This document shows positions 1 to 64,000 of a DNA stretch of 64,000 nucleotides, one piece after another. Where the stretch lies: assembly GCF_001905545.1 (NCBI RefSeq), contig NZ_LIPD01000008.1:1-64000 (forward strand), given 5' to 3'. Under the pieces are notes generated by a model. It worked only from the letters and a program-made list of their open reading frames with translations, ran no database searches and had not been told where the DNA came from. Position numbers and translations under genes: made by a program. Within the stretch, counting starts at the first letter, position 1; each line of letters starts with the position of its first letter. Source of the DNA: Streptomyces sp. CB02056 (GTDB lineage: Bacteria > Actinomycetota > Actinomycetes > Streptomycetales > Streptomycetaceae).

Positions 1-430
1 GCTAGTGTTTGTTTCAAAAGGAATCTCCAACCCCAGTCGCAATGACCGAGGCCGGGGATGTCAACATATCTGGCGTTGACTTTTGGCACGCTGTTGAGTT
101 CTCAAGGAACGGACGCTTCCTTCGGACCGCCTTCCAGCGGACCCTCCGGGCTTCGTTCTTTCGTGTCTCCAGCTTACCAGACGTTTTCCGCTCCGTTTAC
201 CGGCGCTTCATTCATCCGATTCCCACTGGGGGGATTTCCTGCGAACTTCGTTCCGAAGCCTATCAAGGCTTTCGGAGTGATCCGTCCGTGGGATTTTGCT
301 TCGTCAGAGGACGCGTATTCCGTGGAACACGCTCGCCTCGATTCGGCGGTGTCGTAGACACTAACGCCCGGGACCGACCGTTGTCCAGTCAGTCCCAACC
401 GTTCAAACCTACTAGCCCACCCTCACCACG
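1..430 (-). promoter_or_regulatory. Promoter and 5' leader region of an rRNA operon (16S gene lies beyond the left edge)
   Basis: Read on the minus strand this AT-richer stretch has the character of an actinobacterial pre-16S leader: the conserved GAGAACTCAACAGCGTGCC box (85-108, reverse complement) and an inverted repeat GTCAAC/GTTGAC (60-65 and 75-80). The upstream part has several A-rich promoter-like segments, for example AAAACGTCTGGTAAGCTGG near 177-195. One possible sigma70-type promoter is TGGACA (382-387) with an 18-nt spacer to TAGTGT (358-363). No protein gene is credible here. The 16S gene itself is not in the window, so the assignment rests on recognising the leader. Confidence 0.68.
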
Positions 431-491
431 TCAATGGTTTGGCCGGACGAGTAGAAGACTAGCAGGTCAGAGACCTGTCGATCACATCGGC

Positions 492-1496
492 TCAGGCCGC
501 GACGGGCTGGAGGTCCGCCCGGTCGGCCGCGTCCAGATCGCCGAACTCCCCGTCCCCGGCGGCCCGCCGGCCCAGCACCAGGGCATAGAGGAGGAAGGCC
601 GCCTCGGCCAGCACACCGATGGAGATGCGGGCCCAGGTCGGCAGGCCGGACGGGGTCACGAAGGCTTCGAGGACGCCGGAGACCGCCAGGACCGTCGCCA
701 GGCCGATCGACATGCCGATGATCGCGCGGCCCTGTTCCGCCAGCGCCACCGAGCGGGTGCGCGGGCCGGGGTCGATGACGGTCCAGCCGAGGCGCAGCCC
801 GAGGCCGCCGGCCACGAAGACCGCGGTCAGCTCCAGCAGGCCGTGCGGGACGAGCAGGCCGAGGAAGACGTCGAGGCGACCGGCGGAGGCCATCAGCCCG
901 ACGCCGATGCCGAGGTTGAGCACGTTGGTCCACATCACGTAGAGCACCGGAATGCCCAACGCGATCCCGAACAGCAGGCACTGCACGGCGATCCAGGCGT
1001 TGTTCGTCCAGACCTGTGCCGCGAAGGAGCTGGCCGGCCGGTCCGAGTAGTACGTCTCGTACTGGCCGCCGGGGCGGGTCAGCTCCTGGAGGTGTTCGGG
1101 CGCGACCAGGCTGTTGCGGACCTCGGGGTGGGTGGCCATCCACCAGGCGAGCAGTGCGGTGGCGACCATCGAGACCACCGCCACCGGCACCCACCAGCGG
1201 CGCGAGCGGTAGAGCGCGGCCGGGAAGCTCACCGTGTAGTAGCGGGCGACGTCCTGCCAGCCGTTGGTCCGGGCGCCGGTCACCGCGCTGCGGGCGCGGG
1301 AGACCAGGCCGGTCAGCCGGCTCACCAGGGCCGGGTCCGGCGCGGCGGCCTGGACCTTGGCGAGGTGTCCGGTGGCGCGCTGGTAGAGCGTGACCAGCTC
1401 GTCGGCCTCCTCCCCGCCGAGCCGGCGCCGGCGGGCGAGGGCGTCCAGTCGGGCCCACTCCCCCTGGTGGGTGGCGACGAAGACGTCCAGGTCCAT
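492..1496 (-). CDS. Stage II sporulation protein M-like (SpoIIM/DUF95) membrane protein
   Basis: Integral membrane protein of 334 aa. A charged cytosolic N-terminus (about 1-95) is followed by hydrophobic segments near 101-120, 166-190, 192-205, 210-240, 255-280 and 285-310. The segment VPHGLLELTAVF (about 216-227) matches the conserved PHGxxE core of the SpoIIM/DUF95 family. In Bacillus SpoIIM helps peptidoglycan hydrolysis during engulfment; in Streptomyces, which has no engulfment, the role of this family is unknown. The ATG at MDLDVFV was chosen because upstream in-frame sequence is low-complexity Pro/Arg. It is divergent from an RDD protein, a pairing often seen in actinomycetes. Confidence 0.85.
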   Translation of the reverse strand: MDLDVFVATHQGEWARLDALARRRRLGGEEADELVTLYQRATGHLAKVQAAAPDPALVSRLTGLVSRARSAVTGARTNGWQDVARYYTVSFPAALYRSRRWWVPVAVVSMVATALLAWWMATHPEVRNSLVAPEHLQELTRPGGQYETYYSDRPASSFAAQVWTNNAWIAVQCLLFGIALGIPVLYVMWTNVLNLGIGVGLMASAGRLDVFLGLLVPHGLLELTAVFVAGGLGLRLGWTVIDPGPRTRSVALAEQGRAIIGMSIGLATVLAVSGVLEAFVTPSGLPTWARISIGVLAEAAFLLYALVLGRRAAGDGEFGDLDAADRADLQPVAA

Positions 1497-1816
1497 TTCG
1501 GCGGCTCCATAGATCGGCGGCGGGCGCGGACGTGCGTGCGCGGGCGGGTCCGCGGGCGGGCGGGTCCGGGCGGGCGGGTCCGGGCGGACCCGCGCGGCCC
1601 AGCATGCCAGCAGCGGCCGCCGCCCCGGCCGTCGGGATCTCACTTCCCGTGCGCCCACCGGGCCCCGTATGTTTGCGGCTGCGGATCAGACTGCGGAGAG
1701 CGCGTCACGGGGGGCCGGTCCGGGGTGGTTCCCTCCCCCGGCACCGCCGCCCTCCCAGGCGCCGGATCCCCATGGGCGAGCCGTACCGGCTCCAAGAACG
1801 TGAACGGACAGGTGTC

Positions 1817-2860
1817 TTGAGCGACCTGGTGACGGGTGAGGCGGTCGTCCTCGGCCTGCAGACGGCGAAGCTTCCGAGCAGGGCCCTGGCGATCGTGATC
1901 GACCTGCTGGTGGAGTTCGCCGCCCTGCTGGTGTTCACGCTGCTGCTGAGCCTCGCGCTGATCGGGCTCGACGGCGCGGCCCTGGCCGCCACGATGATCG
2001 GCCTGATGGTGTTCTTCCTGGTCGCCGTGCCCGTGATGGTCGAGACCCTCACCCGCGGCCGCTCGCTCGGCAAGGCCGCGCTCGGCCTGCGCGTGGTGCG
2101 CACCGACGGCGGGCCGGTGCGCTTCCGGCACTCGCTGGTGCGCGGGCTGGTCGGCTTCTTCGAGATGATCGTGCTGACCGGCGCCCCGGCCGTGATCACC
2201 TCGGCGGTGCACTCGGACGGCAAGCGGCTCGGCGACATCTTCGCCGGGACGGTGGTCGTCCGCGAGCGCACCCCGGGTGCGGGCGGCTCCGCCACCCCGC
2301 TGCCGCCGGTGCACCCGCACCTGCTGCAGTCGATGGGCCACGAGCTGGTCGCGATGGACCTGTCCGCGGTACCGGAGCCGCTCTGGCTGGCCGTCCGCCA
2401 ACTGCTCGGCCGGACGAGCCAGTTGGACCCGGCGGTGATGCACCGGATGTCCACCCGGCTGGCCGAGGACCTGTCCGCCCTGATCGGCCACCCGATCGCG
2501 CCGGGGCTGCACCCGGCGGCGTACCTGGGCGCGGTGCTCACCGAGCGCCAGCGGCGGGAGTGGACCCGGGCCCAGCAGCAGCTGTGGGCGGCCGGGCCGA
2601 TACCCGGCCGACCGATACCCGGCCGACCGATACCCGCCCAGGTGCCCGCTCCCCGCCCGGCCTCCGGTCCGCTCCCCGCGCCGGCTCCGACCGGCCCGGC
2701 CGACGGACGGCCCGTCCGGGTCCTCGGCCTGCCGGCCCAGCAGCCCGCGCCCACGGCTCCCCCGGCCCCCGCCGCGGCCCCGGCAGCCGCACCGACCGCC
2801 CCGACGGCCCCGTCCTTCGACAAGCCCGCCGCCGGCAGCGGCTTCGCCCCGCCCGCCTGA
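1817..2860 (+). CDS. RDD family membrane protein with Pro/Ala-rich tail
   Basis: RDD-domain protein of unknown transport or structural role. The N-terminus reads LSDLVTGEAVVLGLQ, then a membrane segment carrying the RDD-type Asp (RALAIVIDLL), a second hydrophobic hairpin, the family motif TRGRSLGKAALGLRVV and a closing RLGDIFAGTVVVRE. A domain of about 100 aa follows, then a Pro/Ala-rich, probably disordered tail. The tail includes a short tandem duplication encoding GRPIP repeats (about 2595-2640). The TTG start at 1817 has a GGACAGG ribosome site and matches family N-termini; an in-frame ATG at 1772 is the alternative. Function is not known from sequence. Confidence 0.82.
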   Translation: MSDLVTGEAVVLGLQTAKLPSRALAIVIDLLVEFAALLVFTLLLSLALIGLDGAALAATMIGLMVFFLVAVPVMVETLTRGRSLGKAALGLRVVRTDGGPVRFRHSLVRGLVGFFEMIVLTGAPAVITSAVHSDGKRLGDIFAGTVVVRERTPGAGGSATPLPPVHPHLLQSMGHELVAMDLSAVPEPLWLAVRQLLGRTSQLDPAVMHRMSTRLAEDLSALIGHPIAPGLHPAAYLGAVLTERQRREWTRAQQQLWAAGPIPGRPIPGRPIPAQVPAPRPASGPLPAPAPTGPADGRPVRVLGLPAQQPAPTAPPAPAAAPAAAPTAPTAPSFDKPAAGSGFAPPA

Positions 2861-2917
2861 GGCGAACCGCCCCGGCCGCAGCAGCCCTGCCGCACCGGCC
2901 CCGGCCGCGAAGGCCCG

Positions 2918-3556
2918 CTACTCCTCCTCCGCCCCCACCCGCCAGGCGTTCGGCGGCGACTCCAGCTCCTCCAGCTCGATCCCCTCCGCCGCCAGCACCA
3001 CATCGCCCGCCAGGTGCACGACCTGCTGCTCGCCCGTCTCCAGGTCCGCCACCTGGTACCGCTCGACCAGCAGCGGCCCCGAATCCGTCTCGTGGGTGTC
3101 GACGCCCTCCAGCAGCCACCCCTGGTCGAGGGTGCGCGGCGCCAGCACCGGCTCGGTGAAGGCCACCAGCCGCACCCGCGCGCTCGCCCCCTCCCGCAGC
3201 CGCAGCAGCCGGGCGGTGGCGACCAGGAAGCCCGGCGAGCGGCCGGTGAAGGCGTGCGCCCGGTCGTGGCCCTCCGCCGCGTGCTCGCCGCCGGGGTCGG
3301 CCGCGTCGGTCCGGACCCAGGCCACCCCGTCCACCGCCCCGCCGCGCACCTGCCAGCCGCCGGCCCGCAGCTCCAGCCGCAGCGGCCGGGCGCGCGAGTC
3401 CAGCGTCAGGTCGGTGCTGCCGAGCACCCGGCCGTCCGGCGCGTAGGTCTTGGAGACGTACCGCCACCCGGCCGCCCCGGGGGCGCAACTGAAGCGCTCC
3501 TCCCCGAGCGGGACGTGGTCGTGCGGGTCGTGGAGCGAGTACCGGCCGTTGGGCAT
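2918..3556 (-). CDS. Conserved hypothetical protein (212 aa)
   Basis: Soluble-looking protein of 212 aa beginning MPNGRYSLHDPHDHVP, with no signal peptide or membrane segment. It alternates short hydrophobic strands with charged turns (GWRYVSK, LRLELRAGGWQVRG, GFLVATARLLRL, ERYQVADLETGEQQVVHLAG), suggesting an all-beta, lipocalin- or glycolipid-binding-like fold. That is an impression, not a family match. The C-terminus is acidic (GAEEE). The ATG was chosen because upstream in-frame sequence looks non-coding and the promoter of the divergent sigma-factor gene would lie there. I do not recognise a function. Confidence 0.7.
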   Translation of the reverse strand: MPNGRYSLHDPHDHVPLGEERFSCAPGAAGWRYVSKTYAPDGRVLGSTDLTLDSRARPLRLELRAGGWQVRGGAVDGVAWVRTDAADPGGEHAAEGHDRAHAFTGRSPGFLVATARLLRLREGASARVRLVAFTEPVLAPRTLDQGWLLEGVDTHETDSGPLLVERYQVADLETGEQQVVHLAGDVVLAAEGIELEELESPPNAWRVGAEEE

Positions 3557-3664
3557 GCCGGAAAGCCTACGTGCGCGGTTCGCGTGCAACGTTCCGGCCG
3601 GTGCCCGCATTAGAGGGGCGGACGGCGCGCCGGTGCGCCGCCACCACGACGAGAGGGGGTGCGG

Positions 3665-4177
3665 ATGGCGAAGCAGACGCGCGACGTGGAGTTCACGGAG
3701 TACGTGGCCTCCAGGAGCGGCTGGCTGCGCAAGGTCGCCTATCTGCTGTGCGGGGACTGGCACCGGGCCGACGACCTGGTGCAGGAGTGCGCGACCAAGC
3801 TGTACGTGAACTGGTCGCGGGCCGGCCGGGTGGAGAACCTGGACGGCTACGCCCGCAGGGTGCTGGTCAACACCTTCCTCGCCGAGCAGCGCTCGTCCTG
3901 GTGGCGGCGGACGTCACGGACCGCGGCGCCGGTGGACGTGGCGTCGGTGGCCGCCGACCTCGACGCCCGGCTCGACCTGCGCAAGGCGCTGGCCGCGCTG
4001 CCGCCCAAGCAGCGGGCCACCGTGGTGCTCCGGTACTACTGCGACCTCACGGTCGATCAGACCGCCGATGCGATGAGCTGCTCCTCGGGCAACGTGAAGA
4101 GCCAGACCTCGCGGGCTCTCGCCACCCTCCGGACGACGCTCTCCCCCCGTCCCACCACCGCCGAGAGGACGTCATGA
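3665..4177 (+). CDS. ECF RNA polymerase sigma factor, SigE-family type (SigE70 group)
   Basis: Small sigma factor of 170 aa with only regions 2 and 4. Region 2 (about 6-75) contains AYLLCGDWHRADDLVQECATKLYVNW, the core-binding and -10-recognition helices. Region 4 (about 105-160) contains ALAALPPKQRATVVLRYYCDLTVDQTADAMSCSSGNVKSQTSRAL, the -35-recognition helix-turn-helix. The ATG at MAKQTRD lies 6 nt after GAGAGGGG; a GTG two codons upstream is too close to that site. The stop codon overlaps the start of the next gene (ATGA), so sigma factor and partner are translationally coupled. It is an Actinobacteria-specific ECF type, not the S. coelicolor cell-envelope SigE. Confidence 0.9.
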   Translation: MAKQTRDVEFTEYVASRSGWLRKVAYLLCGDWHRADDLVQECATKLYVNWSRAGRVENLDGYARRVLVNTFLAEQRSSWWRRTSRTAAPVDVASVAADLDARLDLRKALAALPPKQRATVVLRYYCDLTVDQTADAMSCSSGNVKSQTSRALATLRTTLSPRPTTAERTS

Positions 4178-5199
4178 GGTCGCACGAGCAGCGTGATCTG
4201 ACCGCCCGGCTGAGCGCCCTCGCCGAGGCCCCGGCGCCGCCCGCCACACTCGACACCTCGGCGGTGATCGCCCGCGGCCGGGTCCGGCTGCGCCGCCGCC
4301 GGCAGGCCCTGGTCGGTGTGGTGGCCGGGTCGACCGCCGCCGTCCTGGCCGGCGTCCTGCTGCTGCGCCCGGCCGGGGCGCCGCCCGCACCGGCCGTCCC
4401 CGCGCCCACCGCCCCGGTCTCGCTCGCACCGTCCCCGACGGCCGCGCCGACCCCGGCGGCGCGGACCGGTCCGCTGAGCGCCGAGGCCCGCTTCGGCTGG
4501 CTGCCGTCGTGGCTGGCCCGGCCGGCCGTCGGCTACGCGAACAGCGACAGCCGTTCCGTCACCACCGCGGCCACCACCACCGCCGTCCTCAACGCGACCC
4601 CCGCCCTGAAGCTGGAGCTGCTGCGCGGCCCCGGCGAGTCCCCCGCCCCCGGACAGCACACGGCCCCCGCGCCCCCGGTCGCCGGCCGGGAGGCCCAGTG
4701 GCTGCTCACCGACGCGTCGGGATCCCTGGGCGGGCTGCGCTGGCTGACCGCCTCCGGCCGCTGGGCCCAGCTGACCGCCACCCTGTGGTTGGACGCGAAG
4801 GTCCAGGACGACCTGCTCCGGGTCGCGGCCGGCGCCGAGTTCGGCGACCGGGACGTCCCGTTCCCGGTGCGCCCGACCGGCCTGCCCGCCGACCTCGGGC
4901 TGCGGAACGCCGAGGTCCACCGGCCCACCAGGGACTCCGAGCCCCCGTGGAGCGCCATCCTGTCGTACACCGTCGGCGACAAGTGGCTGAGCGTCACGGT
5001 CCAGCCGGACGGCTTCGGCAAGTTCGCGGACGGCCGGCCGAACGGCGGCACCCCGGTGTGCCGGGTCGAGAAGGGCGTCCAGCTCTGCGCCAACGGCACC
5101 GCGGCGGGGCTCCCGTCCGTCCAGGGGGCCGGCGGACTGGCGGGTCTGCTCGAGCGGTTCGAGGTGCTCGGCGCGGACGAGGCCTCCTGGACCCGCTGA
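4174..5199 (+). CDS. Putative membrane anti-sigma factor / sigma-partner protein
   Basis: Bitopic protein of 341 aa coupled to the ECF sigma gene by a 4-nt overlap. The basic cytosolic N-terminus (1-45) includes RGRVRLRRRRQ. A single membrane helix spans about 47-67 (LVGVVAGSTAAVLAGVLLL). A Pro/Ala linker and an extracytoplasmic domain (about 100-341) follow. There is no HxxxCxxC zinc anti-sigma motif, so the anti-sigma role is inferred from gene order and topology, as for many SigE70-group operons. The outer domain could sense an envelope signal. A strong stem-loop follows immediately. Confidence 0.72.
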   Translation: MRSHEQRDLTARLSALAEAPAPPATLDTSAVIARGRVRLRRRRQALVGVVAGSTAAVLAGVLLLRPAGAPPAPAVPAPTAPVSLAPSPTAAPTPAARTGPLSAEARFGWLPSWLARPAVGYANSDSRSVTTAATTTAVLNATPALKLELLRGPGESPAPGQHTAPAPPVAGREAQWLLTDASGSLGGLRWLTASGRWAQLTATLWLDAKVQDDLLRVAAGAEFGDRDVPFPVRPTGLPADLGLRNAEVHRPTRDSEPPWSAILSYTVGDKWLSVTVQPDGFGKFADGRPNGGTPVCRVEKGVQLCANGTAAGLPSVQGAGGLAGLLERFEVLGADEASWTR

Positions 5200-5216
5200 A
5201 CCGCCCCGGCGGAACG

Positions 5217-5258
5217 CCGACGGCCGGCGCCCCCGGAGGGGAGGGCGCCGGCCGTCGG
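5217..5258. terminator. Bidirectional stem-loop terminator
   Basis: Perfect 16-bp G/C-rich stem (5217-5232 with 5243-5258) and a 10-nt loop between the convergent anti-sigma-like gene and ahcY. There is no T-tract, as is common for Streptomyces terminators. Confidence 0.8.
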
Positions 5259-5271
5259 ATCCGCTGATCGG

Positions 5272-7076
<1,805 letters not shown>

Positions 7077-8054
7077 TCAGTGCGCGCCGCCCGGGCCGGG
7101 GCCGCCGGGCGTGGCGGCCGGGTCGTCGCCCGCCGCGGCCTTCTCGGCGCTGTACACGTCGGGCTCCAGGTAGATCGCCCGGGCGATCGGGACGACCGCG
7201 CGGACCCGCGACTCGGCGGCGTCGATCGCCTCCGCGACCCGGGCGGCGCTGTCCTCCGCGTTGACGGCGATCTTGGCCGCGACCAGCAGCTCCTCCGGGC
7301 CGAGGTGCAGGGTACGCATGTGGATCACCCGGGTGACCGCCTCGCCGTCCACCAGCGCCTCCCGGATCCGGCGCACCGAGTCCTTGTCGGCCGACTCGCC
7401 GAGCAGCAGCGACTTGGTCTCCAGGGCGAGCACCACGGCGATCACCACCAGCAGGAGGCCGATGCACAGGGTGCCGATGCCGTCCCAGACGCCGTCGCCG
7501 GTGATCACGGTGAGCCCGACGCCGAACAGCGCGAGCACCAGGCCGATCAGCGCGCCGGTGTCCTCCAGCAGTACCACCGGCAGCTCCGGCGCCTTGGCGG
7601 TGCGGATGAACTGGGTCCAGCTCTGCTTGCCCTTGGCCTTCTCCGACTCCCGCACCGCGGTGAGGAAGGACCAGCCCTCCATGCCGATGGCGAAGACCAG
7701 CACGCCGACCGCCCAGCCCCAGGCGTCCAGCGCCTCCGGGTGGCTGATCTTGTGCCAGCCCTCGTAGACCGCGAACAGGCCGCCGACGCTGAACAGCACG
7801 ATGGCCACCAGGAAGCCGTACACGTAGCGCTCGCGGCCGTACCCGAAGGGGTGCTCCTCGTCGGCCGCCCGGCGCGCCCGCTTGCCGCCGATCAGCAGCA
7901 GCACCTGGTTGCCGGAGTCGGCCACCGAGTGCACGCCCTCGGCCAGCATCGAGGAGGAGCCGGTGAAGCCGAAGGCGGTGAACTTGGCCACGGCGATCGC
8001 CAGGTTCGCGGACAGCGCCGCGATCAGTGCCTTGGTACCGCCTTCGGTGCTCAT
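7077..8054 (-). CDS. Cation diffusion facilitator (CDF) family metal exporter
   Basis: CDF/SLC30-type H+-coupled divalent metal efflux protein of 325 aa with six predicted membrane helices followed by a cytosolic ferredoxin-like domain. The helix II metal site is seen in SMLAEGVHSVADSGNQ (HxxxD in place of DxxxD). The helix V site reads LLEDTGALIG, where the usual second acidic residue is Ala, so the site differs from FieF-type transporters and resembles the SLC30A9-like branch. The cytosolic part (about 205-300) includes VTRVIHMRTLHLGPEELLVAAKI. The Gly/Pro-rich tail is probably disordered. Metal specificity cannot be read from the sequence. Confidence 0.9.
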   Translation of the reverse strand: MSTEGGTKALIAALSANLAIAVAKFTAFGFTGSSSMLAEGVHSVADSGNQVLLLIGGKRARRAADEEHPFGYGRERYVYGFLVAIVLFSVGGLFAVYEGWHKISHPEALDAWGWAVGVLVFAIGMEGWSFLTAVRESEKAKGKQSWTQFIRTAKAPELPVVLLEDTGALIGLVLALFGVGLTVITGDGVWDGIGTLCIGLLLVVIAVVLALETKSLLLGESADKDSVRRIREALVDGEAVTRVIHMRTLHLGPEELLVAAKIAVNAEDSAARVAEAIDAAESRVRAVVPIARAIYLEPDVYSAEKAAAGDDPAATPGGPGPGGAH

Positions 8055-8133
8055 GCTTCCAGGTCCTCACGGGTCGGTCGGCGTCGTCGAGCGCTTACCG
8101 TACCGGCCCCGGGGGCCCGATCGGCCGACCGTC

Positions 8134-9384
8134 TCAGGACTGCGCGGCGGCGAGCCCCAGGTAGACGGCGGCGAAGTCGGTCAGCGCGACCAGGTCGGCC
8201 AGCGCGTGCAGCGCGTCCGGCCGGGTGCTCGCGTACTCGGTCAGCCGGACGTCGTGCGCGGCGGCCAGCCGGTGCGCCCGGGAGACGCCGAAGCTGCGCG
8301 GCCCGGCGTCCTCCTCCGGCACCTCGGCCGGGCCGTCCTGCCCGTCCGGCGCCGCCGGGCCGGCCGCGCCGGGGGCGTGCCGCAGCAGCAGGACCTGGAG
8401 GTGCAGCGGGTCCGGCTCCTCGACCCGGTCGCGGAAGAAGTCGTCCGGATCGGCGCCCGCGCCCAACTGCCCGGTGAACATGCCGCGGTGGGCGGTGAGC
8501 ACCTGCGGCAGCGGCCCGGCCAGCGCCGGACGCCCGGCCCGGTCGGCCAGCTGGGCGGCGAACCGGGTGGCGGCCGCCCCGGCGATCGGGCCCTCGGCCC
8601 ACAGCAGCGGGACCGTCCCGGCCAGCCGGGCGGCCAGGCCCTTCGCCGGGTTGGTGTACGCGGCGGCGTCCGGGCGGCAGCGCACCGCGGCGGCGTCCAG
8701 CAGGTCGGCGAGGGCCGGCAGCGCGTCGTACGGGAGCTGGGTGAGGCCGATCTTCTGGGCGAGCGCCAGCAGCGGGGCGAGGTGGGACCAGAGCGCCGCC
8801 GGGTCCTCGGCCGGCAGGTCCGGCTCGACGGCCGTCACGGGCGCGAGGTCCTCGGGCAGCACCGAGGCCACGAACGGCAGCGGCAGCGCGCGCACCTGCA
8901 GCGCGGCCTCGGCCAGCGCGCTGCCGGCCGGGGCGGTCACCACGATCGCGCAGCCGCGCGCGTACGCCTGCTCGGCGAGGGCGACCAGGCCCTGCTCGCC
9001 GCCGTCGGCGGAGCTGATCACCAGCAGGTCCAGCGGGCCGGCCCAGCCGGGCAGCTGCCAGCCGAGCCCGGCGGTGAAGGCGGGCGGGGCGCCGGCCCGG
9101 TCGGCGCGCGGGGCGGCCGCCTCGGTCGGCGGCAGCGGGGTGACCAGGGAGCTCGTACCGGCCAGCGCCGAGAGCATCTCGGCGGCGGTCAGCGCGCTGC
9201 CGTGCCCGGCGACCAGGACGGCACGCGGGCGGCCGTCCGGACGCAGCCGGTCGAGGCCGGCCGCCTCGGCCTGCCGCAGCGCGGTGCGGACCCGCGCACC
9301 GGCGCCGGCCAGGGCCAGCAGGGCGCGGTCGTGGTCGGCGCGCTGGAGGGCGGCCGGGTCGTCGAGCAGGGTGTCGTCGAGCAT
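8134..9384 (-). CDS. SIS-domain protein, mannose-6-phosphate isomerase-like (bifunctional PGI/PMI family)
   Basis: Protein of 416 aa with a double SIS (sugar isomerase) architecture. The first SIS contains VLVAGHGSALTAAEMLSAL and DLLVISSADGGEQGLVALAEQAYARGCAIVVTAP. The second half (about 210-416) contains the C-terminal isomerase region, including NPAKGLAARLAGTVPLLWAEG. The family interconverts glucose-6-P, fructose-6-P or mannose-6-P. Position beside manB points to mannose-phosphate supply for GDP-mannose and glycosylation. The sugar-phosphate loop SSADGGEQ departs from the usual SxSGxTxE, so activity should not be assumed. The ATG at MLDDTLL is the first consistent start. Confidence 0.8.
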   Translation of the reverse strand: MLDDTLLDDPAALQRADHDRALLALAGAGARVRTALRQAEAAGLDRLRPDGRPRAVLVAGHGSALTAAEMLSALAGTSSLVTPLPPTEAAAPRADRAGAPPAFTAGLGWQLPGWAGPLDLLVISSADGGEQGLVALAEQAYARGCAIVVTAPAGSALAEAALQVRALPLPFVASVLPEDLAPVTAVEPDLPAEDPAALWSHLAPLLALAQKIGLTQLPYDALPALADLLDAAAVRCRPDAAAYTNPAKGLAARLAGTVPLLWAEGPIAGAAATRFAAQLADRAGRPALAGPLPQVLTAHRGMFTGQLGAGADPDDFFRDRVEEPDPLHLQVLLLRHAPGAAGPAAPDGQDGPAEVPEEDAGPRSFGVSRAHRLAAAHDVRLTEYASTRPDALHALADLVALTDFAAVYLGLAAAQS

Positions 9385-9488
9385 GCGGCGAACCTCCGGC
9401 TGCGGTCCTGGACGGGCGGTCGGGGCGGTCGGGGCGACTTCGTCCCGGGGCTTCCGCCCGGGCTTCGTCCCGGGCGTCGCCCCCAGGA

Positions 9489-9671
9489 TCAGGCCGGGCG
9501 GCGGGCCTCGTCCACCAGGAGGACCGGAATGCCCTCGCGGACCGGGTACGCGAGGCCGCAGTCCGCGCCGGTGCAGACCAGCTCGGGCTGCTCCTCGGTG
9601 CCGCCCTCGACGAGCGCGGCCCGGCACTGCGGGCAGACCAGGATCTCCAGCAGGAAGGATTCGAGCTTCAT
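9489..9671 (-). CDS. Trm112-family zinc-ribbon protein
   Basis: Small protein of 60 aa (MKLESFLLEILVCPQC...). The paired cysteines VCPQC and CTGADC form a predicted zinc knuckle, followed by GLAYPVREGIPVLLVDEA, the typical UPF0434/Trm112 C-terminus. In eukaryotes and archaea Trm112 activates methyltransferases; the bacterial role is unclear. GGAGAG precedes the start. It lies between manB and the SIS gene on the same strand, so it is probably co-transcribed with them. Confidence 0.9.
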   Translation of the reverse strand: MKLESFLLEILVCPQCRAALVEGGTEEQPELVCTGADCGLAYPVREGIPVLLVDEARRPA

Positions 9672-9816
9672 GGGGCTCTCCAAGGTTCGGGGGTGGCACG
9701 GAGGTGCCCCGGCCGATAGGAAACCCTACCGGCCGGGGCACCGGGGCCCGTGCTCAGGCGCTCCGCGCGGGCGCGAGCCCGGTCGGGGGGCTCGGGCGAG
9801 GCGTCGGGCTAGGGGC

Positions 9817-11202
9817 TCAGCCGCGGACGACGGCGAGCACGCCGTCGCGCAGCTCGGCCATCTTCGCCGGGTCCTTGGCCTCGACGTTCAGGCGCAGCAG
9901 CGGCTCGGTGTTGGAGGCGCGCAGGTTGAACCACCAGTCCGGGCCGGCCACGGTCAGGCCGTCCAGCTCGTCCACCGTGGTGCCCTCCCCGCCCGCGTAG
10001 GCGGCGCGGACGGCGGCGGTGCTGGCGGCCTGGTCGGCCACGGTGCTGTTGATCTCGCCGGAGGCGGCGTAGCGGTCGTACTCGGCGGTGAGCCCGGACA
10101 GCGCGGACGGCTGCCCGCCGAGCGCGGCCAGCACGTGCAGCGCGGCCAGCATGCCGGTGTCGGCGCGCCAGAAGTCGCGGAAGTAGTAGTGCGCGGAGTG
10201 CTCGCCGCCGAAGACGGCGTCGGTCTCGGCCATCTCCTGCTTGATGAAGGAGTGGCCGACCCGGGTGCGCACCGGCTTGGCGCCGAGCTCGCGGACCACC
10301 TCGGGGACGGTCCAGGAGGTGATCAGGTTGTGGATGACGGTCGGCTCGGCCTCGCCGGCGGCCCGGGCCCGGGCGATCTCGCGGACGGCGACCAGGGCGG
10401 TGATCGCCGACGGGGAGACCGGCTCGCCGCGCTCGTCCACGACGAAGCAGCGGTCGGCGTCGCCGTCGAAGGCCAGGCCCACGTCGGCGCCGACCTCGCG
10501 GACCTTGGCCTGGAGGTCGACCAGGTTCTTCGGGTCGAGCGGGTTGGCCTCGTGGTTCGGGAAGGTGCCGTCCAGCTCGAAGTACATCGGGACGAGCTCG
10601 ATCGGCAGGCCGTCGAAGACGGTCGGCACGGTGTGGCCGCCCATGCCGTTGCCGGCGTCCACCACGACCTTGAGCGGGCGGATCGCGGTGAGGTCGACCA
10701 GGCCCAGCAGGTGGTCGGCGTAGCCGCGCAGGGTGTCCTGGGCGGACAGCGCGCCCGGCTTCACGTCCCTGGCCGGGACGGTGACGGTGTCGTCCTCGGC
10801 GGTCCAGGACTCGACCAGCTCGCGGATCTCGGACAGGCCGGTGTCCTGGCCGACCGGGGCGGCGCCGGCCCGGCACAGCTTGATGCCGTTGTACTGGGCC
10901 GGGTTGTGGCTGGCGGTGAACATCGCGCCGGGCAGGTCGAGCTTGCCGCTGGCGTAGTACAGCTGGTCGGTGGAGCACAGCCCGATCTGCACCACGTCGG
11001 CGCCGTAGGCCGCGGCGCCCTCGGCGAAGGCCAGGCTCAGCGACGGCGAGGAGGGCCGCATGTCGTGCCCGACCACGATCGCGGTCGCGCCGGTGACCTG
11101 CACGAACGCGGCACCGAAGGCCCGGGACAGGCTCTCGTCCCACTGGTCCGGGACAACGCCTCGGACGTCGTACGCCTTCACGAGCTGCTTGAGGTCGCGC
11201 AC
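9817..11202 (-). CDS. manB: Phosphomannomutase / phosphoglucomutase
   Basis: Alpha-D-phosphohexomutase of 461 aa converting mannose-6-P to mannose-1-P (possibly also glucose phosphates), feeding GDP-mannose synthesis for glycoproteins and mannolipids. The phosphoserine loop TASHNP (96-101, Ser98), the Mg-binding loop DGDADR (246-251), the sugar-specificity loop GGEHSAHYYF and the C-terminal phosphate-binding RASNTEP are all visible in order. N-terminus MRDLKQLVKAYDVRGVVPDQ is standard. It is the first gene of a minus-strand group with Trm112 and the SIS protein. Confidence 0.95.
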   Translation of the reverse strand: MRDLKQLVKAYDVRGVVPDQWDESLSRAFGAAFVQVTGATAIVVGHDMRPSSPSLSLAFAEGAAAYGADVVQIGLCSTDQLYYASGKLDLPGAMFTASHNPAQYNGIKLCRAGAAPVGQDTGLSEIRELVESWTAEDDTVTVPARDVKPGALSAQDTLRGYADHLLGLVDLTAIRPLKVVVDAGNGMGGHTVPTVFDGLPIELVPMYFELDGTFPNHEANPLDPKNLVDLQAKVREVGADVGLAFDGDADRCFVVDERGEPVSPSAITALVAVREIARARAAGEAEPTVIHNLITSWTVPEVVRELGAKPVRTRVGHSFIKQEMAETDAVFGGEHSAHYYFRDFWRADTGMLAALHVLAALGGQPSALSGLTAEYDRYAASGEINSTVADQAASTAAVRAAYAGGEGTTVDELDGLTVAGPDWWFNLRASNTEPLLRLNVEAKDPAKMAELRDGVLAVVRG

Positions 11203-11352
11203 TGCGGCTCCACCCTGGTTTTAGGACTGATCACGAAACGTCGGGGCCACCGCGCGTCGGTCGACGGGCGCGGTGACGGTAGACGGGCAGCGTACCCGGG
11301 CCGGACGAACGCCCCGTGCCAGGACCGGGAACGCCCCGTACCGGGAGGGGTG

Positions 11353-11718
11353 TCAGTTGTCGGGCGAGCGCAGCACCCGGAGGTGGCCGCGGCGGCCGCC
11401 CTCGGTGGACTCGCCCTCGAAGCCGCGGCCCTGACGGGGGGTCTGCGGGCGGGCGGCCTCGCGCACAGCGTTGGCCAGCGCCTCCAGGTCGTCGCTGCTG
11501 CGGCGCAGCGGCCCGGCCTCGGCGGCGAGCCGGACGACCTCCCAGCCGCGCGGGGCGGTGAGGCGCTCGGCGTGCTCGGCGCACAGGTCGTAGCAGTGCG
11601 GCTCGGCGTAGGTGGCGAGCGGCCCGAGGACGGCGGTGGAGTCCGCGTAGACGTACGTCAGCGTCGCGACGGCCGGCCGGCCGCACGCGGTCCGCGAACA
11701 ACGACGTACAGAGCTCAC
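11353..11718 (-). CDS. DUF3499 family protein
   Basis: Actinobacterial protein of about 121 aa, function unknown. The conserved region RRCSRTACGRPAVATLTYVYADSTAVLGPLATYAEPHCYDLCAEHAERLTAPRGWEVVRL is the DUF3499 signature; C, C, H/C and C residues suggest a metal-binding treble-clef-like site. The GTG start (VSSVRRCS) has no good ribosome site, so a start a few codons upstream or leaderless initiation is possible. It is divergent from the zincin-like gene, the usual actinomycete order. Confidence 0.8.
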   Translation of the reverse strand: MSSVRRCSRTACGRPAVATLTYVYADSTAVLGPLATYAEPHCYDLCAEHAERLTAPRGWEVVRLAAEAGPLRRSSDDLEALANAVREAARPQTPRQGRGFEGESTEGGRRGHLRVLRSPDN

Positions 11719-11882
11719 GAGGGTGGACGGTACCGCACTCCCCGCCGGGGAGCGAAGACCGCCTGCCCGGAGGGGGTGCCGTGTCGCCCCGCGGGCGCCG
11801 GGTCCGCGTATCCGACGCCCCGTGCGATTCCCGGTCGGAGTGGTCCACTTCCGACCGTCCAAGGACTACCCTCGGCAGTGAT

Positions 11883-12335
11883 ATGGACAGCTCCGCACCG
11901 CAGTCATCGACAGGCCCGGCGCGCCGCCCCCGGCACCGCGACCGGCACGGGCGGGGCCTGCGCGGCCCGCTGGCGCCGCCCCAGGTGCCGATCTCGCTCA
12001 CCCGCTCCGAACTGTTCGACGACTACGTGCGCGAGTCGGTGGAGCGCCTCGAACGGCGTTGGCCGCAGTTGATCGAGGTGGAGTTCGCCGTCCAGGAGGT
12101 GCCGCTGCACGAGCCGGACGGCGCCGACGCCGAGGACGGCGTGCCGCTGGGGCGGGTGTCGCCGGGCCAGCAGGGGCGCAAGAGCCAGATCGTGGTGTAC
12201 CGGCGGCCGGTGGAGATCCGGGCGAAGACCCGGGAGGACCGCGCGGCGCTGGTGCACGAGATCCTGATCGAACAGGTCGCGGAGCTGCTCGGGCTGTCGC
12301 CGGACGCCATCGACCCGCGCTACGACGAGGACTGA
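11883..12335 (+). CDS. Metallopeptidase-family (zincin-like) protein with degenerate HExxH
   Basis: Protein of 150 aa in the small zincin-like family that neighbours DUF3499 in actinomycetes. After a basic, disordered N-terminus (1-35), the domain runs from PISLTRSELFDDYVRESVERLE to the C-terminus. The place of the zinc helix reads LVHEILIEQVAELLGL: His-Glu is present but the second His of HExxH is replaced by Glu. It may therefore bind metal differently or be a non-catalytic relative. The ATG at MDSSAPQ was chosen because upstream in-frame sequence is promoter-like. Confidence 0.78.
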   Translation: MDSSAPQSSTGPARRPRHRDRHGRGLRGPLAPPQVPISLTRSELFDDYVRESVERLERRWPQLIEVEFAVQEVPLHEPDGADAEDGVPLGRVSPGQQGRKSQIVVYRRPVEIRAKTREDRAALVHEILIEQVAELLGLSPDAIDPRYDED

Positions 12336-12342
12336 GACGGGT

Positions 12343-12376
12343 CGGGGCCCGCGCCGGGTGTCCGGCGCGGGCCCCG
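12343..12376. terminator. Bidirectional stem-loop terminator
   Basis: Perfect 15-bp stem (12343-12357 with 12362-12376) closed by a GTGT tetraloop. It lies between the convergent zincin-like gene and the DUF5719 gene. Confidence 0.82.
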
Positions 12377-12386
12377 CTCGGCGCGC

Positions 12387-14159
12387 TCAGCGCAGGACGA
12401 CGCCCGGGTCCTGGCCGGCCTGCGGGACCTTGACGGTGCTGCGGTCGTCGCGCATCGCCTGGACGGTGAACATCGGCACGTCCTTGGCCGGCAGGGAGAG
12501 CATCCGGGCGGCCACCACCGGGCCGCCGGAGACGGTCTCCACGGTGAGCGCGAAGACGCCGTTCAGCCCGGCGGGCTCGGGCGCCGGGAGGGCGACCGTG
12601 CCGCCGGCCGGCAGCTGGACCTCCTTGGTGGCCGGGGTGCCGCCGCCGCTGCCGGCCGAGGCGGTGACCCGGACGGTGGCGGCCTCGCCGCTGGAGGTCA
12701 GGTAGAGCGTGGAGGCGCCGGCCCGGTTGTCGGCGACGGTGGCGCGGGCGCCGACCGGGTCGCTGCCGGTCAGCCAGGCCGCGTCGGTCTTGCCGTTGGC
12801 CGCCGCCCGGTCGACCCGCAGCCCGGCCACGACCGGGGTGCGGTGCTTGTCGTCGCTGGGCGACAGCCGCAGCCCGGCGACCTCGTCCCGGGTGAGCTTG
12901 CCGAGGTCGACGGCGGCCACCATGCCCGCCTTGACGTGGATCGACTCGTTGCCGGCCGGGCTGAACCAGCCGTTCTTGCCGGACAGCTGGATCTTCAGGT
13001 CGGCGTCGTCCTCCGGCGGCGCCCAGACCACCAGGCGGGCGGAGGCGGTGTCGGCGGGCAGGCCGGGCATCACCTGGACCGGGGCCGGGGCGTCCGAGGC
13101 GGGGACCCAGTCGGCGCCCTTGCCGCCGTCGGCGGCGTGCAGCGCGGCGCCGACCCGCCCGGAGCGCACCACCACGTGCACCGCGAGGTCGGCGACCGCG
13201 CCCTTGGTGAGGGTCGACAGCAGGACGGCCTGGGAGCTGCCGGGCGAGACGGTGATCCCGTTGGCGGCGTCGTTGTCGATCAGGCCCTTGTCGCCGTACA
13301 GCTTGATGTCCACCACCGCGGCGGCGGACTCGGTGTTGACCAGGCTGAGGTAGTCGACCCGGTCGGCGGCGGTGCTGGCCCCGGCGAACCAGAAGCTGGT
13401 CGCGGCCGGGGTGCAGGTGAGACCGGACAGGCCGAGGCCGCGCTGCTCGGTGACCACCGTGGTCTGGGTGACGGTGAAGCCGGGGGCGAGGGCGCCGGTG
13501 GCGACGGCCCCGGTGCCGGGCGCGGCGTCGCCGTTGGCGGCCGGGCCGGTGGCCGGGGTGCCGGGCTTGGGCACGGTCAGCCGGGCGTCGGCGGGCGCCG
13601 CGTTCTTGTCCTGGACCGGGGCGCCCGGGGCGCCCGAGCCGGTCGGGGCCGGGGTGGCGGCGGCCGGGGCCGCGGGGGCGGTGGTCGGCTGGGCGGCGGG
13701 CACGGCGGGCGCGGCCGCGTCGGAGAGCCAGCCGGCCCCGCCGGTGGCGGAGCCCGTCCCGGGCGGGGTGTAGGCGGTGAGCGTGGTCGAGCCGGTCAGG
13801 CCCTGGACCGGCTGCGGGCAGACCACCGAGGTCCGCTCGACCTGCGCGGTGGTCGCGGCGGCTCCGGTGCCGGCCTTGGCCGGGGCGGCCGGCGGGCGCA
13901 CCTGGGCGATCCCGAACACCGCCGCGAGCACCACGGCCGCGGCGAGCAGGGACTGGGTGGTCTTCGCCGCCCCGCCGGACCCGGCTGCTCCGGGCCCCTC
14001 GGCTCCTCCGGCTCCTCCGGCTCGCCCGGCGAGCGGGCCCCGGCCGCGGCCGGGGCGGGACGTACGGGCCGGGCCGGACGGCTCCGCCGCGACGGCGGGC
14101 CCGGCCGGCTCGGCGGCCTCGCCGGCGCCGGACTTCTTCCTGAATGCGGGCTTCTTCAT
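12387..14159 (-). CDS. DUF5719 family cell-surface-associated protein
   Basis: Type II membrane or secreted protein of 590 aa. The N-terminus is basic/Ala-rich (MKKPAFRKKSG...) with one hydrophobic helix at about 66-85 (LLAAAVVLAAVFGIAQV). A long Thr/Pro/Ala linker and a beta-rich extracytoplasmic region (about 235-590) made of immunoglobulin- or jelly-roll-like strands follow. The gene lies 6 nt downstream of the giant glycosyltransferase and is almost certainly co-transcribed with it, so the pair probably acts together in cell-surface glycan assembly. Biochemical function is unknown. Confidence 0.8.
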   Translation of the reverse strand: MKKPAFRKKSGAGEAAEPAGPAVAAEPSGPARTSRPGRGRGPLAGRAGGAGGAEGPGAAGSGGAAKTTQSLLAAAVVLAAVFGIAQVRPPAAPAKAGTGAAATTAQVERTSVVCPQPVQGLTGSTTLTAYTPPGTGSATGGAGWLSDAAAPAVPAAQPTTAPAAPAAATPAPTGSGAPGAPVQDKNAAPADARLTVPKPGTPATGPAANGDAAPGTGAVATGALAPGFTVTQTTVVTEQRGLGLSGLTCTPAATSFWFAGASTAADRVDYLSLVNTESAAAVVDIKLYGDKGLIDNDAANGITVSPGSSQAVLLSTLTKGAVADLAVHVVVRSGRVGAALHAADGGKGADWVPASDAPAPVQVMPGLPADTASARLVVWAPPEDDADLKIQLSGKNGWFSPAGNESIHVKAGMVAAVDLGKLTRDEVAGLRLSPSDDKHRTPVVAGLRVDRAAANGKTDAAWLTGSDPVGARATVADNRAGASTLYLTSSGEAATVRVTASAGSGGGTPATKEVQLPAGGTVALPAPEPAGLNGVFALTVETVSGGPVVAARMLSLPAKDVPMFTVQAMRDDRSTVKVPQAGQDPGVVLR

Positions 14160-14165
14160 CGCGGG

Positions 14166-17100
14166 TCAGCTCCCCGATCCGTGCTGGTGCGGGTACCGGC
14201 CGGGGCCGTTGGGGTCGTTCGGGTCGTACGGGGCCTCGCCCTGGGGCTGGCCGGGCAGCCAGGGCTGCTGCTGCTCGGGCTGCTGCCCGCCGTCGTAGCC
14301 GTGGACCTCGTAGTACGGCTGCTGCTCGGGCTGGTACGGCTGCTCGTAGCCCTGCTGCCGGCCGTACCCGTGGGCGTCGTACCCCTGGGTGTCGTAGCCC
14401 TGGCCGCCGTACGGCGCGGCGACCGGCTGCTGGGCCGCGTACTGGTCGTAGCTGTACGGGTCGGCCTGCTGGTACGCCTGGTACGGGTCCGTGTACTGCT
14501 CGGCGTCCTGGATGGCGGCGGCCGCCTGGACGGCGCCGGTCACCGGCTCGGAGCTCGGCTGGGCCGGGATCGCGCCCGGCCGGTCGTACACCCCGGACTC
14601 CTCGGCACCGCCCTCGGCGCCCTCCGCGCCCTCGCCGCGCTCGGCCATCCGGCGGGCCCGGCGGCTGCCGGGGGCGGGGGCCTGCGCCTGGGCGGCGGCG
14701 GCCAGCGCGGCGGTGGCGACGGCCTCCTCCGGCAGGTCGTCGTCCTTGTGGCTGCGGCGGCCGGGCAGGGCCAGCACCAGGATGGTGAGGCCGAGCAGCA
14801 CCTGGGCCCAGATCCAGCCGGTGTGGGCGGCGCCGCCCTCGCGGGTGACGGCCAGCTTGCCGCCGGCGGCCGGGAGCTTGAAGCCCTGCGCCCAGCCGTC
14901 GACCGTGGTGGGCTCCAGCGCGGTGCCGTTGACGGTGGCCTTCCACTCCGGGGCGGCGGACTCGGCGAGCCGCAGCACCCGGCCGTCCGGGCCGGCCGCG
15001 ACGGTGGCGGACAGGTCGCGGGCCCCGGACGGGACGACCACCGGGGTGGCCCCCGGGGCGGTGATCACCGCGCGGACCGCGGGGGTGCCGTTGACCTGCC
15101 AGAGCGCGGCGGCGCCGTCCTGGTTGGCCTTGACCAGGCCGGGGGTGGTGTCCAGGACGTCCTTGAAGGCGTCGATCACCGGCTGCTGGACCAGCACGTA
15201 GGCGATGCCGTAGCCGGCCAGGGCGCTCGCCTGGTCGGCGCCGGAGCCGGCCAGCAGGCTGCCGACCATCTTGTTCAGGCCGTCCTGGGTGCCGGTCGCC
15301 GGGTCGACGGTGGACTCGGCCTGGCCGAGCGTCAGACCGGCGCCGCGCAGCACGGTGTAGCGGACCGCGCCGCCGCCCTTCTCCCCGGTGACGACCAGGG
15401 TGCGGGCCCGGTCGGTGGTCCCGGCCTCCTCGGCGATGAACGCGGGGACCTGGTCGGCCTGGCCGCGGTGCAGCGGGCCGCCGGCGCCGGTCAGCGCCCA
15501 CCACAGGCCGGTGCCCAGCGGGGCCAGCACGGCCGAGGCCACCACCAGGGCGGCCACCGGCTGGCGCCAGCCGAAGGCGATCCCGGCGACGCGGGCGTTG
15601 GCGCCGTCGGCGCCGATCGCGGCGGCGGCGAGCAGGGCGAGCCCGGCGATCAGGGTCGCCGGGCCGGTCCAGGCGGGCACCGCCGGACCGCCGGAGGCCG
15701 GGGTGACGGAGGTGCCCGCCACCACGACCGAGAAGACCAGGCCGGCGCCGGCCGCGCCCCAGGCGACGAGCACCGCACGGCGGCGGTCGGCGCGCAGCAG
15801 CGCGGCCAGCGCGGCCAGCACGACACCCGCCGAGAGCCAGACCGGCGGCACCCCGGCGCCGCCCGGGTTGACCAGCAGCAGGCCGGCCGCGCTCGCGCCG
15901 GTGCCGTGCAGACCGGGCAGCCCGGCCTCCAGCAGCAGCCACTGCGGGTGCGACAGCACCTTGAGCGACCACGGGGCCAGCACCGCGACCGGCACCGCCA
16001 GGATCACCAGGACGCGCAGGCCGAGCGGCCGCAGGGCCGCGCCGCCGGAGCCGAAGGCGCTGCCGCGCAGCACCCCGACGACCAGCATCGCCAGGCAGAG
16101 CGGCACCGCGAGCGCCCACGTTATCGGGACGAAGGCGGTGGCCAGGGTGAGCAGCAGGACGGTCATCCAGACCGGGCGCCAGCCCGGGCGGGCGCCCTTG
16201 GCGGCGCTCTCGGCGCGGATGCCGAGGCCGGCCGCGATGGCGGCGGCGCGGGCCAGCGGCGGCAGCAGCACGGCGAGCACGGCGGTGCCGATCCGGCCCT
16301 GGGCGAGCGCGCCGGTCGAGGCGGGCAGCAGCGCGTAGGTGGCGCTGGCCCAGGCGCGGACCAGCTTGGAGTCCAGCAGCGGCCGGGACACCAGGTAGGC
16401 GCTGACCGCGGACAGCGGGACGGAGAGCACCACGAGCAGGGTGAGCGCGAGGTCGGCGTGGTCGAACAGGATCCAGGAGAGCACCGCGAGCACGCCGAGG
16501 TACGGCGGTGCGGCGGCGGTGGATCCGGTGCCGACCGGGTGCCAGGCGTCCGCGTACATCGACCAGAGGCCGCCGGCCCCGTCGGCCGCCGGCAGCAGGG
16601 CGCCGCCGAACAGCTCGCCGCTGCCGAGCAGGCCGCGGCAGGCGATCAGGGCGAACACCAGCAGGGCCGCGAACAGCACCGGCGCCGGGCGCCGGGCGAG
16701 CTTCTTGAGCAGGGCGAACTGCTCGACGACCAGGTCCTCGGCGTCCTCGTCGCCGCCGGCCTCGGCCGAGCCGTGCCGGCCGGTGTCGTCGCCGCCCCCT
16801 ATCCCGAGCGAGCCGACGACGCCCTCGACCGCCAGCCGGGTGGTGGCGCCGGGGGCCGGGAAGAGCGTGCGGTCGTCCAGGGCGTCCGCCGACCGGGACT
16901 TGGCGCGGCGTTTGCGCCCGGCCAACAGCCGTGGGAAGCGGACGAGTTCGTGGCCGAGGCCGGCGAGTTCGTCGAAGGCCTGGCGCGGGTCCTTGCCGAG
17001 CAGGTTGGTGACGGCCCGCAGCAGGGTGCCGAGCACCAGCCGCAGCAGGACGTAGGGGAAGAGCGCGCCCTTGCAGTTGGTGAGCAGGGTGTAGACGGCG

Positions 17101-18023
17101 CCGGCCTTGTCCATCCGGTGCGGATGGGCGGGGCCGCAGTCGATCGCCCGGCGCTCGCGGGCGGCCGCCTCGGCGTGCCGCAGCACGGCGTCGGGGGCGA
17201 CCACCACGCGGTGGCCGGCGGCGTTGACCCGCCAGCAGAAGTCGGTGTCGTCCCGCATCAGCGGGAGGGCCCGGTCGAAGCCGCCGAGCTCCTCGAAGAC
17301 GTCCCGGCGCACCAGCATGCCGGCGCTGGAGACGGCGAGCACCGGGCGGACCTGGTCGTGCTGGCCCTGGTCCTGCTCGCGGCGGTCGAGGCCGGTCCAG
17401 CGGCGGCCGGAGCGGGCGATGGTGACGCCGACCTCGAGGAGCTGGCGGCGGTCGTACCAGCTGCGCAGCTTGGGGCCGACCACGGCGGCGCTGGGGGTGG
17501 AGTCGGCGACCTGGAGCAGTCGGCGCAGGGCGTCGGTCTGCGGCTCGCAGTCGTCGTGCAGCAGCCAGAGCCACTCGACCGGCCGGGTCTCGCGCGGGCC
17601 GCCGCGGCCGAGGTCGTCCTCCTGGGCGAGCGGGTCGCCGAAGTCGTCCCAGCCGCCGGTGACCGGGTCGTAGCCGGAGGGGTCGAGCCGGTACGGGAGG
17701 TCCTCCGGGCGCAGGGGCGCGCTGCCCGCCACGGCCTCGTGGACGGCGGTGCCGAAGCCGGCCCGGCGGCCGAGGACCAGCGGTCCGCTCTCGGGCAGCC
17801 AGTCGGCGAGGGTGTCCGCGAGCAGTTGCGGAGAGTTGTCGGTGGATCCGGTGTCGACCGCGAGGACGCGCTGGACCTGGCGGTCCTGACCGAGCAGGCC
17901 GGCCATGGCCCGCGGGAGCCAGCGGGCGCCGTCGTGCGAGACGATCACGGCGGTGACCAGGTGGCGCGGATAGGCGGGCGGCCGGGAAGCGGTGGAGCCG
18001 CTCTGGTGGCTGTAGACGGTCAT
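14166..18023 (-). CDS. Large membrane glycosyltransferase (GT2 domain fused to polytopic region)
   Basis: Protein of 1285 aa. The N-terminal GT-A/GT2 domain (about 20-300) shows TAVIVSHDGARWLP, AVDTGSTDNS, the DxD-like LLHDDCEPQTDAL and a late DTDFCWRVNAAGHRVV. A linker leads to a polytopic region (about 430-1110) with more than ten hydrophobic segments and large outer loops. A Gln/Tyr/Pro-rich, low-complexity tail of about 130 aa ends the protein. The GT2 domain probably transfers a sugar to a lipid-linked or surface acceptor, with the membrane part acting in presentation or export, as in mycobacterial GlfT/arabinogalactan-type systems (analogy only). The start MTVYSHQSG avoids promoter sequence. 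Confidence 0.88.
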   Translation of the reverse strand: MTVYSHQSGSTASRPPAYPRHLVTAVIVSHDGARWLPRAMAGLLGQDRQVQRVLAVDTGSTDNSPQLLADTLADWLPESGPLVLGRRAGFGTAVHEAVAGSAPLRPEDLPYRLDPSGYDPVTGGWDDFGDPLAQEDDLGRGGPRETRPVEWLWLLHDDCEPQTDALRRLLQVADSTPSAAVVGPKLRSWYDRRQLLEVGVTIARSGRRWTGLDRREQDQGQHDQVRPVLAVSSAGMLVRRDVFEELGGFDRALPLMRDDTDFCWRVNAAGHRVVVAPDAVLRHAEAAARERRAIDCGPAHPHRMDKAGAVYTLLTNCKGALFPYVLLRLVLGTLLRAVTNLLGKDPRQAFDELAGLGHELVRFPRLLAGRKRRAKSRSADALDDRTLFPAPGATTRLAVEGVVGSLGIGGGDDTGRHGSAEAGGDEDAEDLVVEQFALLKKLARRPAPVLFAALLVFALIACRGLLGSGELFGGALLPAADGAGGLWSMYADAWHPVGTGSTAAAPPYLGVLAVLSWILFDHADLALTLLVVLSVPLSAVSAYLVSRPLLDSKLVRAWASATYALLPASTGALAQGRIGTAVLAVLLPPLARAAAIAAGLGIRAESAAKGARPGWRPVWMTVLLLTLATAFVPITWALAVPLCLAMLVVGVLRGSAFGSGGAALRPLGLRVLVILAVPVAVLAPWSLKVLSHPQWLLLEAGLPGLHGTGASAAGLLLVNPGGAGVPPVWLSAGVVLAALAALLRADRRRAVLVAWGAAGAGLVFSVVVAGTSVTPASGGPAVPAWTGPATLIAGLALLAAAAIGADGANARVAGIAFGWRQPVAALVVASAVLAPLGTGLWWALTGAGGPLHRGQADQVPAFIAEEAGTTDRARTLVVTGEKGGGAVRYTVLRGAGLTLGQAESTVDPATGTQDGLNKMVGSLLAGSGADQASALAGYGIAYVLVQQPVIDAFKDVLDTTPGLVKANQDGAAALWQVNGTPAVRAVITAPGATPVVVPSGARDLSATVAAGPDGRVLRLAESAAPEWKATVNGTALEPTTVDGWAQGFKLPAAGGKLAVTREGGAAHTGWIWAQVLLGLTILVLALPGRRSHKDDDLPEEAVATAALAAAAQAQAPAPGSRRARRMAERGEGAEGAEGGAEESGVYDRPGAIPAQPSSEPVTGAVQAAAAIQDAEQYTDPYQAYQQADPYSYDQYAAQQPVAAPYGGQGYDTQGYDAHGYGRQQGYEQPYQPEQQPYYEVHGYDGGQQPEQQQPWLPGQPQGEAPYDPNDPNGPGRYPHQHGSGS

Positions 18024-18160
18024 CGCGTGCGCGGGCCCCAGTTCTCGGTGGACACAGCCGGTGAACGGCAACCGGATGGCGCACCACACTAACGGCTCCG
18101 GGTGGCCGCTTCGTCCGGGGTGTGCGTGCGGGGACGGTGAAGGGGCCCCGGGAACACGAA

Positions 18161-18187
18161 AGCGCCCCACCACCGCGGTGAGGCGCC
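18161..18187 (-). terminator. Probable whiB terminator
   Basis: Imperfect hairpin (5 bp, one mismatch, 4 bp, 5-nt loop) followed on the minus strand by TTTCG, about 60 nt after the whiB stop codon. Confidence 0.5.
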
Positions 18188-18248
18188 CGTACAGCTGTGC
18201 GGTTGTCCGTCGCTGTCGAAGGGTCAGCGGGGGGCGGGGGCCGCCCGG

Positions 18249-18521
18249 TCAGACCGCGCTCTTCTTGAGCCGACGGCGCTCGCGCTCGGAGAGGCCGCCC
18301 CAGATGCCGAAACGCTCGTCATTGGCGAGGGCGTACTCCAGGCACTCGGAACGGACCTCGCAGGCGAGGCAGACCTTCTTGGCCTCGCGGGTCGAGCCGC
18401 CCTTCTCGGGGAAGAAGGACTCGGGGTCGGTCTGGGCGCACAACGCGCGCTCCTGCCAGCCGAGTTCCTCCTCGTCCTCCGCGATGCCGTCCCCGATCAA
18501 CAGCTCAAAGAGCTCGCTCAT
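18249..18521 (-). CDS. whiB: WhiB, iron-sulfur sporulation regulator
   Basis: Wbl-family transcription factor of 90 aa, nearly identical to Streptomyces WhiB as I know it. Four Fe-S cysteines are present (Cys28, Cys51, Cys54, Cys60), followed by the turn FGIWGGLSERERRRLKK. WhiB acts with WhiA as a co-activator/repressor that starts sporulation septation in aerial hyphae, binding next to sigma HrdB region 4. The start has a strong GAGGAGG site. The monocistronic layout with a long upstream region is typical. Divergent from the cysteine dioxygenase group. Confidence 0.97.
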   Translation of the reverse strand: MSELFELLIGDGIAEDEEELGWQERALCAQTDPESFFPEKGGSTREAKKVCLACEVRSECLEYALANDERFGIWGGLSERERRRLKKSAV

Positions 18522-18590
18522 GTGGCGCGCCTCCTCTGCCCCTACTTGGCGTCCCCGTGGTTGCCGTTGCCTCGTGCGGCTGACGACACG

Positions 18591-18626
18591 AGTGAAATTA
18601 CAGTTGCGTCACTCTGGCCCAGTCAA
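18591..18626 (-). promoter_or_regulatory. Predicted whiB promoter with overlapping BldD-like box
   Basis: On the minus strand TTGACT (18621-18626), an 18-nt spacer and TGTAAT (18597-18602) form a good sigma-HrdB-type promoter that would give a leader of about 70 nt. AGTGAAATTAC (18591-18601) overlaps the -10 and differs by one base from the BldD consensus AGTGAnnTCAC. BldD control of whiB is established in Streptomyces. Two GACAC motifs (18585-18589, 18697-18701) match the WhiA core. The remaining upstream DNA to about 18895 shows no gene. Confidence 0.55.
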
Positions 18627-18897
18627 GCCGAGCTCTGGTATTGGGGCTGGGATTCACTCCCTGGCACCAAGCCGTTACGAATAGTGTACATATCCGGACA
18701 CATCGGACCTTCCACCTCAAGGTCCTGAACGGTGCCGAACCATCCGCAACCATTCACCGGGTGACGCTCGGTCACCGTCACAGGCCGGTCATCGGCCTGC
18801 CTTCCCGGCGATCTTCCCATCGAAACATAGAGAGTGATGAATCACCCCATCAGGGAAAGATCCGGGCCTAACCCACTCGAATGCCGCATCCTTCGGT

Positions 18898-18927
18898 TTG
18901 ACACCGCCCCTGCGGATGCGGTGTCCT
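18898..18927 (+). promoter_or_regulatory. Predicted leaderless promoter for the Cys-rich leader ORF
   Basis: A consensus -35 TTGACA (18898-18903) is followed after 18 nt by TGTCCT (18922-18927), a weak -10. Initiation about 7 nt further on would fall at or beside the ATG at 18935. An 8-bp inverted repeat GACACCGC/GCGGTGTC (18900-18907, 18918-18925) lies inside the promoter and contains the GACAC core, so a regulator could bind here. Confidence 0.45.
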
Positions 18928-18934
18928 TGCTCCT

Positions 18935-19021
18935 ATGTCAGAGTTCGCCAGCCCCCGGAGCGGTTCCACGCTCCGCCGTGCCGTGAACTCTTGTTGTCGC
19001 CTCTGTTCCTGCTGTATCTAG
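18935..19021 (+). CDS. Cysteine-rich leader peptide (28 aa), putative cysteine-responsive uORF
   Basis: Short ORF running ATG to TAG and ending NSCCRLCSCCI. Five of eight consecutive residues (20-27) are Cys, and four of the five Cys codons are TGT, which is rare in this GC-rich DNA. No ribosome site precedes it, and the predicted transcription start coincides with the ATG, suggesting leaderless translation. The next gene, 123 nt downstream, is cysteine dioxygenase. Comparable poly-Cys leaderless uORFs are known upstream of cysteine/sulfur genes in mycobacteria, where ribosome stalling senses cysteine supply. The role here is inferred; no alternative function is apparent. Confidence 0.65.
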   Translation: MSEFASPRSGSTLRRAVNSCCRLCSCCI

Positions 19022-19144
19022 GCGCCCGCGTCCCACCGCGCGCCGCCCCCAGGAAGCACAGAGGCCGCCCGCGATTCCCGTCCCAGGACATCCCGGATCC
19101 GGCCGATCCCGACGAACCGGCCGACCCTTCCGAGGACGACTCCC

Positions 19145-19825
19145 GTGCGCATGATCCGCATCCGCAAGCGGAACCGCGACCGCAACAAGCTCTCCCGCCG
19201 TGGCCCCGCCACCGTCCGCACCGGCACCCCCGCCGACGCCCGGACCCGCCAGTGGGCCGACGGCCTCAGCGACGTCTCCATCGCCGGCGACCCGCTCGCC
19301 TTCCCGCACCTGGCTCGCACCGACCTGCCCGCCCACCCCACCACCGTCGCCGAGTACGCCCGGCTGGTGCGCGAGATCGCCGCCGACCGCTCCCGCTGGG
19401 AGCCGCTGGTCCGCTACGACGCGCTGACCCGCTGGTACGCCCGGCTGGAGACCGGCCCCGGCTACGAGGTCTGGCTGCTCAGCTGGCTGCCCGGGCAGTC
19501 CAGCGGCTTCCACGACCACGGCGAGTCCTCCGGCGTGATGAGCGTCGTCCGGGGCGAGCTGATCGAGCGCTCCCTCACCCTCCCCCAGCCCTCGGCCGGG
19601 GGCGACCCCAGCGGCGCGATCGCCCGCACCCTGCGGCCCGGCGGGCAGCGGGTGTTCTCCTCCGGCTACCTGCACGAGGTCGTCAACGGCGCGCTCGAAC
19701 CCGCCGTCTCCATCCACCTCTACGCCCCCGGCCTGACCGAGATGAACCAGTACGGCGCCACCGCCGTCCCCGAGCAGCACCAGGAGCAGCACACCGGGCG
19801 GCAGGCGCAGGCCGGGTCGCACTGA
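19145..19825 (+). CDS. Cysteine dioxygenase (type I, cupin)
   Basis: Mononuclear Fe(II) enzyme oxidising cysteine to cysteine sulfinate, 226 aa. The cupin motif GFHDHGESSGVM supplies His123 and His125; the third His is His177 (YLHEVVN). The arrangement matches bacterial CDO without the Cys-Tyr crosslink being certain. The basic N-terminus (MRMIRIRKRNRDRNK) is unusual and may be overcalled: GTG 19145 follows GAGGACG at a suitable distance, with ATG 19151 as alternative. The preceding 123 nt hold no gene but could fold as part of leader-peptide control. Confidence 0.9.
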   Translation: MRMIRIRKRNRDRNKLSRRGPATVRTGTPADARTRQWADGLSDVSIAGDPLAFPHLARTDLPAHPTTVAEYARLVREIAADRSRWEPLVRYDALTRWYARLETGPGYEVWLLSWLPGQSSGFHDHGESSGVMSVVRGELIERSLTLPQPSAGGDPSGAIARTLRPGGQRVFSSGYLHEVVNGALEPAVSIHLYAPGLTEMNQYGATAVPEQHQEQHTGRQAQAGSH

Positions 19826-19865
19826 TCACGGCTGACGGAAAGTCGGACCGTGGCAGGATGAACCC

Positions 19866-20825
19866 ATGCGCATCGTGGCACTGGCAGGCGGAATCGGCGG
19901 AGCGCGCTTCCTGCGCGGACTCCTCGCGGCGGTCGGACCGCAGGACGAGATCACCGTCATCGGCAACACCGGCGACGACATCCACCTCTACGGCCTCAAG
20001 GTCTGCCCCGACCTCGACACCGTGATGTACACCCTCGGCGGCGGCATCCACGAGGAACAGGGCTGGGGCCGGACCGACGAGACCTGGTCCATCAAGGCCG
20101 AGATGAAGGAGTACGGCGTCGGCCCCGAGTGGTTCGGGCTCGGCGACCGCGACTTCGCCACCCACCTCGTGCGCAGCCAGATGCTCACCGCCGGGTACAG
20201 CCTCAGCCAGGTCACCGAGGCGCTGTGCGTGCGCTGGAAGCCGGGCGTGCGGCTGCTGCCGATGAGCGACGACCGGGTCGAGACCCACGTGCGGATCACC
20301 GACGAGCAGGGCACCCGGGCGGTCCACTTCCAGGAGTACTGGGTCCGGCTGCACGCCGAGGTGGACGCCGAGGCGATCGTCCCGGTCGGCGCGGACACCG
20401 CCAAGCCCGCGCCCGGAGTGCTGGAGGCGATCGCCGAGGCGGACGTCATCCTCTTCCCGCCGTCCAACCCGGTGGTCTCGATCGGCACCATCCTCGCCGT
20501 CCCCGGCATCCGGGAGGCGGTCGCCGCCGCGCCCGCGCCGGTGGTCGGGCTCTCCCCGATCATCGGCGGGGCGCCGGTGCGCGGCATGGCCGACAAGGTG
20601 CTCGCCGCCGTCGGCGTCGAGGCCACGGCGGAGGCGGTCGCGCTCGACTACGGGCCGGCGCTCGTCGACGGATGGCTGGTGGACACCGTGGACGAGGCCT
20701 CGGTGGCCGCCGTCGAGGCCGCCGGGATCGCCTGCCGGGCCGTCCCGCTGCTGATGACCGACGTCGAGGCCACCGCCGAGATGGCGCGGGCGGCGCTCGC
20801 GCTGGCCGAGCAGGTGCGCAAGTGA
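19866..20825 (+). CDS. cofD: CofD/FbiA, (dehydro)phospholactate transferase of F420 biosynthesis
   Basis: Transfers a phospholactyl or phosphoenolpyruvyl unit from its GDP- or GTP-derived donor to the deazaflavin Fo, giving (dehydro)F420-0. It is 319 aa, family length. The N-terminal nucleotide site is [50 protein letters not shown] and [19 protein letters not shown] are family signatures. It overlaps cofE by 4 nt and lies 40 nt after cysteine dioxygenase, so all three may share a transcript. In actinobacteria the activated donor is usually the PEP-derived one. Confidence 0.96.
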
Positions 20826-22114
20826 CGCTGGAGGTCCTCGGCGTCGACGGGCTGCCCGAGGTCACGGCCGGGGCGGACCTCGGCGAGCTCATCGCCAAGG
20901 CGGGGACGTACCAGGACGGCGACATCCTGCTGGTCACCTCGAAGATCGTCAGCAAGGCCGAGGGCCGGCTGCTGCACGCCGCCGACCGCGAGGCCGCGAT
21001 CGACGCCGAGACCGTCCGGGTGGTCGCCCGGCGCGGGCCGGTCCGGATCGTGGAGAACCGCAACGGCCTCGTCATGGCCGCCGCCGGGGTCGACGCCTCC
21101 AACACCGCCCCCGGCACCGTGCTGCTGCTGCCCGAGGACCCGGACGCCTCCGCCCGCGCGCTGCGGGCCCGGCTCCAGCGGCTGACCGGCCGCCGGCTCG
21201 CCGTCGTCGTCACCGACACCTTCGGTCGGCCCTGGCGCAACGGGCTGACCGACGTGGCGATCGGCGCCGCGGGCCTCTCCGTCCTGGAGGACCACCGCGG
21301 CCGCACCGACAGCCACGGCAACCGGCTGGAGATGACCGTCACCGCGACGGCCGACGAACTCGCCGCCGCCGCCGACCTGGTGAAGGGCAAGGCCAGTGGC
21401 GTCCCGGTCGCCGTCGTGCGCGGACTCGGACACCTCGTCACCGCCGAGGACGGCGACGGCGCCCGGCCGCTGGTCCGGCCCGCCGTCGACGACATGTTCC
21501 GGCTCGGCACCTCCGAGGCGCTGCGGCAGGCCGTCACCCTGCGGCGCACCGTCCGCTCCTTCACCACCGAGCCGGTCGACCCGGCCGCCGTCCGCCGCGC
21601 CGTCGCCGCCGCCGTCACCGCGCCCGCCCCGCACCACACCACGCCCTGGCGGTTCGTGCTGCTGGAGTCGGCGGACACCCGGGTCCGGCTGCTCGACGCG
21701 ATGCTCGCCGCCTGGCAGCGCGACCTGCGCGAACTCGACGGCTGGGACGAGGCGAAGATCGCCCGGCGCACCGCCCGCGGCGACGTCCTGCGCGACGCCC
21801 CGTACCTGGTGGTGCCCTGCCTGGTGACGGACGGCTCGCACGACTACCCGGACCCGCGCCGGGCCGCCGCCGAACGGGAGATGTTCACCGTCGCCGCCGG
21901 CGCCGCCGTGCAGAACCTGCTGGTCGCGCTCACCGGCGAGGGGTACGGCTCCGCCTGGGTCTCGTCCACCATGTTCTGCCGCGACACCGTACGGGAGGCG
22001 CTGGACCTCCCCCAGGGGTGGGACCCGATGGGCGCCGTCGCCGTCGGCCGGCCGGCGGAGGAGCCGAAGGTCCGTCCGGAACGCGACGCGGAGGCCTTCA
22101 TCACCGTCCGGTAG
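20822..22114 (+). CDS. cofE: CofE/FbiB, bifunctional F420:L-glutamate ligase with nitroreductase-like domain
   Basis: Two-domain protein of 430 aa. The N-terminal CofE ligase (about 1-240; [64 protein letters not shown]) adds gamma-glutamates to F420-0. The C-terminal FMN-binding nitroreductase-like domain (about 245-430; [12 protein letters not shown] ... [16 protein letters not shown]) reduces dehydro-F420-0 in mycobacterial FbiB. This is the full actinobacterial FbiB architecture. The GTG start lies inside the cofD stop region. Confidence 0.96.
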
Positions 22115-22129
22115 CGGCAGCCGCCGGGG

Positions 22130-23041
22130 TCAGCGGTGGCGGTGGTCGTTGGGAGTCAGCCGGGGGCCGTAGCGGGGGGCGTGGGCGGCCGTGGCCAGCA
22201 GGAGGCGGCAGACGCGGTGGCGCTGGGGGCGGTAGGGCTCCAGGAGAGCGAGCATCTGGGCGTCGTCGCTGCGGGGGCGGCCGGCCAGCGCCCAGCCGAC
22301 CAGGTCGGGCAGGTGGAAGTCCCCGACCGAGACCGCGTCCGGGTCGCCGTTGCTGCGCTGCAGCGTCTCGGCGGCCGTCCAGGGCCCGATGCCGGGGACG
22401 GCGGTGAGGCGGGCGAAGGCCTCCTCGTGGCCCATCGCCGAGGCCTCCTCCAGCCGCGGGGCCAGGCGGACGGCGCGCACGACCGTGCCCGAGCGCTTCG
22501 GGTCCACGCCCGCCCGGTGCCACTCCCAGCTCGGCACCAGTGCCCACTCGCGGGCCGACGGCGCCACCCGCATGCCCTCGGCCGGGCCCGGCGCCGGGGT
22601 GCCGAAGTCCCGCAGCAGGAGGCGCCAGGCGCGGTAGGCCTCGTCGGTGGTGACCTTCTGCTCCAGGATCGCCGGGACCAGCGACTCCAGCACCAGGCCC
22701 GTCCTGGTCAGTCGGACCCCGGCGGTACGGCGCTGGGCGTCCCGCAGCGGGCCGGGCGGCAGGACCAGCGCCTCCGGGGCGTCCTCGGCGCCGAGCAGGG
22801 CGGGGAGGCGGTCGAGGAGCCAGTCCGCGCCGGGGCCCCAGGCGCTCGCCTCGACCTCGCCGGCGGCCGGACGCGGCAGCACCCGCAGGGTGCCGATGCC
22901 GCCCGGGGTGCGGGAGGCGCGCCAGACGGCGCCGTCGCCGGTGCTGCGGTACGCCGGGTCGGCGGGGCCGCGGCGCAGCGGGAGCAGGGTGCGGGCGACG
23001 TCCAGCGGGAAGCCCGGGCGCCAGCGCCGTACCGCTTCCAC
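22130..23041 (-). CDS. DNA-3-methyladenine glycosylase 2 (AlkA-like, HhH-GPD superfamily)
   Basis: Base-excision repair glycosylase of 303 aa for alkylated purines. An N-terminal AlkA-like domain (about 1-115) precedes the HhH-GPD region: ILEQKVTTDEAYRAWRLLLRDFG, the helix-hairpin-helix LTAVPGIGPWTAAETL (about 212-227) and VSVGDFHLPDLVGWAL with the catalytic Asp (VGDFH). The GTG start follows GGAGG. It faces cofE with only 15 nt between stop codons. Confidence 0.9.
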   Translation of the reverse strand: MEAVRRWRPGFPLDVARTLLPLRRGPADPAYRSTGDGAVWRASRTPGGIGTLRVLPRPAAGEVEASAWGPGADWLLDRLPALLGAEDAPEALVLPPGPLRDAQRRTAGVRLTRTGLVLESLVPAILEQKVTTDEAYRAWRLLLRDFGTPAPGPAEGMRVAPSAREWALVPSWEWHRAGVDPKRSGTVVRAVRLAPRLEEASAMGHEEAFARLTAVPGIGPWTAAETLQRSNGDPDAVSVGDFHLPDLVGWALAGRPRSDDAQMLALLEPYRPQRHRVCRLLLATAAHAPRYGPRLTPNDHRHR

Positions 23042-23126
23042 CGCCGTCGCCTCCCGGGTCGCCTCCGGACATGAACGATACGCGGGGGGTCGGACAGCGC
23101 GGGAGGGACGGCGGAGGGCCCCGGGG

Positions 23127-24254
23127 TCAGCGGGTCTGGAGGCGGGCCGCCGCGGCGCGCAGGGCGGGGAGGCGGGCGTAGAGGGCGTTGCCGGGGCACT
23201 CGGTGTCGAAGGCGTCGCGGTGGCCGGAGACGGCGTCGAAGTCGACGGTGCTGCCCTTGGGGTAGCGGCTGGCGTCCGAGGAGGAGGTGAGGCGGGCGCG
23301 GCCGTCGGCGGGGCGGGCGGCGAGGCCGAGCTTCCAGGCGGCGAGGGCGGCGAGGCCGTCGAGGAGGGGGCGGGACGGCTGGTCGCCGGTGTAGGTGCCG
23401 AGGGCGGCGACGCCGGCGGAGTCGGTGTTGAAGCCGAGGGTGTGGGCGCCGTGGACGGGCTGGTCGACGCCGCCGGCCCGGCCCTCGTAGACGGTGCCGC
23501 AGCGGTCGACCAGGAAGTTGTAGCCGATGTCCCGCCAGCCGTTGGTCTTCACGTGGTACTGGTAGATCGCCCGGACCACCCGGGGCGCGTCGGCGCAGGC
23601 GTAGTCGGTGGTGGTGGCGGTGTGGTGGACGAAGACCTCGCGGACCGGGCCGGTGTACTCGAATTCCGGGTCGCGCAGCGACTCGTCGGCGCCCCAGCCG
23701 GCCCGGGTGACGATCCTCGGGCGCGGGGCCTGCCCCTTGGCCGGCCCGGCGGGCGGCGCGGTCGGCGGTTCCGCGGGCAGGGTCCGTACGGCGGCCGGGG
23801 CGGCGCCGTGTCCCGGGTCGACCAGGTCGAGCCGCAGTCCGGGCGGCGCTCCGGCGGGCCCGGGCCGGAACTCGACGGCGACGCCGTCGCTGCGGCCGGT
23901 CCAGAGCGGGGCGGTGGCGCCGTGCGCCGTGTGGTCGGGGCCGTCCTCGGCGTCGGCCTCCAGCCGGTGCCAGCCGCTCCAGCGGCCGGTGGCCGCGTCC
24001 CGGGTGCGGACCCGGAGCACCGCGCCGGCGAGGGCGTCCGCCGGGCCGTCCCAGCCGAGGCCGAGGAGTTCGAACGGTGCGGTGCCGCGCGGGGCGAGGC
24101 CGGTCCCGGCGGGCAGCGGGAGCGTGGTGGTGGAGCCGCCGCCGGCGAAGTCGTGGCGGCGCGGGGCGGACGAGGGGGTCGCACCGGCGGCGGGCTGGAG
24201 CAGGAGGGCGGCGGTGCAGCCGGCGAGCAGGGCGGCCGGAAGTGAGAGGCGCAT
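23127..24254 (-). CDS. Secreted N-acetylmuramoyl-L-alanine amidase with PGRP/amidase_2 domain
   Basis: Exported cell-wall hydrolase of 375 aa. The signal peptide MRLSLPAALLAGCTAALLLQPAAGA is followed by an accessory beta-rich region (about 30-170) and a PGRP domain (about 180-375). Zinc-ligand and catalytic segments are visible: EVFVHHTATTT, YNFLVDRCGTVYEGRAGG and VSGHRDAFDTECPG. This is the Streptomyces-type PGRP amidase that cleaves the stem peptide from MurNAc. An upstream in-frame start would bury the signal peptide and is rejected. Confidence 0.93.
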   Translation of the reverse strand: MRLSLPAALLAGCTAALLLQPAAGATPSSAPRRHDFAGGGSTTTLPLPAGTGLAPRGTAPFELLGLGWDGPADALAGAVLRVRTRDAATGRWSGWHRLEADAEDGPDHTAHGATAPLWTGRSDGVAVEFRPGPAGAPPGLRLDLVDPGHGAAPAAVRTLPAEPPTAPPAGPAKGQAPRPRIVTRAGWGADESLRDPEFEYTGPVREVFVHHTATTTDYACADAPRVVRAIYQYHVKTNGWRDIGYNFLVDRCGTVYEGRAGGVDQPVHGAHTLGFNTDSAGVAALGTYTGDQPSRPLLDGLAALAAWKLGLAARPADGRARLTSSSDASRYPKGSTVDFDAVSGHRDAFDTECPGNALYARLPALRAAAARLQTR

Positions 24255-24358
24255 AAACCGGATCGTCGCCGCAAACCGGACCGCCCGCCACGCCGCTCCG
24301 CGCCCGTTCGGCCGCCCCTCCCGACCTCCCACCCGAAGGCCGTAGGCTGGGGCGCACC

Positions 24359-25150
24359 ATGACTGCGCCCTTCGCTGCCGACGCCCGCACCCCCGTCGAG
24401 CTGCTGCACGCATTCCTGCGCGGCGGCACGCCTTCGGTCGATCCCGCGGCCCCTCTGGTCACCTTCTACGACGACGCCACCGGCGAACGGGTGGAGCTGT
24501 CCGCCCGGACCTTCGACAACTGGGTGGCCAAGACGGCCAACCTCCTCCAGGACGAGCTGAACGCCGGCCCCGGCGACCGGGCGGCGCTGCTGCTGCCCGC
24601 CCACTGGCAGAGCGCCGTCTGGCTGCTGGCCTGCTGGTCGGTCGGGGTGACGGCGGTGCCGGGCGGCGACCCGGCCGCCGCCGACCTGGTGGTCAGCGGC
24701 CCGGACGGGCTGGAGGCCGCCCAGGCCTGCGAGGGCGAGCGGGTCGCGCTCGCCCTGCGTCCGCTCGGCGGCCGCTTCCCGCAGCGCCCGGACGGCTTCC
24801 TCGACTACGCCGCCGAGGTGCCCGGCCAGGGCGACCGCTTCGCCCCGTACTCCCCCGTCGCCCCGGAGGGGCCGGCGCTGGAGACCGCGGTGGACGGGCT
24901 GCCGCTGAAGCTGACGGGCGAGCAGACCGTGGCGCTGGCCCGGGAGGGGGCGGCACGGCTCGGCCTGAAGCCCGGCGACCGCGTGCTGTCCACCCTCTCG
25001 TACGACGACTGGACCGGTCTGGAGGCCGGTCTGCTGGCGCCGCTGGCGGCCGGCGCCTCGGTGGTGCTCTGCCGCAACTCGCAGGCGCTGGACGCCGGGC
25101 AGTGGGAGAAGCGGACCGAATCCGAACGGGTGACACTGCGCCTCGGCTAA
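24359..25150 (+). CDS. TIGR03089 family protein (truncated AMP-binding-like)
   Basis: Protein of 263 aa resembling the N-terminal part of adenylate-forming enzymes: VTFYDDATGERVELSARTFDNWVAKTANLLQDEL, then GDRAALLLPAHWQSAVWLLACWSVGV. It has no complete P-loop and no C-terminal lid domain, so catalytic adenylation is unlikely. TIGR03089 is an actinobacterial family always short in this way. It lies 36 nt upstream of an LCP protein gene, and the two are probably one operon. Confidence 0.88.
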   Translation: MTAPFAADARTPVELLHAFLRGGTPSVDPAAPLVTFYDDATGERVELSARTFDNWVAKTANLLQDELNAGPGDRAALLLPAHWQSAVWLLACWSVGVTAVPGGDPAAADLVVSGPDGLEAAQACEGERVALALRPLGGRFPQRPDGFLDYAAEVPGQGDRFAPYSPVAPEGPALETAVDGLPLKLTGEQTVALAREGAARLGLKPGDRVLSTLSYDDWTGLEAGLLAPLAAGASVVLCRNSQALDAGQWEKRTESERVTLRLG

Positions 25151-25186
25151 CCCCCGGCCCGGGCCCGGCGGGTAGGGATCGCTGCC

Positions 25187-26479
25187 ATGGCCGAGGACGA
25201 CACCGAGCACCCCCCGACCGCCACTCCCCCGACGAACGGCGCGGCCCAGGACGGCCCGCCGACGGACACCCCTCCGGGCGGGAGCGGACGCCCGCGCAGG
25301 CGCCGGCGGTGGCTGATGATCACCGCCGGCGCCGTCGCGTTCCTGCTGGTCGCCACCGGGGTGCTGCTCTGGATCGCCTACCGCACGCTGGACGGCAACA
25401 TCCGCGCGGACTCGGCCACCGACCGGCTGCTCGCCAAACTGGAGGCCGAGCGGCCGAGCCGCACCGCCGGGGCGCGGGGCGCCGAGAACCTCCTGCTGAT
25501 CGGCAGTGACGACCGCTCCGGCGCGAACGGCTCGTACGGCGGCGAGCCGGGCAGTCAGCGCTCGGACACCACGATCCTGCTGCACCTGGCCGCCGACCGC
25601 AGGCACGCGACGGCGGTCTCCGTGCCGCGGGACGTCATGGTCACCGTCCCGGCCTGCGAGAAGCCGGACGGCACCCGCAGCAGGCCCGCGCTGATGCAGT
25701 TCAACTGGGCCTTCGAGACGGGCGGTCCGGCCTGCTCGATCCGGGCCGTCGAGCAGTTGAGCGGCATCCGGATCGACCACTACGTGATCCTCGACTTCAG
25801 CGGCTTCAAGACGATGGTGGACGCGATCGGCGGGGTCGAGGTGTGCGTGCCGCAGCCGATCCACGACAAGGACGCCAAGCTCGACCTGGCCGCCGGCCGG
25901 CGGACCCTGCACGGCGAGCAGGCCCTCGGCTACGTCCGGGCCCGGGAGAGCCTGGGCGACGGCAGCGACACCCAGCGCATGGGCCGTCAGCAGCAGTTCC
26001 TGGCCGCGCTGATCCGCAAGGTGCAGTCGCAGGGCGTGCTGCTGAACCCGGCGAAGCTGTGGCCGGTGCTGGACGCCGCGACCTCCTCGGTCCGGGCGGA
26101 CGGCGCGCTGTCCTCGCTCGGCGCGCTGTACGACCTCACCCAGGACCTGCGCGGCATCCCCTCGGCGGACGTGGTCTTCCTGACCGCGCCGCGCCGCCCG
26201 TACCGCTACGACTCGGACCGGGACGAGTTCGTGCAGCCGCAGACCGGCCAGCTGTTCGCGGCGCTGCGGGACGACCGGCCGGTCGCCGTCCGGCCGCCCG
26301 GGTCCGCGCCGTCCCCGGGGCCGGTCCCGGGGGCGGGCCGCTCGCCGGCGGCGGGGCCGGGCGCCGGGAGCCAGCCGACGGCCGAGGTGGCGGCGCTGGC
26401 GAACGCGTCACCCTCGGCGGGCGCCGCGCCCACCTTCGAGGGACGCACCGCCGACGTGGACGCCTGCGCCCAGCACTGA
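25187..26479 (+). CDS. LCP family protein 1 (LytR-CpsA-Psr ligase)
   Basis: Type II membrane protein of 430 aa: a Pro-rich cytosolic N-terminus, basic RPRRRRRW stop signal, TM helix at about 43-64, then the outer LCP domain (about 95-340). Catalytic-core features are seen: LLLIGSDDRSG, RSDTTILLHLAADRRHATAVSVPRDVMV and YVRARESLGDGSDTQRMGRQQQFL. LCP enzymes transfer undecaprenyl-linked glycopolymers to peptidoglycan. The Pro/Ala tail lacks a LytR_C domain, unlike the next gene. First of three LCP genes within 14 kb. Confidence 0.93.
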   Translation: MAEDDTEHPPTATPPTNGAAQDGPPTDTPPGGSGRPRRRRRWLMITAGAVAFLLVATGVLLWIAYRTLDGNIRADSATDRLLAKLEAERPSRTAGARGAENLLLIGSDDRSGANGSYGGEPGSQRSDTTILLHLAADRRHATAVSVPRDVMVTVPACEKPDGTRSRPALMQFNWAFETGGPACSIRAVEQLSGIRIDHYVILDFSGFKTMVDAIGGVEVCVPQPIHDKDAKLDLAAGRRTLHGEQALGYVRARESLGDGSDTQRMGRQQQFLAALIRKVQSQGVLLNPAKLWPVLDAATSSVRADGALSSLGALYDLTQDLRGIPSADVVFLTAPRRPYRYDSDRDEFVQPQTGQLFAALRDDRPVAVRPPGSAPSPGPVPGAGRSPAAGPGAGSQPTAEVAALANASPSAGAAPTFEGRTADVDACAQH

Positions 26480-26607
26480 GCCGGGCACCCCCGGCCGCCC
26501 CGGCCGCCCCGGGCCGGCCGCGCCGACCGATCCGGACGGTTCCGCAATTGGTCGGCCACGTACGGTATTTACCTCCGCATTGCCGGAACATGGCGGAGAT
26601 CACACCG

Positions 26608-26635
26608 GGAACGACTCCCGCGTTCGGCTCGTCTA
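26608..26635 (+). promoter_or_regulatory. Candidate SigE (envelope stress)-type promoter
   Basis: GGAAC (26608-26612), a 17-nt spacer and CGTCTA (26630-26635) resemble the Streptomyces SigE consensus GGAAC-N16-CGTC. It sits about 70 nt upstream of the second LCP gene, a class known to be SigE-controlled in S. coelicolor. The spacer is one base long. Confidence 0.4.
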
Positions 26636-26703
26636 CTGTGTCCGGATCGGCCCGTCCGTACGGGCGGTCCACAGCCGTGACCGGTCGAAGGTAGGGAACC
26701 CCC

Positions 26704-28320
26704 GTGCACGAGGAGCAACCGGAAACCGGACGGTACCGGGTGGACCCGGCCCCCGGCGTCCCCCGGCAGCGCCGCGCGGCCGCCGCACCGACCGCCGAGG
26801 AGCCCGCCGCACCGGCCCCGGAGGGCCGCCGGGACACCCGACGGCGGGCCGCCGCGCTCGCCAGGCGCAGCCGGCGCCGACGGGCCCTCAAGTGGACGGC
26901 CGGGGCGGGCGCCCTGGTGATGGTCGCGGGCTGCGGCGGGGCGTACTACCTGTACCGGCACTTCAACGACAACCTGACCTCGGTCAAGGTCCAGCTGGGC
27001 GACGAGTCCGAGCGCCCGCCGGCCGCCGGGGACGCGCTGAACGTCCTGGTGATCGGCACGGACAGCCGGGAGGGCCTCGGCCGGGAGTACGGCGACGAGG
27101 GCAGCACCGGGCACGCCGACACCACCCTGCTGTTCCACATCGCCAAGGACCGCACCAACGCGACGGTGATCAGCCTCCCGCGCGACCTGATGCTGCCGAT
27201 CCCGGAGTGCCAGAGCACCCAGGGGAAGAAGATCCCCGGCTCGGCGCGGGAGGAGTTCAACAACAGCCTCGGCCAGGCGGGGCGCGACGCGGGCTGCACC
27301 TGGAAGACCGTCGAGAAGAACACCGGGATCCGGGTCGACCACTTCGTGCAGGTCAACTTCGAGGCGGTGAAGAGCCTGTCCACCGCCGTCGGCGGGGTCG
27401 AGGTCTGCGCGGCCAAGGACATCAACGACTCCGGCTCCCACCTCAAGATGACCAAGGGCCGGCACGTGGTCCAGGGCGAGGAGGCGCTGGCCTTCGTCCG
27501 CACCCGGCACGCGGTCGGCCAGGGCGGCGACCTCACCCGGATCCCGCTCCAGCAGCAGTTCATCAGCTCGATGATCCGCAAGATCAAGAGCGACGACACC
27601 CTGACCAGCCCGACCAAGCTCTACAAGCTCGCGGACGCCGCCACCAAGGCGCTCACCGTGGACTCCGGCATCGGCAGCGTGGACAAGCTCAAGGACCTCG
27701 CGCTGGACATCAGCAGGGTCGACACCAAGAACATCACCTTCACCACCGCGCCCGTCCTGGACGACCCCAAGGACGAGAACCGGGTGATCCTCAAGCAGCC
27801 GGACGCCGGGCAGCTGTTCGCGATGGTCGCGGCCGACCGCTCGCTGACCGAGACCGCCGCCCCGCCCGCCCCCGAGGCACCGGCCGCCGACGCCTCGGCG
27901 GCCCCGGCCGCCCCGGCCCCCACCGCGCCGGCCGCCACCCTCCCGGCGATCCACCTCAAGACCGCCCAGCTGACGGTCCGCAACGGCAGCGGCAAGCGCG
28001 GACAGTCCGGGCCGACCGTGGAGAAGCTCCGGGCGAAGGGCTTCGACCGGGCCGCGGTGGGCAGCGACGCACCGCCCGCCGACACCACCACGGTGTCCTA
28101 CCCGAGCGGCATGGAGGCCGAGGCCGCCGCCCTGGCCGCCGCCCTCGGCCTGCCCGGCGACGCCGTCCGGCCGGCCGAGAAGTCCGACCCGAAGAGCGGG
28201 CTGCTGCTGGTGCTCGGCAAGGACGTGCTGACCGCCCCCGCCACCCCGGCGGTGCCCACCGAGGCGCCCGAGGACCTCCAGCGGGTGCAGGCGGACGACA
28301 CCGACGTCTGCGCCAAGTAG
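26704..28320 (+). CDS. LCP family protein 2 with C-terminal LytR_C domain
   Basis: Cell-wall glycopolymer ligase of 538 aa. Arg/Ala-rich cytosolic N-terminus, TM helix at about 65-85, LCP domain (about 110-370; LNVLVIGTDSREG, HADTTLLFHIAKDRTNATVISLPRDLMLPI, FVRTRHAVGQGGDLTRIPLQQQFI), Pro/Ala linker and LytR_C domain (about 420-510; LTVRNGSGKRGQSG). The GTG start follows GAAGGTAGGG. The stop codon directly abuts the stop of the opposing acyltransferase gene, with no terminator between them. Confidence 0.93.
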   Translation: MHEEQPETGRYRVDPAPGVPRQRRAAAAPTAEEPAAPAPEGRRDTRRRAAALARRSRRRRALKWTAGAGALVMVAGCGGAYYLYRHFNDNLTSVKVQLGDESERPPAAGDALNVLVIGTDSREGLGREYGDEGSTGHADTTLLFHIAKDRTNATVISLPRDLMLPIPECQSTQGKKIPGSAREEFNNSLGQAGRDAGCTWKTVEKNTGIRVDHFVQVNFEAVKSLSTAVGGVEVCAAKDINDSGSHLKMTKGRHVVQGEEALAFVRTRHAVGQGGDLTRIPLQQQFISSMIRKIKSDDTLTSPTKLYKLADAATKALTVDSGIGSVDKLKDLALDISRVDTKNITFTTAPVLDDPKDENRVILKQPDAGQLFAMVAADRSLTETAAPPAPEAPAADASAAPAAPAPTAPAATLPAIHLKTAQLTVRNGSGKRGQSGPTVEKLRAKGFDRAAVGSDAPPADTTTVSYPSGMEAEAAALAAALGLPGDAVRPAEKSDPKSGLLLVLGKDVLTAPATPAVPTEAPEDLQRVQADDTDVCAK

Positions 28321-28935
28321 CTACAGCGGTACGAGGGTTCCGCCCCGCTCGCGGTACCGTTCGGCGGTCCGGGGGCACTGCCAGCCGCCGTCCCCGGCGG
28401 GCCGCAGCGGCTCGCCGGCCCGGCCCACCCAGCCGATCCGGCGGGCCGGGACACCGGCGACCAGGGCGAAGTCCGGGACGTCCCGGTGCACCACGGCGCC
28501 GGCCGCGACCAGGGCCCAGCGGCCGACCGTCACCCCGGCGACCAGCACCGCCCGGCCGCCGATCGAGCAGCCGTGACGGAGCGTCACCCCTTCGGCACAC
28601 CAGTCGAGTTGGCCCTTGGGGCGGCCGTCGGGGGTGACCGCGCGCGGGTACCGGTCGTTGGTGAGGACGGCGGCCGGGCCGATGAACACCCCGTCCTCGA
28701 CCACCGCCGGCTCGTACACCAGCGCGTGGTTCTGCACCTTGACCCGGTCCCCGATCCGGACGCCGGGGCCGACGTACGCGCCGCGGCCGATCACGCAGTC
28801 CGCGCCGACCACCGCGTCCTCGCGGACCTGGGCGAGGTGCCAGACCGTCGTCCCGGCGCCGATCGCGGCCCGTTCGTCGACGTCCGCGCTCGGCTCGATC
28901 CGGGCCGCGCCCGACCCGTCCTCAACTGTCGCCAT
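28321..28935 (-). CDS. Left-handed beta-helix acyltransferase (WbpD/WlbB-like sugar N-acetyltransferase)
   Basis: Hexapeptide-repeat transferase of 204 aa. Repeats run about 15-160 (IGAGTTVWHLAQVREDAVVGADCVIGRGAYVGPGVRIGDRVKVQ). The catalytic-type His lies in KVQNHALVYEPAVVEDGVFIGPAAVLTNDRYPRA. This pattern matches N-acetyltransferases acting on UDP- or dTDP-amino sugars for surface polysaccharides. It is followed (in transcription order, upstream) by a GT2 gene on the same strand, supporting a role in surface glycans. Confidence 0.85.
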   Translation of the reverse strand: MATVEDGSGAARIEPSADVDERAAIGAGTTVWHLAQVREDAVVGADCVIGRGAYVGPGVRIGDRVKVQNHALVYEPAVVEDGVFIGPAAVLTNDRYPRAVTPDGRPKGQLDWCAEGVTLRHGCSIGGRAVLVAGVTVGRWALVAAGAVVHRDVPDFALVAGVPARRIGWVGRAGEPLRPAGDGGWQCPRTAERYRERGGTLVPL

Positions 28936-29051
28936 GCGCACCGACGATAGCGGTGCCGAGAAGGGTGCCGGACGGGTTCCGGGCGGTGCCGCCGAAGAGG
29001 CGTCGAGAAGGCGCCGGGGCGGCTGCCGAAACGAATCGGCGGATCCGCGGA

Positions 29052-30092
29052 TCAGCCGGTCTTCGAGAGCACGTCCTTGGCGGCCGGGCCGACGCTGGCG
29101 ATCACTCTCCGGGCCAGCGAGCGCGGTGAGGTCAGGAAGCCGAAGCCCCAGCTGAGGTGCATGGTCGCGAAGGCCACCGGCAGCAGCGCCTTGGCCTTGA
29201 ACGACAGGCCGCGCCCCTCGACCGCCGCACCGCCGAGGATGCCCAGCAGGTACGCGCCGGGCACCGCGAGGAAGGCCGGGTGGACGGCGGCGCCGAGCCC
29301 CAGCCCGAGCAGGACCGCCGCCAGCGCGGCCGGCGGGGCGAGGTAGCGCAGGTTGACCGAGCCCCGGTGGTAGCGGGTGACCACCCGGCGCCAGCGGCCG
29401 TAGTCCTTGTACTGCTTGGCCAGCGCCCGCACCGAGGGGCGGGGCCGGTACGTCACCTTGAGCTGCGGGGTGAACCAGACCAGGCCGCCGTCCTGGCGGA
29501 TCCGGTAGTTCAGCTCCCAGTCCTGGGCGCGGATGAACTCCTCGTTGTAGCCGCCGAGCTTCTCCAGCACCTCGCGCCGGAACACCCCGAGGTAGACGGT
29601 GTCCGCCGGGCCGGCCAGGCCGCCGGTGTGGAAGGCGGCGTTCCCGACGCCGATCTTGGAGGTCATCGCGGCGGCGACCGCGTTCTCCCACTCGGTCTCG
29701 CCCTCGGCGTGCATGATGCCGCCGACGTTGGCCGCGTCCATCTCGCCGAGCAGCCGGACCGCCGTGGTGATGTAGCCGGGGGTGAGCAGGCCGTGGCCGT
29801 CCACGCGCACGACTATCGGGTGCCGGGAGCCCCGGATCGCGGCGTTCAGCCCGGCCGGCGTCCGGCCGGTGGGGTTCGCCACCGTCCGCACCCGCGGGTC
29901 CTCGGCCACCAGCTCGGCCGCGATCTCCGCGGTGCGGTCGGTGGAGGGGCCGAGGGCGATCACCACCTCCATCGGCCCGGGGTACTCCTGGTCCAGGATG
30001 CGCCGGACCGCCGTGCGCAGGTGACGTTCCTCGTTGAGCACCGGCATGATCACGGAAACAGCCGGCAGCTCCTCAGCAGCCTTGGTGTTCAT
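29052..30092 (-). CDS. Family 2 glycosyltransferase with C-terminal membrane segments
   Basis: GT-A enzyme of 346 aa: VSVIMPVLNEERHLRTAV at the N-terminus, VVIALGPSTDRT, the DxD-type VVRVDGHGLL, and RAQDWELNYRIRQDGG with the catalytic-base region (ED-like QDWE). Two or three hydrophobic helices (about 250-315) anchor it in the membrane. The closest theme is ExoA-like succinoglycan glycosyltransferases. MNTKAAEE is chosen over an ATG three codons upstream. Confidence 0.9.
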   Translation of the reverse strand: MNTKAAEELPAVSVIMPVLNEERHLRTAVRRILDQEYPGPMEVVIALGPSTDRTAEIAAELVAEDPRVRTVANPTGRTPAGLNAAIRGSRHPIVVRVDGHGLLTPGYITTAVRLLGEMDAANVGGIMHAEGETEWENAVAAAMTSKIGVGNAAFHTGGLAGPADTVYLGVFRREVLEKLGGYNEEFIRAQDWELNYRIRQDGGLVWFTPQLKVTYRPRPSVRALAKQYKDYGRWRRVVTRYHRGSVNLRYLAPPAALAAVLLGLGLGAAVHPAFLAVPGAYLLGILGGAAVEGRGLSFKAKALLPVAFATMHLSWGFGFLTSPRSLARRVIASVGPAAKDVLSKTG

Positions 30093-30253
30093 CGGGGCCA
30101 ACCGTACCGGTGCGGACGTGTCCTCGTCTTGTCCCGGTCCGGGCTGCCGGGGACGCCTCGCGGTGCCGCGCCGGTGCTGTGATCAAGAACACCGTACTCC
30201 CCCTTACGCGCAGGCCGGAAGCGGTGTGGATCCGGTGGCGGTCCGGGGTGGGT

Positions 30254-32245
30254 TCAGAGTGCGTAGTGGGCGACGGTGAACACCGCGTAGCCGGTCAGCG
30301 CGAGCCGGTTCACCAGGTGCTGGGGGCCGCCCAGCCGGTCCGGCAGGGCCTGTGCCGGGCGCAGGTCGGGGCGGTGGGCGGCGGTGGCGACGGTCCGGGC
30401 CACCGCGCCCGGGTCGTACCGGCCGCCGAAGAGGGCGGCCAGCCAGACCGCCGGGCGGCTGAAGAAGGAGAACTCCCGCCCGCCGTGCAGCCGGATGGTG
30501 AGCAGGTTCCGGTGCGCCGCCGCCGCCGAGATCTCCGCCCACCGGTAGCAGCGGGTGCGCAGCGCGGTGGCCACCCGCAGGCCGTTGCGGTCGGCGACCA
30601 GCTGCCAGGACAGCGTCTGGGCGCAGGCCAGGATCGCCAGCGAGCCGATCCACAGCGGGCGCAGCAGCCCCTCCCACCAGCCGTCGTCGTCGAGCAGCAC
30701 CACGGCGGCGGCGACCACCAGCGCGGCCACCGGTCCGGCGGCCGCGCGCAGCGGCAGCGGCATCTCCCAGCGGCGGGCGGCCAGCGGCTCGGTGTCCGGA
30801 CCGGCCACCGGGGCGGCGGCGACGGTCTCGGCGGTCAGCGCCGCGACGGCCAGGTCGCGCTCGCGGTAGCGCCCGGAGCGCCGGCCGACGCGCGGGGGCC
30901 GGGCGGCGGGGGCGACCACGGCCGCCACCCAGTGCGGGTCGCCGTCCAGCAGGCCGGGGCGGACGAGGAGCTGGTGGTCGGGCCCGTCCGGGCCGCCGTA
31001 CAGCACGGCGGGCACGCTGCGGCCGGCCCGGGCCAGCCACTCGGCGGCCTCGGCCGGGGTCGCCCGGTCGAACAGCTCCCAGTGCTCCTCCTCGTCCTCG
31101 TCGTGGTCGAGCACCGGGTCGGGGTAGTCGGCGTCCTCGTCCTCGGTCTCCAGGTGTTCGGGCACCCACGCCGGGGCCGCGCCGTCCGGGGCGGCGTTCC
31201 GGGCCCAGCGGTAGCGGTCGCGCTCGACCAGCCGCCAGAGCCCGGGGCCGTCCGGCGGGCCGTCCAGCGGCAGCACCAGCAGGTCGCCGCGGGCGTCGGC
31301 GCGCACCCGGACGGCGAGCGCGGGGCCGGCGCCGGCGAAGGCGGGCCTGCCCCGGCGGGCGCTCGCGACGGCGGCCGAGCCGAGCAGCACCAAGCCGGGC
31401 AGGGCGATCAGGCCGCCCGCGGCCAGCTGGCCGGAGACGTCGTAGTCGTCGCCCAGGGCGCGCACCGAGTCGCCGTCCACCAGCAGCGGGACAGGCTCGC
31501 CGGGCTGGGGCCGGCGCTGCCACCAGACGTCCAGGGCGGCGGTGCGCTCGGGGCCGCCGCCGGGCGGCTGGAAGCGGACGGTCAGCGCGCCGTCCCGGTC
31601 GCTCCCGTCCGCGGTGCCGGTCACCCGGGTGGCCCGCTCGGCGGCGCCGTCCGCCCGGGCCTGCGCCCAGAGGCCGTACACCGGGAAGGCCGCGGCGACC
31701 ACCAGCAGCAGGACGCCGAGGGCGCGGCGCAGCACGGGCGGGCCGTCCCGGTGGACGGGCGAGGGCCCGCCCGCGGCGCTCCAGGGATAGGGGACGGGCG
31801 GGGCCATCAGCTCGTCCAGCTGCTGGCGGGCGCGGCGGCGGCCGGACTCGGCGCCGAGCAGGACGGCGGTGAGCAGCACGTGCAGCAGCACCGCCGACCA
31901 GCGGGCGACCGGGGTGACCAGGCCCTCCGGGAGGTACCAGAGCAGCGCCAGGACGACCGGCGGGACGAGCACCCGGACCCGGGCCCTGGTGGCCAGCAGG
32001 ACGATCTCGGCCAGCACCGACCAGCCGGCCAGCCCCGAGCCCCAGGTGTCCCGGCAGACGTTCTGGACGTTGCACCGGCCCACGTCCGGCTCCACCGCGC
32101 CGGCCAGGACCACGAACGCGAGCGGCACCAGCGCGAGCCAGCGGCCGTCCAGCCGCCAGGCGGTCCGGGCGGCGCGCCAGCGGGCGGCGGCCGCGCTGGT
32201 GAGGGGCGCTGCGCTGGGCAGGGGCGGGGCGTCCGAGGGGAGCAT
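30254..32245 (-). CDS. Hypothetical polytopic membrane protein (663 aa)
   Basis: Unrecognised protein with hydrophobic helices near residues 32-52, 72-90, 95-112, 118-135, 175-195, 290-308 and 540-600. A large soluble region (about 310-520) contains an acidic patch (ETEDEDADYPDPVLDHDEDEEEH). Near the C-terminus, LVADRNGLRVATALRTRCYRWAEISAAAAHRNLLTIRLHGG resembles a bacterial PH-like domain. N-terminal in-frame extension is rejected as low-complexity. Downstream of, but separated by a terminator from, the ABC exporter. Confidence 0.72.
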   Translation of the reverse strand: MLPSDAPPLPSAAPLTSAAAARWRAARTAWRLDGRWLALVPLAFVVLAGAVEPDVGRCNVQNVCRDTWGSGLAGWSVLAEIVLLATRARVRVLVPPVVLALLWYLPEGLVTPVARWSAVLLHVLLTAVLLGAESGRRRARQQLDELMAPPVPYPWSAAGGPSPVHRDGPPVLRRALGVLLLVVAAAFPVYGLWAQARADGAAERATRVTGTADGSDRDGALTVRFQPPGGGPERTAALDVWWQRRPQPGEPVPLLVDGDSVRALGDDYDVSGQLAAGGLIALPGLVLLGSAAVASARRGRPAFAGAGPALAVRVRADARGDLLVLPLDGPPDGPGLWRLVERDRYRWARNAAPDGAAPAWVPEHLETEDEDADYPDPVLDHDEDEEEHWELFDRATPAEAAEWLARAGRSVPAVLYGGPDGPDHQLLVRPGLLDGDPHWVAAVVAPAARPPRVGRRSGRYRERDLAVAALTAETVAAAPVAGPDTEPLAARRWEMPLPLRAAAGPVAALVVAAAVVLLDDDGWWEGLLRPLWIGSLAILACAQTLSWQLVADRNGLRVATALRTRCYRWAEISAAAAHRNLLTIRLHGGREFSFFSRPAVWLAALFGGRYDPGAVARTVATAAHRPDLRPAQALPDRLGGPQHLVNRLALTGYAVFTVAHYAL

Positions 32246-32324
32246 CGGACGATCATCCCAGCCCCCGGGAAACGGACGGTACGCCCGCCGGACCGGCCCG
32301 GACCTGCGGGGGCGGGGCACGGCG

Positions 32325-32357
32325 CAGGGGCCGGGTGCTGTGCGCACCCGGCCCCTG
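32325..32357 (-). terminator. Stem-loop terminator after the ABC permease gene
   Basis: Perfect 14-bp stem (32325-32338 with 32344-32357) and 5-nt loop, about 85 nt after the permease stop. The flanking DNA to 32440 is C-rich low-complexity with CCCCCG repeats. Confidence 0.75.
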
Positions 32358-32440
32358 TCCCCCGTGCCCCCCGGTCCCCCGTGGGTCCCCCCGTTCCCCC
32401 GTTCCCCCGTGGTCCGGGCCCGGCGCCCCCCGGCGCCGGG

Positions 32441-35008
32441 TCAGTCCGTCGCGATGGCCGCGAGGACGTTCATGCGTCCGGCCCGGAAGGCCGGGACGAG
32501 TGCGGCGAACAGGCCGATCAGCACCGAGGCGACCAGCGTGACCGCCACCGTGACGGTCGGGACGGAGAGCGTCCCGAGGCCCTGGTCCCGCAGCACCCGC
32601 TGGGCGGTGATGCCCCAGCCGAGGCCCAGTCCGGTGCCGAGGACGGCGCCGAACACCGCGATCACCACGGACTCCAGCCGGATCATCCGGCGCAGCTGGC
32701 GGCGGGAGAGCCCGATCGCCCGCAGCAGGCCGATCTCGCGGGTCCGCTCGACCACCGACAGCGCCAGGGTGTTGACCACGCCGAGCACCGCGACCGTGAT
32801 CGAGAGGGCGACCAGCCCGTAGATCAGGTAGAGCAGGGTGTTGATCTGGGACTGGGCGAGCTCCTTGTAGCCGGCCCGGTCCTTGATGGTGAGCTGCGGG
32901 TACTCCTTCAGCCCGTCCTCCAGCGCGGTCAGCGTCCGGTCGACGTCGGCGCCCGGGGAGGCCTTGGCGAAGAAGGTCCACACCGGCGGCTGCTCGGCGG
33001 CCGGGACGACCTTCTCCATGGTGTCCATGGCCACGAAGGAGCCGTCGCCGAACAGCTCGCCCTTGCCGAAGACCGCGCCGACCGGCACCGTCTGGGTGCG
33101 GCCCTGGCCGTAGTCGACGGTGACCTGGTCGCCGACCTTCAGGCCGTGGTCCTTGGCGAAGGCGGCGCCGATGCCCAGCGAGCCGCGCTGGAGCGAGTCC
33201 ACCGCACCGGAGTCGACGGTCGGCCGGAAGTCGGTGCCGAAGAAGGACGGCGGCACCGCGGTCAGCGGGGTCTTGGCCTTCTGCCCGTCCGGCAGCTGGA
33301 CCCTGGCGGCGAAGAACCGCTGGGTGGTGACGTGGTCGATGCCCGGGGTCTTCCGGACCGCGTCCATCATCTCGGGGGTGATCGCGGTACGGCCGCCGGA
33401 GACGATGTAGTCCGCGCCCACCGACTTGTCGATCTGGGCGCTGGTCGAGGTGACGGCCGAGGAGCTGAACACCGCGGAGGCGATCACCAGCGCCAGGCCG
33501 ATCATCAGCGCGGCGGCGGTGGCGCCGGTACGGCGCGGGTTGCGCATCGCGTTGCGCTGGGCGAGCCTGCCGGACGGGCCGAACAGCGCCGGCAGCAGCG
33601 CGCCGAGCACCCGGACGACGGCCGAGGCCAGCAGCGGGCCGAGCACCACGAAGCCGATCAGGGTGAGCACCACGCCGAGGCCCAGGTACCGGCCGCCGGT
33701 GGCCGCCTTCTCCGCCCCCGCGCCGAGCACCAGCACCGCGCCGCCGCCCGCCGTCAGCAGCAGGCCGAGGCCGGTGCGGACGAGGTTGGCCCGGGCCTCC
33801 GCCGGGGTGCCGTGGTCGCGCAGCGCGGCCATCGGCGAGATCCGGCTCGCCCGGCGGGCCGGGAACCAGGCCGCGACCAGGGTGACCACGATGCCCAGCG
33901 CGTACCCGGCGACGAACACGTCCGGCCCGATCTGCAGGTCGGCCGCCTCCAGGTCCATGCCGATCGCCGTCATCAGCTTGATCAGGCCGACCGCCACGCC
34001 CAGGCCCGCCGCGACCCCGAGGGTCGAGCCGAGCACGCCCAGGATCAGCGCCTCGACCAGCACCGAGCGGTTGACCTGCCGCCGGCTGCCGCCGATGGCG
34101 CGCAGCAGGCCGATCTCCCGGGTGCGCTGGGCGACCAGCATCGAGAAGGTGTTGACGATCAGGAAGGCGCCGACGATCGCCGAGACGAAGGCGAAGCCGA
34201 GCATCGCGTACTTCATGAAGCCGAGGCCCTTGCCGACCTGCTCGCTGCGGTCGGCCTTCTGCTCGGCCGCCGTCTTCACCTGGTACCCGCCGCCGAGCCG
34301 GGCCAGCGCGTCGGCCTTGAGGCGGTCGTCGCCGCGGCTGCCGTCGCCGTACGCCTCGACGGTGCTGAAGGCCGGCCCGCCGAGCAGCGCCTGCTGGGCG
34401 GTCGGGGTGTCCAGGAAGCCGAGCGCCGCGCCCGGGTTGGTGGTGGTGAAGGTGCCGATGCCGACGATGGTGAAGTCGTGCCGGCCGAGGGGGTTCTCGA
34501 CCCTGAGCGTGTCACCGAGGGCGAGCTTGGCCTTCTTCACGGTGTCCGCGTCCAGCAGCAGCTCGGTCGGCCCGCGCGGCGTGTGGCCGGAGGTGACCTT
34601 CAGCGGGTTGCCCGGGGTGTCGGTCCAGTTGCCGAGCAGGGTGGGCGCGCCGGTGGTCGGGCCGACCAGCTTGTTGGTGGCCGGGTTGATCATGACGGCG
34701 TTCTCGACCAGGACCTGGCCGACGGCGCTCTTCACCCCGGGCAGCGCGGCGACCTGCCGTTCCAGCGCGACCGGGACGGTCGGCGGCTTGACGGCGGCCT
34801 GCTGCTCCTCGTCCTCGGCCGGCTTGGGCGGCTGGACCGAGACGTCGGAGGAGGTCGCGGCGAAGAGCTTGTCGAAGGTGCCGGTGGCGGTGTTGGAGAA
34901 CACCAGGGTGCCGGAGACGAAGGCCACCGACAGCACGACGGCGATGAGCGAGAGCGCCATCCGGCCCTTGTGGGCGAGGAAGCTCCGCAGTGAGGTCTTG
35001 AGCAGCAT
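32441..35008 (-). CDS. ABC transporter permease with two FtsX domains (MacB-like/LolCDE-like)
   Basis: Membrane protein of 855 aa. N-terminal helix LSLIAVVLSVAFVSGTLVF, outer domain (about 45-255), first FtsX block of three helices (about 260-400, with REIGLLRAIGGSRRQV), a two-helix linker, second outer domain (about 520-730) and second FtsX block (about 735-855, with REIGLLRAIGLSRRQL). Actinobacterial exporters of this kind use a single fused permease with one ATPase. Substrate unknown; lipids, peptides or lipoproteins are possible. Lies 19 nt after its ATPase gene. Confidence 0.93.
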   Translation of the reverse strand: MLLKTSLRSFLAHKGRMALSLIAVVLSVAFVSGTLVFSNTATGTFDKLFAATSSDVSVQPPKPAEDEEQQAAVKPPTVPVALERQVAALPGVKSAVGQVLVENAVMINPATNKLVGPTTGAPTLLGNWTDTPGNPLKVTSGHTPRGPTELLLDADTVKKAKLALGDTLRVENPLGRHDFTIVGIGTFTTTNPGAALGFLDTPTAQQALLGGPAFSTVEAYGDGSRGDDRLKADALARLGGGYQVKTAAEQKADRSEQVGKGLGFMKYAMLGFAFVSAIVGAFLIVNTFSMLVAQRTREIGLLRAIGGSRRQVNRSVLVEALILGVLGSTLGVAAGLGVAVGLIKLMTAIGMDLEAADLQIGPDVFVAGYALGIVVTLVAAWFPARRASRISPMAALRDHGTPAEARANLVRTGLGLLLTAGGGAVLVLGAGAEKAATGGRYLGLGVVLTLIGFVVLGPLLASAVVRVLGALLPALFGPSGRLAQRNAMRNPRRTGATAAALMIGLALVIASAVFSSSAVTSTSAQIDKSVGADYIVSGGRTAITPEMMDAVRKTPGIDHVTTQRFFAARVQLPDGQKAKTPLTAVPPSFFGTDFRPTVDSGAVDSLQRGSLGIGAAFAKDHGLKVGDQVTVDYGQGRTQTVPVGAVFGKGELFGDGSFVAMDTMEKVVPAAEQPPVWTFFAKASPGADVDRTLTALEDGLKEYPQLTIKDRAGYKELAQSQINTLLYLIYGLVALSITVAVLGVVNTLALSVVERTREIGLLRAIGLSRRQLRRMIRLESVVIAVFGAVLGTGLGLGWGITAQRVLRDQGLGTLSVPTVTVAVTLVASVLIGLFAALVPAFRAGRMNVLAAIATD

Positions 35009-35027
35009 GATGGTGTCGTCCCGCCGC

Positions 35028-35816
35028 TCAGCTGGTGCGCTTGCCGTCGAAACGGCGCATGCGTTCGAGGACGGAGTCGGCGGTGGGCGCGTACATCTCG
35101 TCCACGATCACGCCGTCGGCGAGGAAGAGCACGCGGTCCGCGTAGCCGGCGGCGACCGGGTCGTGGGTGACCATCACGATGGTCTGGCCCAGCTCGTCCA
35201 CCGAGCGGCGCAGGAAGGTCAGCACCTCGGCGCCGGACCGGGAGTCCAGGTTCCCGGTGGGCTCGTCGCCGAAGATGATCTCGGGGCGGGCGGCCAGTGC
35301 CCGGGCCACCGCGACGCGCTGCTGCTGGCCGCCGGAGAGCTGGGCGGGGCGGTGCTTGAGCCGGCCGGACAGGCCGACCGTCTCCACCACCTGGTCCAGC
35401 CAGGCCTGGTCGGGCCTGCGCCCGGCGATGTCCATCGGGAGCGTGATGTTCTCCAGCGCGTTCAGCGTCGGGAGCAGGTTGAAGGCCTGGAAGATGAAGC
35501 CGATCTTGTCGCGCCGGAGCCTGGTGAGCTGCTTGTCCTTCAGGCCGGTGATCTCGGTGTCGCCGATCCGGATCTGCCCGGAGGTGACCGTGTCGAGGCC
35601 CGCCAGGCAGTGCATCAGGGTGGACTTGCCGGAGCCCGACGGCCCCATGATCGCGGTGAACCGGCCGCGCTGGATGTCGACGTCGACCGCGTCGAGCGCG
35701 GTCACCCTGGTCTCGCCCGAGCCGTACGCCTTGGTGACCTGACGGGCCGACGCGGCGACGGCGGGCGCCCCGCCGGGAAGCTGGGGGTCGTACACGGCTG
35801 CTGCTGCCGTCGTCAC
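35028..35816 (-). CDS. ABC transporter ATP-binding protein (MacB/LolD type)
   Basis: ATPase of 262 aa for the adjacent FtsX permease. Walker A GPSGSGKST, Q-loop IFQAFNLLP, signature LSGGQQQRVAVARAL, Walker B EIIFGDEPTGNLDS and H-loop MVTHDPVAA are all intact. The phrase IFGDEPTGNLDS is typical of the MacB/LolD subfamily. First gene of a two-gene minus-strand operon. Confidence 0.95.
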   Translation of the reverse strand: MTTAAAAVYDPQLPGGAPAVAASARQVTKAYGSGETRVTALDAVDVDIQRGRFTAIMGPSGSGKSTLMHCLAGLDTVTSGQIRIGDTEITGLKDKQLTRLRRDKIGFIFQAFNLLPTLNALENITLPMDIAGRRPDQAWLDQVVETVGLSGRLKHRPAQLSGGQQQRVAVARALAARPEIIFGDEPTGNLDSRSGAEVLTFLRRSVDELGQTIVMVTHDPVAAGYADRVLFLADGVIVDEMYAPTADSVLERMRRFDGKRTS

Positions 35817-36141
35817 TGGGACACTCCTAAGGAAGATGCGCTCACCCGTTGGCCCCCAGCCTCACGGGCCCGCCCGCCGCGCGACATGGCGCGGGCGGTA
35901 GTCCTCGACCGGGAGTTGTCTCCACCCTCCCGGTGGACCTGGCCACCGGACCCGGCGCAACCGGGCCGCTTCCTGGCGGGTGGGGATGTGTGAACCACGT
36001 TAGGAGTCGGCGGCGGAGCGCTCGTCATCCGCCGGAATGAAGCCTCTCAACCAAGGTTCTACGGGCCACGGAGCGGCTCCCCCTAGGGGTCGCCGCGGCC
36101 CGTCTCGGGGACGCCCCGTACGGGCCGGCGGCGACGGTCCG
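35817..36141. other. Intergenic region: ABC operon promoter and flavoprotein-gene terminator
   Basis: Region of 325 bp without a gene. Near 36061-36103 an imperfect long hairpin (ACGGGCC ... GGCCCGT ends, CCCC/GGGG near the loop) could terminate the flavoprotein transcript. The ABC operon promoter must lie between about 35820 and 36060; TAACGT at 35996-36001 on the minus strand is a possible -10, but no convincing -35 was seen. Confidence 0.35.
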
Positions 36142-36696
36142 TCAGCTCGTCAGCGCGGGTGCGGCCAGCCGCTCCAGGGCCGTGGCGAAGCCGTCCACGA
36201 CCGGGGCCAGCAGCGTTTCGGTCTCGCGCTCCACCAGGGTCGTCCCGTCCTCCCGGGCGGTGATGTGGCGGTCGAGCACGAACCAGCCCTGGGTGATGTG
36301 GCCGGCGCCCATCGAGCTGAGCACCGGGCGCAGCGCGTAGTCCACCGCGAGGACGTGCGCGGGCGAGCCGCCGGTGGCGAGCGGCAGGACGGCCTTGCCG
36401 GCCAGGGCGTACTGCGGGAGCACGTCCAGCAGGGCCTTCAGCAGGCCCGAGTAGGCGGCCTTGTAGACGGGGGTGCCGACGACCACGCCGTCGGCGCGGG
36501 CGAACAGCTCGGTGACGGCGACGATCGCGGGGTGGTCGAAGTCGCCCGACAGCAGCGCGTGCGCGGGCAGGCTGCGGGCCTCGAAGGGGACGACGTGGTG
36601 GCCGCGCTCCGCCAGCCGCGCGTCGACGTGGCGCAGCAGGCGGGTGGTGCGGGAGGTGGCGGACGGGGAGCCGGAAACGGACAGGACGACGGCCAT
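36142..36696 (-). CDS. NADPH-dependent FMN reductase (SsuE/flavodoxin-like)
   Basis: Flavodoxin-fold protein of 184 aa: VLSVSGSPSATSRTTRLL phosphate/FMN loop, GVVVGTPVYKAAYSGLLKALLDVLPQYALAGKAVLPLATGG (SsuE signature), C-terminal helix. SsuE supplies reduced FMN to alkanesulfonate monooxygenase; no ssuD or ssuABC is nearby, so the partner monooxygenase is unknown. Strong GAGGTGAAA ribosome site. A long upstream in-frame extension is antisense to the collagen-like LCP coding sequence and is rejected. Confidence 0.9.
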   Translation of the reverse strand: MAVVLSVSGSPSATSRTTRLLRHVDARLAERGHHVVPFEARSLPAHALLSGDFDHPAIVAVTELFARADGVVVGTPVYKAAYSGLLKALLDVLPQYALAGKAVLPLATGGSPAHVLAVDYALRPVLSSMGAGHITQGWFVLDRHITAREDGTTLVERETETLLAPVVDGFATALERLAAPALTS

Positions 36697-37144
36697 GGGT
36701 TTCACCTCTGGCTGGAAGCGGGGCGGCGCGGTGCGGCGGAGTGCGGCGGCGGGGGAAGGCGCCGCGGTGGGGGCCGGTACCGGGGGCGGTGCGGGAACGG
36801 TGCGGGGGGGCGTTGCGGGGCACCGGGGCGCTACGTCGGCGGACGTGCGGGGCCTGCGGGGAGTACGGGGACCCGACGGGCGCGTGTCAGCCGCGACAGA
36901 GCGAACAGGCCACACCGCGCCGCAGGTCGACGTGCCGCCGACGCGTGAGTGCCCAACGCTGATCCATGCCTGGAATGCAAACACGCTGTGTTCGAGCTGG
37001 TCAAGAAACGTTTCAGCCGCTGGAACGGCGGGTGTCCGGATGTTTCGGCGGAACGATTCGGGGCGTGCATCAAAACTGCTACAAGAGGCCTGGTGGGCCC
37101 CCCGGGGGGAGTCAGCCCGACCGGGGTCGGGCATCCTCGTCGGC
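36697..37144. other. Divergent intergenic region, flavoprotein gene / LCP gene 3
   Basis: Region of 448 bp; the left half is G-rich, the right half (36930-37090) is clearly more AT-rich and likely holds the LCP promoter. GGAAC occurs three times (36791, 37022 and 37047 regions), but none has a correctly spaced CGTC, so I do not call a SigE promoter. No gene is supported; a 60-codon plus-strand ORF overlaps the LCP start and looks incidental. Confidence 0.35.
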
Positions 37145-38485
37145 ATGAACACGTGGCAGGAGGGCCGCCCGGGGGGCGGCGGGAACCCGTACGGCGGCAG
37201 CGGTGGAGGCGGCTCGGCCGAGCCGCCGCTGCCGTCCTCGCTGAACCCGCGCGGGCCGGGGGCGGCCGCGCCACGGCAGCCGCGACAGCCCGGGGGGCAG
37301 CCGGGGCAACCGGGGCAGTCCCGGCTGGGCGGCGTCCCGCCGCAGGGGGCCGGCGCACCCGGCGCCCGCCCCGGCGGCCCGGGGCGCCCCGGTGGTCCCG
37401 GCGGCCCGGGCGGGCCCGGCGGTCCCGGCGGGCAGGGGGGCCAGGGTGGTCCCGGCGGCCCCGGCGGCACCCGCCCGCCCGGTGCCCAGGCCCGGCGCTG
37501 GCCGCGGCGGCGGATCGTGAAGTGGTCGGTCTTCGGCCTGCTGATCGCCGTCATGGTGACCGCCGTCTCCACCTGGTTCTGGGCGGACTCCAAGCTCAAC
37601 CACGAGAACGTGCTCGCCGACTACCCCGGCCGCCCCGCCGCGGGCAAGGGCACCAACTGGCTGATCGTCGGCTCCGACAGCCGCCAGGGCCTCACCGACT
37701 CCGAGCAGGACGACCTGCACACCGGGCACGACACCGAGGGCAAGCGCAGCGACTCGATGATGATCCTGCACGTCGGGGACAACGGGAACACCCTGATGAG
37801 CATCCCGCGCGACTCCTGGGTGCCGATCCCCGAGCACCCGGGCAGCAACGGCAAGCCGGTCAAGGGCACCACCGCGAAGATCAACTCGGCCTTCGGCAAC
37901 GGCGGCGGCCGCCTCCTGGTCCAGACCGTCGAGCAGAACACCGGCATACGGATCGACCACTACGCCGAGATCGGCTTCGGCGGTTTCGTCGGCATCGTCG
38001 ACTCGATCGGCGGCGTCGAGATGAAGATCGACCAGGACGTCAAGGACAAGGACTCCGGGCTCGACCTCAAGGCCGGCGACCAGACCCTCACCGGCAAGCA
38101 GGCCCTGGCCTTCGTCCGCCAGCGCCACCAGATGGCCGACCAGGACCTCGGCCGGATGCGCAACCAGCAGAAGTTCCTCGGCGCCCTCGCCCACCAGGCC
38201 GCCTCCCCGGGCAACCTGATGAACCCGTTCACCTTCTACCCGCTGGTCGACTCCGCGCTCGGCACCCTGATCGTCGACGAGGACTGCGGGCTGACCGACC
38301 TCGGCTCGCTCTTCCTCGCCATGAAGGACGTCAACGGCGGCAGCGGCAAGTCGCTGACCGTGCCGATCGGCAACCCGGACTACCGGACCAAGACCGGCGA
38401 GTCCGCCGTGCTCTGGGACACCGGCAAGTCCAAGCAGGTCTTCGACGCCTTCAAGAACGACACCGCGGTGCCGGAGTTCAAGTAG
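37145..38485 (+). CDS. LCP family protein 3 with collagen-like cytosolic N-terminus
   Basis: LCP ligase of 446 aa. The cytosolic N-terminus (1-118) is Gly/Pro/Gln-rich, and residues about 77-108 form a nearly perfect Gly-Pro-Gly/Gly-x-y collagen-like run. It is followed by the basic stop RRWPRRRIVKW, a TM helix at about 126-146 and the LCP domain (about 165-400; WLIVGSDSRQG, KRSDSMMILHVGDNGNTLMSIPRDSWVPI, FVRQRHQMADQDLGRMRNQQKFL). No LytR_C domain. The low-complexity N-terminus could serve in localisation or protein contacts; that is inference. The gene is monocistronic or continues into the acetyltransferase gene 38 nt on. Confidence 0.92.
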   Translation: MNTWQEGRPGGGGNPYGGSGGGGSAEPPLPSSLNPRGPGAAAPRQPRQPGGQPGQPGQSRLGGVPPQGAGAPGARPGGPGRPGGPGGPGGPGGPGGQGGQGGPGGPGGTRPPGAQARRWPRRRIVKWSVFGLLIAVMVTAVSTWFWADSKLNHENVLADYPGRPAAGKGTNWLIVGSDSRQGLTDSEQDDLHTGHDTEGKRSDSMMILHVGDNGNTLMSIPRDSWVPIPEHPGSNGKPVKGTTAKINSAFGNGGGRLLVQTVEQNTGIRIDHYAEIGFGGFVGIVDSIGGVEMKIDQDVKDKDSGLDLKAGDQTLTGKQALAFVRQRHQMADQDLGRMRNQQKFLGALAHQAASPGNLMNPFTFYPLVDSALGTLIVDEDCGLTDLGSLFLAMKDVNGGSGKSLTVPIGNPDYRTKTGESAVLWDTGKSKQVFDAFKNDTAVPEFK

Positions 38486-38523
38486 TCGGCCACTTCGCGT
38501 GACCGCTCCACCACAATGAGTGG

Positions 38524-39009
38524 ATGCCACTCGTCACCGCACTGATCCGCCGCCGTCGCCACCGCCTCCTAGGCCGCCTGGTCCAGGAGGCGCTCGCGCT
38601 GTACGGGATGGAGGTGCCCGCCGCCTGCGAGATCGGGCCCGGGCTGATGGTCTTCCACCGCGGCTTCGGCACCGTGCTGCACCCGTACACCACCCTCGGC
38701 GCCGGCGTGACGCTCTACAACGGCGTGACCATCGGCCGGGCCGACCCCTGGGTGCCGCAGGAGGAGAGCGCGATGCGGCGGGTGGTGGTCGAGGACGGGG
38801 CGGTGCTGTGCGCGGGCGCCAAGGTGGTGTGCAAGGAGGGCGTGCTGACCGTCGGCGCGGGCACCGTCGTCGGGGCCAACGCGGTGCTCACCCGCTCGAC
38901 CGGCCCCGGCGAGATCTGGGCCGGCGCACCGGCGCGCAAGGTGGGGACGCGGGCGGGCGACTGGGGGCCCGCGGCGGCGCCGGCCCGGCCCGCTCCGAGC
39001 CCCGCCTGA
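38524..39009 (+). CDS. Serine O-acetyltransferase-like hexapeptide transferase
   Basis: Short left-handed beta-helix protein of 161 aa similar to the catalytic half of CysE (ALYGMEVPAACEIGPGLMVFHRGFGTVLHPYTTLGAGVTLYNGVTIGR). His in VFHRGFG corresponds to the acetyl-acceptor activating region. The N-terminal helical domain of classical CysE is missing, as in many polysaccharide-locus SATs that acetylate sugars or serine. Nearby LCP gene suggests a surface-polymer substrate rather than cysteine synthesis, but this is open. Confidence 0.75.
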   Translation: MPLVTALIRRRRHRLLGRLVQEALALYGMEVPAACEIGPGLMVFHRGFGTVLHPYTTLGAGVTLYNGVTIGRADPWVPQEESAMRRVVVEDGAVLCAGAKVVCKEGVLTVGAGTVVGANAVLTRSTGPGEIWAGAPARKVGTRAGDWGPAAAPARPAPSPA

Positions 39010-39040
39010 ACGCGCGGGGGTACGGGACGTGCCATGCGGC

Positions 39041-39622
39041 CTAGACGTACGGCAGCAGGCCGGTGCCGCACTCCGGGAAGCGGACCAGCCACTCCCCCTC
39101 GCCGCCGGCCGCCTCCTCGGTCGCGCCCGAGAAGCCGTAGTGGATCGGCTGCCCGTCGCCGCCCAGCCACCGCGCGTGGGTCAGCTGCACCGACAGCGAG
39201 GCCGGGCGGTGCGCGGCGGCGGCCGCCGACACGGGCGGCGCGGGCTGCTCCAGCACCAGCTCGTGCTCGGTCTCGCCCGGCCGGAAGGTCACCACCGTCT
39301 CGGTGCCCGGGCGGCGCGGGAAGGCGCCCGCCGGGTCCGTCCAGTACGCGGCGACCATCACCGCGAGGGTGCCCTCCAGGCTGCCGGTGTCCGGCCGCAC
39401 GTACTCCTCGTCCGCGATCCAGCGGGAGTGGTGGCGGACCTCCTCCGGGCCCCACCGCTCGTCCCAGCGCACCCAGTAGCCCGCCACCCGCTTGACGGTC
39501 ATGCCCTCGCGGGCGACCCGGACGGCGAACCGCGCCGGGCCGACCGGCTCGCAGCCGGCCAGGGAGACCACCGTCACCTGTTCGTAGGTCACCTCGCCGT
39601 CGTCGGCGCCCTGCTCCATCAT
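39041..39622 (-). CDS. Conserved hypothetical protein (193 aa)
   Basis: Soluble, acidic protein of unknown function (ADDGEVTYEQVTVVSLAGCEPVGPARFAVRVAREGMTVKRVAGYWVRWDERWGPEEVRHHSRW...). Trp/Arg-rich strands suggest a beta-rich fold. Two adjacent ATG codons (39620-39622 and 39617-39619) are equally good starts. No family recognised and no operon partners; it is convergent with the acetyltransferase. Confidence 0.62.
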   Translation of the reverse strand: MMEQGADDGEVTYEQVTVVSLAGCEPVGPARFAVRVAREGMTVKRVAGYWVRWDERWGPEEVRHHSRWIADEEYVRPDTGSLEGTLAVMVAAYWTDPAGAFPRRPGTETVVTFRPGETEHELVLEQPAPPVSAAAAAHRPASLSVQLTHARWLGGDGQPIHYGFSGATEEAAGGEGEWLVRFPECGTGLLPYV

Positions 39623-39843
39623 CGGTCAACCACCTTGCCGCAGAGTCGAGTTCGGCCGCGGCTGGGGCCGCGTCCGAATCGAGCGTAGGGCTCCGGCGCA
39701 GGCAGGCCGCACGATTGCCCGGTTCCGGCCCGGACGGCCGCGCTCCGGGCTACCCTGCCCGCCGCACGGCGGCGCCCGGCGCGAAAGGGGGCGGGAACCG
39801 GGCGGCGTCCGGGTGCGGGCGCGGGTACGGGGGCGGACGCGAA

Positions 39844-39894
39844 ACCGCCCCGGAGCGGGAGATCGGAAGATCCGACGTCCCGCTCCGGGGCGGT
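39844..39894 (-). terminator. Terminator of the cyclophilin gene
   Basis: Perfect 17-bp stem (39844-39860 with 39878-39894) and a 17-nt loop that can form a small inner GATC/GATC stem. Lies 22 nt after the cyclophilin stop. Between it and the hypothetical gene (39623-39843) I see only GC-rich DNA. Confidence 0.82.
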
Positions 39895-39916
39895 GCGTGC
39901 CAGGTGGCGGCGGTGC

Positions 39917-40411
39917 TTAGGCGACCACGCCGGACTTGGCGATGGTGATCTTGGCCGAGGTGCGGCCGCTCTGCGAGCCGAGGCCCTCGATCTTCTTGAC
40001 CAGGTCCATGCCCTCGAGGACCTCGCCGAAGACGACGTGCTTGCCGTCCAGCCAGTCGGTGACGATGGTGGTGATGAAGAACTGCGAGCCGTTGGTGTTG
40101 CGGCCGGCGTTGGCCATCGACAGCAGACCCGGACGGTCGTGCTTGATCTTGAAGTTCTCGTCGGCGAACTTCTCGCCGTAGATGCTCTTGCCGCCGGTGC
40201 CGTTGTGGTTGGTGAAGTCACCACCCTGGAGCATGAAGGCCGGGATCACGCGGTGGAAGCCGGAGCCCTCGTAGCCGAAGCCGTTCTGGCCGGTGGCCAG
40301 CTCGCGGAAGTTCTGGGCGGTCTTGGGGACGACGTCGTCGTAGAGCTTGAAGACGATCCGGCCGGCCGCCTCGCCGTTGATCTCGATGTCGAAGAAAACG
40401 TTGGAAGACAT
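39917..40411 (-). CDS. Peptidyl-prolyl cis-trans isomerase (cyclophilin type)
   Basis: Cytosolic cyclophilin of 164 aa catalysing prolyl isomerisation in protein folding. The active-site set is intact: [29 protein letters not shown] with Arg54, [18 protein letters not shown] and the Trp-containing [13 protein letters not shown]. No signal peptide. Single-gene transcript with its own terminator. Confidence 0.96.
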
Positions 40412-40633
40412 GCAGGGATCATGGCACGATCGCCTGTTCCTCGCGCGTCACCCCCGGTCGGGCCGGGCCGGACACCGCTGTGTTATCCGGTTCCGCCCCC
40501 GCGCCGGGACCGGGAAGCTACCATCGATGTCAGATTTCCGGGCGGCCCGATCCGCGACGGCGGGCGGGGCCGGTGAACGGCGACGGCGGACGGCGACGGC
40601 GACGGCGGCACGGGACGGGACGGGGTGGACGGC

Positions 40634-41011
40634 ATGCGGATCGGCGAACTGGCCCGGCGGACGGGTGTGAGCGAGCGCTCGCTGCGCTACTACGAGCAGC
40701 AGGGCCTGCTGGCCGCCCGCCGCACCGAGGGCGGCCACCGGGAGTACCCGGAGGCCGCCGTCGACCGGGTGGTGCACATCCAGGAGCTGTTCGCGGCCGG
40801 ACTGCACAGCCGGACCATCTACAAGATCCTCCCCTGCATGCGGGACTCCGACGGCAGCCCGAACGAGATCGCCACCCCGCTCCTGGTGGAGGAGCTCACC
40901 GCGGAGCGCCAGCGGATCGACCGGACGATCGACGACCTGCTCCGCTCCCGCGAGGTGCTGGACGAGGTGATCGCGACCGCCTCCGGGCAGCCATCGGCCC
41001 CGGCCGCCTGA
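40634..41011 (+). CDS. MerR family transcriptional regulator
   Basis: Regulator of 125 aa. N-terminal winged HTH (MRIGELARRTGVSERSLRYYEQQGLL), conserved HREYPEAAVDRVVHIQ, then a long coiled-coil dimerisation helix (about 80-118). There is no cysteine metal-site set at the C-terminus and a single Cys in LPCMRDSDG, so it is not a typical heavy-metal MerR. GTG at 40625 is an alternative start three codons upstream. Target unknown; possibly its own gene or the divergent cyclophilin. Confidence 0.88.
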   Translation: MRIGELARRTGVSERSLRYYEQQGLLAARRTEGGHREYPEAAVDRVVHIQELFAAGLHSRTIYKILPCMRDSDGSPNEIATPLLVEELTAERQRIDRTIDDLLRSREVLDEVIATASGQPSAPAA

Positions 41012-41059
41012 CGTGCGGCCGTCGGCGTTCGGCGCGGCGTTCGGCATCCGGCCTCCGGT

Positions 41060-41719
41060 TCAGCCCCCGGCCACCGGCTTGCGGGCCAGCAGGTAGGCCT
41101 GCGGGGTCCTCTCGTCGCCCTCCGGCTCCCGGACCGTACGGGAGGTGACCGGCAGGCCGGCCTCCCGGGCCAGCTCCTCGACGTGCTCCGGCCGCAGCCG
41201 GCGGAAGTCCAGCGACACCGGCTGCCCGAACGGCCGCTCCAGGTGCAGGGGCCGGTCGCCGACCTGGAAGGCGAGCATCAGGTGGCCGCCGGGGGCGAGC
41301 ACCCGGGCGAACTCGGCGAACACCTCGGGGAGCCGATCCGCCGGGGTGTGGATGATCGAGTACCAGGCCACCACGCCGGTCAACTCCCCGTCCCGGAAGG
41401 GGAGGTCGAACATCGAGCCGACGCTGAACGGCACCTCCGGGTGGGCCTTCCGGGCCAGCTCGACCATCCGCGGCGAGAGGTCGATCCCGTGCACGTCCAC
41501 GCCGAGGCCGTGCAGGGGCCCGGTCATCCGGCCAGGGCCGCAGCCGACTTCGGCCGTCCTGCCGTCCGGCCGCTCGGCGCGGACCAGGTCGGCGAAGAGC
41601 CTCAGCATCGCCCGGTCCATCGGCATGCGGTCCAGCGCGTCCCGGAAGAGCTCGGTGTACTCGGTGGCGACGGCGTCGTAGAACGCCCTGGTCTCGGTGA
41701 GGAAGCCCGGCTCGGTCAT
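41060..41719 (-). CDS. Class I SAM-dependent methyltransferase
   Basis: Small-molecule methyltransferase of 219 aa with Rossmann motif I AEVGCGPGRMTG, motif II VHGIDLSPRMVELAR, motif post-II FSVGSMFDLPF and motif III VLAPGGHLMLAFQVG. N-terminal helix ETRAFYDAVATEYTELF is common in UbiE/COQ5-like enzymes. Substrate cannot be predicted. Confidence 0.9.
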   Translation of the reverse strand: MTEPGFLTETRAFYDAVATEYTELFRDALDRMPMDRAMLRLFADLVRAERPDGRTAEVGCGPGRMTGPLHGLGVDVHGIDLSPRMVELARKAHPEVPFSVGSMFDLPFRDGELTGVVAWYSIIHTPADRLPEVFAEFARVLAPGGHLMLAFQVGDRPLHLERPFGQPVSLDFRRLRPEHVEELAREAGLPVTSRTVREPEGDERTPQAYLLARKPVAGG

Positions 41720-41770
41720 GGCCCCGGACCCTACCCGGCGGCCGCCGGCCCGCGGCAGGCCGTGGCGGTC

Positions 41771-42274
41771 CTACAACTCCCGTTCGGCGACGGCCTGGTC
41801 GCCGCTGAGCTCGCCGGTCGGGCGGAAGCCGAGGCGGGCGTAGAACTCCGCCGGGCCGTCCGGGCCCGGGTGGTAGGTGACGGTGGCGCGGGTGCCGCCG
41901 CGGCGGCGGATCTCGGCGCAGACCTGCTCGACGGCGAAGCGGCCGTACCCGCCGCGCTGCTGCCCGGCGTCGACCAGCAGCCGCCACAGGCCGGAGCGGG
42001 GGCGGTCGCCGGGGCGGTCGGGGTGGAAGACGATGTCGAAGAAGGCCATCACGAAGCCGACCGGCCGCCCGTCCTCCAGGATCAGCCGGGGCCAGGCCGT
42101 CTCCCCGTACGCGTACGCCTCGGCCAGCGACTTCACCACCGGCGCCACCAGGTGCTCCTGGTCGGGGCGGACCCGCAGGGCGAGGGCGGCGTCGACGTTC
42201 CCGGGGGTGATCGGGGCCAGGCTGAGCGTGGCGGGCGGTGCGGGCGGGGTCGTCGTGGCGGGCGTGGAGGACAT
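41771..42274 (-). CDS. GNAT family N-acetyltransferase
   Basis: Acetyltransferase of 167 aa: LSLAPITPGNVDAALALRV at the start, RPVGFVMAFFDIVF beta-strand 4, the acetyl-CoA loop LLVDAGQQRGGYGRFAVEQVCAEIRRRG (R/QxxGxG/A) and C-terminal EFYARLGFRPTGE. The profile matches spermidine/diamine-acetyltransferase-like GNATs, but substrate is unknown. Confidence 0.88.
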   Translation of the reverse strand: MSSTPATTTPPAPPATLSLAPITPGNVDAALALRVRPDQEHLVAPVVKSLAEAYAYGETAWPRLILEDGRPVGFVMAFFDIVFHPDRPGDRPRSGLWRLLVDAGQQRGGYGRFAVEQVCAEIRRRGGTRATVTYHPGPDGPAEFYARLGFRPTGELSGDQAVAEREL

Positions 42275-42394
42275 GGCGGGCAGCCTACGGAGCGCGGCCG
42301 CCCGCCGTCGCACGGTTTTCCGGCCCCCGACCGCGGACGGGCGGTCGGGGGCCGTGGCTGTACGCCGGTGCGTGCCGGTGCGTTCCGGTGCGCG

Positions 42395-43561
42395 TTACGG
42401 GAGGTTGCGGGCCATCACGATCCGCTGGACCTGGTTGGTCCCCTCGTAGATCTGCGTGATCTTCGCGTCCCGCATCATCCGCTCCACCGGGTAGTCCCGC
42501 GTGTACCCGTACCCACCCAGCAACTGCACCGCGTCCGTCGTGATCTCCATCGCCGCGTCCGACGCGAAGCACTTCGCCGCCGCACCGAAGAACGTCAGAT
42601 CCGCGTCCCCCCGCTGCGACTTCGCCGCCGCCGCGTACGTCAACTGCCGCGCCGCCTCCAGCTTCATCGCCATGTCCGCCAGCATGAACTGCACACCCTG
42701 GAACTCCGCGATCGCCTTCCCGAACTGCCGGCGCTCCCGCACATACCCGTTCGCGTAGTCCAGCGCACCCTGCGCGATCCCGATCGCCTGCGCCGCGATC
42801 GTCACCCGGGTGTGGTCCAGCGTCTTCATCGCCGTCGCGAAACCCGTCCCCTCCGCACCGATCATCCGGTCCGCCGGGATCCGCACGTTGTCGAAGTACA
42901 CCTCACGCGTCGGCGACCCCTTGATGCCCAGCTTCTTCTCCGGCGCACCGAAGGACACCCCCTCGTCGCCCTTCTCCACCACGAACGCCGAGATGCCCTT
43001 CGACCGCTTCTCCGGATCCGTCACCGCCATCACCGTGTAGAACTCGGAGACCCCCGCGTTGGTGATCCAGCGCTTCACACCGTTCAGCACCCAGAAGTCC
43101 CCGTCACGCACCGCCCGGGTCTTCATCCCCGCCGCGTCCGAACCCGCCTCCGGCTCCGACAGGCAGTACGAGAACATCCCCTCGCCCCGCGCCAGCGCCC
43201 CCAGGTACTTCGCCTTCAACTCCTCCGAACCCGACAGCTGCACCGGCAGCGACCCCAGCTTGTTCACCGCCGGGATCAACGAGGACGACGCGCACACCCG
43301 CGCCACCTCCTCGATCACGATCACCGTCGCCAGCGCGTCCGCCCCCGCACCCCCGTACTCCTCCGGCACGTGCACCGCGTGCAGGTCGTTCCCCCGCAAC
43401 GCGTCCAACGCCTCCTGCGGGAACCGCCCCTGCTCGTCCACCTCCGCCGCGAACGGAGCGATCTTCGCCTCGGCCAGCGAACGCACCGCCTCACGGAGCA
43501 TCCCGTGCTCCTCGGAGATCCGGAAGAGATCGAAGTCAGCCGCCCCTGCGCTGCCCGCCAT
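42395..43561 (-). CDS. Acyl-CoA dehydrogenase
   Basis: FAD enzyme of 388 aa for alpha-beta dehydrogenation of short- or branched-chain acyl-CoA. FAD-binding YCLSEPEAGSDAAGMKT and KRWITNAG, C-terminal TQIYEGTNQVQRIVMARNL with the catalytic Glu373. Length and motifs fit butyryl/isovaleryl-type enzymes. Third codon positions are biased to G (CGG, GGG, GTG, GCG) rather than C, unlike neighbours. A TetR-like palindrome lies about 90 nt upstream. Confidence 0.94.
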   Translation of the reverse strand: MAGSAGAADFDLFRISEEHGMLREAVRSLAEAKIAPFAAEVDEQGRFPQEALDALRGNDLHAVHVPEEYGGAGADALATVIVIEEVARVCASSSLIPAVNKLGSLPVQLSGSEELKAKYLGALARGEGMFSYCLSEPEAGSDAAGMKTRAVRDGDFWVLNGVKRWITNAGVSEFYTVMAVTDPEKRSKGISAFVVEKGDEGVSFGAPEKKLGIKGSPTREVYFDNVRIPADRMIGAEGTGFATAMKTLDHTRVTIAAQAIGIAQGALDYANGYVRERRQFGKAIAEFQGVQFMLADMAMKLEAARQLTYAAAAKSQRGDADLTFFGAAAKCFASDAAMEITTDAVQLLGGYGYTRDYPVERMMRDAKITQIYEGTNQVQRIVMARNLP

Positions 43562-43649
43562 GATGCCTGCCTCGTCGTTCAGTGACCGACGCCCGGGCGA
43601 GGCCCGATCGAGGTCCGATCGACGCCCGGTGCGAGTCGAATCCGCGGTT

Positions 43650-43666
43650 AACTACCGTTCAGTAGA
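43650..43666 (-). promoter_or_regulatory. TetR-like operator upstream of the acyl-CoA dehydrogenase gene
   Basis: Palindromic AACTACCGTTCAGTAGA (read on the minus strand TCTACTGAACGGTAGTT) in an AT-richer patch. The CTAC ... GTAG arms with a GAACGG core resemble operators of TetR-family regulators of acyl-CoA metabolism. No tetR gene is in the window. Confidence 0.42.
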
Positions 43667-43847
43667 GATCCTAGGGCGCCGACCTGCGGCTGCCTAGCGT
43701 CCAGCGGCGGCCCGGTCGTTCATGTCCGCGCCCCGGGGGCGACCGGCGGGACGGCCCCTCCGGCGTGCAGGTGATCCCGGGGCGCCCCCGGCGGGCGGAT
43801 AGCATCAGGGCATCCGTACTGGTCGCGTCCGCATCCAAGGAGAACCC

Positions 43848-45185
43848 GTGACCCTCCGCATCTCCGTGATCGGCACCGGCTACCTCGGCGCCACGCACGC
43901 CGCCGCGATGGCCGAGTTCGGCTTCGAGGTGCTGGGCCTGGACATCGACCCGGACAAGATCGCCATGCTGACCGCAGGGCGGGTCCCGATGTACGAGCCC
44001 GGGCTGTCCGAACTGCTGCTCAAGCACGTGGCAGGGCACGAGGGTTCGACCGGACGGCTGCGCTTCACCACCTCCGCCCAGGAGGCCGCCGAGTTCGGCG
44101 ACGTGCACTTCATCTGCGTCAACACCCCGCAGCGCAAGGGCGAGTTCGCCGCCGACATGTCGTACGTCGACACCGCGCTGGACGAGCTCGCGCCGCACCT
44201 GACCCGCCCCGCCCTGGTGGTCGGCAAGTCGACCGTCCCGGTCGGCTCGGCGGCCCGGCTGGCCGAACGGCTGGCCGCGCTGGCGCCGGTCGGCGAGGGC
44301 GCCGAACTCGCCTGGAACCCGGAGTTCCTGCGCGAGGGCTTCGCCGTGCGGGACACCCTGCGGCCGGACCGGATCGTGGTCGGCGCCCACAGCGAGCGGG
44401 CCGAGCGGCTGCTGCGCGAGGTGTACGCGGAGCCGATCGCGGCCGGGGTGCCGTTCATGGTCACCGACTACGCGACCGCCGAACTGGTCAAGGCGGCCGC
44501 CAACTCCTTCCTGGCCACCAAGATCTCCTTCATCAACGCGATGGCCGAGGTCTGCGAGGCGGCCGGCGCGGATGTCACCCAGCTCAGCAAGGCGCTCGCC
44601 TACGACGAGCGGATCGGCGGCAAGTTCCTCAACTCCGGCCTCGGCTTCGGCGGCGGCTGCCTGCCCAAGGACATCCGCGCGTTCATGGCCCGGGCCGGCG
44701 AGCTCGGCGCCGACCAGGCGCTGACCTTCCTGCGCGAGGTCGACTCGATCAACATGCGGCGCCGCTCCCGGATGGTCGAGCTGGCCCGCGAGCAGTGCGG
44801 CGGCGGCTTCCTGGGCCGCCGGGTCGCCGTCCTCGGCGCCGCCTTCAAGCCCAACTCGGACGACATCCGGGACTCCCCCGCCCTCAACGTGGCCGCCCAG
44901 ATCCAGCTCCAGGGCGCCCAGGTCACCGTCTACGACCCCAAGGCCGTGGACAACGCCCGCAAGATGTTCCCCTCCCTCGCCTACGCCCACTCCGCCCTGG
45001 AGGCCGCCGAGGGCGCCCACGTCGTCCTCCACCTCACCGAGTGGTCCGAGTTCCGCGAGCTGGACCCGGCCGTCCTCGGCGCCGTGGTCGCCGAACGCCG
45101 CCTCCTCGACGGCCGCAACGTCCTGGACGCCGAGGCCTGGCGCGCCGCCGGCTGGACCTACCGCGCCCTGGGCCGCCCGAGCTGA
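43848..45185 (+). CDS. UDP-glucose/GDP-mannose 6-dehydrogenase
   Basis: NAD-dependent four-electron dehydrogenase of 445 aa producing UDP-glucuronate (or GDP-mannuronate) for surface polymers. NAD site VIGTGYLGATHA, STVPVG, WNPEFLREG, catalytic Lys215 in KAAANSF and Cys271 in GFGGGCLPKDI, C-terminal RVAVLGAAFKPNSDDIRDSP. GTG start with AAGGAGA. UDP-glucose is the more likely substrate for this branch. Confidence 0.93.
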   Translation: MTLRISVIGTGYLGATHAAAMAEFGFEVLGLDIDPDKIAMLTAGRVPMYEPGLSELLLKHVAGHEGSTGRLRFTTSAQEAAEFGDVHFICVNTPQRKGEFAADMSYVDTALDELAPHLTRPALVVGKSTVPVGSAARLAERLAALAPVGEGAELAWNPEFLREGFAVRDTLRPDRIVVGAHSERAERLLREVYAEPIAAGVPFMVTDYATAELVKAAANSFLATKISFINAMAEVCEAAGADVTQLSKALAYDERIGGKFLNSGLGFGGGCLPKDIRAFMARAGELGADQALTFLREVDSINMRRRSRMVELAREQCGGGFLGRRVAVLGAAFKPNSDDIRDSPALNVAAQIQLQGAQVTVYDPKAVDNARKMFPSLAYAHSALEAAEGAHVVLHLTEWSEFRELDPAVLGAVVAERRLLDGRNVLDAEAWRAAGWTYRALGRPS

Positions 45186-45227
45186 CCGGGCAGGAATCCC
45201 GCACCGCCGCCCGGCGTTCCCACCGGC

Positions 45228-45641
45228 ATGACGAGCTACGGCGACGACGCGGCGGTCCGCGAGATCCTCACCCGCACCGGTGACACCTGGGCGGTGGTGG
45301 GCCTGTCCACCAACACCGCCCGGGCCGCGTACGGGGTGGCCCGGGTGCTCCAGGAGTACGGCAAGCGGATCGTGCCCGTGCACCCGAAGGCCGAGACGGT
45401 CCTCGGCGAGCGGGGCTACGCCTCGCTCGCCGAGATCCCGTTCCCGGTCGACGTGGTGGACGTGTTCGTCCGGTCCGACCTCGCCGGGGAGGTCGCGGAC
45501 GAGGCGGTCGCCATCGGGGCGAAGGCGGTCTGGTTCCAGCTGGGCGTGGTGGACGAGGCCGCGTACGGGCGGACGCGGGAGGCCGGGCTGGCCATGGTGA
45601 TGGACCGGTGCCCGGCCATCGAGATCCCGCTGCTGGGCTAG
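45228..45641 (+). CDS. CoA-binding domain protein (YccU-like)
   Basis: Single Rossmann-type CoA-binding domain, 137 aa: [52 protein letters not shown], then [19 protein letters not shown] and [13 protein letters not shown]. Function of this family is unknown. The TAG stop overlaps by 4 nt the stop of the opposing dipeptidase gene (CTAG). Confidence 0.9.
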
Positions 45642-46852
45642 GAGGCCGGGCCGTCCAGCTGCGCGATGGTGGCGATGGACGGGCGGCGGCCCGCCCGCAG
45701 CCCGGCGGCCGCCGACTCGGCGTCGCGCAGGACGCGGACGGCGTTGTGCCAGGTGAGCTTCGCCAGGTCGGCCTCCGACCAGTGGCGGCCGAGGAGTTCG
45801 GCGACCAGGTTGGGGTAGCCGGCCACCGAGTCCAGGCCGTCCGGCAGGAAGGCGGTGCCGTCGAAGTCGCCGCCGATGCCGATGTGGTCGATGCCCGCCA
45901 CCTCGCGCATGTGGTCGAGGTGGTCGGCGACGGTGGCCGGGGTGGCGATCGGGCGCGGGTTGGCGGCCTCGAAGGCGCGCTGGCGCTCCATGGCCGGCGG
46001 GGTGGTGTCCAGCGGGTGGAAGCCGTGGGCGCGCATGTTCCCGTCGGCGGCGACGGTCCACTCGATGGCGGCGGGCAGGATGAACTTCGGCACGAAGGTC
46101 GCCATCGCCACGCCGCCGTTGGCGGGCAGCTGGGCGAGCACGTCGTCCGGGATGTTGCGCGGGTGGTCGCAGACCGCGCGCGAGGAGGAGTGGGAGAAGA
46201 CCACCGGCGCCTCGCTCACCCGCAGGGCGTCGCGCATGGTGTCGGCGGAGACGTGCGAGAGGTCGACCAGCATGCCGAGCCGGTTCATCTCCCGGACGAC
46301 CTCCTCGCCGAACCGGGTCAGCCCGCCGGCCGCCGGCTTGTCGGTCGCGGAGTCCGCCCACGGCACGTTGTCGTTGTGGGTGAGCGTCAGGTACCGGACG
46401 CCCAGCTCGTACAGGGCGCGCAGGGTGGCCAGCGAGCAGTCGATGGAGTGGCCGCCCTCGGCGCCCATCAGGGAGGCGATCCGGCCCTCGGCGCGGGCGG
46501 CCTCCATGTCGGCGGCGGTACGGGCCAGGCGCAGCCGGTCCGGGTAGCGCTCCACCAGGGCGTGGACGAAGTCGATCTGCTCCAGGGTGGCGCTCACGGC
46601 ATGGTCGCCGGCCAGCGAGGAGGGGACGTAGACGGACCAGAACTGGGCGCCGACGCCGCCCTCCGCGAGGCGGGCGAGGTCGGTGTGCAGCCGGTCGCTC
46701 TGGTCGGCGGCGAGGTCGAGCGCGCCGAGGTCGTACCCGGCCTGCTCGCGCATCGCCCAGGGGAGGTCGTTGTGGCCGTCCACCACGGGGGCGGTGCGCA
46801 GCAGGGCGCGGGCGCGGTCCAGCGGGGTGGGGGAGTCCAGGTCAGCGGTCAT
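45638..46852 (-). CDS. Membrane dipeptidase-type (M19 family) dipeptidase
   Basis: Zinc amidohydrolase-fold dipeptidase of 404 aa. Metal ligands are visible in VDGHNDLPW (HxD), MGAEGGHSI (bridging Glu), [12 protein letters not shown] and [20 protein letters not shown], and IGIGGDFDG. No signal peptide, so cytosolic. Likely cleaves dipeptides, including D-containing ones or cystinyl-glycine. Confidence 0.93.
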
Positions 46853-46888
46853 GCGTGCTGTTCTACCCCACGCCCGCGGGTGGCCGAA

Positions 46889-47413
46889 CTACTTGCCGAA
46901 GCCGAAGGACGCGGAACCGGCCACCTTGGCGCGCAGCTTCCGGCCCTTCTCGGTGGCCTGGTTGTTCAGCTCGGCCTGGAAGTCGGTCATCTTCTCGGTG
47001 AGCTCGGGGTCGAAGGCGGCGAGCATCCGCACCGCGAGCAGGCCGGCGTTGCGCGCGCCGGCCACCGAGACGGTCGCCACCGGCACGCCGGCCGGCATCT
47101 GGACGATCGACAGCAGGCTGTCCATGCCGTCCAGGTACCGCAGCGGCACCGGCACGCCGATGACGGGCAGCGGGGTGACCGAGGCGAGCATGCCCGGCAG
47201 GTGGGCCGCGCCGCCGGCGCCCGCGATGATCGCCTTCAGACCGCGCCCGTGGGCCTGCTCGCCGTACGCGACCATCTCGCGGGGCATCCGGTGGGCGGAG
47301 ACGACGTCCACCTCGTACGGGACCTCGAACTCGTCCAGGGCCTGGGCGGCGGCCTCCATGACCGGCCAGTCGGAGTCCGAGCCCATCACGATGCCGATGA
47401 GGGGGTTGGTCAT
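46889..47413 (-). CDS. purE: N5-carboxyaminoimidazole ribonucleotide mutase
   Basis: PurE class I, 174 aa, converting N5-CAIR to CAIR in purine synthesis. Signature [52 protein letters not shown] and [12 protein letters not shown]. It overlaps purK by 4 nt (ATGA), so the pair is translationally coupled. C-terminus SFGFGK is family-like. Confidence 0.96.
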
Positions 47414-48567
47414 TCGGTGATCGTTCCTCGCAGGTAGGCGGCCGCGTGGCGGGCGCGCTCGCGGACGTCTTCGAGGTCGTCCCCGAAGACGTTGACGTGG
47501 CCGACCTTGCGGCCGGGCTTCACGTCCTTCCCGTACATGTGGATCCGCAGCCCGGGGTCGCGGGCCATGCAGTGCAGGAAGGGGTGGTACATGTCCGGGT
47601 AGTCGCCGCCGAGGACGTTGACCATGACGGTCCACCTGGCGCGCGGGCGGGGGTCGCCCAGCGGGAGGTCGAGGACGGCCCGCAGGTGGTTCTCGAACTG
47701 CGAGGTGACGGCGCCGTCCTGGGTCCAGTGCCCGGAGTTGTGCGGGCGCATGGCCAGCTCGTTGACGAGGATGCGGCCATCGCGGGTCTGGAACAGCTCG
47801 ACGGCGAGGTGGCCGACGATGCCGAGGTCCCCGGCGATCCGCAGGGCGAGCTGCTGGGCCTCGTCGGACAGGGCCGGGTCGAGGTCCGGCGCGGGGGCGG
47901 TGACCTCGGCGCAGACGCCGTTCTCCTGGACGCTCTCCACCACCGGGTAGGCGACGGCCTGGCCGCTGGGCGAGCGGACGACGTTGGCGGCCAGCTCGCG
48001 GACGAAGTCGACCTTCTCCTCGGCCAGCACCGCGACGCCGGCCAGGAACGGGGCGTGCGCCTGCTCCTCGTCGTCGACGACCCAGACGCCCTTGCCGTCG
48101 TAGCCGCCGCGGACGGTCTTCAGGACGACCGGGTAGCCGGTGCCCTCGTTCGCGAAGGCGGTCACGTCGGCCGGGTCGGCGACGAGCCGGTGCCGGGGGC
48201 AGGGCACGTCGATGGAGTCCAGCTTGGCCCGCATCACGCCCTTGTCCTGGGCGTTGACCAGCGCCTCCGGGCCGGGGCGGACGGCGATGCCGTCGGCCTC
48301 CAGGGCCCGCAGGTGCTCGGTGGGGACGTGTTCGTGGTCGAAGGTGATCACGTCGCAGCCGGCGGCGAAGGCGCGCAGGGTGTCGAGGTCGCGGTAGTCA
48401 CCGAGGACGACGTCGGAGACCACCTGTGCGGCGGAGTCCTGGGGCGTGTCGGCGAGGAGTTTGAACCTGACCCCGAGCGGGATGCCCGCCTGGTGTGCCA
48501 TGCGGGCCAGCTGCCCGCCACCGATCATGCCCACCACTGGAAAATTCACATTGCCCGGGGAAGTCAC
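47410..48567 (-). CDS. purK: N5-carboxyaminoimidazole ribonucleotide synthase
   Basis: ATP-grasp enzyme of 385 aa that carboxylates AIR with bicarbonate. [28 protein letters not shown], the ATP site [18 protein letters not shown] and the Mg region [32 protein letters not shown] start preceded by a short intergenic region shared with GtrA. First gene of the purK-purE operon. Confidence 0.96.
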
Positions 48568-48808
48568 GCGGCCCAGGATATCCGGGCCGGTCGGGGGCGG
48601 TGGAGCCGCAGGTGGGGCCGCTGGAGCGGACGCGCGTAGATGTCAACCTGGCGCCCTGGGGGCTGAGCCGTTCGATGGAAGCGGGTAGCCTGGACGGCTA
48701 GGTCCTGGTCTGCGCGGTCCGATCATGTGCGTGCACGCAGGGCTCAAGGGGCGGCCGCGCGACCGCGACCGGCCCTTTCGACCAGCAGGCACATGGAGGC
48801 ACTCCGGT

Positions 48809-49369
48809 ATGGCGACGAACGCGGCTTCGGAACCCTCACTCGCGCAGAAGCTGCGTGGGCTCAAGGGCGAAGTGGTGAAGTTCGGCATCGTCGGCCTGAG
48901 CGGCGTGGTGGTCAACTTCGCCGTGTTCTGGGTCTGCCTCAACGGCATGGGCCTGGCCTCGGTGCGGTCGAACATCGTCGCGACGGTGATCGCGATCGCG
49001 ACCAACTACCTGGGCTACCGCTACTGGCTCTACCGGGACCGCGACGCCGCCTCCCGCAAGCGCGAGATCACGCTCTTCCTGGTCTACAGCGGCATCGGCA
49101 TGCTGATCGAGACCGGCGTCCTCGGCTTCTCGGTGTACGTGCTCGACCTGCGCTCGCACTACGAGCAGATCGGCGCCAAGGTGATCGGCCTCGCCGTGGC
49201 CACCGTGTTCCGCTTCGTCTCGTACCGCACCTGGGTGTTCAAGGCCGTGCCGGAGACCGTCGAGCTGCCCGCCCAGCAGTCGGTGGGCGCCGCCGCCGGC
49301 CAGGAGCTGGCCGCGCAGGCCGAGCTGATGCTGGCCACCGAGCGGATCCGGCTCGCCAAGGCCGAGTAG
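48809..49369 (+). CDS. GtrA family membrane protein
   Basis: Polytopic protein of 186 aa with four helices (about 24-45, 50-68, 82-102, 113-133): VKFGIVGLSGVVVNFAVFWVCL, NIVATVIAIATNYLGYRYWLY, ITLFLVYSGIGMLIETGVLGFSVYVL, and RFVSYRTWVFK. GtrA proteins flip undecaprenyl-phosphate-glucose or other lipid-linked sugars, or assist decaprenyl-arabinose export in mycobacteria. GGAGG precedes the ATG by 9 nt. A possible promoter CTGAGC-N17-TAGCCT lies near 48663-48691. Confidence 0.9.
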   Translation: MATNAASEPSLAQKLRGLKGEVVKFGIVGLSGVVVNFAVFWVCLNGMGLASVRSNIVATVIAIATNYLGYRYWLYRDRDAASRKREITLFLVYSGIGMLIETGVLGFSVYVLDLRSHYEQIGAKVIGLAVATVFRFVSYRTWVFKAVPETVELPAQQSVGAAAGQELAAQAELMLATERIRLAKAE

Positions 49370-49405
49370 GCCCCGCGGTCCTCGCACCGCCCTCGTACCC
49401 CGCGC

Positions 49406-49438
49406 AGCCCCGGCTCGCCGAACCCGGCCGCCGGGGCT
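49406..49438. terminator. Stem-loop terminator between convergent gtrA-like and kinase genes
   Basis: AGCCCCGGC (49406-49414) pairs perfectly with GCCGGGGCT (49430-49438); the 15-nt loop can add inner G-C pairs. Confidence 0.6.
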
Positions 49439-49513
49439 CGCCGCATCCCCGGCCGTATCCCCCCACCGGATCCCCCTGCCGGATCCTGCCGTGTCCCGGC
49501 CGGCCTCAGGCCC

Positions 49514-50758
49514 TCAGTCCTGGTGGCTGCGCCCGAGGAAGAGCGCGAACACCGCCGGCTTCAGCGAGAGCAGTTCGAGCCGCCCGCCGTCCGCCTCCGC
49601 GAGGTCGCGGGCGACGGCCAGCCCGATGCCGGTGGAGTTGCGCCCGCTGACCGCGCGCTCGAACACCCGGTTGCCGAGGTCCGGCGGCACGCCGGCGCCC
49701 TGGTCCTGGACCTCGACCACCACCGAGGTGCCGGAGGGCCGGATCCGCAGGGTGATCGTCCCGGCGCCGTGCATCAGCGAGTTCTCGATCAGGGTGGCCA
49801 GCACCTGGGCGACCGTCCCCGGGGTGCCGACCGCGGTGACCCCGTGCAGCCCCTCCAGGGAGAGCACCCGGCCCTGCTCCCGCAGCGTCGGGCCCCACTC
49901 CTCCACCTGCTGCTTGATCACCTCGTCCAGGTCGAAGGCGACGGCGGTGGGGCTGCGCGGGTCGCGCTGGGTGGTGAGCAGCCGCTGGACCACGTCGGTG
50001 AGCCGCTCGACCTGCTGGAGGGCGATGGTCGCCTCCTCCTTGACCGTCTCCGGCTCCTCGGCGAGGGCGGTGATCTCCTCCAGCCGCATGGAGAGCGCGG
50101 TGAGCGGGGTGCGCAGCTGGTGCGAGGCGTCGGCGGCGAGCCGGCGCTCGGCGGTGAGCATCCGGGCGATCCGCTCGGCGCTGGTGTCCAGCACCTCGGC
50201 GACCCGGTCGAGCTCGGGCACCCCGTAACGGCGGTCGCGCGGGCGCGGGTCGCCGGAGCCGAGCCGCTCGGCGGTCTCGGCGAGGTCGGTAAGCGGCCGG
50301 GCGAGCCGCTTGGCCTGCCAGACGGCGAGCGCCACCGCGGCCTGGACGGCCAGCAGGGCGACCACGCCGAGCAGCAGCAGGTTGTTGGCGATCTCGTGGT
50401 CGACGTCCTCGCGGGACTGCTCGACGGTGACGGTCTCGCCGCTGTTGCCGCGCTCGACGGCCTTCAGCAGGTGGTTCCCGGCCGGGCGCTCGCCGGCGGA
50501 GACCACCGGCTGGCCGGGCACCTGCACCTCGACGTAGCTGCCCTCGGTGACCTGGCTCTCGAAGGCCCGCCCGGTGACCGGCTCGCCCGCGGCGAGCCGG
50601 CTCTCGACCAGGGCGAGCACCCGGACGGCGGCGGCGTCCACCCGGTCCTGGGCCGAGTTGACGATGGTCCGCTTCTCGACCAGGGCGAGCGGCACGCAGA
50701 ACACCACGACGACCACCAGGACGACGCCCAGCAGCGAGTTGATCATCCTGCGCTTCAC
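49514..50758 (-). CDS. Sensor histidine kinase
   Basis: Membrane kinase of 414 aa: TM1 (about 6-26), outer sensor (about 28-125, PAS/CHASE not recognised), TM2 (about 127-147), HAMP (about 148-200), HisKA with DASHQLRTPL (phospho-acceptor His213) and HATPase (LIENSLMHGAGT N-box, DQGAGVP G1, GIGLAVARDL G2). Starts GTG. Pairs with the OmpR-type regulator encoded 58 nt upstream. The stimulus is unknown. Confidence 0.94.
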   Translation of the reverse strand: MKRRMINSLLGVVLVVVVVFCVPLALVEKRTIVNSAQDRVDAAAVRVLALVESRLAAGEPVTGRAFESQVTEGSYVEVQVPGQPVVSAGERPAGNHLLKAVERGNSGETVTVEQSREDVDHEIANNLLLLGVVALLAVQAAVALAVWQAKRLARPLTDLAETAERLGSGDPRPRDRRYGVPELDRVAEVLDTSAERIARMLTAERRLAADASHQLRTPLTALSMRLEEITALAEEPETVKEEATIALQQVERLTDVVQRLLTTQRDPRSPTAVAFDLDEVIKQQVEEWGPTLREQGRVLSLEGLHGVTAVGTPGTVAQVLATLIENSLMHGAGTITLRIRPSGTSVVVEVQDQGAGVPPDLGNRVFERAVSGRNSTGIGLAVARDLAEADGGRLELLSLKPAVFALFLGRSHQD

Positions 50759-50816
50759 GCTGCCGCTCCCCGGGGTGTTCCGCCGCCGCGGGCCGAGGGC
50801 CCGGTCTCCGTCAGGG

Positions 50817-51491
50817 TCAATTCTTCTCGAACCGGAACCCCACGCCGCGCACGGTGGCGATGTAGCGCGGGTTGGCCGCGTCGTCGCCGAGCTTCTTGCG
50901 GAGCCAGGAGATGTGCATGTCCAGGGTCTTGGTGGAGGTCCACCACGTGGTGTCCCAGACCTGCCGCATGATCTCCTCGCGGGTGACCACCCGGCCGGCG
51001 TCCCGGACCAGGACGCGCAGCAGCTCGAACTCCTTGGCGGAGAGGGTGAGCTCCTCGTCGCCGAGCCAGGCGCGGTGGGACTCGATGTCGATCTTCACCC
51101 CGTGCGCGCCGGTGGTGAGCTGGTCGACGTTGCCGCGCCGGAGCAGGGCCCGGACGCGGGCGAGCAGTTCGGCCAGGCGGAAGGGCTTGGTGACGTAGTC
51201 GTCGGCACCGGCGTCCAGGCCGACCACGGTGTCCACCTCGTCCGCGCGGGCGGTGAGCACCAGGACGGGGCAGCTCTTGCCGTCGGCACGCAGGCGGCGG
51301 CAGACCTCCAGGCCGTCCATCTCGGGCAGGCCGAGGTCCAGGACGACGAGGTCGACCTCCTCGGTGAGGCCGGCGGCGAGTGCGGTCGGACCGTCCTCGC
51401 GGACGAGCACCTCATAGCCCTCGCGTCGCAGGGCCCGGGCGAGCGGTTCGGAGATCGCCGGATCGTCCTCGGCGAGCAGCACACAGGTCAT
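50817..51491 (-). CDS. OmpR/PhoB-family response regulator
   Basis: Regulator of 224 aa. Receiver domain with acidic Asp9/Asp10, phospho-acceptor Asp52, Thr80 and Lys102, then winged-helix DNA-binding domain (about 125-222; LTLSAKEFELLRVLVRDAGRVVTREEIMRQVW, RKKLGDDAANPRYIATVRGVGFRF). It is the first gene of the two-component operon. A -10-like TATAAC (reverse complement of 51556-51561) lies upstream. Confidence 0.95.
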   Translation of the reverse strand: MTCVLLAEDDPAISEPLARALRREGYEVLVREDGPTALAAGLTEEVDLVVLDLGLPEMDGLEVCRRLRADGKSCPVLVLTARADEVDTVVGLDAGADDYVTKPFRLAELLARVRALLRRGNVDQLTTGAHGVKIDIESHRAWLGDEELTLSAKEFELLRVLVRDAGRVVTREEIMRQVWDTTWWTSTKTLDMHISWLRKKLGDDAANPRYIATVRGVGFRFEKN

Positions 51492-51821
51492 GTGGTGATG
51501 GTAGTCCGCCGGGGTATCCCCGTACGCCCTGTGAGGTAGTTCACAGAGCGTGATCGTTATACAAGGCCGCAATCGGGCTCAACAGGGCGCAACAGACCGG
51601 CCCTTCGGTGAAGAATCGCCTGTTGGATCTTGAAACCGAAGGAAGACACGCCCGTCTACCATCGATAGATCGGGCAGATTTGTCGCCAACTTTGCCATTC
51701 ACATACCTGATTCAAGACTTTTGTCATCTGATAGAGCCAAATGTCGCCACGTAGAGTGGTTTGGTCCACGTCCGCCGCCCACCCCCCTACGCGGACGCTG
51801 TCAGGCAAGGAACCACTACTC
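51492..51821. other. Divergent promoter region, response regulator / peptide transporter
   Basis: Region of 330 bp, unusually AT-rich at 51600-51760. It contains GTGAGGTAGTTCAC (51531-51544), a short inverted repeat between the regulator start and its possible -10. Several T-rich -35-like elements precede the transporter gene (for example TTGTCA at 51720-51725), but none has a convincing spaced -10. No gene. Confidence 0.4.
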
Positions 51822-53345
51822 ATGGCGTCTAAGACCCTGGACACCGACGCGACGTCGGCATCTCCCAGCGGCAAGACCTTCCTCGGGCATCCCCGAGGTC
51901 TCGCCACGCTGTTCATGACCGAGATGTGGGAGCGCTTCTCCTACTACGGCATGCGCGCCCTGCTCATCTACTACCTGGTCTCCGGTGGCGCCGACGCCGC
52001 CGTCGGCAGCCAGGGCGGCGGCCTCGCCATGAAGGCGACGACGGCGACGGCGATCTACTCCGTCTACGTCTCGATGGTCTACCTCATGGCCTACCCGGGC
52101 GGCTGGTTCGGCGACCGGGTCTGGGGCGCCCGCAAGACCGTCGCCATCGCCGGGTTCGTGATCATGTCCGGCCACATCGCGCTGGCCGTCCCGGGCCAGG
52201 CGGCGTTCTTCCTCGGCCTGCTCCTGGTCGCGCTCGGTTCCGGGCTGCTGAAGGCCAACATCTCCACGATGGTCGGCCAGCTCTACAACGGCCCCGAGGA
52301 CCCGCGCCGCGACGGTGGGTTCACCGTCTTCTACATGAGCATCAACCTCGGTGCCTTCGTCGCCCCGTTCGTCATCGGGACGATCGGCAAGGAGTACAAC
52401 TGGCACCTGGGCTTCGGTCTGGCCGCGATCGGCATGGCCCTCGGCCTGACCCAGTTCCTGCTCGGCAGCCGCCACCTGAACCCGGTGAGCAGCGAGGTCC
52501 CCAACCCGCTGCTGCCCGAGGAGCGCAAGCGCCTGCTGAAGAAGGCCGGCCTGACGGTGCTCGGCGTCGCCGCCTTCTACGGCGTCGTGGCCGGCCTGGG
52601 CGTCTACACGCTGAACTGGGCCCTCGTCCCGCTGACCATCGCCGGTCTGCTGATCCCGATCACCGTGCTGACCCGGATCAAGCGCGACAAGGACCTGACC
52701 TCCGACGAACAGTCCAAGATGTCCGCGTACATCTGGTTCTTCGCCGCGGCCGCGATCTTCTGGATGATCTACGACCAGGGCGGGTCGACGCTCTCCCTGT
52801 TCGCGGACAAGAAGACCGCGGACTCCCTGTTCGGCCTCGGCTTCTCGGCCACCTGGTACCAGTCGCTGAACCCGCTGTTCGTGATGGCGTTCGCGCCGGT
52901 CTTCGCCTGGCTGTGGCTCTGGCTGTCCCGCCGGGACAAGGAGCCGAACACCATCGTGAAGTTCTCGATCGGCCTGCTCCTGGTCGGCGTCTCGTTCTTC
53001 GTCTTCATCATCCCGATGACCATGGCGGACAACGGCACCCTGGTCTCCCCGCTCTGGCTCGTCTCGATCTACCTGATCCAGACCATCGGTGAGCTCTGCC
53101 TCTCCCCGGTCGGCCTCTCGGTCACCACCAAGATGGCACCGCGCAAGTACGCCTCCCAGATGATGGGCGTCTGGTTCCTCGCCGTCACCGCCGGTGACTG
53201 CACCACCAGCCTGCTCTCGCTGGCCGGCGTCAGCCTCAACGGCACCGGGATCATCGCGATGCAGGCGTCGCTCGCGGCCCTCGCCGGGTTCGCCATCTTC
53301 ACCTACCGCAAGAAGGTCCAGGCCCTCATGGGCGACGTGCACTGA
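51822..53345 (+). CDS. Peptide MFS transporter (POT/PTR family)
   Basis: Proton-coupled di-/tripeptide importer of 507 aa with 12-14 helices. Motif FMTEMWERFSYYGMRALL in helix 1 is the ExxERFxYYG signature; GGWFGDRVWGARKTVAIAG (helix 2-3 loop), GSGLLKANISTMVGQLY and FYMSINLGAF are POT motifs. ATG follows AAGGA. Its neighbour is an S9 oligopeptidase, which fits peptide nutrition. Confidence 0.95.
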   Translation: MASKTLDTDATSASPSGKTFLGHPRGLATLFMTEMWERFSYYGMRALLIYYLVSGGADAAVGSQGGGLAMKATTATAIYSVYVSMVYLMAYPGGWFGDRVWGARKTVAIAGFVIMSGHIALAVPGQAAFFLGLLLVALGSGLLKANISTMVGQLYNGPEDPRRDGGFTVFYMSINLGAFVAPFVIGTIGKEYNWHLGFGLAAIGMALGLTQFLLGSRHLNPVSSEVPNPLLPEERKRLLKKAGLTVLGVAAFYGVVAGLGVYTLNWALVPLTIAGLLIPITVLTRIKRDKDLTSDEQSKMSAYIWFFAAAAIFWMIYDQGGSTLSLFADKKTADSLFGLGFSATWYQSLNPLFVMAFAPVFAWLWLWLSRRDKEPNTIVKFSIGLLLVGVSFFVFIIPMTMADNGTLVSPLWLVSIYLIQTIGELCLSPVGLSVTTKMAPRKYASQMMGVWFLAVTAGDCTTSLLSLAGVSLNGTGIIAMQASLAALAGFAIFTYRKKVQALMGDVH

Positions 53346-53364
53346 CGCCCGTCCCCGCCCGCTC

Positions 53365-53402
53365 CGGGGCCGCCGTGGATTCCAGGATCCGCGGCGGCCC
53401 CG
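53365..53402 (+). terminator. Rho-independent-like terminator of the peptide transporter gene
   Basis: Long stem CGGGGCCGCCG (53365-53375) with CGGCGGCCCCG (53392-53402), extended inside by GGAT/ATCC, followed by AGTGCTTTT. Confidence 0.82.
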
Positions 53403-53454
53403 AGTGCTTTTCCCGCTCGACAGGAGCCCGTCGGCCGTGCCTATGGTGCCCGAC

Positions 53455-55482
53455 ATGACGACCCCCTCCTTACCCCGCCAGCTGGCCCGCACCCGGCGCT
53501 TCACCCTGGGCGTCCCCACCCGGCCCGAGCCCTCGGCGGACGGCGCCACCGTGCTCTTCCTGCGCGGCCGCTCCGGCACCGACCCGCTCGCCTGCCTCTG
53601 GGCCCTGGACACCGCCACCGGCGAGGAACGGCTGCTCGCCGACCCGGCCGCGCTGGGCGCCGACGAGGGCATCGCCGCGTACAGCACCGACGCCGCCGGC
53701 ACGCTCGCCGCCTTCGCCCTGGACGGCGCCCTGTGGCTGGCCGACACCGCCGCCGGCACCGTCCGCGCCGTCCCCGTCCCCGGCCCGCCGCAGGACCCCA
53801 GGCTCGACCCGACCGGGCGCCGGATCGCCTACGTCCGCGGCGGCGCCCTGCGGGTGGTCGGCGTCGACGGCACGGACGACCGCCCGCTCGCCGAACCCGA
53901 GGCCGAGGACGTCTCCTACGGGCTCGCCGAGTACGTCGCCGCCGAGGAGATGCACCGCGACCGCGGCCACTGGTGGTCCCCCGACGGCACCGCGCTGCTG
54001 GTCGCCCGGGTCGACGACCGCCCGCTCGCCCGGCTCTTCCCGGCCGACCCCGCCGACCCGCACCGCCCGCCGCGCGCCGTCCGCTACCCGCTCGCCGGCA
54101 CCGCCAACGCCGAGGTCTCGCTGCGGCTGCTCGGCCTCGACGGCAGCGACACCGAGGTCCGCTGGGACCGCGCCGCCTTCGAGTACCTGACCGCCGCCGG
54201 CTGGGACGGCCACGGCCCGTACGCCGCCGTGCAGAGCCGCGACCAGCGCACCGTCCTTGTGGTGGCCGTCGAGCCGGACGGCACCACCCGGCCGCTCGCC
54301 GAGCGCCGGGACGCCCACTGGGTCGAGCTGCTGCCCGGCCTGCCCGCCCGCACCGCGGGCGGCGCCCTGGTGGACACCGCCGACCTCGGCGACACCCGGC
54401 ACCTGACCGTCGACGGCGAACCGGTCACCCCGCCCGGGCTCCAGCTGCGCGCGGTGCTCGGCACGGAGGGCGAGCAGGTGCTGTTCACCGCCTCCGAGGA
54501 GCCCACCGAGACCCACCTCTGGACGTACGGACCGGACGGCGGCATCCGTCGGCTGAGCGACGGCCCCGGCCTACACACCGGCGTGCGGCGCGGCGGCACG
54601 CTGGTGCTCACCACCCGGACCCCGGGACACCCCGGCGGCTTCACAACCGCTCTGCGGGAGGGCTCGGCACCCCGCCCGCTCACCTCGTACGCCGAGCCGC
54701 CCGTCGTCACTGCCGCGCCCGAGCTCCTCAGGCTCGGCCCACACGCCCTGCGCGCCACGCTCTTCCTCCCCGCCGGCCACCGCCCCGGGGACGGCCCGCT
54801 GCCCGTCCTGCTCGACCCGTACGGCGGGCCCGCGACGCAGAAGGCCACCACCGGCGGCCTCTGGTGGGACCAGGTCTCCCAGTGGTTCGCCGACCAGGGC
54901 TTCGCGGTCCTCGTGGTGGACGGCCGGGGCACCCCCGGCCGCGGGCCCCGGTGGGAGAAGGCCGTGTACGGCGACAAGGCGACGCTCCCGCTGGCGGACC
55001 AGGTCGAGGGCCTGCGGGCGGCCGCCCGGCTGCGGCCCGGACTGCTCGACCTCGACCGCGTCGGCATCCGCGGCTGGTCCTACGGCGGCTACCTCGCCGC
55101 CCTCGCGGTGCTGCGCCGCCCGGACGTCTTCCACGCCGCCTCCGCCGGAGCCGCCCCCACCGACTGGCGGTTCTACGACACCCACTGGCAGGAGCGCTTC
55201 CTCGGCCACCCCGACGAGCACCCCGAGCACTACGACAGCGGCTCGCTGATCGCCGAGGCGCCGAAGCTGAGCCGCCCGCTGCTGCTGATCCAGGGCCTCG
55301 CCGACGACAACGTCTACCCCGCCCACACCCTGCGGCTCTCCGCCGCCCTCCTCGCCGCCGGCCGCCCGCACGAGGTCCTCCCCCTACGCGCCACCGGCCA
55401 CCGGCCGACGGACGAGGCGGTGGTGGAAAACCTGCTGCACCACGAACTGCACTTCCTGCGCCGCTCGTTGGGAATGAAGTGA
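53455..55482 (+). CDS. S9 family prolyl oligopeptidase / dipeptidyl-peptidase IV-like
   Basis: Serine peptidase of 675 aa. N-terminal beta-propeller domain (about 25-400; DPPIV-type EYVAAEEMHRDRGHWWSPDGTALLVARVDD, which holds the Glu pair that fixes the substrate N-terminus), then alpha/beta-hydrolase domain (about 425-675) with Ser542 in GWSYGG, Asp617 in GLADDNV and His649 in ATGHRPT. No signal peptide, so it probably acts on imported peptides. ATG 53443 is a possible earlier start. Confidence 0.93.
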   Translation: MTTPSLPRQLARTRRFTLGVPTRPEPSADGATVLFLRGRSGTDPLACLWALDTATGEERLLADPAALGADEGIAAYSTDAAGTLAAFALDGALWLADTAAGTVRAVPVPGPPQDPRLDPTGRRIAYVRGGALRVVGVDGTDDRPLAEPEAEDVSYGLAEYVAAEEMHRDRGHWWSPDGTALLVARVDDRPLARLFPADPADPHRPPRAVRYPLAGTANAEVSLRLLGLDGSDTEVRWDRAAFEYLTAAGWDGHGPYAAVQSRDQRTVLVVAVEPDGTTRPLAERRDAHWVELLPGLPARTAGGALVDTADLGDTRHLTVDGEPVTPPGLQLRAVLGTEGEQVLFTASEEPTETHLWTYGPDGGIRRLSDGPGLHTGVRRGGTLVLTTRTPGHPGGFTTALREGSAPRPLTSYAEPPVVTAAPELLRLGPHALRATLFLPAGHRPGDGPLPVLLDPYGGPATQKATTGGLWWDQVSQWFADQGFAVLVVDGRGTPGRGPRWEKAVYGDKATLPLADQVEGLRAAARLRPGLLDLDRVGIRGWSYGGYLAALAVLRRPDVFHAASAGAAPTDWRFYDTHWQERFLGHPDEHPEHYDSGSLIAEAPKLSRPLLLIQGLADDNVYPAHTLRLSAALLAAGRPHEVLPLRATGHRPTDEAVVENLLHHELHFLRRSLGMK

Positions 55483-55556
55483 TCAGCACCGCGCCACCAA
55501 ATGCCCTGAGGTTTTCGGCAGCCTGAATAGCTACCGGATCCCAAAGTCCATGCATT

Positions 55557-55585
55557 TCAACTGCCTTTCTGCGTAAGGCAGTTGA
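55557..55585 (+). promoter_or_regulatory. Palindromic operator in the promoter of the pentapeptide-repeat gene
   Basis: Perfect 11-bp inverted repeat TCAACTGCCTT ... AAGGCAGTTGA with a 7-nt centre. It is followed by GTGCTAGCGTTC; TAGCGT (55590-55595) is a plausible -10, so the palindrome covers the -35/spacer. It resembles operators of XRE-DUF5753-type regulators, but the cognate protein is unknown. Confidence 0.55.
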
Positions 55586-55635
55586 GTGCTAGCGTTCATT
55601 TCCTCCACTCCAGCGGCTACTGTGAGGTGCCCGTC

Positions 55636-56307
55636 ATGACTCAGGCCATGCCTCGCCAGAAGAATCCCCTGGCCCCGCGCTTTCAGGTGGCTTTGCGACC
55701 TGCGGAGTTGCCCGACCATGACTTCGAGGACGACGCCACCATCAAAGGCAGGCAATACAGCGGACTGAGCCTCGTCGGACGATCGGGCGAAGCGGTCGAA
55801 GTCGAGCAATGCGCCTTCGAGAACGTCCGGTTCACCGGGATGCACCTGGTCCGGTCGGTGCTCGCTCACATCGCCTTCGACACCTGCGACTTCGCCACGG
55901 TCCGGACACAGGACGTATCCATCCTCCGTGGCACGGTGACCGGGTGCCGGCTCACCGGGTCGTCCTGGAGCAACGGCAGTTTCCGTGACGTCCTCTTCGA
56001 GGGCACTCGGACAGACAGCACGCTGTTCCGCTACGCGAAGTTCAAGACGGTGGTCTTCAGGGAGTGCAATCTCTCCCAGGCCGACTTTCAGTTCGCCGAA
56101 CTCCGTGATGTCCGATTCGAGAAGTGCGACCTCACGGGAACCCAGTTCGCCAACGTCGTCATTCAGCCCGGTGTCAGCTTCGACAACTGCACACTGATCG
56201 ATGTCGGAGGCGCCGCGCACCTCAAGGGTGCCACCGTGCGAGGCCCGGGGTCCATGGAACTGGCCCTGAGCCTCGCCAGGGAGGCCGGCATCGTCTTCGA
56301 AGCCTAG
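55636..56307 (+). CDS. Pentapeptide-repeat protein
   Basis: Protein of 223 aa that should fold as a right-handed quadrilateral beta-helix. Pentapeptide-type repeats run from about residue 58 to 195 (QCAFENVRF, CDFATVRT, CRLTGSSW, CNLSQADFQFAELRDVRFEKCDLTGTQF). No membrane segment or signal. GAGGTG precedes the ATG by 6 nt. The gene runs into the HExxH enzyme gene with the two TAG stops overlapping in CTAG. Possible roles, all inferred: scaffold or partner in peptide modification, or self-protection as in Qnr/MfpA-like gyrase protection. Confidence 0.85.
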   Translation: MTQAMPRQKNPLAPRFQVALRPAELPDHDFEDDATIKGRQYSGLSLVGRSGEAVEVEQCAFENVRFTGMHLVRSVLAHIAFDTCDFATVRTQDVSILRGTVTGCRLTGSSWSNGSFRDVLFEGTRTDSTLFRYAKFKTVVFRECNLSQADFQFAELRDVRFEKCDLTGTQFANVVIQPGVSFDNCTLIDVGGAAHLKGATVRGPGSMELALSLAREAGIVFEA

Positions 56308-57170
56308 GCTGCGGCAGGCAGGTCGTAGTGCGCGAACTCCCGGCCCGAGATCGACCGGGTGACGAGATCGAAGTCGATCGTCTCGGCGAAGTCCGCGAGT
56401 TCGCGCACCATCCCCTGGCCGTACGGCGTGAACAGGTCCAGCTTGTCCAGCAGGCCGTCCGCGCACTCGCGGATCGAGTGGCGGAACGTGTCCACCAACT
56501 CCGTCTCACCCCTCAGGTGCTGCATGAGCATGAGGGGCGGAGCCACCACCGCACTGTGGAAGGCCTTGTCCAGCGGGCGCATCTGCCCGAACTTCACTGC
56601 GGAGACGACCCGGTACTCGTCGGCCCCCAGCTCCTTGGCCGGCCGCGTGTAAAGGCGGTACACCATGTCCGCCAGGAAGACGTTCAGGTGCACGGTCTCG
56701 TGCACCAGGGACTCGGCGTAGTCGTGGGGCCGCCACTCGTCGCCCGGGCTCATGCTCACCAGGCCCGGGAGCGTCGAACCGGTGCCGCCACCCTTGTTGG
56801 TCGAGCTGAACATCACGACGTCGGTGACCACCAGGTCCACGAGGGCACCCAAGTCGGGGACGAGGTCCCTGGTGTGCAGGAGCGCCACGGAGAAGTCGCG
56901 CTTCCACCGCTCCCGCAGGTCGGGCGGGGTGTTCTCCAGCCCCTCGAAGATGTTCTCGAAGGTCCTGTTCTCGATCAGGTAGCTGCCCCACTCGCTGTCC
57001 TCGAAGGACAGCGTGATGCCCGCATCCTCGACCGGCAGCGGACGGAGCGCGGAGACGACCCTCCGGTACGCGGCCGGGAGGTCCACGGCGGTCGGCGGAG
57101 GCTGCTCGTCGACCGCGCTCACGAGTCGGCCGATCGTCTCCTGGGTGTGGTGGATGTTGAGGAACCGCAT
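56304..57170 (-). CDS. Stand-alone HExxH protein, putative 2-oxoglutarate-dependent peptide beta-hydroxylase
   Basis: Protein of 288 aa. The helix ESLVHETVHLNVFL gives HExxH at 157-161; a later FHSAVVAPPLMLMQHL supplies a candidate third ligand (His205 or His218). This layout matches the HEXXH peptide-modification family found next to RiPP precursors (TIGR04267-like), which has been re-assigned from protease to iron/2-oxoglutarate beta-hydroxylases. The ATG (MRFLNIHHTQ) follows AAGGAG. It is directly downstream of a 48-codon precursor-like gene and probably on its transcript. No radical-SAM, LanB/LanC or YcaO gene is adjacent. Family placement is by motif and context. Confidence 0.75.
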   Translation of the reverse strand: MRFLNIHHTQETIGRLVSAVDEQPPPTAVDLPAAYRRVVSALRPLPVEDAGITLSFEDSEWGSYLIENRTFENIFEGLENTPPDLRERWKRDFSVALLHTRDLVPDLGALVDLVVTDVVMFSSTNKGGGTGSTLPGLVSMSPGDEWRPHDYAESLVHETVHLNVFLADMVYRLYTRPAKELGADEYRVVSAVKFGQMRPLDKAFHSAVVAPPLMLMQHLRGETELVDTFRHSIRECADGLLDKLDLFTPYGQGMVRELADFAETIDFDLVTRSISGREFAHYDLPAAA

Positions 57171-57206
57171 GGAGGAACACTCCTTCGCTGGAATGCTTGG
57201 GAACCA

Positions 57207-57241
57207 CGCGCCCGGCCCCAATTGAGGTGGGGCCGGGCGCG
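57207..57241 (-). terminator. Intercistronic hairpin between precursor and HExxH genes (attenuator?)
   Basis: Perfect 13-bp stem (57207-57219 with 57229-57241) with a 9-nt loop, no T-tract. Placed 29 nt after the precursor stop and 36 nt before the enzyme start, it could cause partial termination or protect the 5' mRNA segment, favouring precursor over enzyme. Confidence 0.72.
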
Positions 57242-57269
57242 CGACTGCTTCAGGCGCTCAGGTCGGCCG

Positions 57270-57416
57270 TCAGTTGGTCCAGCCGCCCATCATCGAGGTG
57301 TTGTCCTCGTCCAGGAACGCCCGGACGTTGCCCCGGATGGTGTTCGTGGCGCTCTCGTCGAGCGTCACGGACTCGGCCGCCTCGGCGCTCTCGGTGTCGC
57401 TGGTGATCACGGACAT
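57270..57416 (-). CDS. Putative RiPP precursor peptide (48 aa)
   Basis: Small ORF with a proper ribosome site (AGGGAGA, 6 nt before ATG). The first 30 residues form an acidic/Ser-Thr-rich leader-like region (SDTESAEAAESVTLDESA). A predicted helix NTIRGNVRAFL and the C-terminal tail DEDNTSMMGGWTN follow, ending in a short, Gly/Met/Trp-containing stretch typical of a core peptide. No Cys is present, so lanthionine or disulfide chemistry is excluded. Asp, Asn and Trp in the tail are possible hydroxylation targets. The only modification enzyme in reach is the HExxH protein. Confidence 0.7.
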   Translation of the reverse strand: MSVITSDTESAEAAESVTLDESATNTIRGNVRAFLDEDNTSMMGGWTN

Positions 57417-57559
57417 TGCGATCTCCCTTCATCGGATGAATGGAACAACCTCCCCGGAAAGGGAGGAACCTGCGGGGGGAGTCGGTGATCCGCATCGGCC
57501 ACGTACTGCTTGGCCGATGCTGGCCAGGCTACGGACGGCGAGACATCGCTCTCTACGAA

Positions 57560-57650
57560 CTTGCATGAGCTTGCACAGCAATCGACCGGTCAAATAGCGG
57601 CGTTGACTACATATCCGCTGTTCGGAGAAGCTTGTGCAAGCCCGAGCAAG
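57560..57650. promoter_or_regulatory. Four-box CTTGC/GCAAG inverted operator in a divergent promoter
   Basis: Two 18-nt arms, 57560-57577 and 57633-57650, are inverted repeats of each other (15 of 18 positions). Each arm contains two CTTGC (or GCAAG) boxes exactly 10 bp apart, one helical turn. The 55-nt centre carries TTGACC on the minus strand (57588-57593) and TTGACT on the plus strand (57603-57608), so the -10 regions on both sides would fall in the arms. The layout suits an oligomeric XRE-type regulator controlling both the precursor and the regulator operon. Confidence 0.65.
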
Positions 57651-57672
57651 CACCTAGATCAGGGAGCCGGCC

Positions 57673-57927
57673 ATGGCCGTGGAGTTCGTTGGCATCGACC
57701 CCAGTACCGATCGGGACCACTGCCCCACCGTGTGGGTGGACCCGGATGCTCAGGAGATCCTTTTCCAGGGGTGGAACCCGCGCCCCGAGACCCAGGCGGA
57801 TTGCGAAGGAACGAGTCCTGCGAACGGGCCGGTCCCCGACAATGAGGCCATCGTCAGGCTTCCGGCCCGGATGGTGCCCATGATCAGGGAGGCATGTGAT
57901 GCCATCGAGCGTGCCCAGCTTCGCTGA
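57673..57927 (+). CDS. Small conserved hypothetical protein upstream of DUF6879
   Basis: Protein of 84 aa, acidic with patches of Trp/Pro (MAVEFVGIDPSTDRDHCPTVWVDPDAQEILFQGW, then C-terminal helix RMVPMIREACDAIERAQLR). No membrane segment. AGGGAGCC precedes the ATG. It overlaps the next gene by 29 nt, an arrangement of small protein-DUF6879-XRE that recurs in Streptomyces. Function unknown; antitoxin-like or adaptor role possible. Confidence 0.75.
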   Translation: MAVEFVGIDPSTDRDHCPTVWVDPDAQEILFQGWNPRPETQADCEGTSPANGPVPDNEAIVRLPARMVPMIREACDAIERAQLR

Positions 57928-58414
57928 GCTGCTTGAGCAGTGTCAGCGGTCCGCCGTCCATCTGGAGCTGCGGGATTCGTACGCCCCGACGGATCGGTTC
58001 GAGGCCTGGCAGCGCGGTGAGCGGATCAACTGGGAGGACCAGGCGTCCTGGTGGCATCCCTATGACCAGTTGATCACAGACGCCGTGGCGCGGGGCGTGG
58101 TCATTCGCCGAGCCCGGGTGGTCTCCGAGCCCGTGTCCGAGTACATCCGGTGGGAGCACTACGTCACCCACGCCAACGTCACGGCGGGCGAGCAGGTCCG
58201 CTGGCTGCCACGGCGACAGGCCACGAGCATCCCCCTGCCGGGGAACGACTTCTGGCTGTTCGACGGTGCACTGCTTCGGGTGCACCACTTCTCCGGGGAC
58301 GGCGCCGTGGTCGAAGATGAGATCACAACAGACCCGGACACCGTGAAGCTGTGCACCACCGCGTTCGAAGCAGTCTGGGAGCGGGCGCTCCCGCACCATC
58401 TGTACGAGATCTGA
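57899..58414 (+). CDS. DUF6879 family protein
   Basis: Protein of 171 aa: FAELLEQCQRSAVHLELRDSYAPTDRFEAWQRGE, Trp-rich core WEDQASWWHPYDQLI, ARGVVIRRARVVSEPVSEYIRWEHYVT and GNDFWLFDGALLRVHHFSGDG. DUF6879 proteins almost always accompany an XRE/WhiJ-like regulator. ATG at 57899 has AGGGAGG 6 nt upstream; a GTG one codon earlier is less likely. It may bind the regulator or its ligand (inference). Confidence 0.85.
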   Translation: MPSSVPSFAELLEQCQRSAVHLELRDSYAPTDRFEAWQRGERINWEDQASWWHPYDQLITDAVARGVVIRRARVVSEPVSEYIRWEHYVTHANVTAGEQVRWLPRRQATSIPLPGNDFWLFDGALLRVHHFSGDGAVVEDEITTDPDTVKLCTTAFEAVWERALPHHLYEI

Positions 58415-58428
58415 CGAAGGCCGGCTCC

Positions 58429-59277
58429 ATGCCCGCGCACCCCTCACCGAACGTTCAGAAGGCCCGCGAAGCTCTTGCCGGTCGGCTGAGCGAGATTCGG
58501 AAGGACGCGGGGATCAGCGGGCGGGAGCTGGCCGTCAGGTGCGGCTGGTCGGAGTCGAAGTCGTCCCGGATCGAGAACGCCAGGACACCTCCCTCCGACG
58601 CCGACATCAGGGCCTGGTGCCGCGCCTGTGGCGCCGACGATCAAGCTCCTGACTTGGTTGCCGCCAACCGGCAGTCCGCCGACGCCCATGTGCAGTGGCG
58701 ACGGCTCCAGCGGAGTGGGCTCCGCCGGCTGCAAGAGTCCACCGGAGACCTGTACCGGCAAACCAAGGTGTTCCGGGTCTACGTCTCCGACGTGATCCCA
58801 GGGTTCCTCCAAACGCCCAGGTACGCCGCCGCCTTGCTGTCGTGCATCGCGGACTTCCGGGGAACTCCGAACGATGTGAGTGACGCTGTGGCGGCCCGGA
58901 TGAGACGCAACGCGGTGCTGGCCAATGGTGCACGCCGGTTCTCGTTCGTCCTGGAGGAGTCCGTGCTGCGCTACCGCGTGTGCAGCTCCGAGACCATGGC
59001 GGCACAGCTCGGCCATCTGCTCGGAGCCATGGATCTCCCGAACGTCTCCGTGGGCATCGTCCCGTTCGCGGCGCAACGGAGCGTTTGGCCCATGCCGACC
59101 TTCACGATCTTCGATGACACCAGAGTCCACGCGGACACGCTGGATGCCGCCTCGACGCTCACGCAGCCCAGCCAGGTCGACCTCTATGCCCGCGCCTTCT
59201 CTCGGCTCTCGCAGGGGGCGGTGCGAGGCGCCACAGCGCGTTCACTTGTCACAGGCGCCTTGGCTGACCTGGATTGA
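58429..59277 (+). CDS. XRE family regulator with DUF5753 domain (WhiJ-like) 1
   Basis: DNA-binding regulator of 282 aa. N-terminal HTH (about 12-70; LAGRLSEIRKDAGISGRELAVRCGWSESKSSRIENARTPPS), then the DUF5753 ligand/dimerisation domain (about 95-275; FRVYVSDVIPGFLQTPRYAAALL, FSFVLEESVLRYRVCSSETMAAQLGHLL). Last gene of the three-gene plus-strand operon divergent from the precursor, so it is the best candidate to bind the CTTGC-box operator. WhiJ-like proteins control development and secondary metabolism in Streptomyces. Confidence 0.92.
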   Translation: MPAHPSPNVQKAREALAGRLSEIRKDAGISGRELAVRCGWSESKSSRIENARTPPSDADIRAWCRACGADDQAPDLVAANRQSADAHVQWRRLQRSGLRRLQESTGDLYRQTKVFRVYVSDVIPGFLQTPRYAAALLSCIADFRGTPNDVSDAVAARMRRNAVLANGARRFSFVLEESVLRYRVCSSETMAAQLGHLLGAMDLPNVSVGIVPFAAQRSVWPMPTFTIFDDTRVHADTLDAASTLTQPSQVDLYARAFSRLSQGAVRGATARSLVTGALADLD

Positions 59278-59338
59278 CACTTCAGCGCGAAGAGGGGAAT
59301 GCGGTCTCGCCGTCGCCTCGTCGGACAGCGAGCGCGCC

Positions 59339-59376
59339 CGCGAGGCCCTCGCCCCGGGCGGGCGAGGGCCTTCGCG
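59339..59376. terminator. Bidirectional stem-loop terminator
   Basis: CGCGAGGCCCTCGCC (59339-59353) pairs with GGCGAGGGCCTTCGCG (59361-59376) with one bulge, followed by TGTTT on the plus strand. It separates the XRE operon from the opposing small-gene operon. Confidence 0.75.
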
Positions 59377-59380
59377 TGTT

Positions 59381-59503
59381 TCAGTGCTGCTCGTCGCGTG
59401 CCTCGGGGCGAGGCATCCTGAGAGTCACGAGGAGGCCGAGGGCCACGGTGGCGATCGCGAGGACGAGGAGGGCGAGGAGGATCGCGCCGATGAAGAACTT
59501 CAC
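59381..59503 (-). CDS. Single-pass membrane peptide (40 aa)
   Basis: Small ORF starting GTG inside the stop of the preceding gene (GTGA overlap) and ending directly before the terminator. MKFFIGAIL starts a hydrophobic helix to about residue 28, followed by a charged tail (RMPRPEARDEQH). The overlap, position and clean membrane helix argue that it is expressed. Too small for most gene finders. Function unknown; topology is like small regulatory or stress membrane peptides. Confidence 0.6.
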   Translation of the reverse strand: MKFFIGAILLALLVLAIATVALGLLVTLRMPRPEARDEQH

Positions 59504-59754
59504 TGGCGCCACGCCTCGTCGTCATCGTCCAGTTCGCGGAGCAGGCGGAGGAGGTTGAGCAAAGTGCTCACCGGAGCGTTCCCGAAGTCGATCAGGATGC
59601 GCCCGTCGATGGTGGTCTCGCCCGGCAAGGCGGACCCCCAGAGGAGCCCGTGCGGCAGGCCGCGCCTGTGCAACTCGCCCAGAAGGGCCATGAGGTGGGG
59701 TTTGGTGTAGTCGCGCATCCGGGGGTCCTCCGGCAGGACGGGGTAGCCGGTCAC
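59500..59754 (-). CDS. Hypothetical protein (84 aa) in ATPase operon
   Basis: Soluble protein starting GTG within the stop codon of the ATPase gene (4-nt overlap): YTKPHLMALLGELHRRGLPHGLLWGSALPGETTIDGRILIDFGNAPVSTLLNLLRLLRELDDDDEAW. Predicted mixed alpha/beta with an acidic C-terminus. No family recognised. Translational coupling to both neighbours shows a three-gene operon. Confidence 0.72.
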   Translation of the reverse strand: MTGYPVLPEDPRMRDYTKPHLMALLGELHRRGLPHGLLWGSALPGETTIDGRILIDFGNAPVSTLLNLLRLLRELDDDDEAWRQ

Positions 59755-60116
59755 GCGCGGCAGTCCAGCTCGTACCAGATGGATTTGCCGCGCTTCTGCG
59801 GGTCGACGCCCCAGCGGTGGGTGAGGCCCTCCACGAGTTGGAGGCCCCGGCCGGACTCGGCGGAGTCGGCGGGGGTTCGCCGCCGGGGGAGGGCGTCGCT
59901 CTCGTCGGAGACGGTGACCCGGAGGGTGCGGCCGAGGACGGAGAACCAGACGACGGGCGCGGGGGTGTCGCCGTGCCGCCAGGCGTTGACGACGAGCTCC
60001 ATCAGGGCGAGTTCGGCGTTGAAGATGCTGTCGGCGTCCCAGCCGCCGCTACGGGTCATCGCGTCCCGCAGGGCCTGGCGGGAGAGGGTGAGCGAGGGGG
60101 TGTTACGGGTGCACAC
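59751..60116 (-). CDS. ATP-binding protein, HATPase_c (anti-sigma/serine-kinase-like)
   Basis: GHKL-fold protein of 121 aa: N-box ELALMELVVNAWRHGDTP, G1-like DESDALPRRR, and GRGLQLVEGLTHRWGVDPQKRGKSIWYEL at the end. Such stand-alone ATPases act like SpoIIAB/RsbW anti-sigma kinases or as AbaA/WhiJ-cluster partners in Streptomyces. GTG at 60116 has GGAGG 5 nt upstream, a better start than a GTG 57 codons earlier. Upstream DNA to 60409 has an AT-rich palindrome TTTAATTAAA (60290-60299), possibly a shared promoter element. Confidence 0.86.
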   Translation of the reverse strand: MCTRNTPSLTLSRQALRDAMTRSGGWDADSIFNAELALMELVVNAWRHGDTPAPVVWFSVLGRTLRVTVSDESDALPRRRTPADSAESGRGLQLVEGLTHRWGVDPQKRGKSIWYELDCRA

Positions 60117-60409
60117 GGGAACCTCCGTGAGGCTGTGGCGCGGGGAGGGGGATGACGGTCGTCGCCGTGAGCCAGGCCGGGGCGGCGGTTGCTCTTCGGC
60201 GTGCGGGCAGCAGGCGCCTACTGCCGTGGATGCAGGCATTACTGACGATCCGTCGGATCGAGCTGTGAACGACGATAGCGCATCCACTCTTTAATTAAAT
60301 TCGAACGAGAGAAGTGTCCTCCCATCGGGGGACGCGCTTCGCCGAGCCCGGATGGATCCACCGGCAACCGGCGCGGCACACTGGCCTCTGCACCTGCTGA
60401 GAGGACGCC

Positions 60410-61270
60410 ATGGCCCTTCGAGTCCCCACCCTCCGTCAGCGGCGCCTCGGCGCCGAACTGCGGAGGATGAGAGAGCAAGCCGGCTTCGGCGGCAGCCACC
60501 TTGCCCGTCTGCTTGGGGTGACCGCTGCCTTGGTGAGTCAGATGGAGAATGGGAAGTCGGCTGTCAGCGAGGAACGTCTGCGTGAGATCGCGGCGGCCTG
60601 CGCGTGTGGCAACGAGCCCCTGATCGCCGCGCTCGCTGACATGACCCGGGAGCGAGAAACTGGCTGGTGGGAGGAGTACAGCCCGAGTCTGACCAGCGAC
60701 CTGCTCGATGTGGCGGCGATCGAGGCCCATGCCCGGCGGATCGCCACCTACTCGATCACCTTCCTGCCCGGACTGCTTCAAACTCCCGCCTACGCCGCTT
60801 CGGTGTTCGCCCGTGCGATCCCGCCATTGCCGCAGGCTGATGTCGATCTCCGCCTCGCCTTCCGCCTGCGGAGGCAGCAGATCATCCGCAACGACGCTAC
60901 GCCCTACACTGCGTTCATCCATGAAGCCGCACTGCGGATGCAGTTCAGCGGGCCAGAGGCACTTGCCGAGCAACTCGGCGCCCTCATTGACCGTTCCGAG
61001 AGCCCTGGCATCTCAGTTCGGGTCGTGCCGTTTAAGATCGAATCGCTGCCCGGCCCCAGCGAGAACTTCGTCTATATCGCCGGTCCGGTGCCCGAGTTGG
61101 ACACAGTGCAGATCGACATCAGCTTCGGGTGTCCGCTCTTCGATGCACCCTCCGACCTTGCAAGCTACCGCGAGATCCTCGATCGAATGGCGTCCGTAGC
61201 CCTCTCCGAAGATGACTCGCGAGACTTCATCCGATCCATCAAGAAGGAGATAGAGGGCAATCATGAGTAG
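60410..61270 (+). CDS. XRE family regulator with DUF5753 domain (WhiJ-like) 2
   Basis: Regulator of 286 aa. HTH (about 8-65; RQRRLGAELRRMREQAGFGGSHLARLLGVTAALVSQMENGKSAVS) and DUF5753 domain (about 90-280; YSITFLPGLLQTPAYAASVFARA, ALRMQFSGPEALAEQLGALID, VRVVPFKIESLPGPSENFVYI). It overlaps the DUF397 gene by 8 nt. Paralogue of the regulator 1 kb upstream but clearly diverged. Less GC-rich than surrounding core genes. Confidence 0.93.
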   Translation: MALRVPTLRQRRLGAELRRMREQAGFGGSHLARLLGVTAALVSQMENGKSAVSEERLREIAAACACGNEPLIAALADMTRERETGWWEEYSPSLTSDLLDVAAIEAHARRIATYSITFLPGLLQTPAYAASVFARAIPPLPQADVDLRLAFRLRRQQIIRNDATPYTAFIHEAALRMQFSGPEALAEQLGALIDRSESPGISVRVVPFKIESLPGPSENFVYIAGPVPELDTVQIDISFGCPLFDAPSDLASYREILDRMASVALSEDDSRDFIRSIKKEIEGNHE

Positions 61271-61463
61271 CCCTGCATGGCAGAAATCCAGTTACTCCGG
61301 CTCCAGCAACGCATGCGTTGAGGTCCGGACTGCCGACGGGGTAGTTGAACTCCGGGAGTCTGACGAGGGTGATGTCATCGTCTGCACCACCCGCCCCCAG
61401 TTCGCCACGTTCCTCCAGGGCGCCAAGGCCGGCGAGTTCGACCACCTCACCGTCACCCCCTGA
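61263..61463 (+). CDS. DUF397 domain protein
   Basis: Small protein of 66 aa with the DUF397 pattern AWQKSSYSGSSNACVEVRTADGVVELRESD ... RPQFATFLQGAKAGEFDHL. DUF397 proteins pair with WhiJ-like XRE regulators and likely act as their antagonists or co-factors (as for toxin-antitoxin-like WhiJ/Scr systems). Overlaps the XRE gene by 8 nt. Confidence 0.94.
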   Translation: MSSPAWQKSSYSGSSNACVEVRTADGVVELRESDEGDVIVCTTRPQFATFLQGAKAGEFDHLTVTP

Positions 61464-61469
61464 ACAGCA

Positions 61470-61505
61470 CGTCGCCCCGTCGAGCAGCTGCTCGACGGGG
61501 CGACG
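61470..61505. terminator. Bidirectional terminator (perfect 36-bp palindrome)
   Basis: CGTCGCCCCGTCGAGCAG is followed directly by its exact reverse complement, an 18-bp-arm palindrome between the convergent DUF397 and hutI genes. Confidence 0.85.
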
Positions 61506-61517
61506 CGAACCCACCAT

Positions 61518-62693
61518 TCAGACCTCGCGGACGCCCGCGCGCCAGACCGCCGCCGTCAGGGGGACACCCGGGCGGTAGGCCAGGTGCACATGCGACGGCG
61601 CTTCCAGCAGCAGCAGGTCGGCGCGGGCGCCGACCGTGACGGTGCCGACGTCGCTGCGCCGGAGGGCGCGGGCGCCGCCCGCGGTGGCCGCCCAGACCGC
61701 CTCGTCCGGGGTCATCCCCATCTCCCGCACCGCCACGGCAATACAGAACGCCATCGAACTGGTGAAGCTGGAGCCCGGGTTGCAGTCCGTCGACAGGGCC
61801 ACCACCGCGCCCGCGTCCAGCAGCCGGCGCCCGCTCGGGTACTCGGCCCGGGTGGAGAACTCCGCCCCCGGCAGCAGCGTCGCGACCGTCGCCGAGCCGG
61901 CCAGCGCCGCCACGTCCTCGTCCGTCAGGTAGGTGCAGTGGTCCGCCGAGGCGGCCCCCAGCTCCACCGCCAGCTGCACGCCGGGCCCGTACGTGAGCTG
62001 GTTGGCGTGCACGCGCGGCGTGAGGCCCTTCTCGATCCCCGCCGTCAGGACGGCCCGCGCCTGCTCCCCGTCGAAGGCGCCCTTCTCGCAGAACACGTCC
62101 ACCCAACGGGCGTGCGGGGCACAGGCGTCCAGCATCTCGCCGGTCACCAGCTCCACGTACCCGGCCGGGTCCTCGGCGTACTCCGGCGCCACCACGTGCG
62201 CGCCCAGGTACGTCGTCTCCGGGGTGTACCCGGCGGCGATCCGCAGCGCCCGGGCCTCGTCCTCGACCGTCAGCCCGTAGCCGGACTTGCACTCGATGGT
62301 GGTGGTGCCCTGCCGCACCGCCTCCCGGACGAACCGGGCCAGGTTGGCCTCCAGTTCGGCATCCGAAGCGGCCCGCGTGGCCGCCACCGTGGTCCGGATG
62401 CCGCCCGCCGAGTACGCCTGCCCGGACATCCGGGCGTTGAACTCGGCCGTACGGTCCCCCGCGAACACCAGGTGGGCGTGCGAGTCGACGAAGCCGGGCA
62501 GCAGCGCCCGGCCCCCGGCGTCGAAGCGCTCGTCCGCCGCCGGGGCCTGCGCGGCCGGGCCGACCCAGGCGACGGTGCCGCCGTCGACCACCACGGCCGC
62601 GTCGGTGAGCAGGCCGAGCGGCCCGGCGCCCTGCCCGGGGTCGTTGGTGACCAGGCTGCCGATGCCCGTGATCAGGGTGGTCGTGGTGCTCAA
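61518..62693 (-). CDS. hutI: Imidazolonepropionase
   Basis: Histidine-degradation enzyme of 391 aa hydrolysing imidazolonepropionate to formiminoglutamate. Amidohydrolase metal motif [39 protein letters not shown] and [11 protein letters not shown]. The start is TTG ([12 protein letters not shown]) with GGAAGG 7 nt upstream; no ATG or GTG fits. It lies 32 nt after hutF and is probably co-transcribed. Confidence 0.95.
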
Positions 62694-62725
62694 GACAACG
62701 CCTTCCGAAGGGGGTTGAACGGGGG

Positions 62726-64000
62726 TCAGTAGTCCAGCGCGCGGATCGCGGAGCGCAGCGCGCCCGGCACGTCGGCCACCAGCAGGTGCACGCCGTCCCG
62801 GACGACGTGCCGGCCGCCGACCACCAGGTGCCGCACGTCCGCCGCCGAGGCCGCGAAGACGGCGATCTCGGCGCCCAGCCGGGGCGGCGGGCCCGCCGTA
62901 CGGACGGTGTCCAGCGCGATCACCGTGAAGTCGGCGAGCGCCCCGGCCTCGATCCGTCCGGCCTCCGGCCAGCCGAGCGAGGCGTGCCCGTCCTCGGTGC
63001 CGGCCCGCAGCAGCGCGTTCGCCGTCCAGTGGCCGCGCGTCCGCGTCCGCAGCCGCTCGTCCAGCTCCAGCGCGCGGGCCTCCTCGAACGGGTCGATCAC
63101 CGCGTGGCTGTCGCTGCCCAGGGTGATCGGGGAGCCCGCCGAGGCGAGCCGGCGGGCCGGGCCGATGCCGTCCGCGAGGTCCCGCTCGGTGGTGGGGCAC
63201 ATGCAGACCGTGGTGGAGGAGTCGGTGAGGAGCCTGACGTCCTCGTCGGTCAGGTGGGTGGCGTGCACGGCCGAGGTGCGCGGGCCGAGCACGCCGTGGT
63301 CGGCGAGCAGCCGGGTCGGGGTGACGCCGTGCGCGGCCAGGCAGGCGTCGTTCTCCGCGGTCTGCTCGGACAGGTGGACGTGCAGCGGCGCCCCGCGCAG
63401 CGCCGACCAGTGCGCGACGGTGTCCAGCTGCTCGGCCGGGACGGCCCGCACCGAGTGGACGGCGGCGCCGATCCGGGCGTGCTCGCGCGGCTTGAGCGCG
63501 TCCGCCCGGGCGGCCCAGGCGTCGGCGTCGCCGTCGCTGAACCGCAGCTGGGGGTGGGTCGGCTCGGCCCCGAAACCGGAGGACAGGTAGCAGGTGTCCA
63601 GCAGGGTGATCCGGATGCCGGCCCGGGCGGCGGCCTCGATCAGCGCCTCGCCCATCGCGTTCGGGTCGGTGTACCGGGCGCCGCCGGGCGCGTGGTGCAG
63701 GTAGTGGAACTCGCCGACGGCGGTGACGCCGGCCAGCGCCATCTCGGCGTAGACGGCGGTGGCGAGCGCCAGGTAGCGGTCCGGGTCCAGCGCGCCGGCG
63801 AACCGGTACATGGTGTCGCGCCAGGTCCAGAAGGTGCCGGAGCCGACCTGGACGTGCCCGCGCAGCGCCCGGTGGAAGGCGTGCGAGTGGGCGTTCGCCT
63901 GGCCGGGCAGCAGCAGCCCGTCGAGCCGGACGGCGCCGGGCGGGCAGGGGCCGCTGTCCGGGACGACGGCGGCGATCGTCCCGCCGGGGCCGGTGGTGAT
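62726..64000 (-). CDS. hutF: Formimidoylglutamate deiminase (N-terminus cut by window edge)
   Basis: Partial gene: at least 424 codons remain and the frame stays open to the right edge. Amidohydrolase-fold enzyme converting formiminoglutamate to formylglutamate and ammonia. Metal motif [12 protein letters not shown] (near the window edge), [37 protein letters not shown] and [20 protein letters not shown]. HutF means histidine is degraded through the formylglutamate branch. A downstream ATG at 63811 is not the true start, since the metal-binding segment precedes it. Confidence 0.94.

Follow-up and report, generated by a model that had tools for sequence, protein, structure and literature searches.

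A conserved cysteine-rich upstream ORF before a cysteine dioxygenase-type gene of Streptomycetaceae, a candidate ribosome-dependent attenuator

Cysteine leaders and the locus upstream of the dioxygenase gene

The polycysteine leaderless ORFs of mycobacteria lie upstream of sulfur or cysteine genes, are short, are placed for a leaderless start and carry their Cys codons near the stop codon, and it has been proposed that ribosome stalling within them blocks structures that hide the ribosome site of the next gene (Canestrari et al. 2020, Mol Microbiol; cited in PMC9094748 and PMC13236596). The candidate cys leaders of Mycobacterium, P. acnes and B. longum cbs, as described in the sections of PMC1262725 available to us, have runs of Cys near the stop and no obvious terminator, and leaderless leader peptides are listed for S. 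lividans (PMC8079986, Table 4). The shortness, the Cys codons near the stop, the lack of an obvious terminator and the position before a gene of cysteine metabolism are shared by, and a leaderless start and the consequence of stalling are likewise proposed for, an upstream ORF (uORF) that precedes a cysteine dioxygenase (CDO)-type gene in the window, the stretch of 64,000 nucleotides from Streptomyces sp. CB02056 (NZ_LIPD01000008.1, positions 1 to 64,000) analysed here. The locus is composed as follows:

18249-18521, minus strand: whiB, divergent neighbour and synteny marker (PF02467, E 2.9e-27)
18898-18903, plus strand: TTGACA, -35 element
18922-18927, plus strand: TGTCCT, -10 position
18935-19021, plus strand: Cys-rich leader uORF, 28 codons followed by TAG (19019-19021), sequence MSEFASPRSGSTLRRAVNSCCRLCSCCI
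18992-19015, plus strand: cluster of Cys codons, the proposed sensor (TGT TGT CGC CTC TGT TCC TGC TGT)
19145-19825, plus strand: cysteine dioxygenase-type gene with a GTG start (PF05995 CDO_I, E 4e-21)
19866-20825, plus strand: fbiA/cofD (TIGR01819, E 3.9e-123), after a gap of 40 nt behind CDO

An earlier note on this DNA had described a 28-codon ORF with five Cys in eight codons, four of them the rare TGT, ahead of a cysteine dioxygenase gene. Direct reading bears out the ORF and its five Cys (C20, C21, C24, C26 and C27; TGT four times and TGC once), the match to PF05995 confirms the identity of the next gene, and TGT is indeed rare: among 30 long high-GC3 ORFs of the window it encodes 7 of 98 Cys residues (7%). 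The ATG at 18935 lies 31 nt past TTGACA, and 123 nt separate the end of the uORF from the start of CDO. Only one ATG per strand of the window has TTGAC at -40 to -29 and opens an ORF of 12-50 codons, and of these two ORFs only the studied uORF has at least three Cys among its last 14 residues. When the same rule is applied to the fetched loci (2.0 Mb, both strands, redundant), 119 of 120 distinct peptides are CDO leaders. Judged by these sequence counts, a Cys-rich uORF before the CDO gene is not a matter of chance.

All 27 PDB sequences that match CDO at E 0.01 carry the name cysteine dioxygenase, and the record of the best solved match, 8qfl, names only cysteine dioxygenase. 8qfl may be an ergothioneine dioxygenase, for which a literature search yielded no confirmation. 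Strict active-site patterns gave HDHG in 68 and HDHT in one of the 69 Kitasatospora sequences; in 70 others these patterns, which are too strict to be informative, found no match. A Streptomyces-type genome (L281; CDO assigned by Pfam, whiB and fbiA by sequence likeness) shows the same gene order, whiB-leader-CDO-fbiA, and SCO3034 and whiB are mentioned together in the literature. From this association and this order, SCO3035 is probably the S. coelicolor orthologue of the studied gene. SCO3036 and SCO3037 are presumably the F420 genes. The suggestion of the earlier note that the F420 genes could be co-regulated is unsupported, since SCO3036 and SCO3037 are absent from the table of up-regulated genes that lists SCO3035 (PMC4991794, Table 1), which argues against co-regulation provided that these numbers are those of the F420 genes.

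Conservation of the leader and its promoter in Streptomycetaceae

A CDO protein is encoded in 70/70 genomes of the genus, which comprises Kitasatospora together with strains still labelled Streptomyces, assigned according to their named relatives. The Cys-rich uORF is present in all 69 Kitasatospora loci examined, 68 recognized by rule and one (L066) by eye; G048, where the CDO orthologue is only a piece, and L103, which is cut at a contig end, were excluded, and the repeat genomes L071-L073 and apparently repeat genomes L074-L102 were left out of the counts. In the rest of the family, 70 of 71 loci, the exception being L174, have a likewise placed Cys-rich ATG ORF; the rule asked for at least two Cys among the last 14 residues, all 70 in fact having at least three, and 21 of the 71 loci (L154-L174) may duplicate species among the other 50. 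Conservation of the Cys codons across Streptomycetaceae, which had been named as a sequence test of the idea, is therefore what these loci display. Across 200 genomes of the family, a CDO gene is found at E 1e-45 in 189, 64 of them Kitasatospora, upstream DNA being taken from the loci stated above. None of 28 CDO-homologue loci outside the family has a TTGAC-placed ATG uORF with at least three Cys before the CDO homologue.

The number of Cys among the last 14 residues is 3-7 over both sets and 3-6 in the 69 Kitasatospora leaders. The N-termini vary between genera and the Cys cluster is kept, as in a Streptomyces-type leader, MPATSAPLANPVRGFRSAVQARCCCSSC (L154), which has an N-terminus unlike that of Kitasatospora and retains the Cys end. 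TGT makes up 262 of 319 uORF Cys codons (82%) in Kitasatospora and 246 of 321 in other genera, and in 67/69 Kitasatospora leaders the Cys cluster opens with a TGT codon. The stop codon is TAG in 69/69 Kitasatospora uORFs and TGA in 64/70 of those from other genera. Kitasatospora uORFs have 27-33 codons, with the frame kept. Spacers between uORF and CDO differ greatly between genera, and in the 69 Kitasatospora loci they fall into phase 0, 1 and 2 in 18, 30 and 21 cases, respectively. In the window the uORF and CDO share a frame; since all three phases occur across the 69 loci, readthrough from the uORF into CDO was rejected as a general mechanism.

The placement of the ATG relative to the promoter is similarly constant, with TTGACA starting at -37 in 66 and at -36 in two of 68 Kitasatospora loci (L066 was left out of the promoter count). 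The -10 position follows T[CG]T[CG]CT, with T-13, T-11, C-9 and T-8 each present in 68/68 and A at -12 in 0/68 of these loci, unlike the TAnnnT reported as the -10 consensus of S. lividans (PMC8079986), and a sigma-70 scan of 18600-19900 found no promoter. The earlier proposal that the ATG falls where a TTGACA promoter would start transcription agrees with the fixed spacing and is qualified by the atypical -10 and the scan. A -10 position that lacks A at position 2 is perhaps that of an activator-dependent or otherwise unusual promoter. A pyrimidine-rich stretch with no Shine-Dalgarno sequence precedes the uORF ATG of the window. The motif of WhiA is GACAC, and binding of WhiA at the promoter was considered and dropped because many other genera carry TTGACAG.

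RNA pairing, the proposed switch and its competitors

Downstream of the ATG, pairing segments were delimited in the Kitasatospora leaders, with the following positions in the window:

18999-19011, plus strand: segment 1, within the Cys codons, pairing with segment 2 according to swap test and folds
19021-19044, plus strand: apical hairpin GGCGC..GCGCC, its first base being the stop-codon G
19050-19073, plus strand: segment 2, CAGGAAGCACAGAGGCCGCCCGCG, of which 19050-19065 pairs with segment 1 and 19063-19073 with segment 3
19092-19105, plus strand: segment 3, CCCGGATCCGGCCG, with segment 2 or segment 4 as alternative partners
19117-19136, plus strand: segment 4, containing the Shine-Dalgarno sequence GAGGA (19132-19136)

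Co-evolution was assessed by a swap test, in which segments are permuted between species with relatedness uncorrected and pairings from the same leaders serve as controls. For 1:2 (42 distinct pairs) the native value was -18.49 kcal/mol against -17.04 for permuted segments, and for 3:4 (65 pairs) it was -19.93 against -18.83 kcal/mol; in both cases 0/5000 permutations reached so low a value, while the two control pairings were null (1356/5000 and 2441/5000). An earlier test with other segment limits again gave 0/5000 for 1:2, and in that version a foreign segment pairs better than the native one in some single leaders, above all in L038. By the same test 2:3 shows no covariation, 4890/5000 permutations being as good or better (60 pairs). 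RNAalifold picks 2:3 together with the apical hairpin, with both-sided changes in 3/25 pairs; the 2:3 pairing is conserved, without covariation. Five consensus pairs of the apical hairpin are intact in 69/69 sequences. Two further pairs have changed on both sides, one in 4 and the other in 10 sequences, and one of these two is broken in 3. Since the apical stem begins at the G of TAG, it may account for the uniform use of TAG in Kitasatospora. The first two TGT codons of the window lie outside segment 1, and the 1:2 pairing therefore does not account for them. In the other genera the swap tests were null for the Cys codons (309/2000, 69 pairs) and for the Shine-Dalgarno sequence (1456/2000, 43 pairs), which confines the structural claim to Kitasatospora; beyond that genus the conservation shown is that of the uORF with its Cys cluster and of its distance from the promoter.

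The mean energies of 2:3 and 3:4 are nearly equal (-16.2 and -16.1). In a kinetic folding model of the 69 leaders, with segments located by pattern and transcripts ending before segment 4, the mean P(2:3) was 0.10 for RNA free of ribosomes. Placing a ribosome at the first Cys raised it to 0.43, or to 0.83 when the RNA upstream was also covered, and a ribosome placed at the stop gave 0.16-0.18. From the free to the stalled state P(2:3) rose by more than 0.2 in 66/69 leaders with upstream cover and in 38/69 without it. For the leader of the window itself P(2:3) was 0.19 when free, 0.99 when stalled and, at the stop, still 0.90-0.96, which means that for this leader the model cannot tell stalling from termination. 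Equilibrium folding at full length with ribosome footprints revealed no switch, the mean unpaired fraction of the Shine-Dalgarno sequence being 0.22-0.23 in every state, and was rejected as a test of polarity because the ribosome states do not differ. Nor is the Shine-Dalgarno pairing stronger than in shuffled sequences (0.588 versus 0.654; 5/69 leaders above 90% of their own shuffles), so that hiding of this site beyond what such a composition gives by chance was likewise rejected. Any switch would thus be kinetic, as in classical attenuators. No Rfam family matched 18500-19300 above its gathering score; a mir-24 match on the minus strand at 19000-19066, over the long leader hairpin, reached 25.8 of the required 50 bits and was set aside as coincidence.

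We propose that the leader is probably a ribosomal attenuator sensing Cys-tRNA, of the mycobacterial polycysteine kind, in which stalling corresponds to the ON state. The conserved uORF, the fixed distance from -35 to ATG, the TGT bias and the co-evolving 1:2 and 3:4 pairings support an attenuator, and the earlier idea of a leaderless-type Cys-codon leader acting on CDO gains support at the level of sequence, the Cys codons being conserved family-wide; the leaderless start, the stalling and the polarity are what we infer. Transcription would begin at or beside the uORF ATG, where a ribosome would start without a Shine-Dalgarno sequence. With ample Cys-tRNA the ribosome would clear the TGT-rich cluster and leave, segment 1 would pair with segment 2, and 3:4 could then form and cover the Shine-Dalgarno sequence of CDO (OFF). 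With scarce Cys-tRNA the ribosome would stall at C20/C21 and cover segment 1, so that segment 2 could pair with segment 3 ahead of the synthesis of segment 4, leaving the Shine-Dalgarno sequence open (ON). That P(2:3) is higher in the stalled state than at the stop favours this polarity. In S. coelicolor wild type treated with H2O2, SCO3035 is up 6.54-fold (PMC4991794, Table 1), together with SCO6094-6102, SCO4164-4165, SCO2910-2912 and metNIQ, a response which the authors ascribe to HbpS-SenS-SenR (PMC4991794). H2O2 treatment is not a direct test of cysteine limitation. Taken together, the kinetic model and the co-induction of SCO3035 with cysteine biosynthesis suggest that CDO would be induced by cysteine shortage.

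Induction of a cysteine-degrading enzyme at cysteine shortage makes no obvious sense and is the opposite of a simple catabolic need. The physiology of a catabolic gene would fit the same sensor with reverse polarity, in which CDO is on when translation of the uORF at ample cysteine keeps segment 1 covered, and off when ribosomes stall or load poorly; segment 1 does still lie under a ribosome that has reached the stop codon, and the window leader has its P(2:3) of 0.90-0.96 there. We consider this arrangement unlikely, given that over the 69 leaders the mean P(2:3) is 0.16-0.18 at the stop versus 0.43-0.83 at the first Cys and that mycobacterial polycysteine leaders are reportedly ON when stalled (Canestrari et al. 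2020). Moreover, SCO3035 rises with, not against, the cysteine biosynthesis genes (PMC4991794).

Two other explanations concern what the leader acts on. Cysteine could be read out through transcription or mRNA stability, by Rho or by decay while the spacer is untranslated, rather than through a Shine-Dalgarno hairpin, a route that would be compatible with stalling as the ON state. The change seen for SCO3035 is one of mRNA level (PMC4991794), Rho has been raised for the mycobacterial cys leaders (PMC1262725), and the great divergence of the spacers between genera, with no co-evolution of the Shine-Dalgarno pairing outside Kitasatospora, would agree with it. Within Kitasatospora, however, the 3:4 pairing that covers the Shine-Dalgarno sequence does co-evolve, and the plus strand at 18600-19900 contains no terminator-like site, so that a terminator hairpin with a U run of the classical trp type does not apply, though Rho could still act; on balance we find this route doubtful. 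It is highly improbable that the uORF product is a functional Cys-rich microprotein binding metal or responding to redox rather than a sensor in cis: the peptide is conserved inside Kitasatospora, but its N-termini are unlike between genera, the Cys number (3-7) and order vary, the Cys codons co-evolve at the RNA level with a segment outside the coding sequence, and a peptide function does not account for the TGT bias.

Related leaders and comparison with known systems

Poly-Cys leaders are found at further genes of the family. In ten genomes, searched for ATG ORFs with at least two Cys among the last 14 residues, leaders precede cysA-sseC in 10/10, metN in 9/10 and cysI in 2/10. The cysA-sseC leader type, MKRQADLTKRRAVDLCRVAAMLCR (L233-L242), lies about 1.0-1.2 kb before DUF1416 in 10/10 genomes, and the one cysA leader tested matches NF042933 with 48.5 bits (cut-off 45). 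The metN leaders (L270-L279), situated some 1 kb upstream of the NIL domain, mostly end in CMCRMCAF or CMCRRMCHC. At mec-cysO-cysM a leader is present in 0/10 genomes although the operon is co-induced in S. coelicolor, and the absence of a leader there was counted against the attenuator reading. The CDO paralogue in the genome of the window (L002, G000:C34) has a leader of NF042934 type, MDSGATLVCRLHVDLRRQASSICAC, 372 nt before the paralogue match; this leader and the cysI leader match NF042934 above the cut-off. SCO5772 was tried by neighbourhood as the counterpart of this paralogue, which could not be established. The one peptide among the 120 that is not a CDO leader, MQRRLLLVARRHVDLCRLASSVCRRGC, starts at about position 776 on the minus strand of locus L186 with TTGACA upstream, is divergent from a CDO homologue and matches NF042934. 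Two of the 28 loci outside the family (L185 and L195, from other actinobacterial families) have an NF042936/NF042934-like Cys leader below the cut-off. In L185 there is, in addition, a GTG ORF with the C-terminus HRCCCTAR, without TTGAC placement.

The leader of the window has no match above the curated cut-off to NF042933 (Ms5788A), NF042936 (Ms4527A) or NF042934 (putative leader peptide). Its peptide and five further variants of the CDO leader found no NCBIfam match at a limit of E 10, nor did two more variants at E 1, these negatives being limited by the HMMER filters, which drop most matches above about 0.1. The CDO leaders of Streptacidiphilus and some Kitasatospora (RLHGSLRRAASALC, RSRHxxLxRAASALC) do align with the core RxHVDLxRxSSxxC; this alignment hints that the CDO leaders may derive from the NF042934 core, with the Streptacidiphilus form as an intermediate.

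The novelty claimed earlier stands in part: searches of the openly accessible literature, outside which most subscription papers lie, brought up no account of a leader peptide in front of a cysteine dioxygenase gene, whereas poly-Cys leaders in Streptomycetaceae are not new as such, as the NCBIfam matches at cysA-sseC, cysI and the CDO paralogue indicate. As a tentative possibility, Streptomycetaceae may have a cysteine ribulon, in which ribosome stalling on Cys codons links genes that include a thiol dioxygenase, with the whiB-adjacent CDO as a cysteine-shortage gene. CDO might then, for example, oxidise another thiol to free sulfur rather than dispose of cysteine. An enzyme annotated as cysteine-destroying and apparently wired to cysteine shortage is a striking puzzle. 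Ribosome-directed cysteine sensing would extend across an antibiotic-producing family by way of a leader family missed by the NCBIfam models, and part of the peroxide response of S. coelicolor cysteine genes, ascribed to HbpS-SenS-SenR, would have an alternative or additional cause.

Compared with the described systems, the candidates in the sections of PMC1262725 available to us precede biosynthesis genes, include no Streptomyces cys case and have no defined competing structures. Among the S. lividans leaders considered from Table 4 of PMC8079986 none is assigned to cysteine and none stands before a CDO gene; the metL leader carries C-M-C-R-R-M-C and is described there by its methionines and threonines (PMC8079986). 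This leader, described as one for methionine, may sense cysteine. The leader studied here differs from the mycobacterial polycysteine ORFs in its Streptomycetaceae host, in its peptide family and in the CDO gene downstream, and also in that one side of a co-evolving pairing is made up of the Cys codons themselves.
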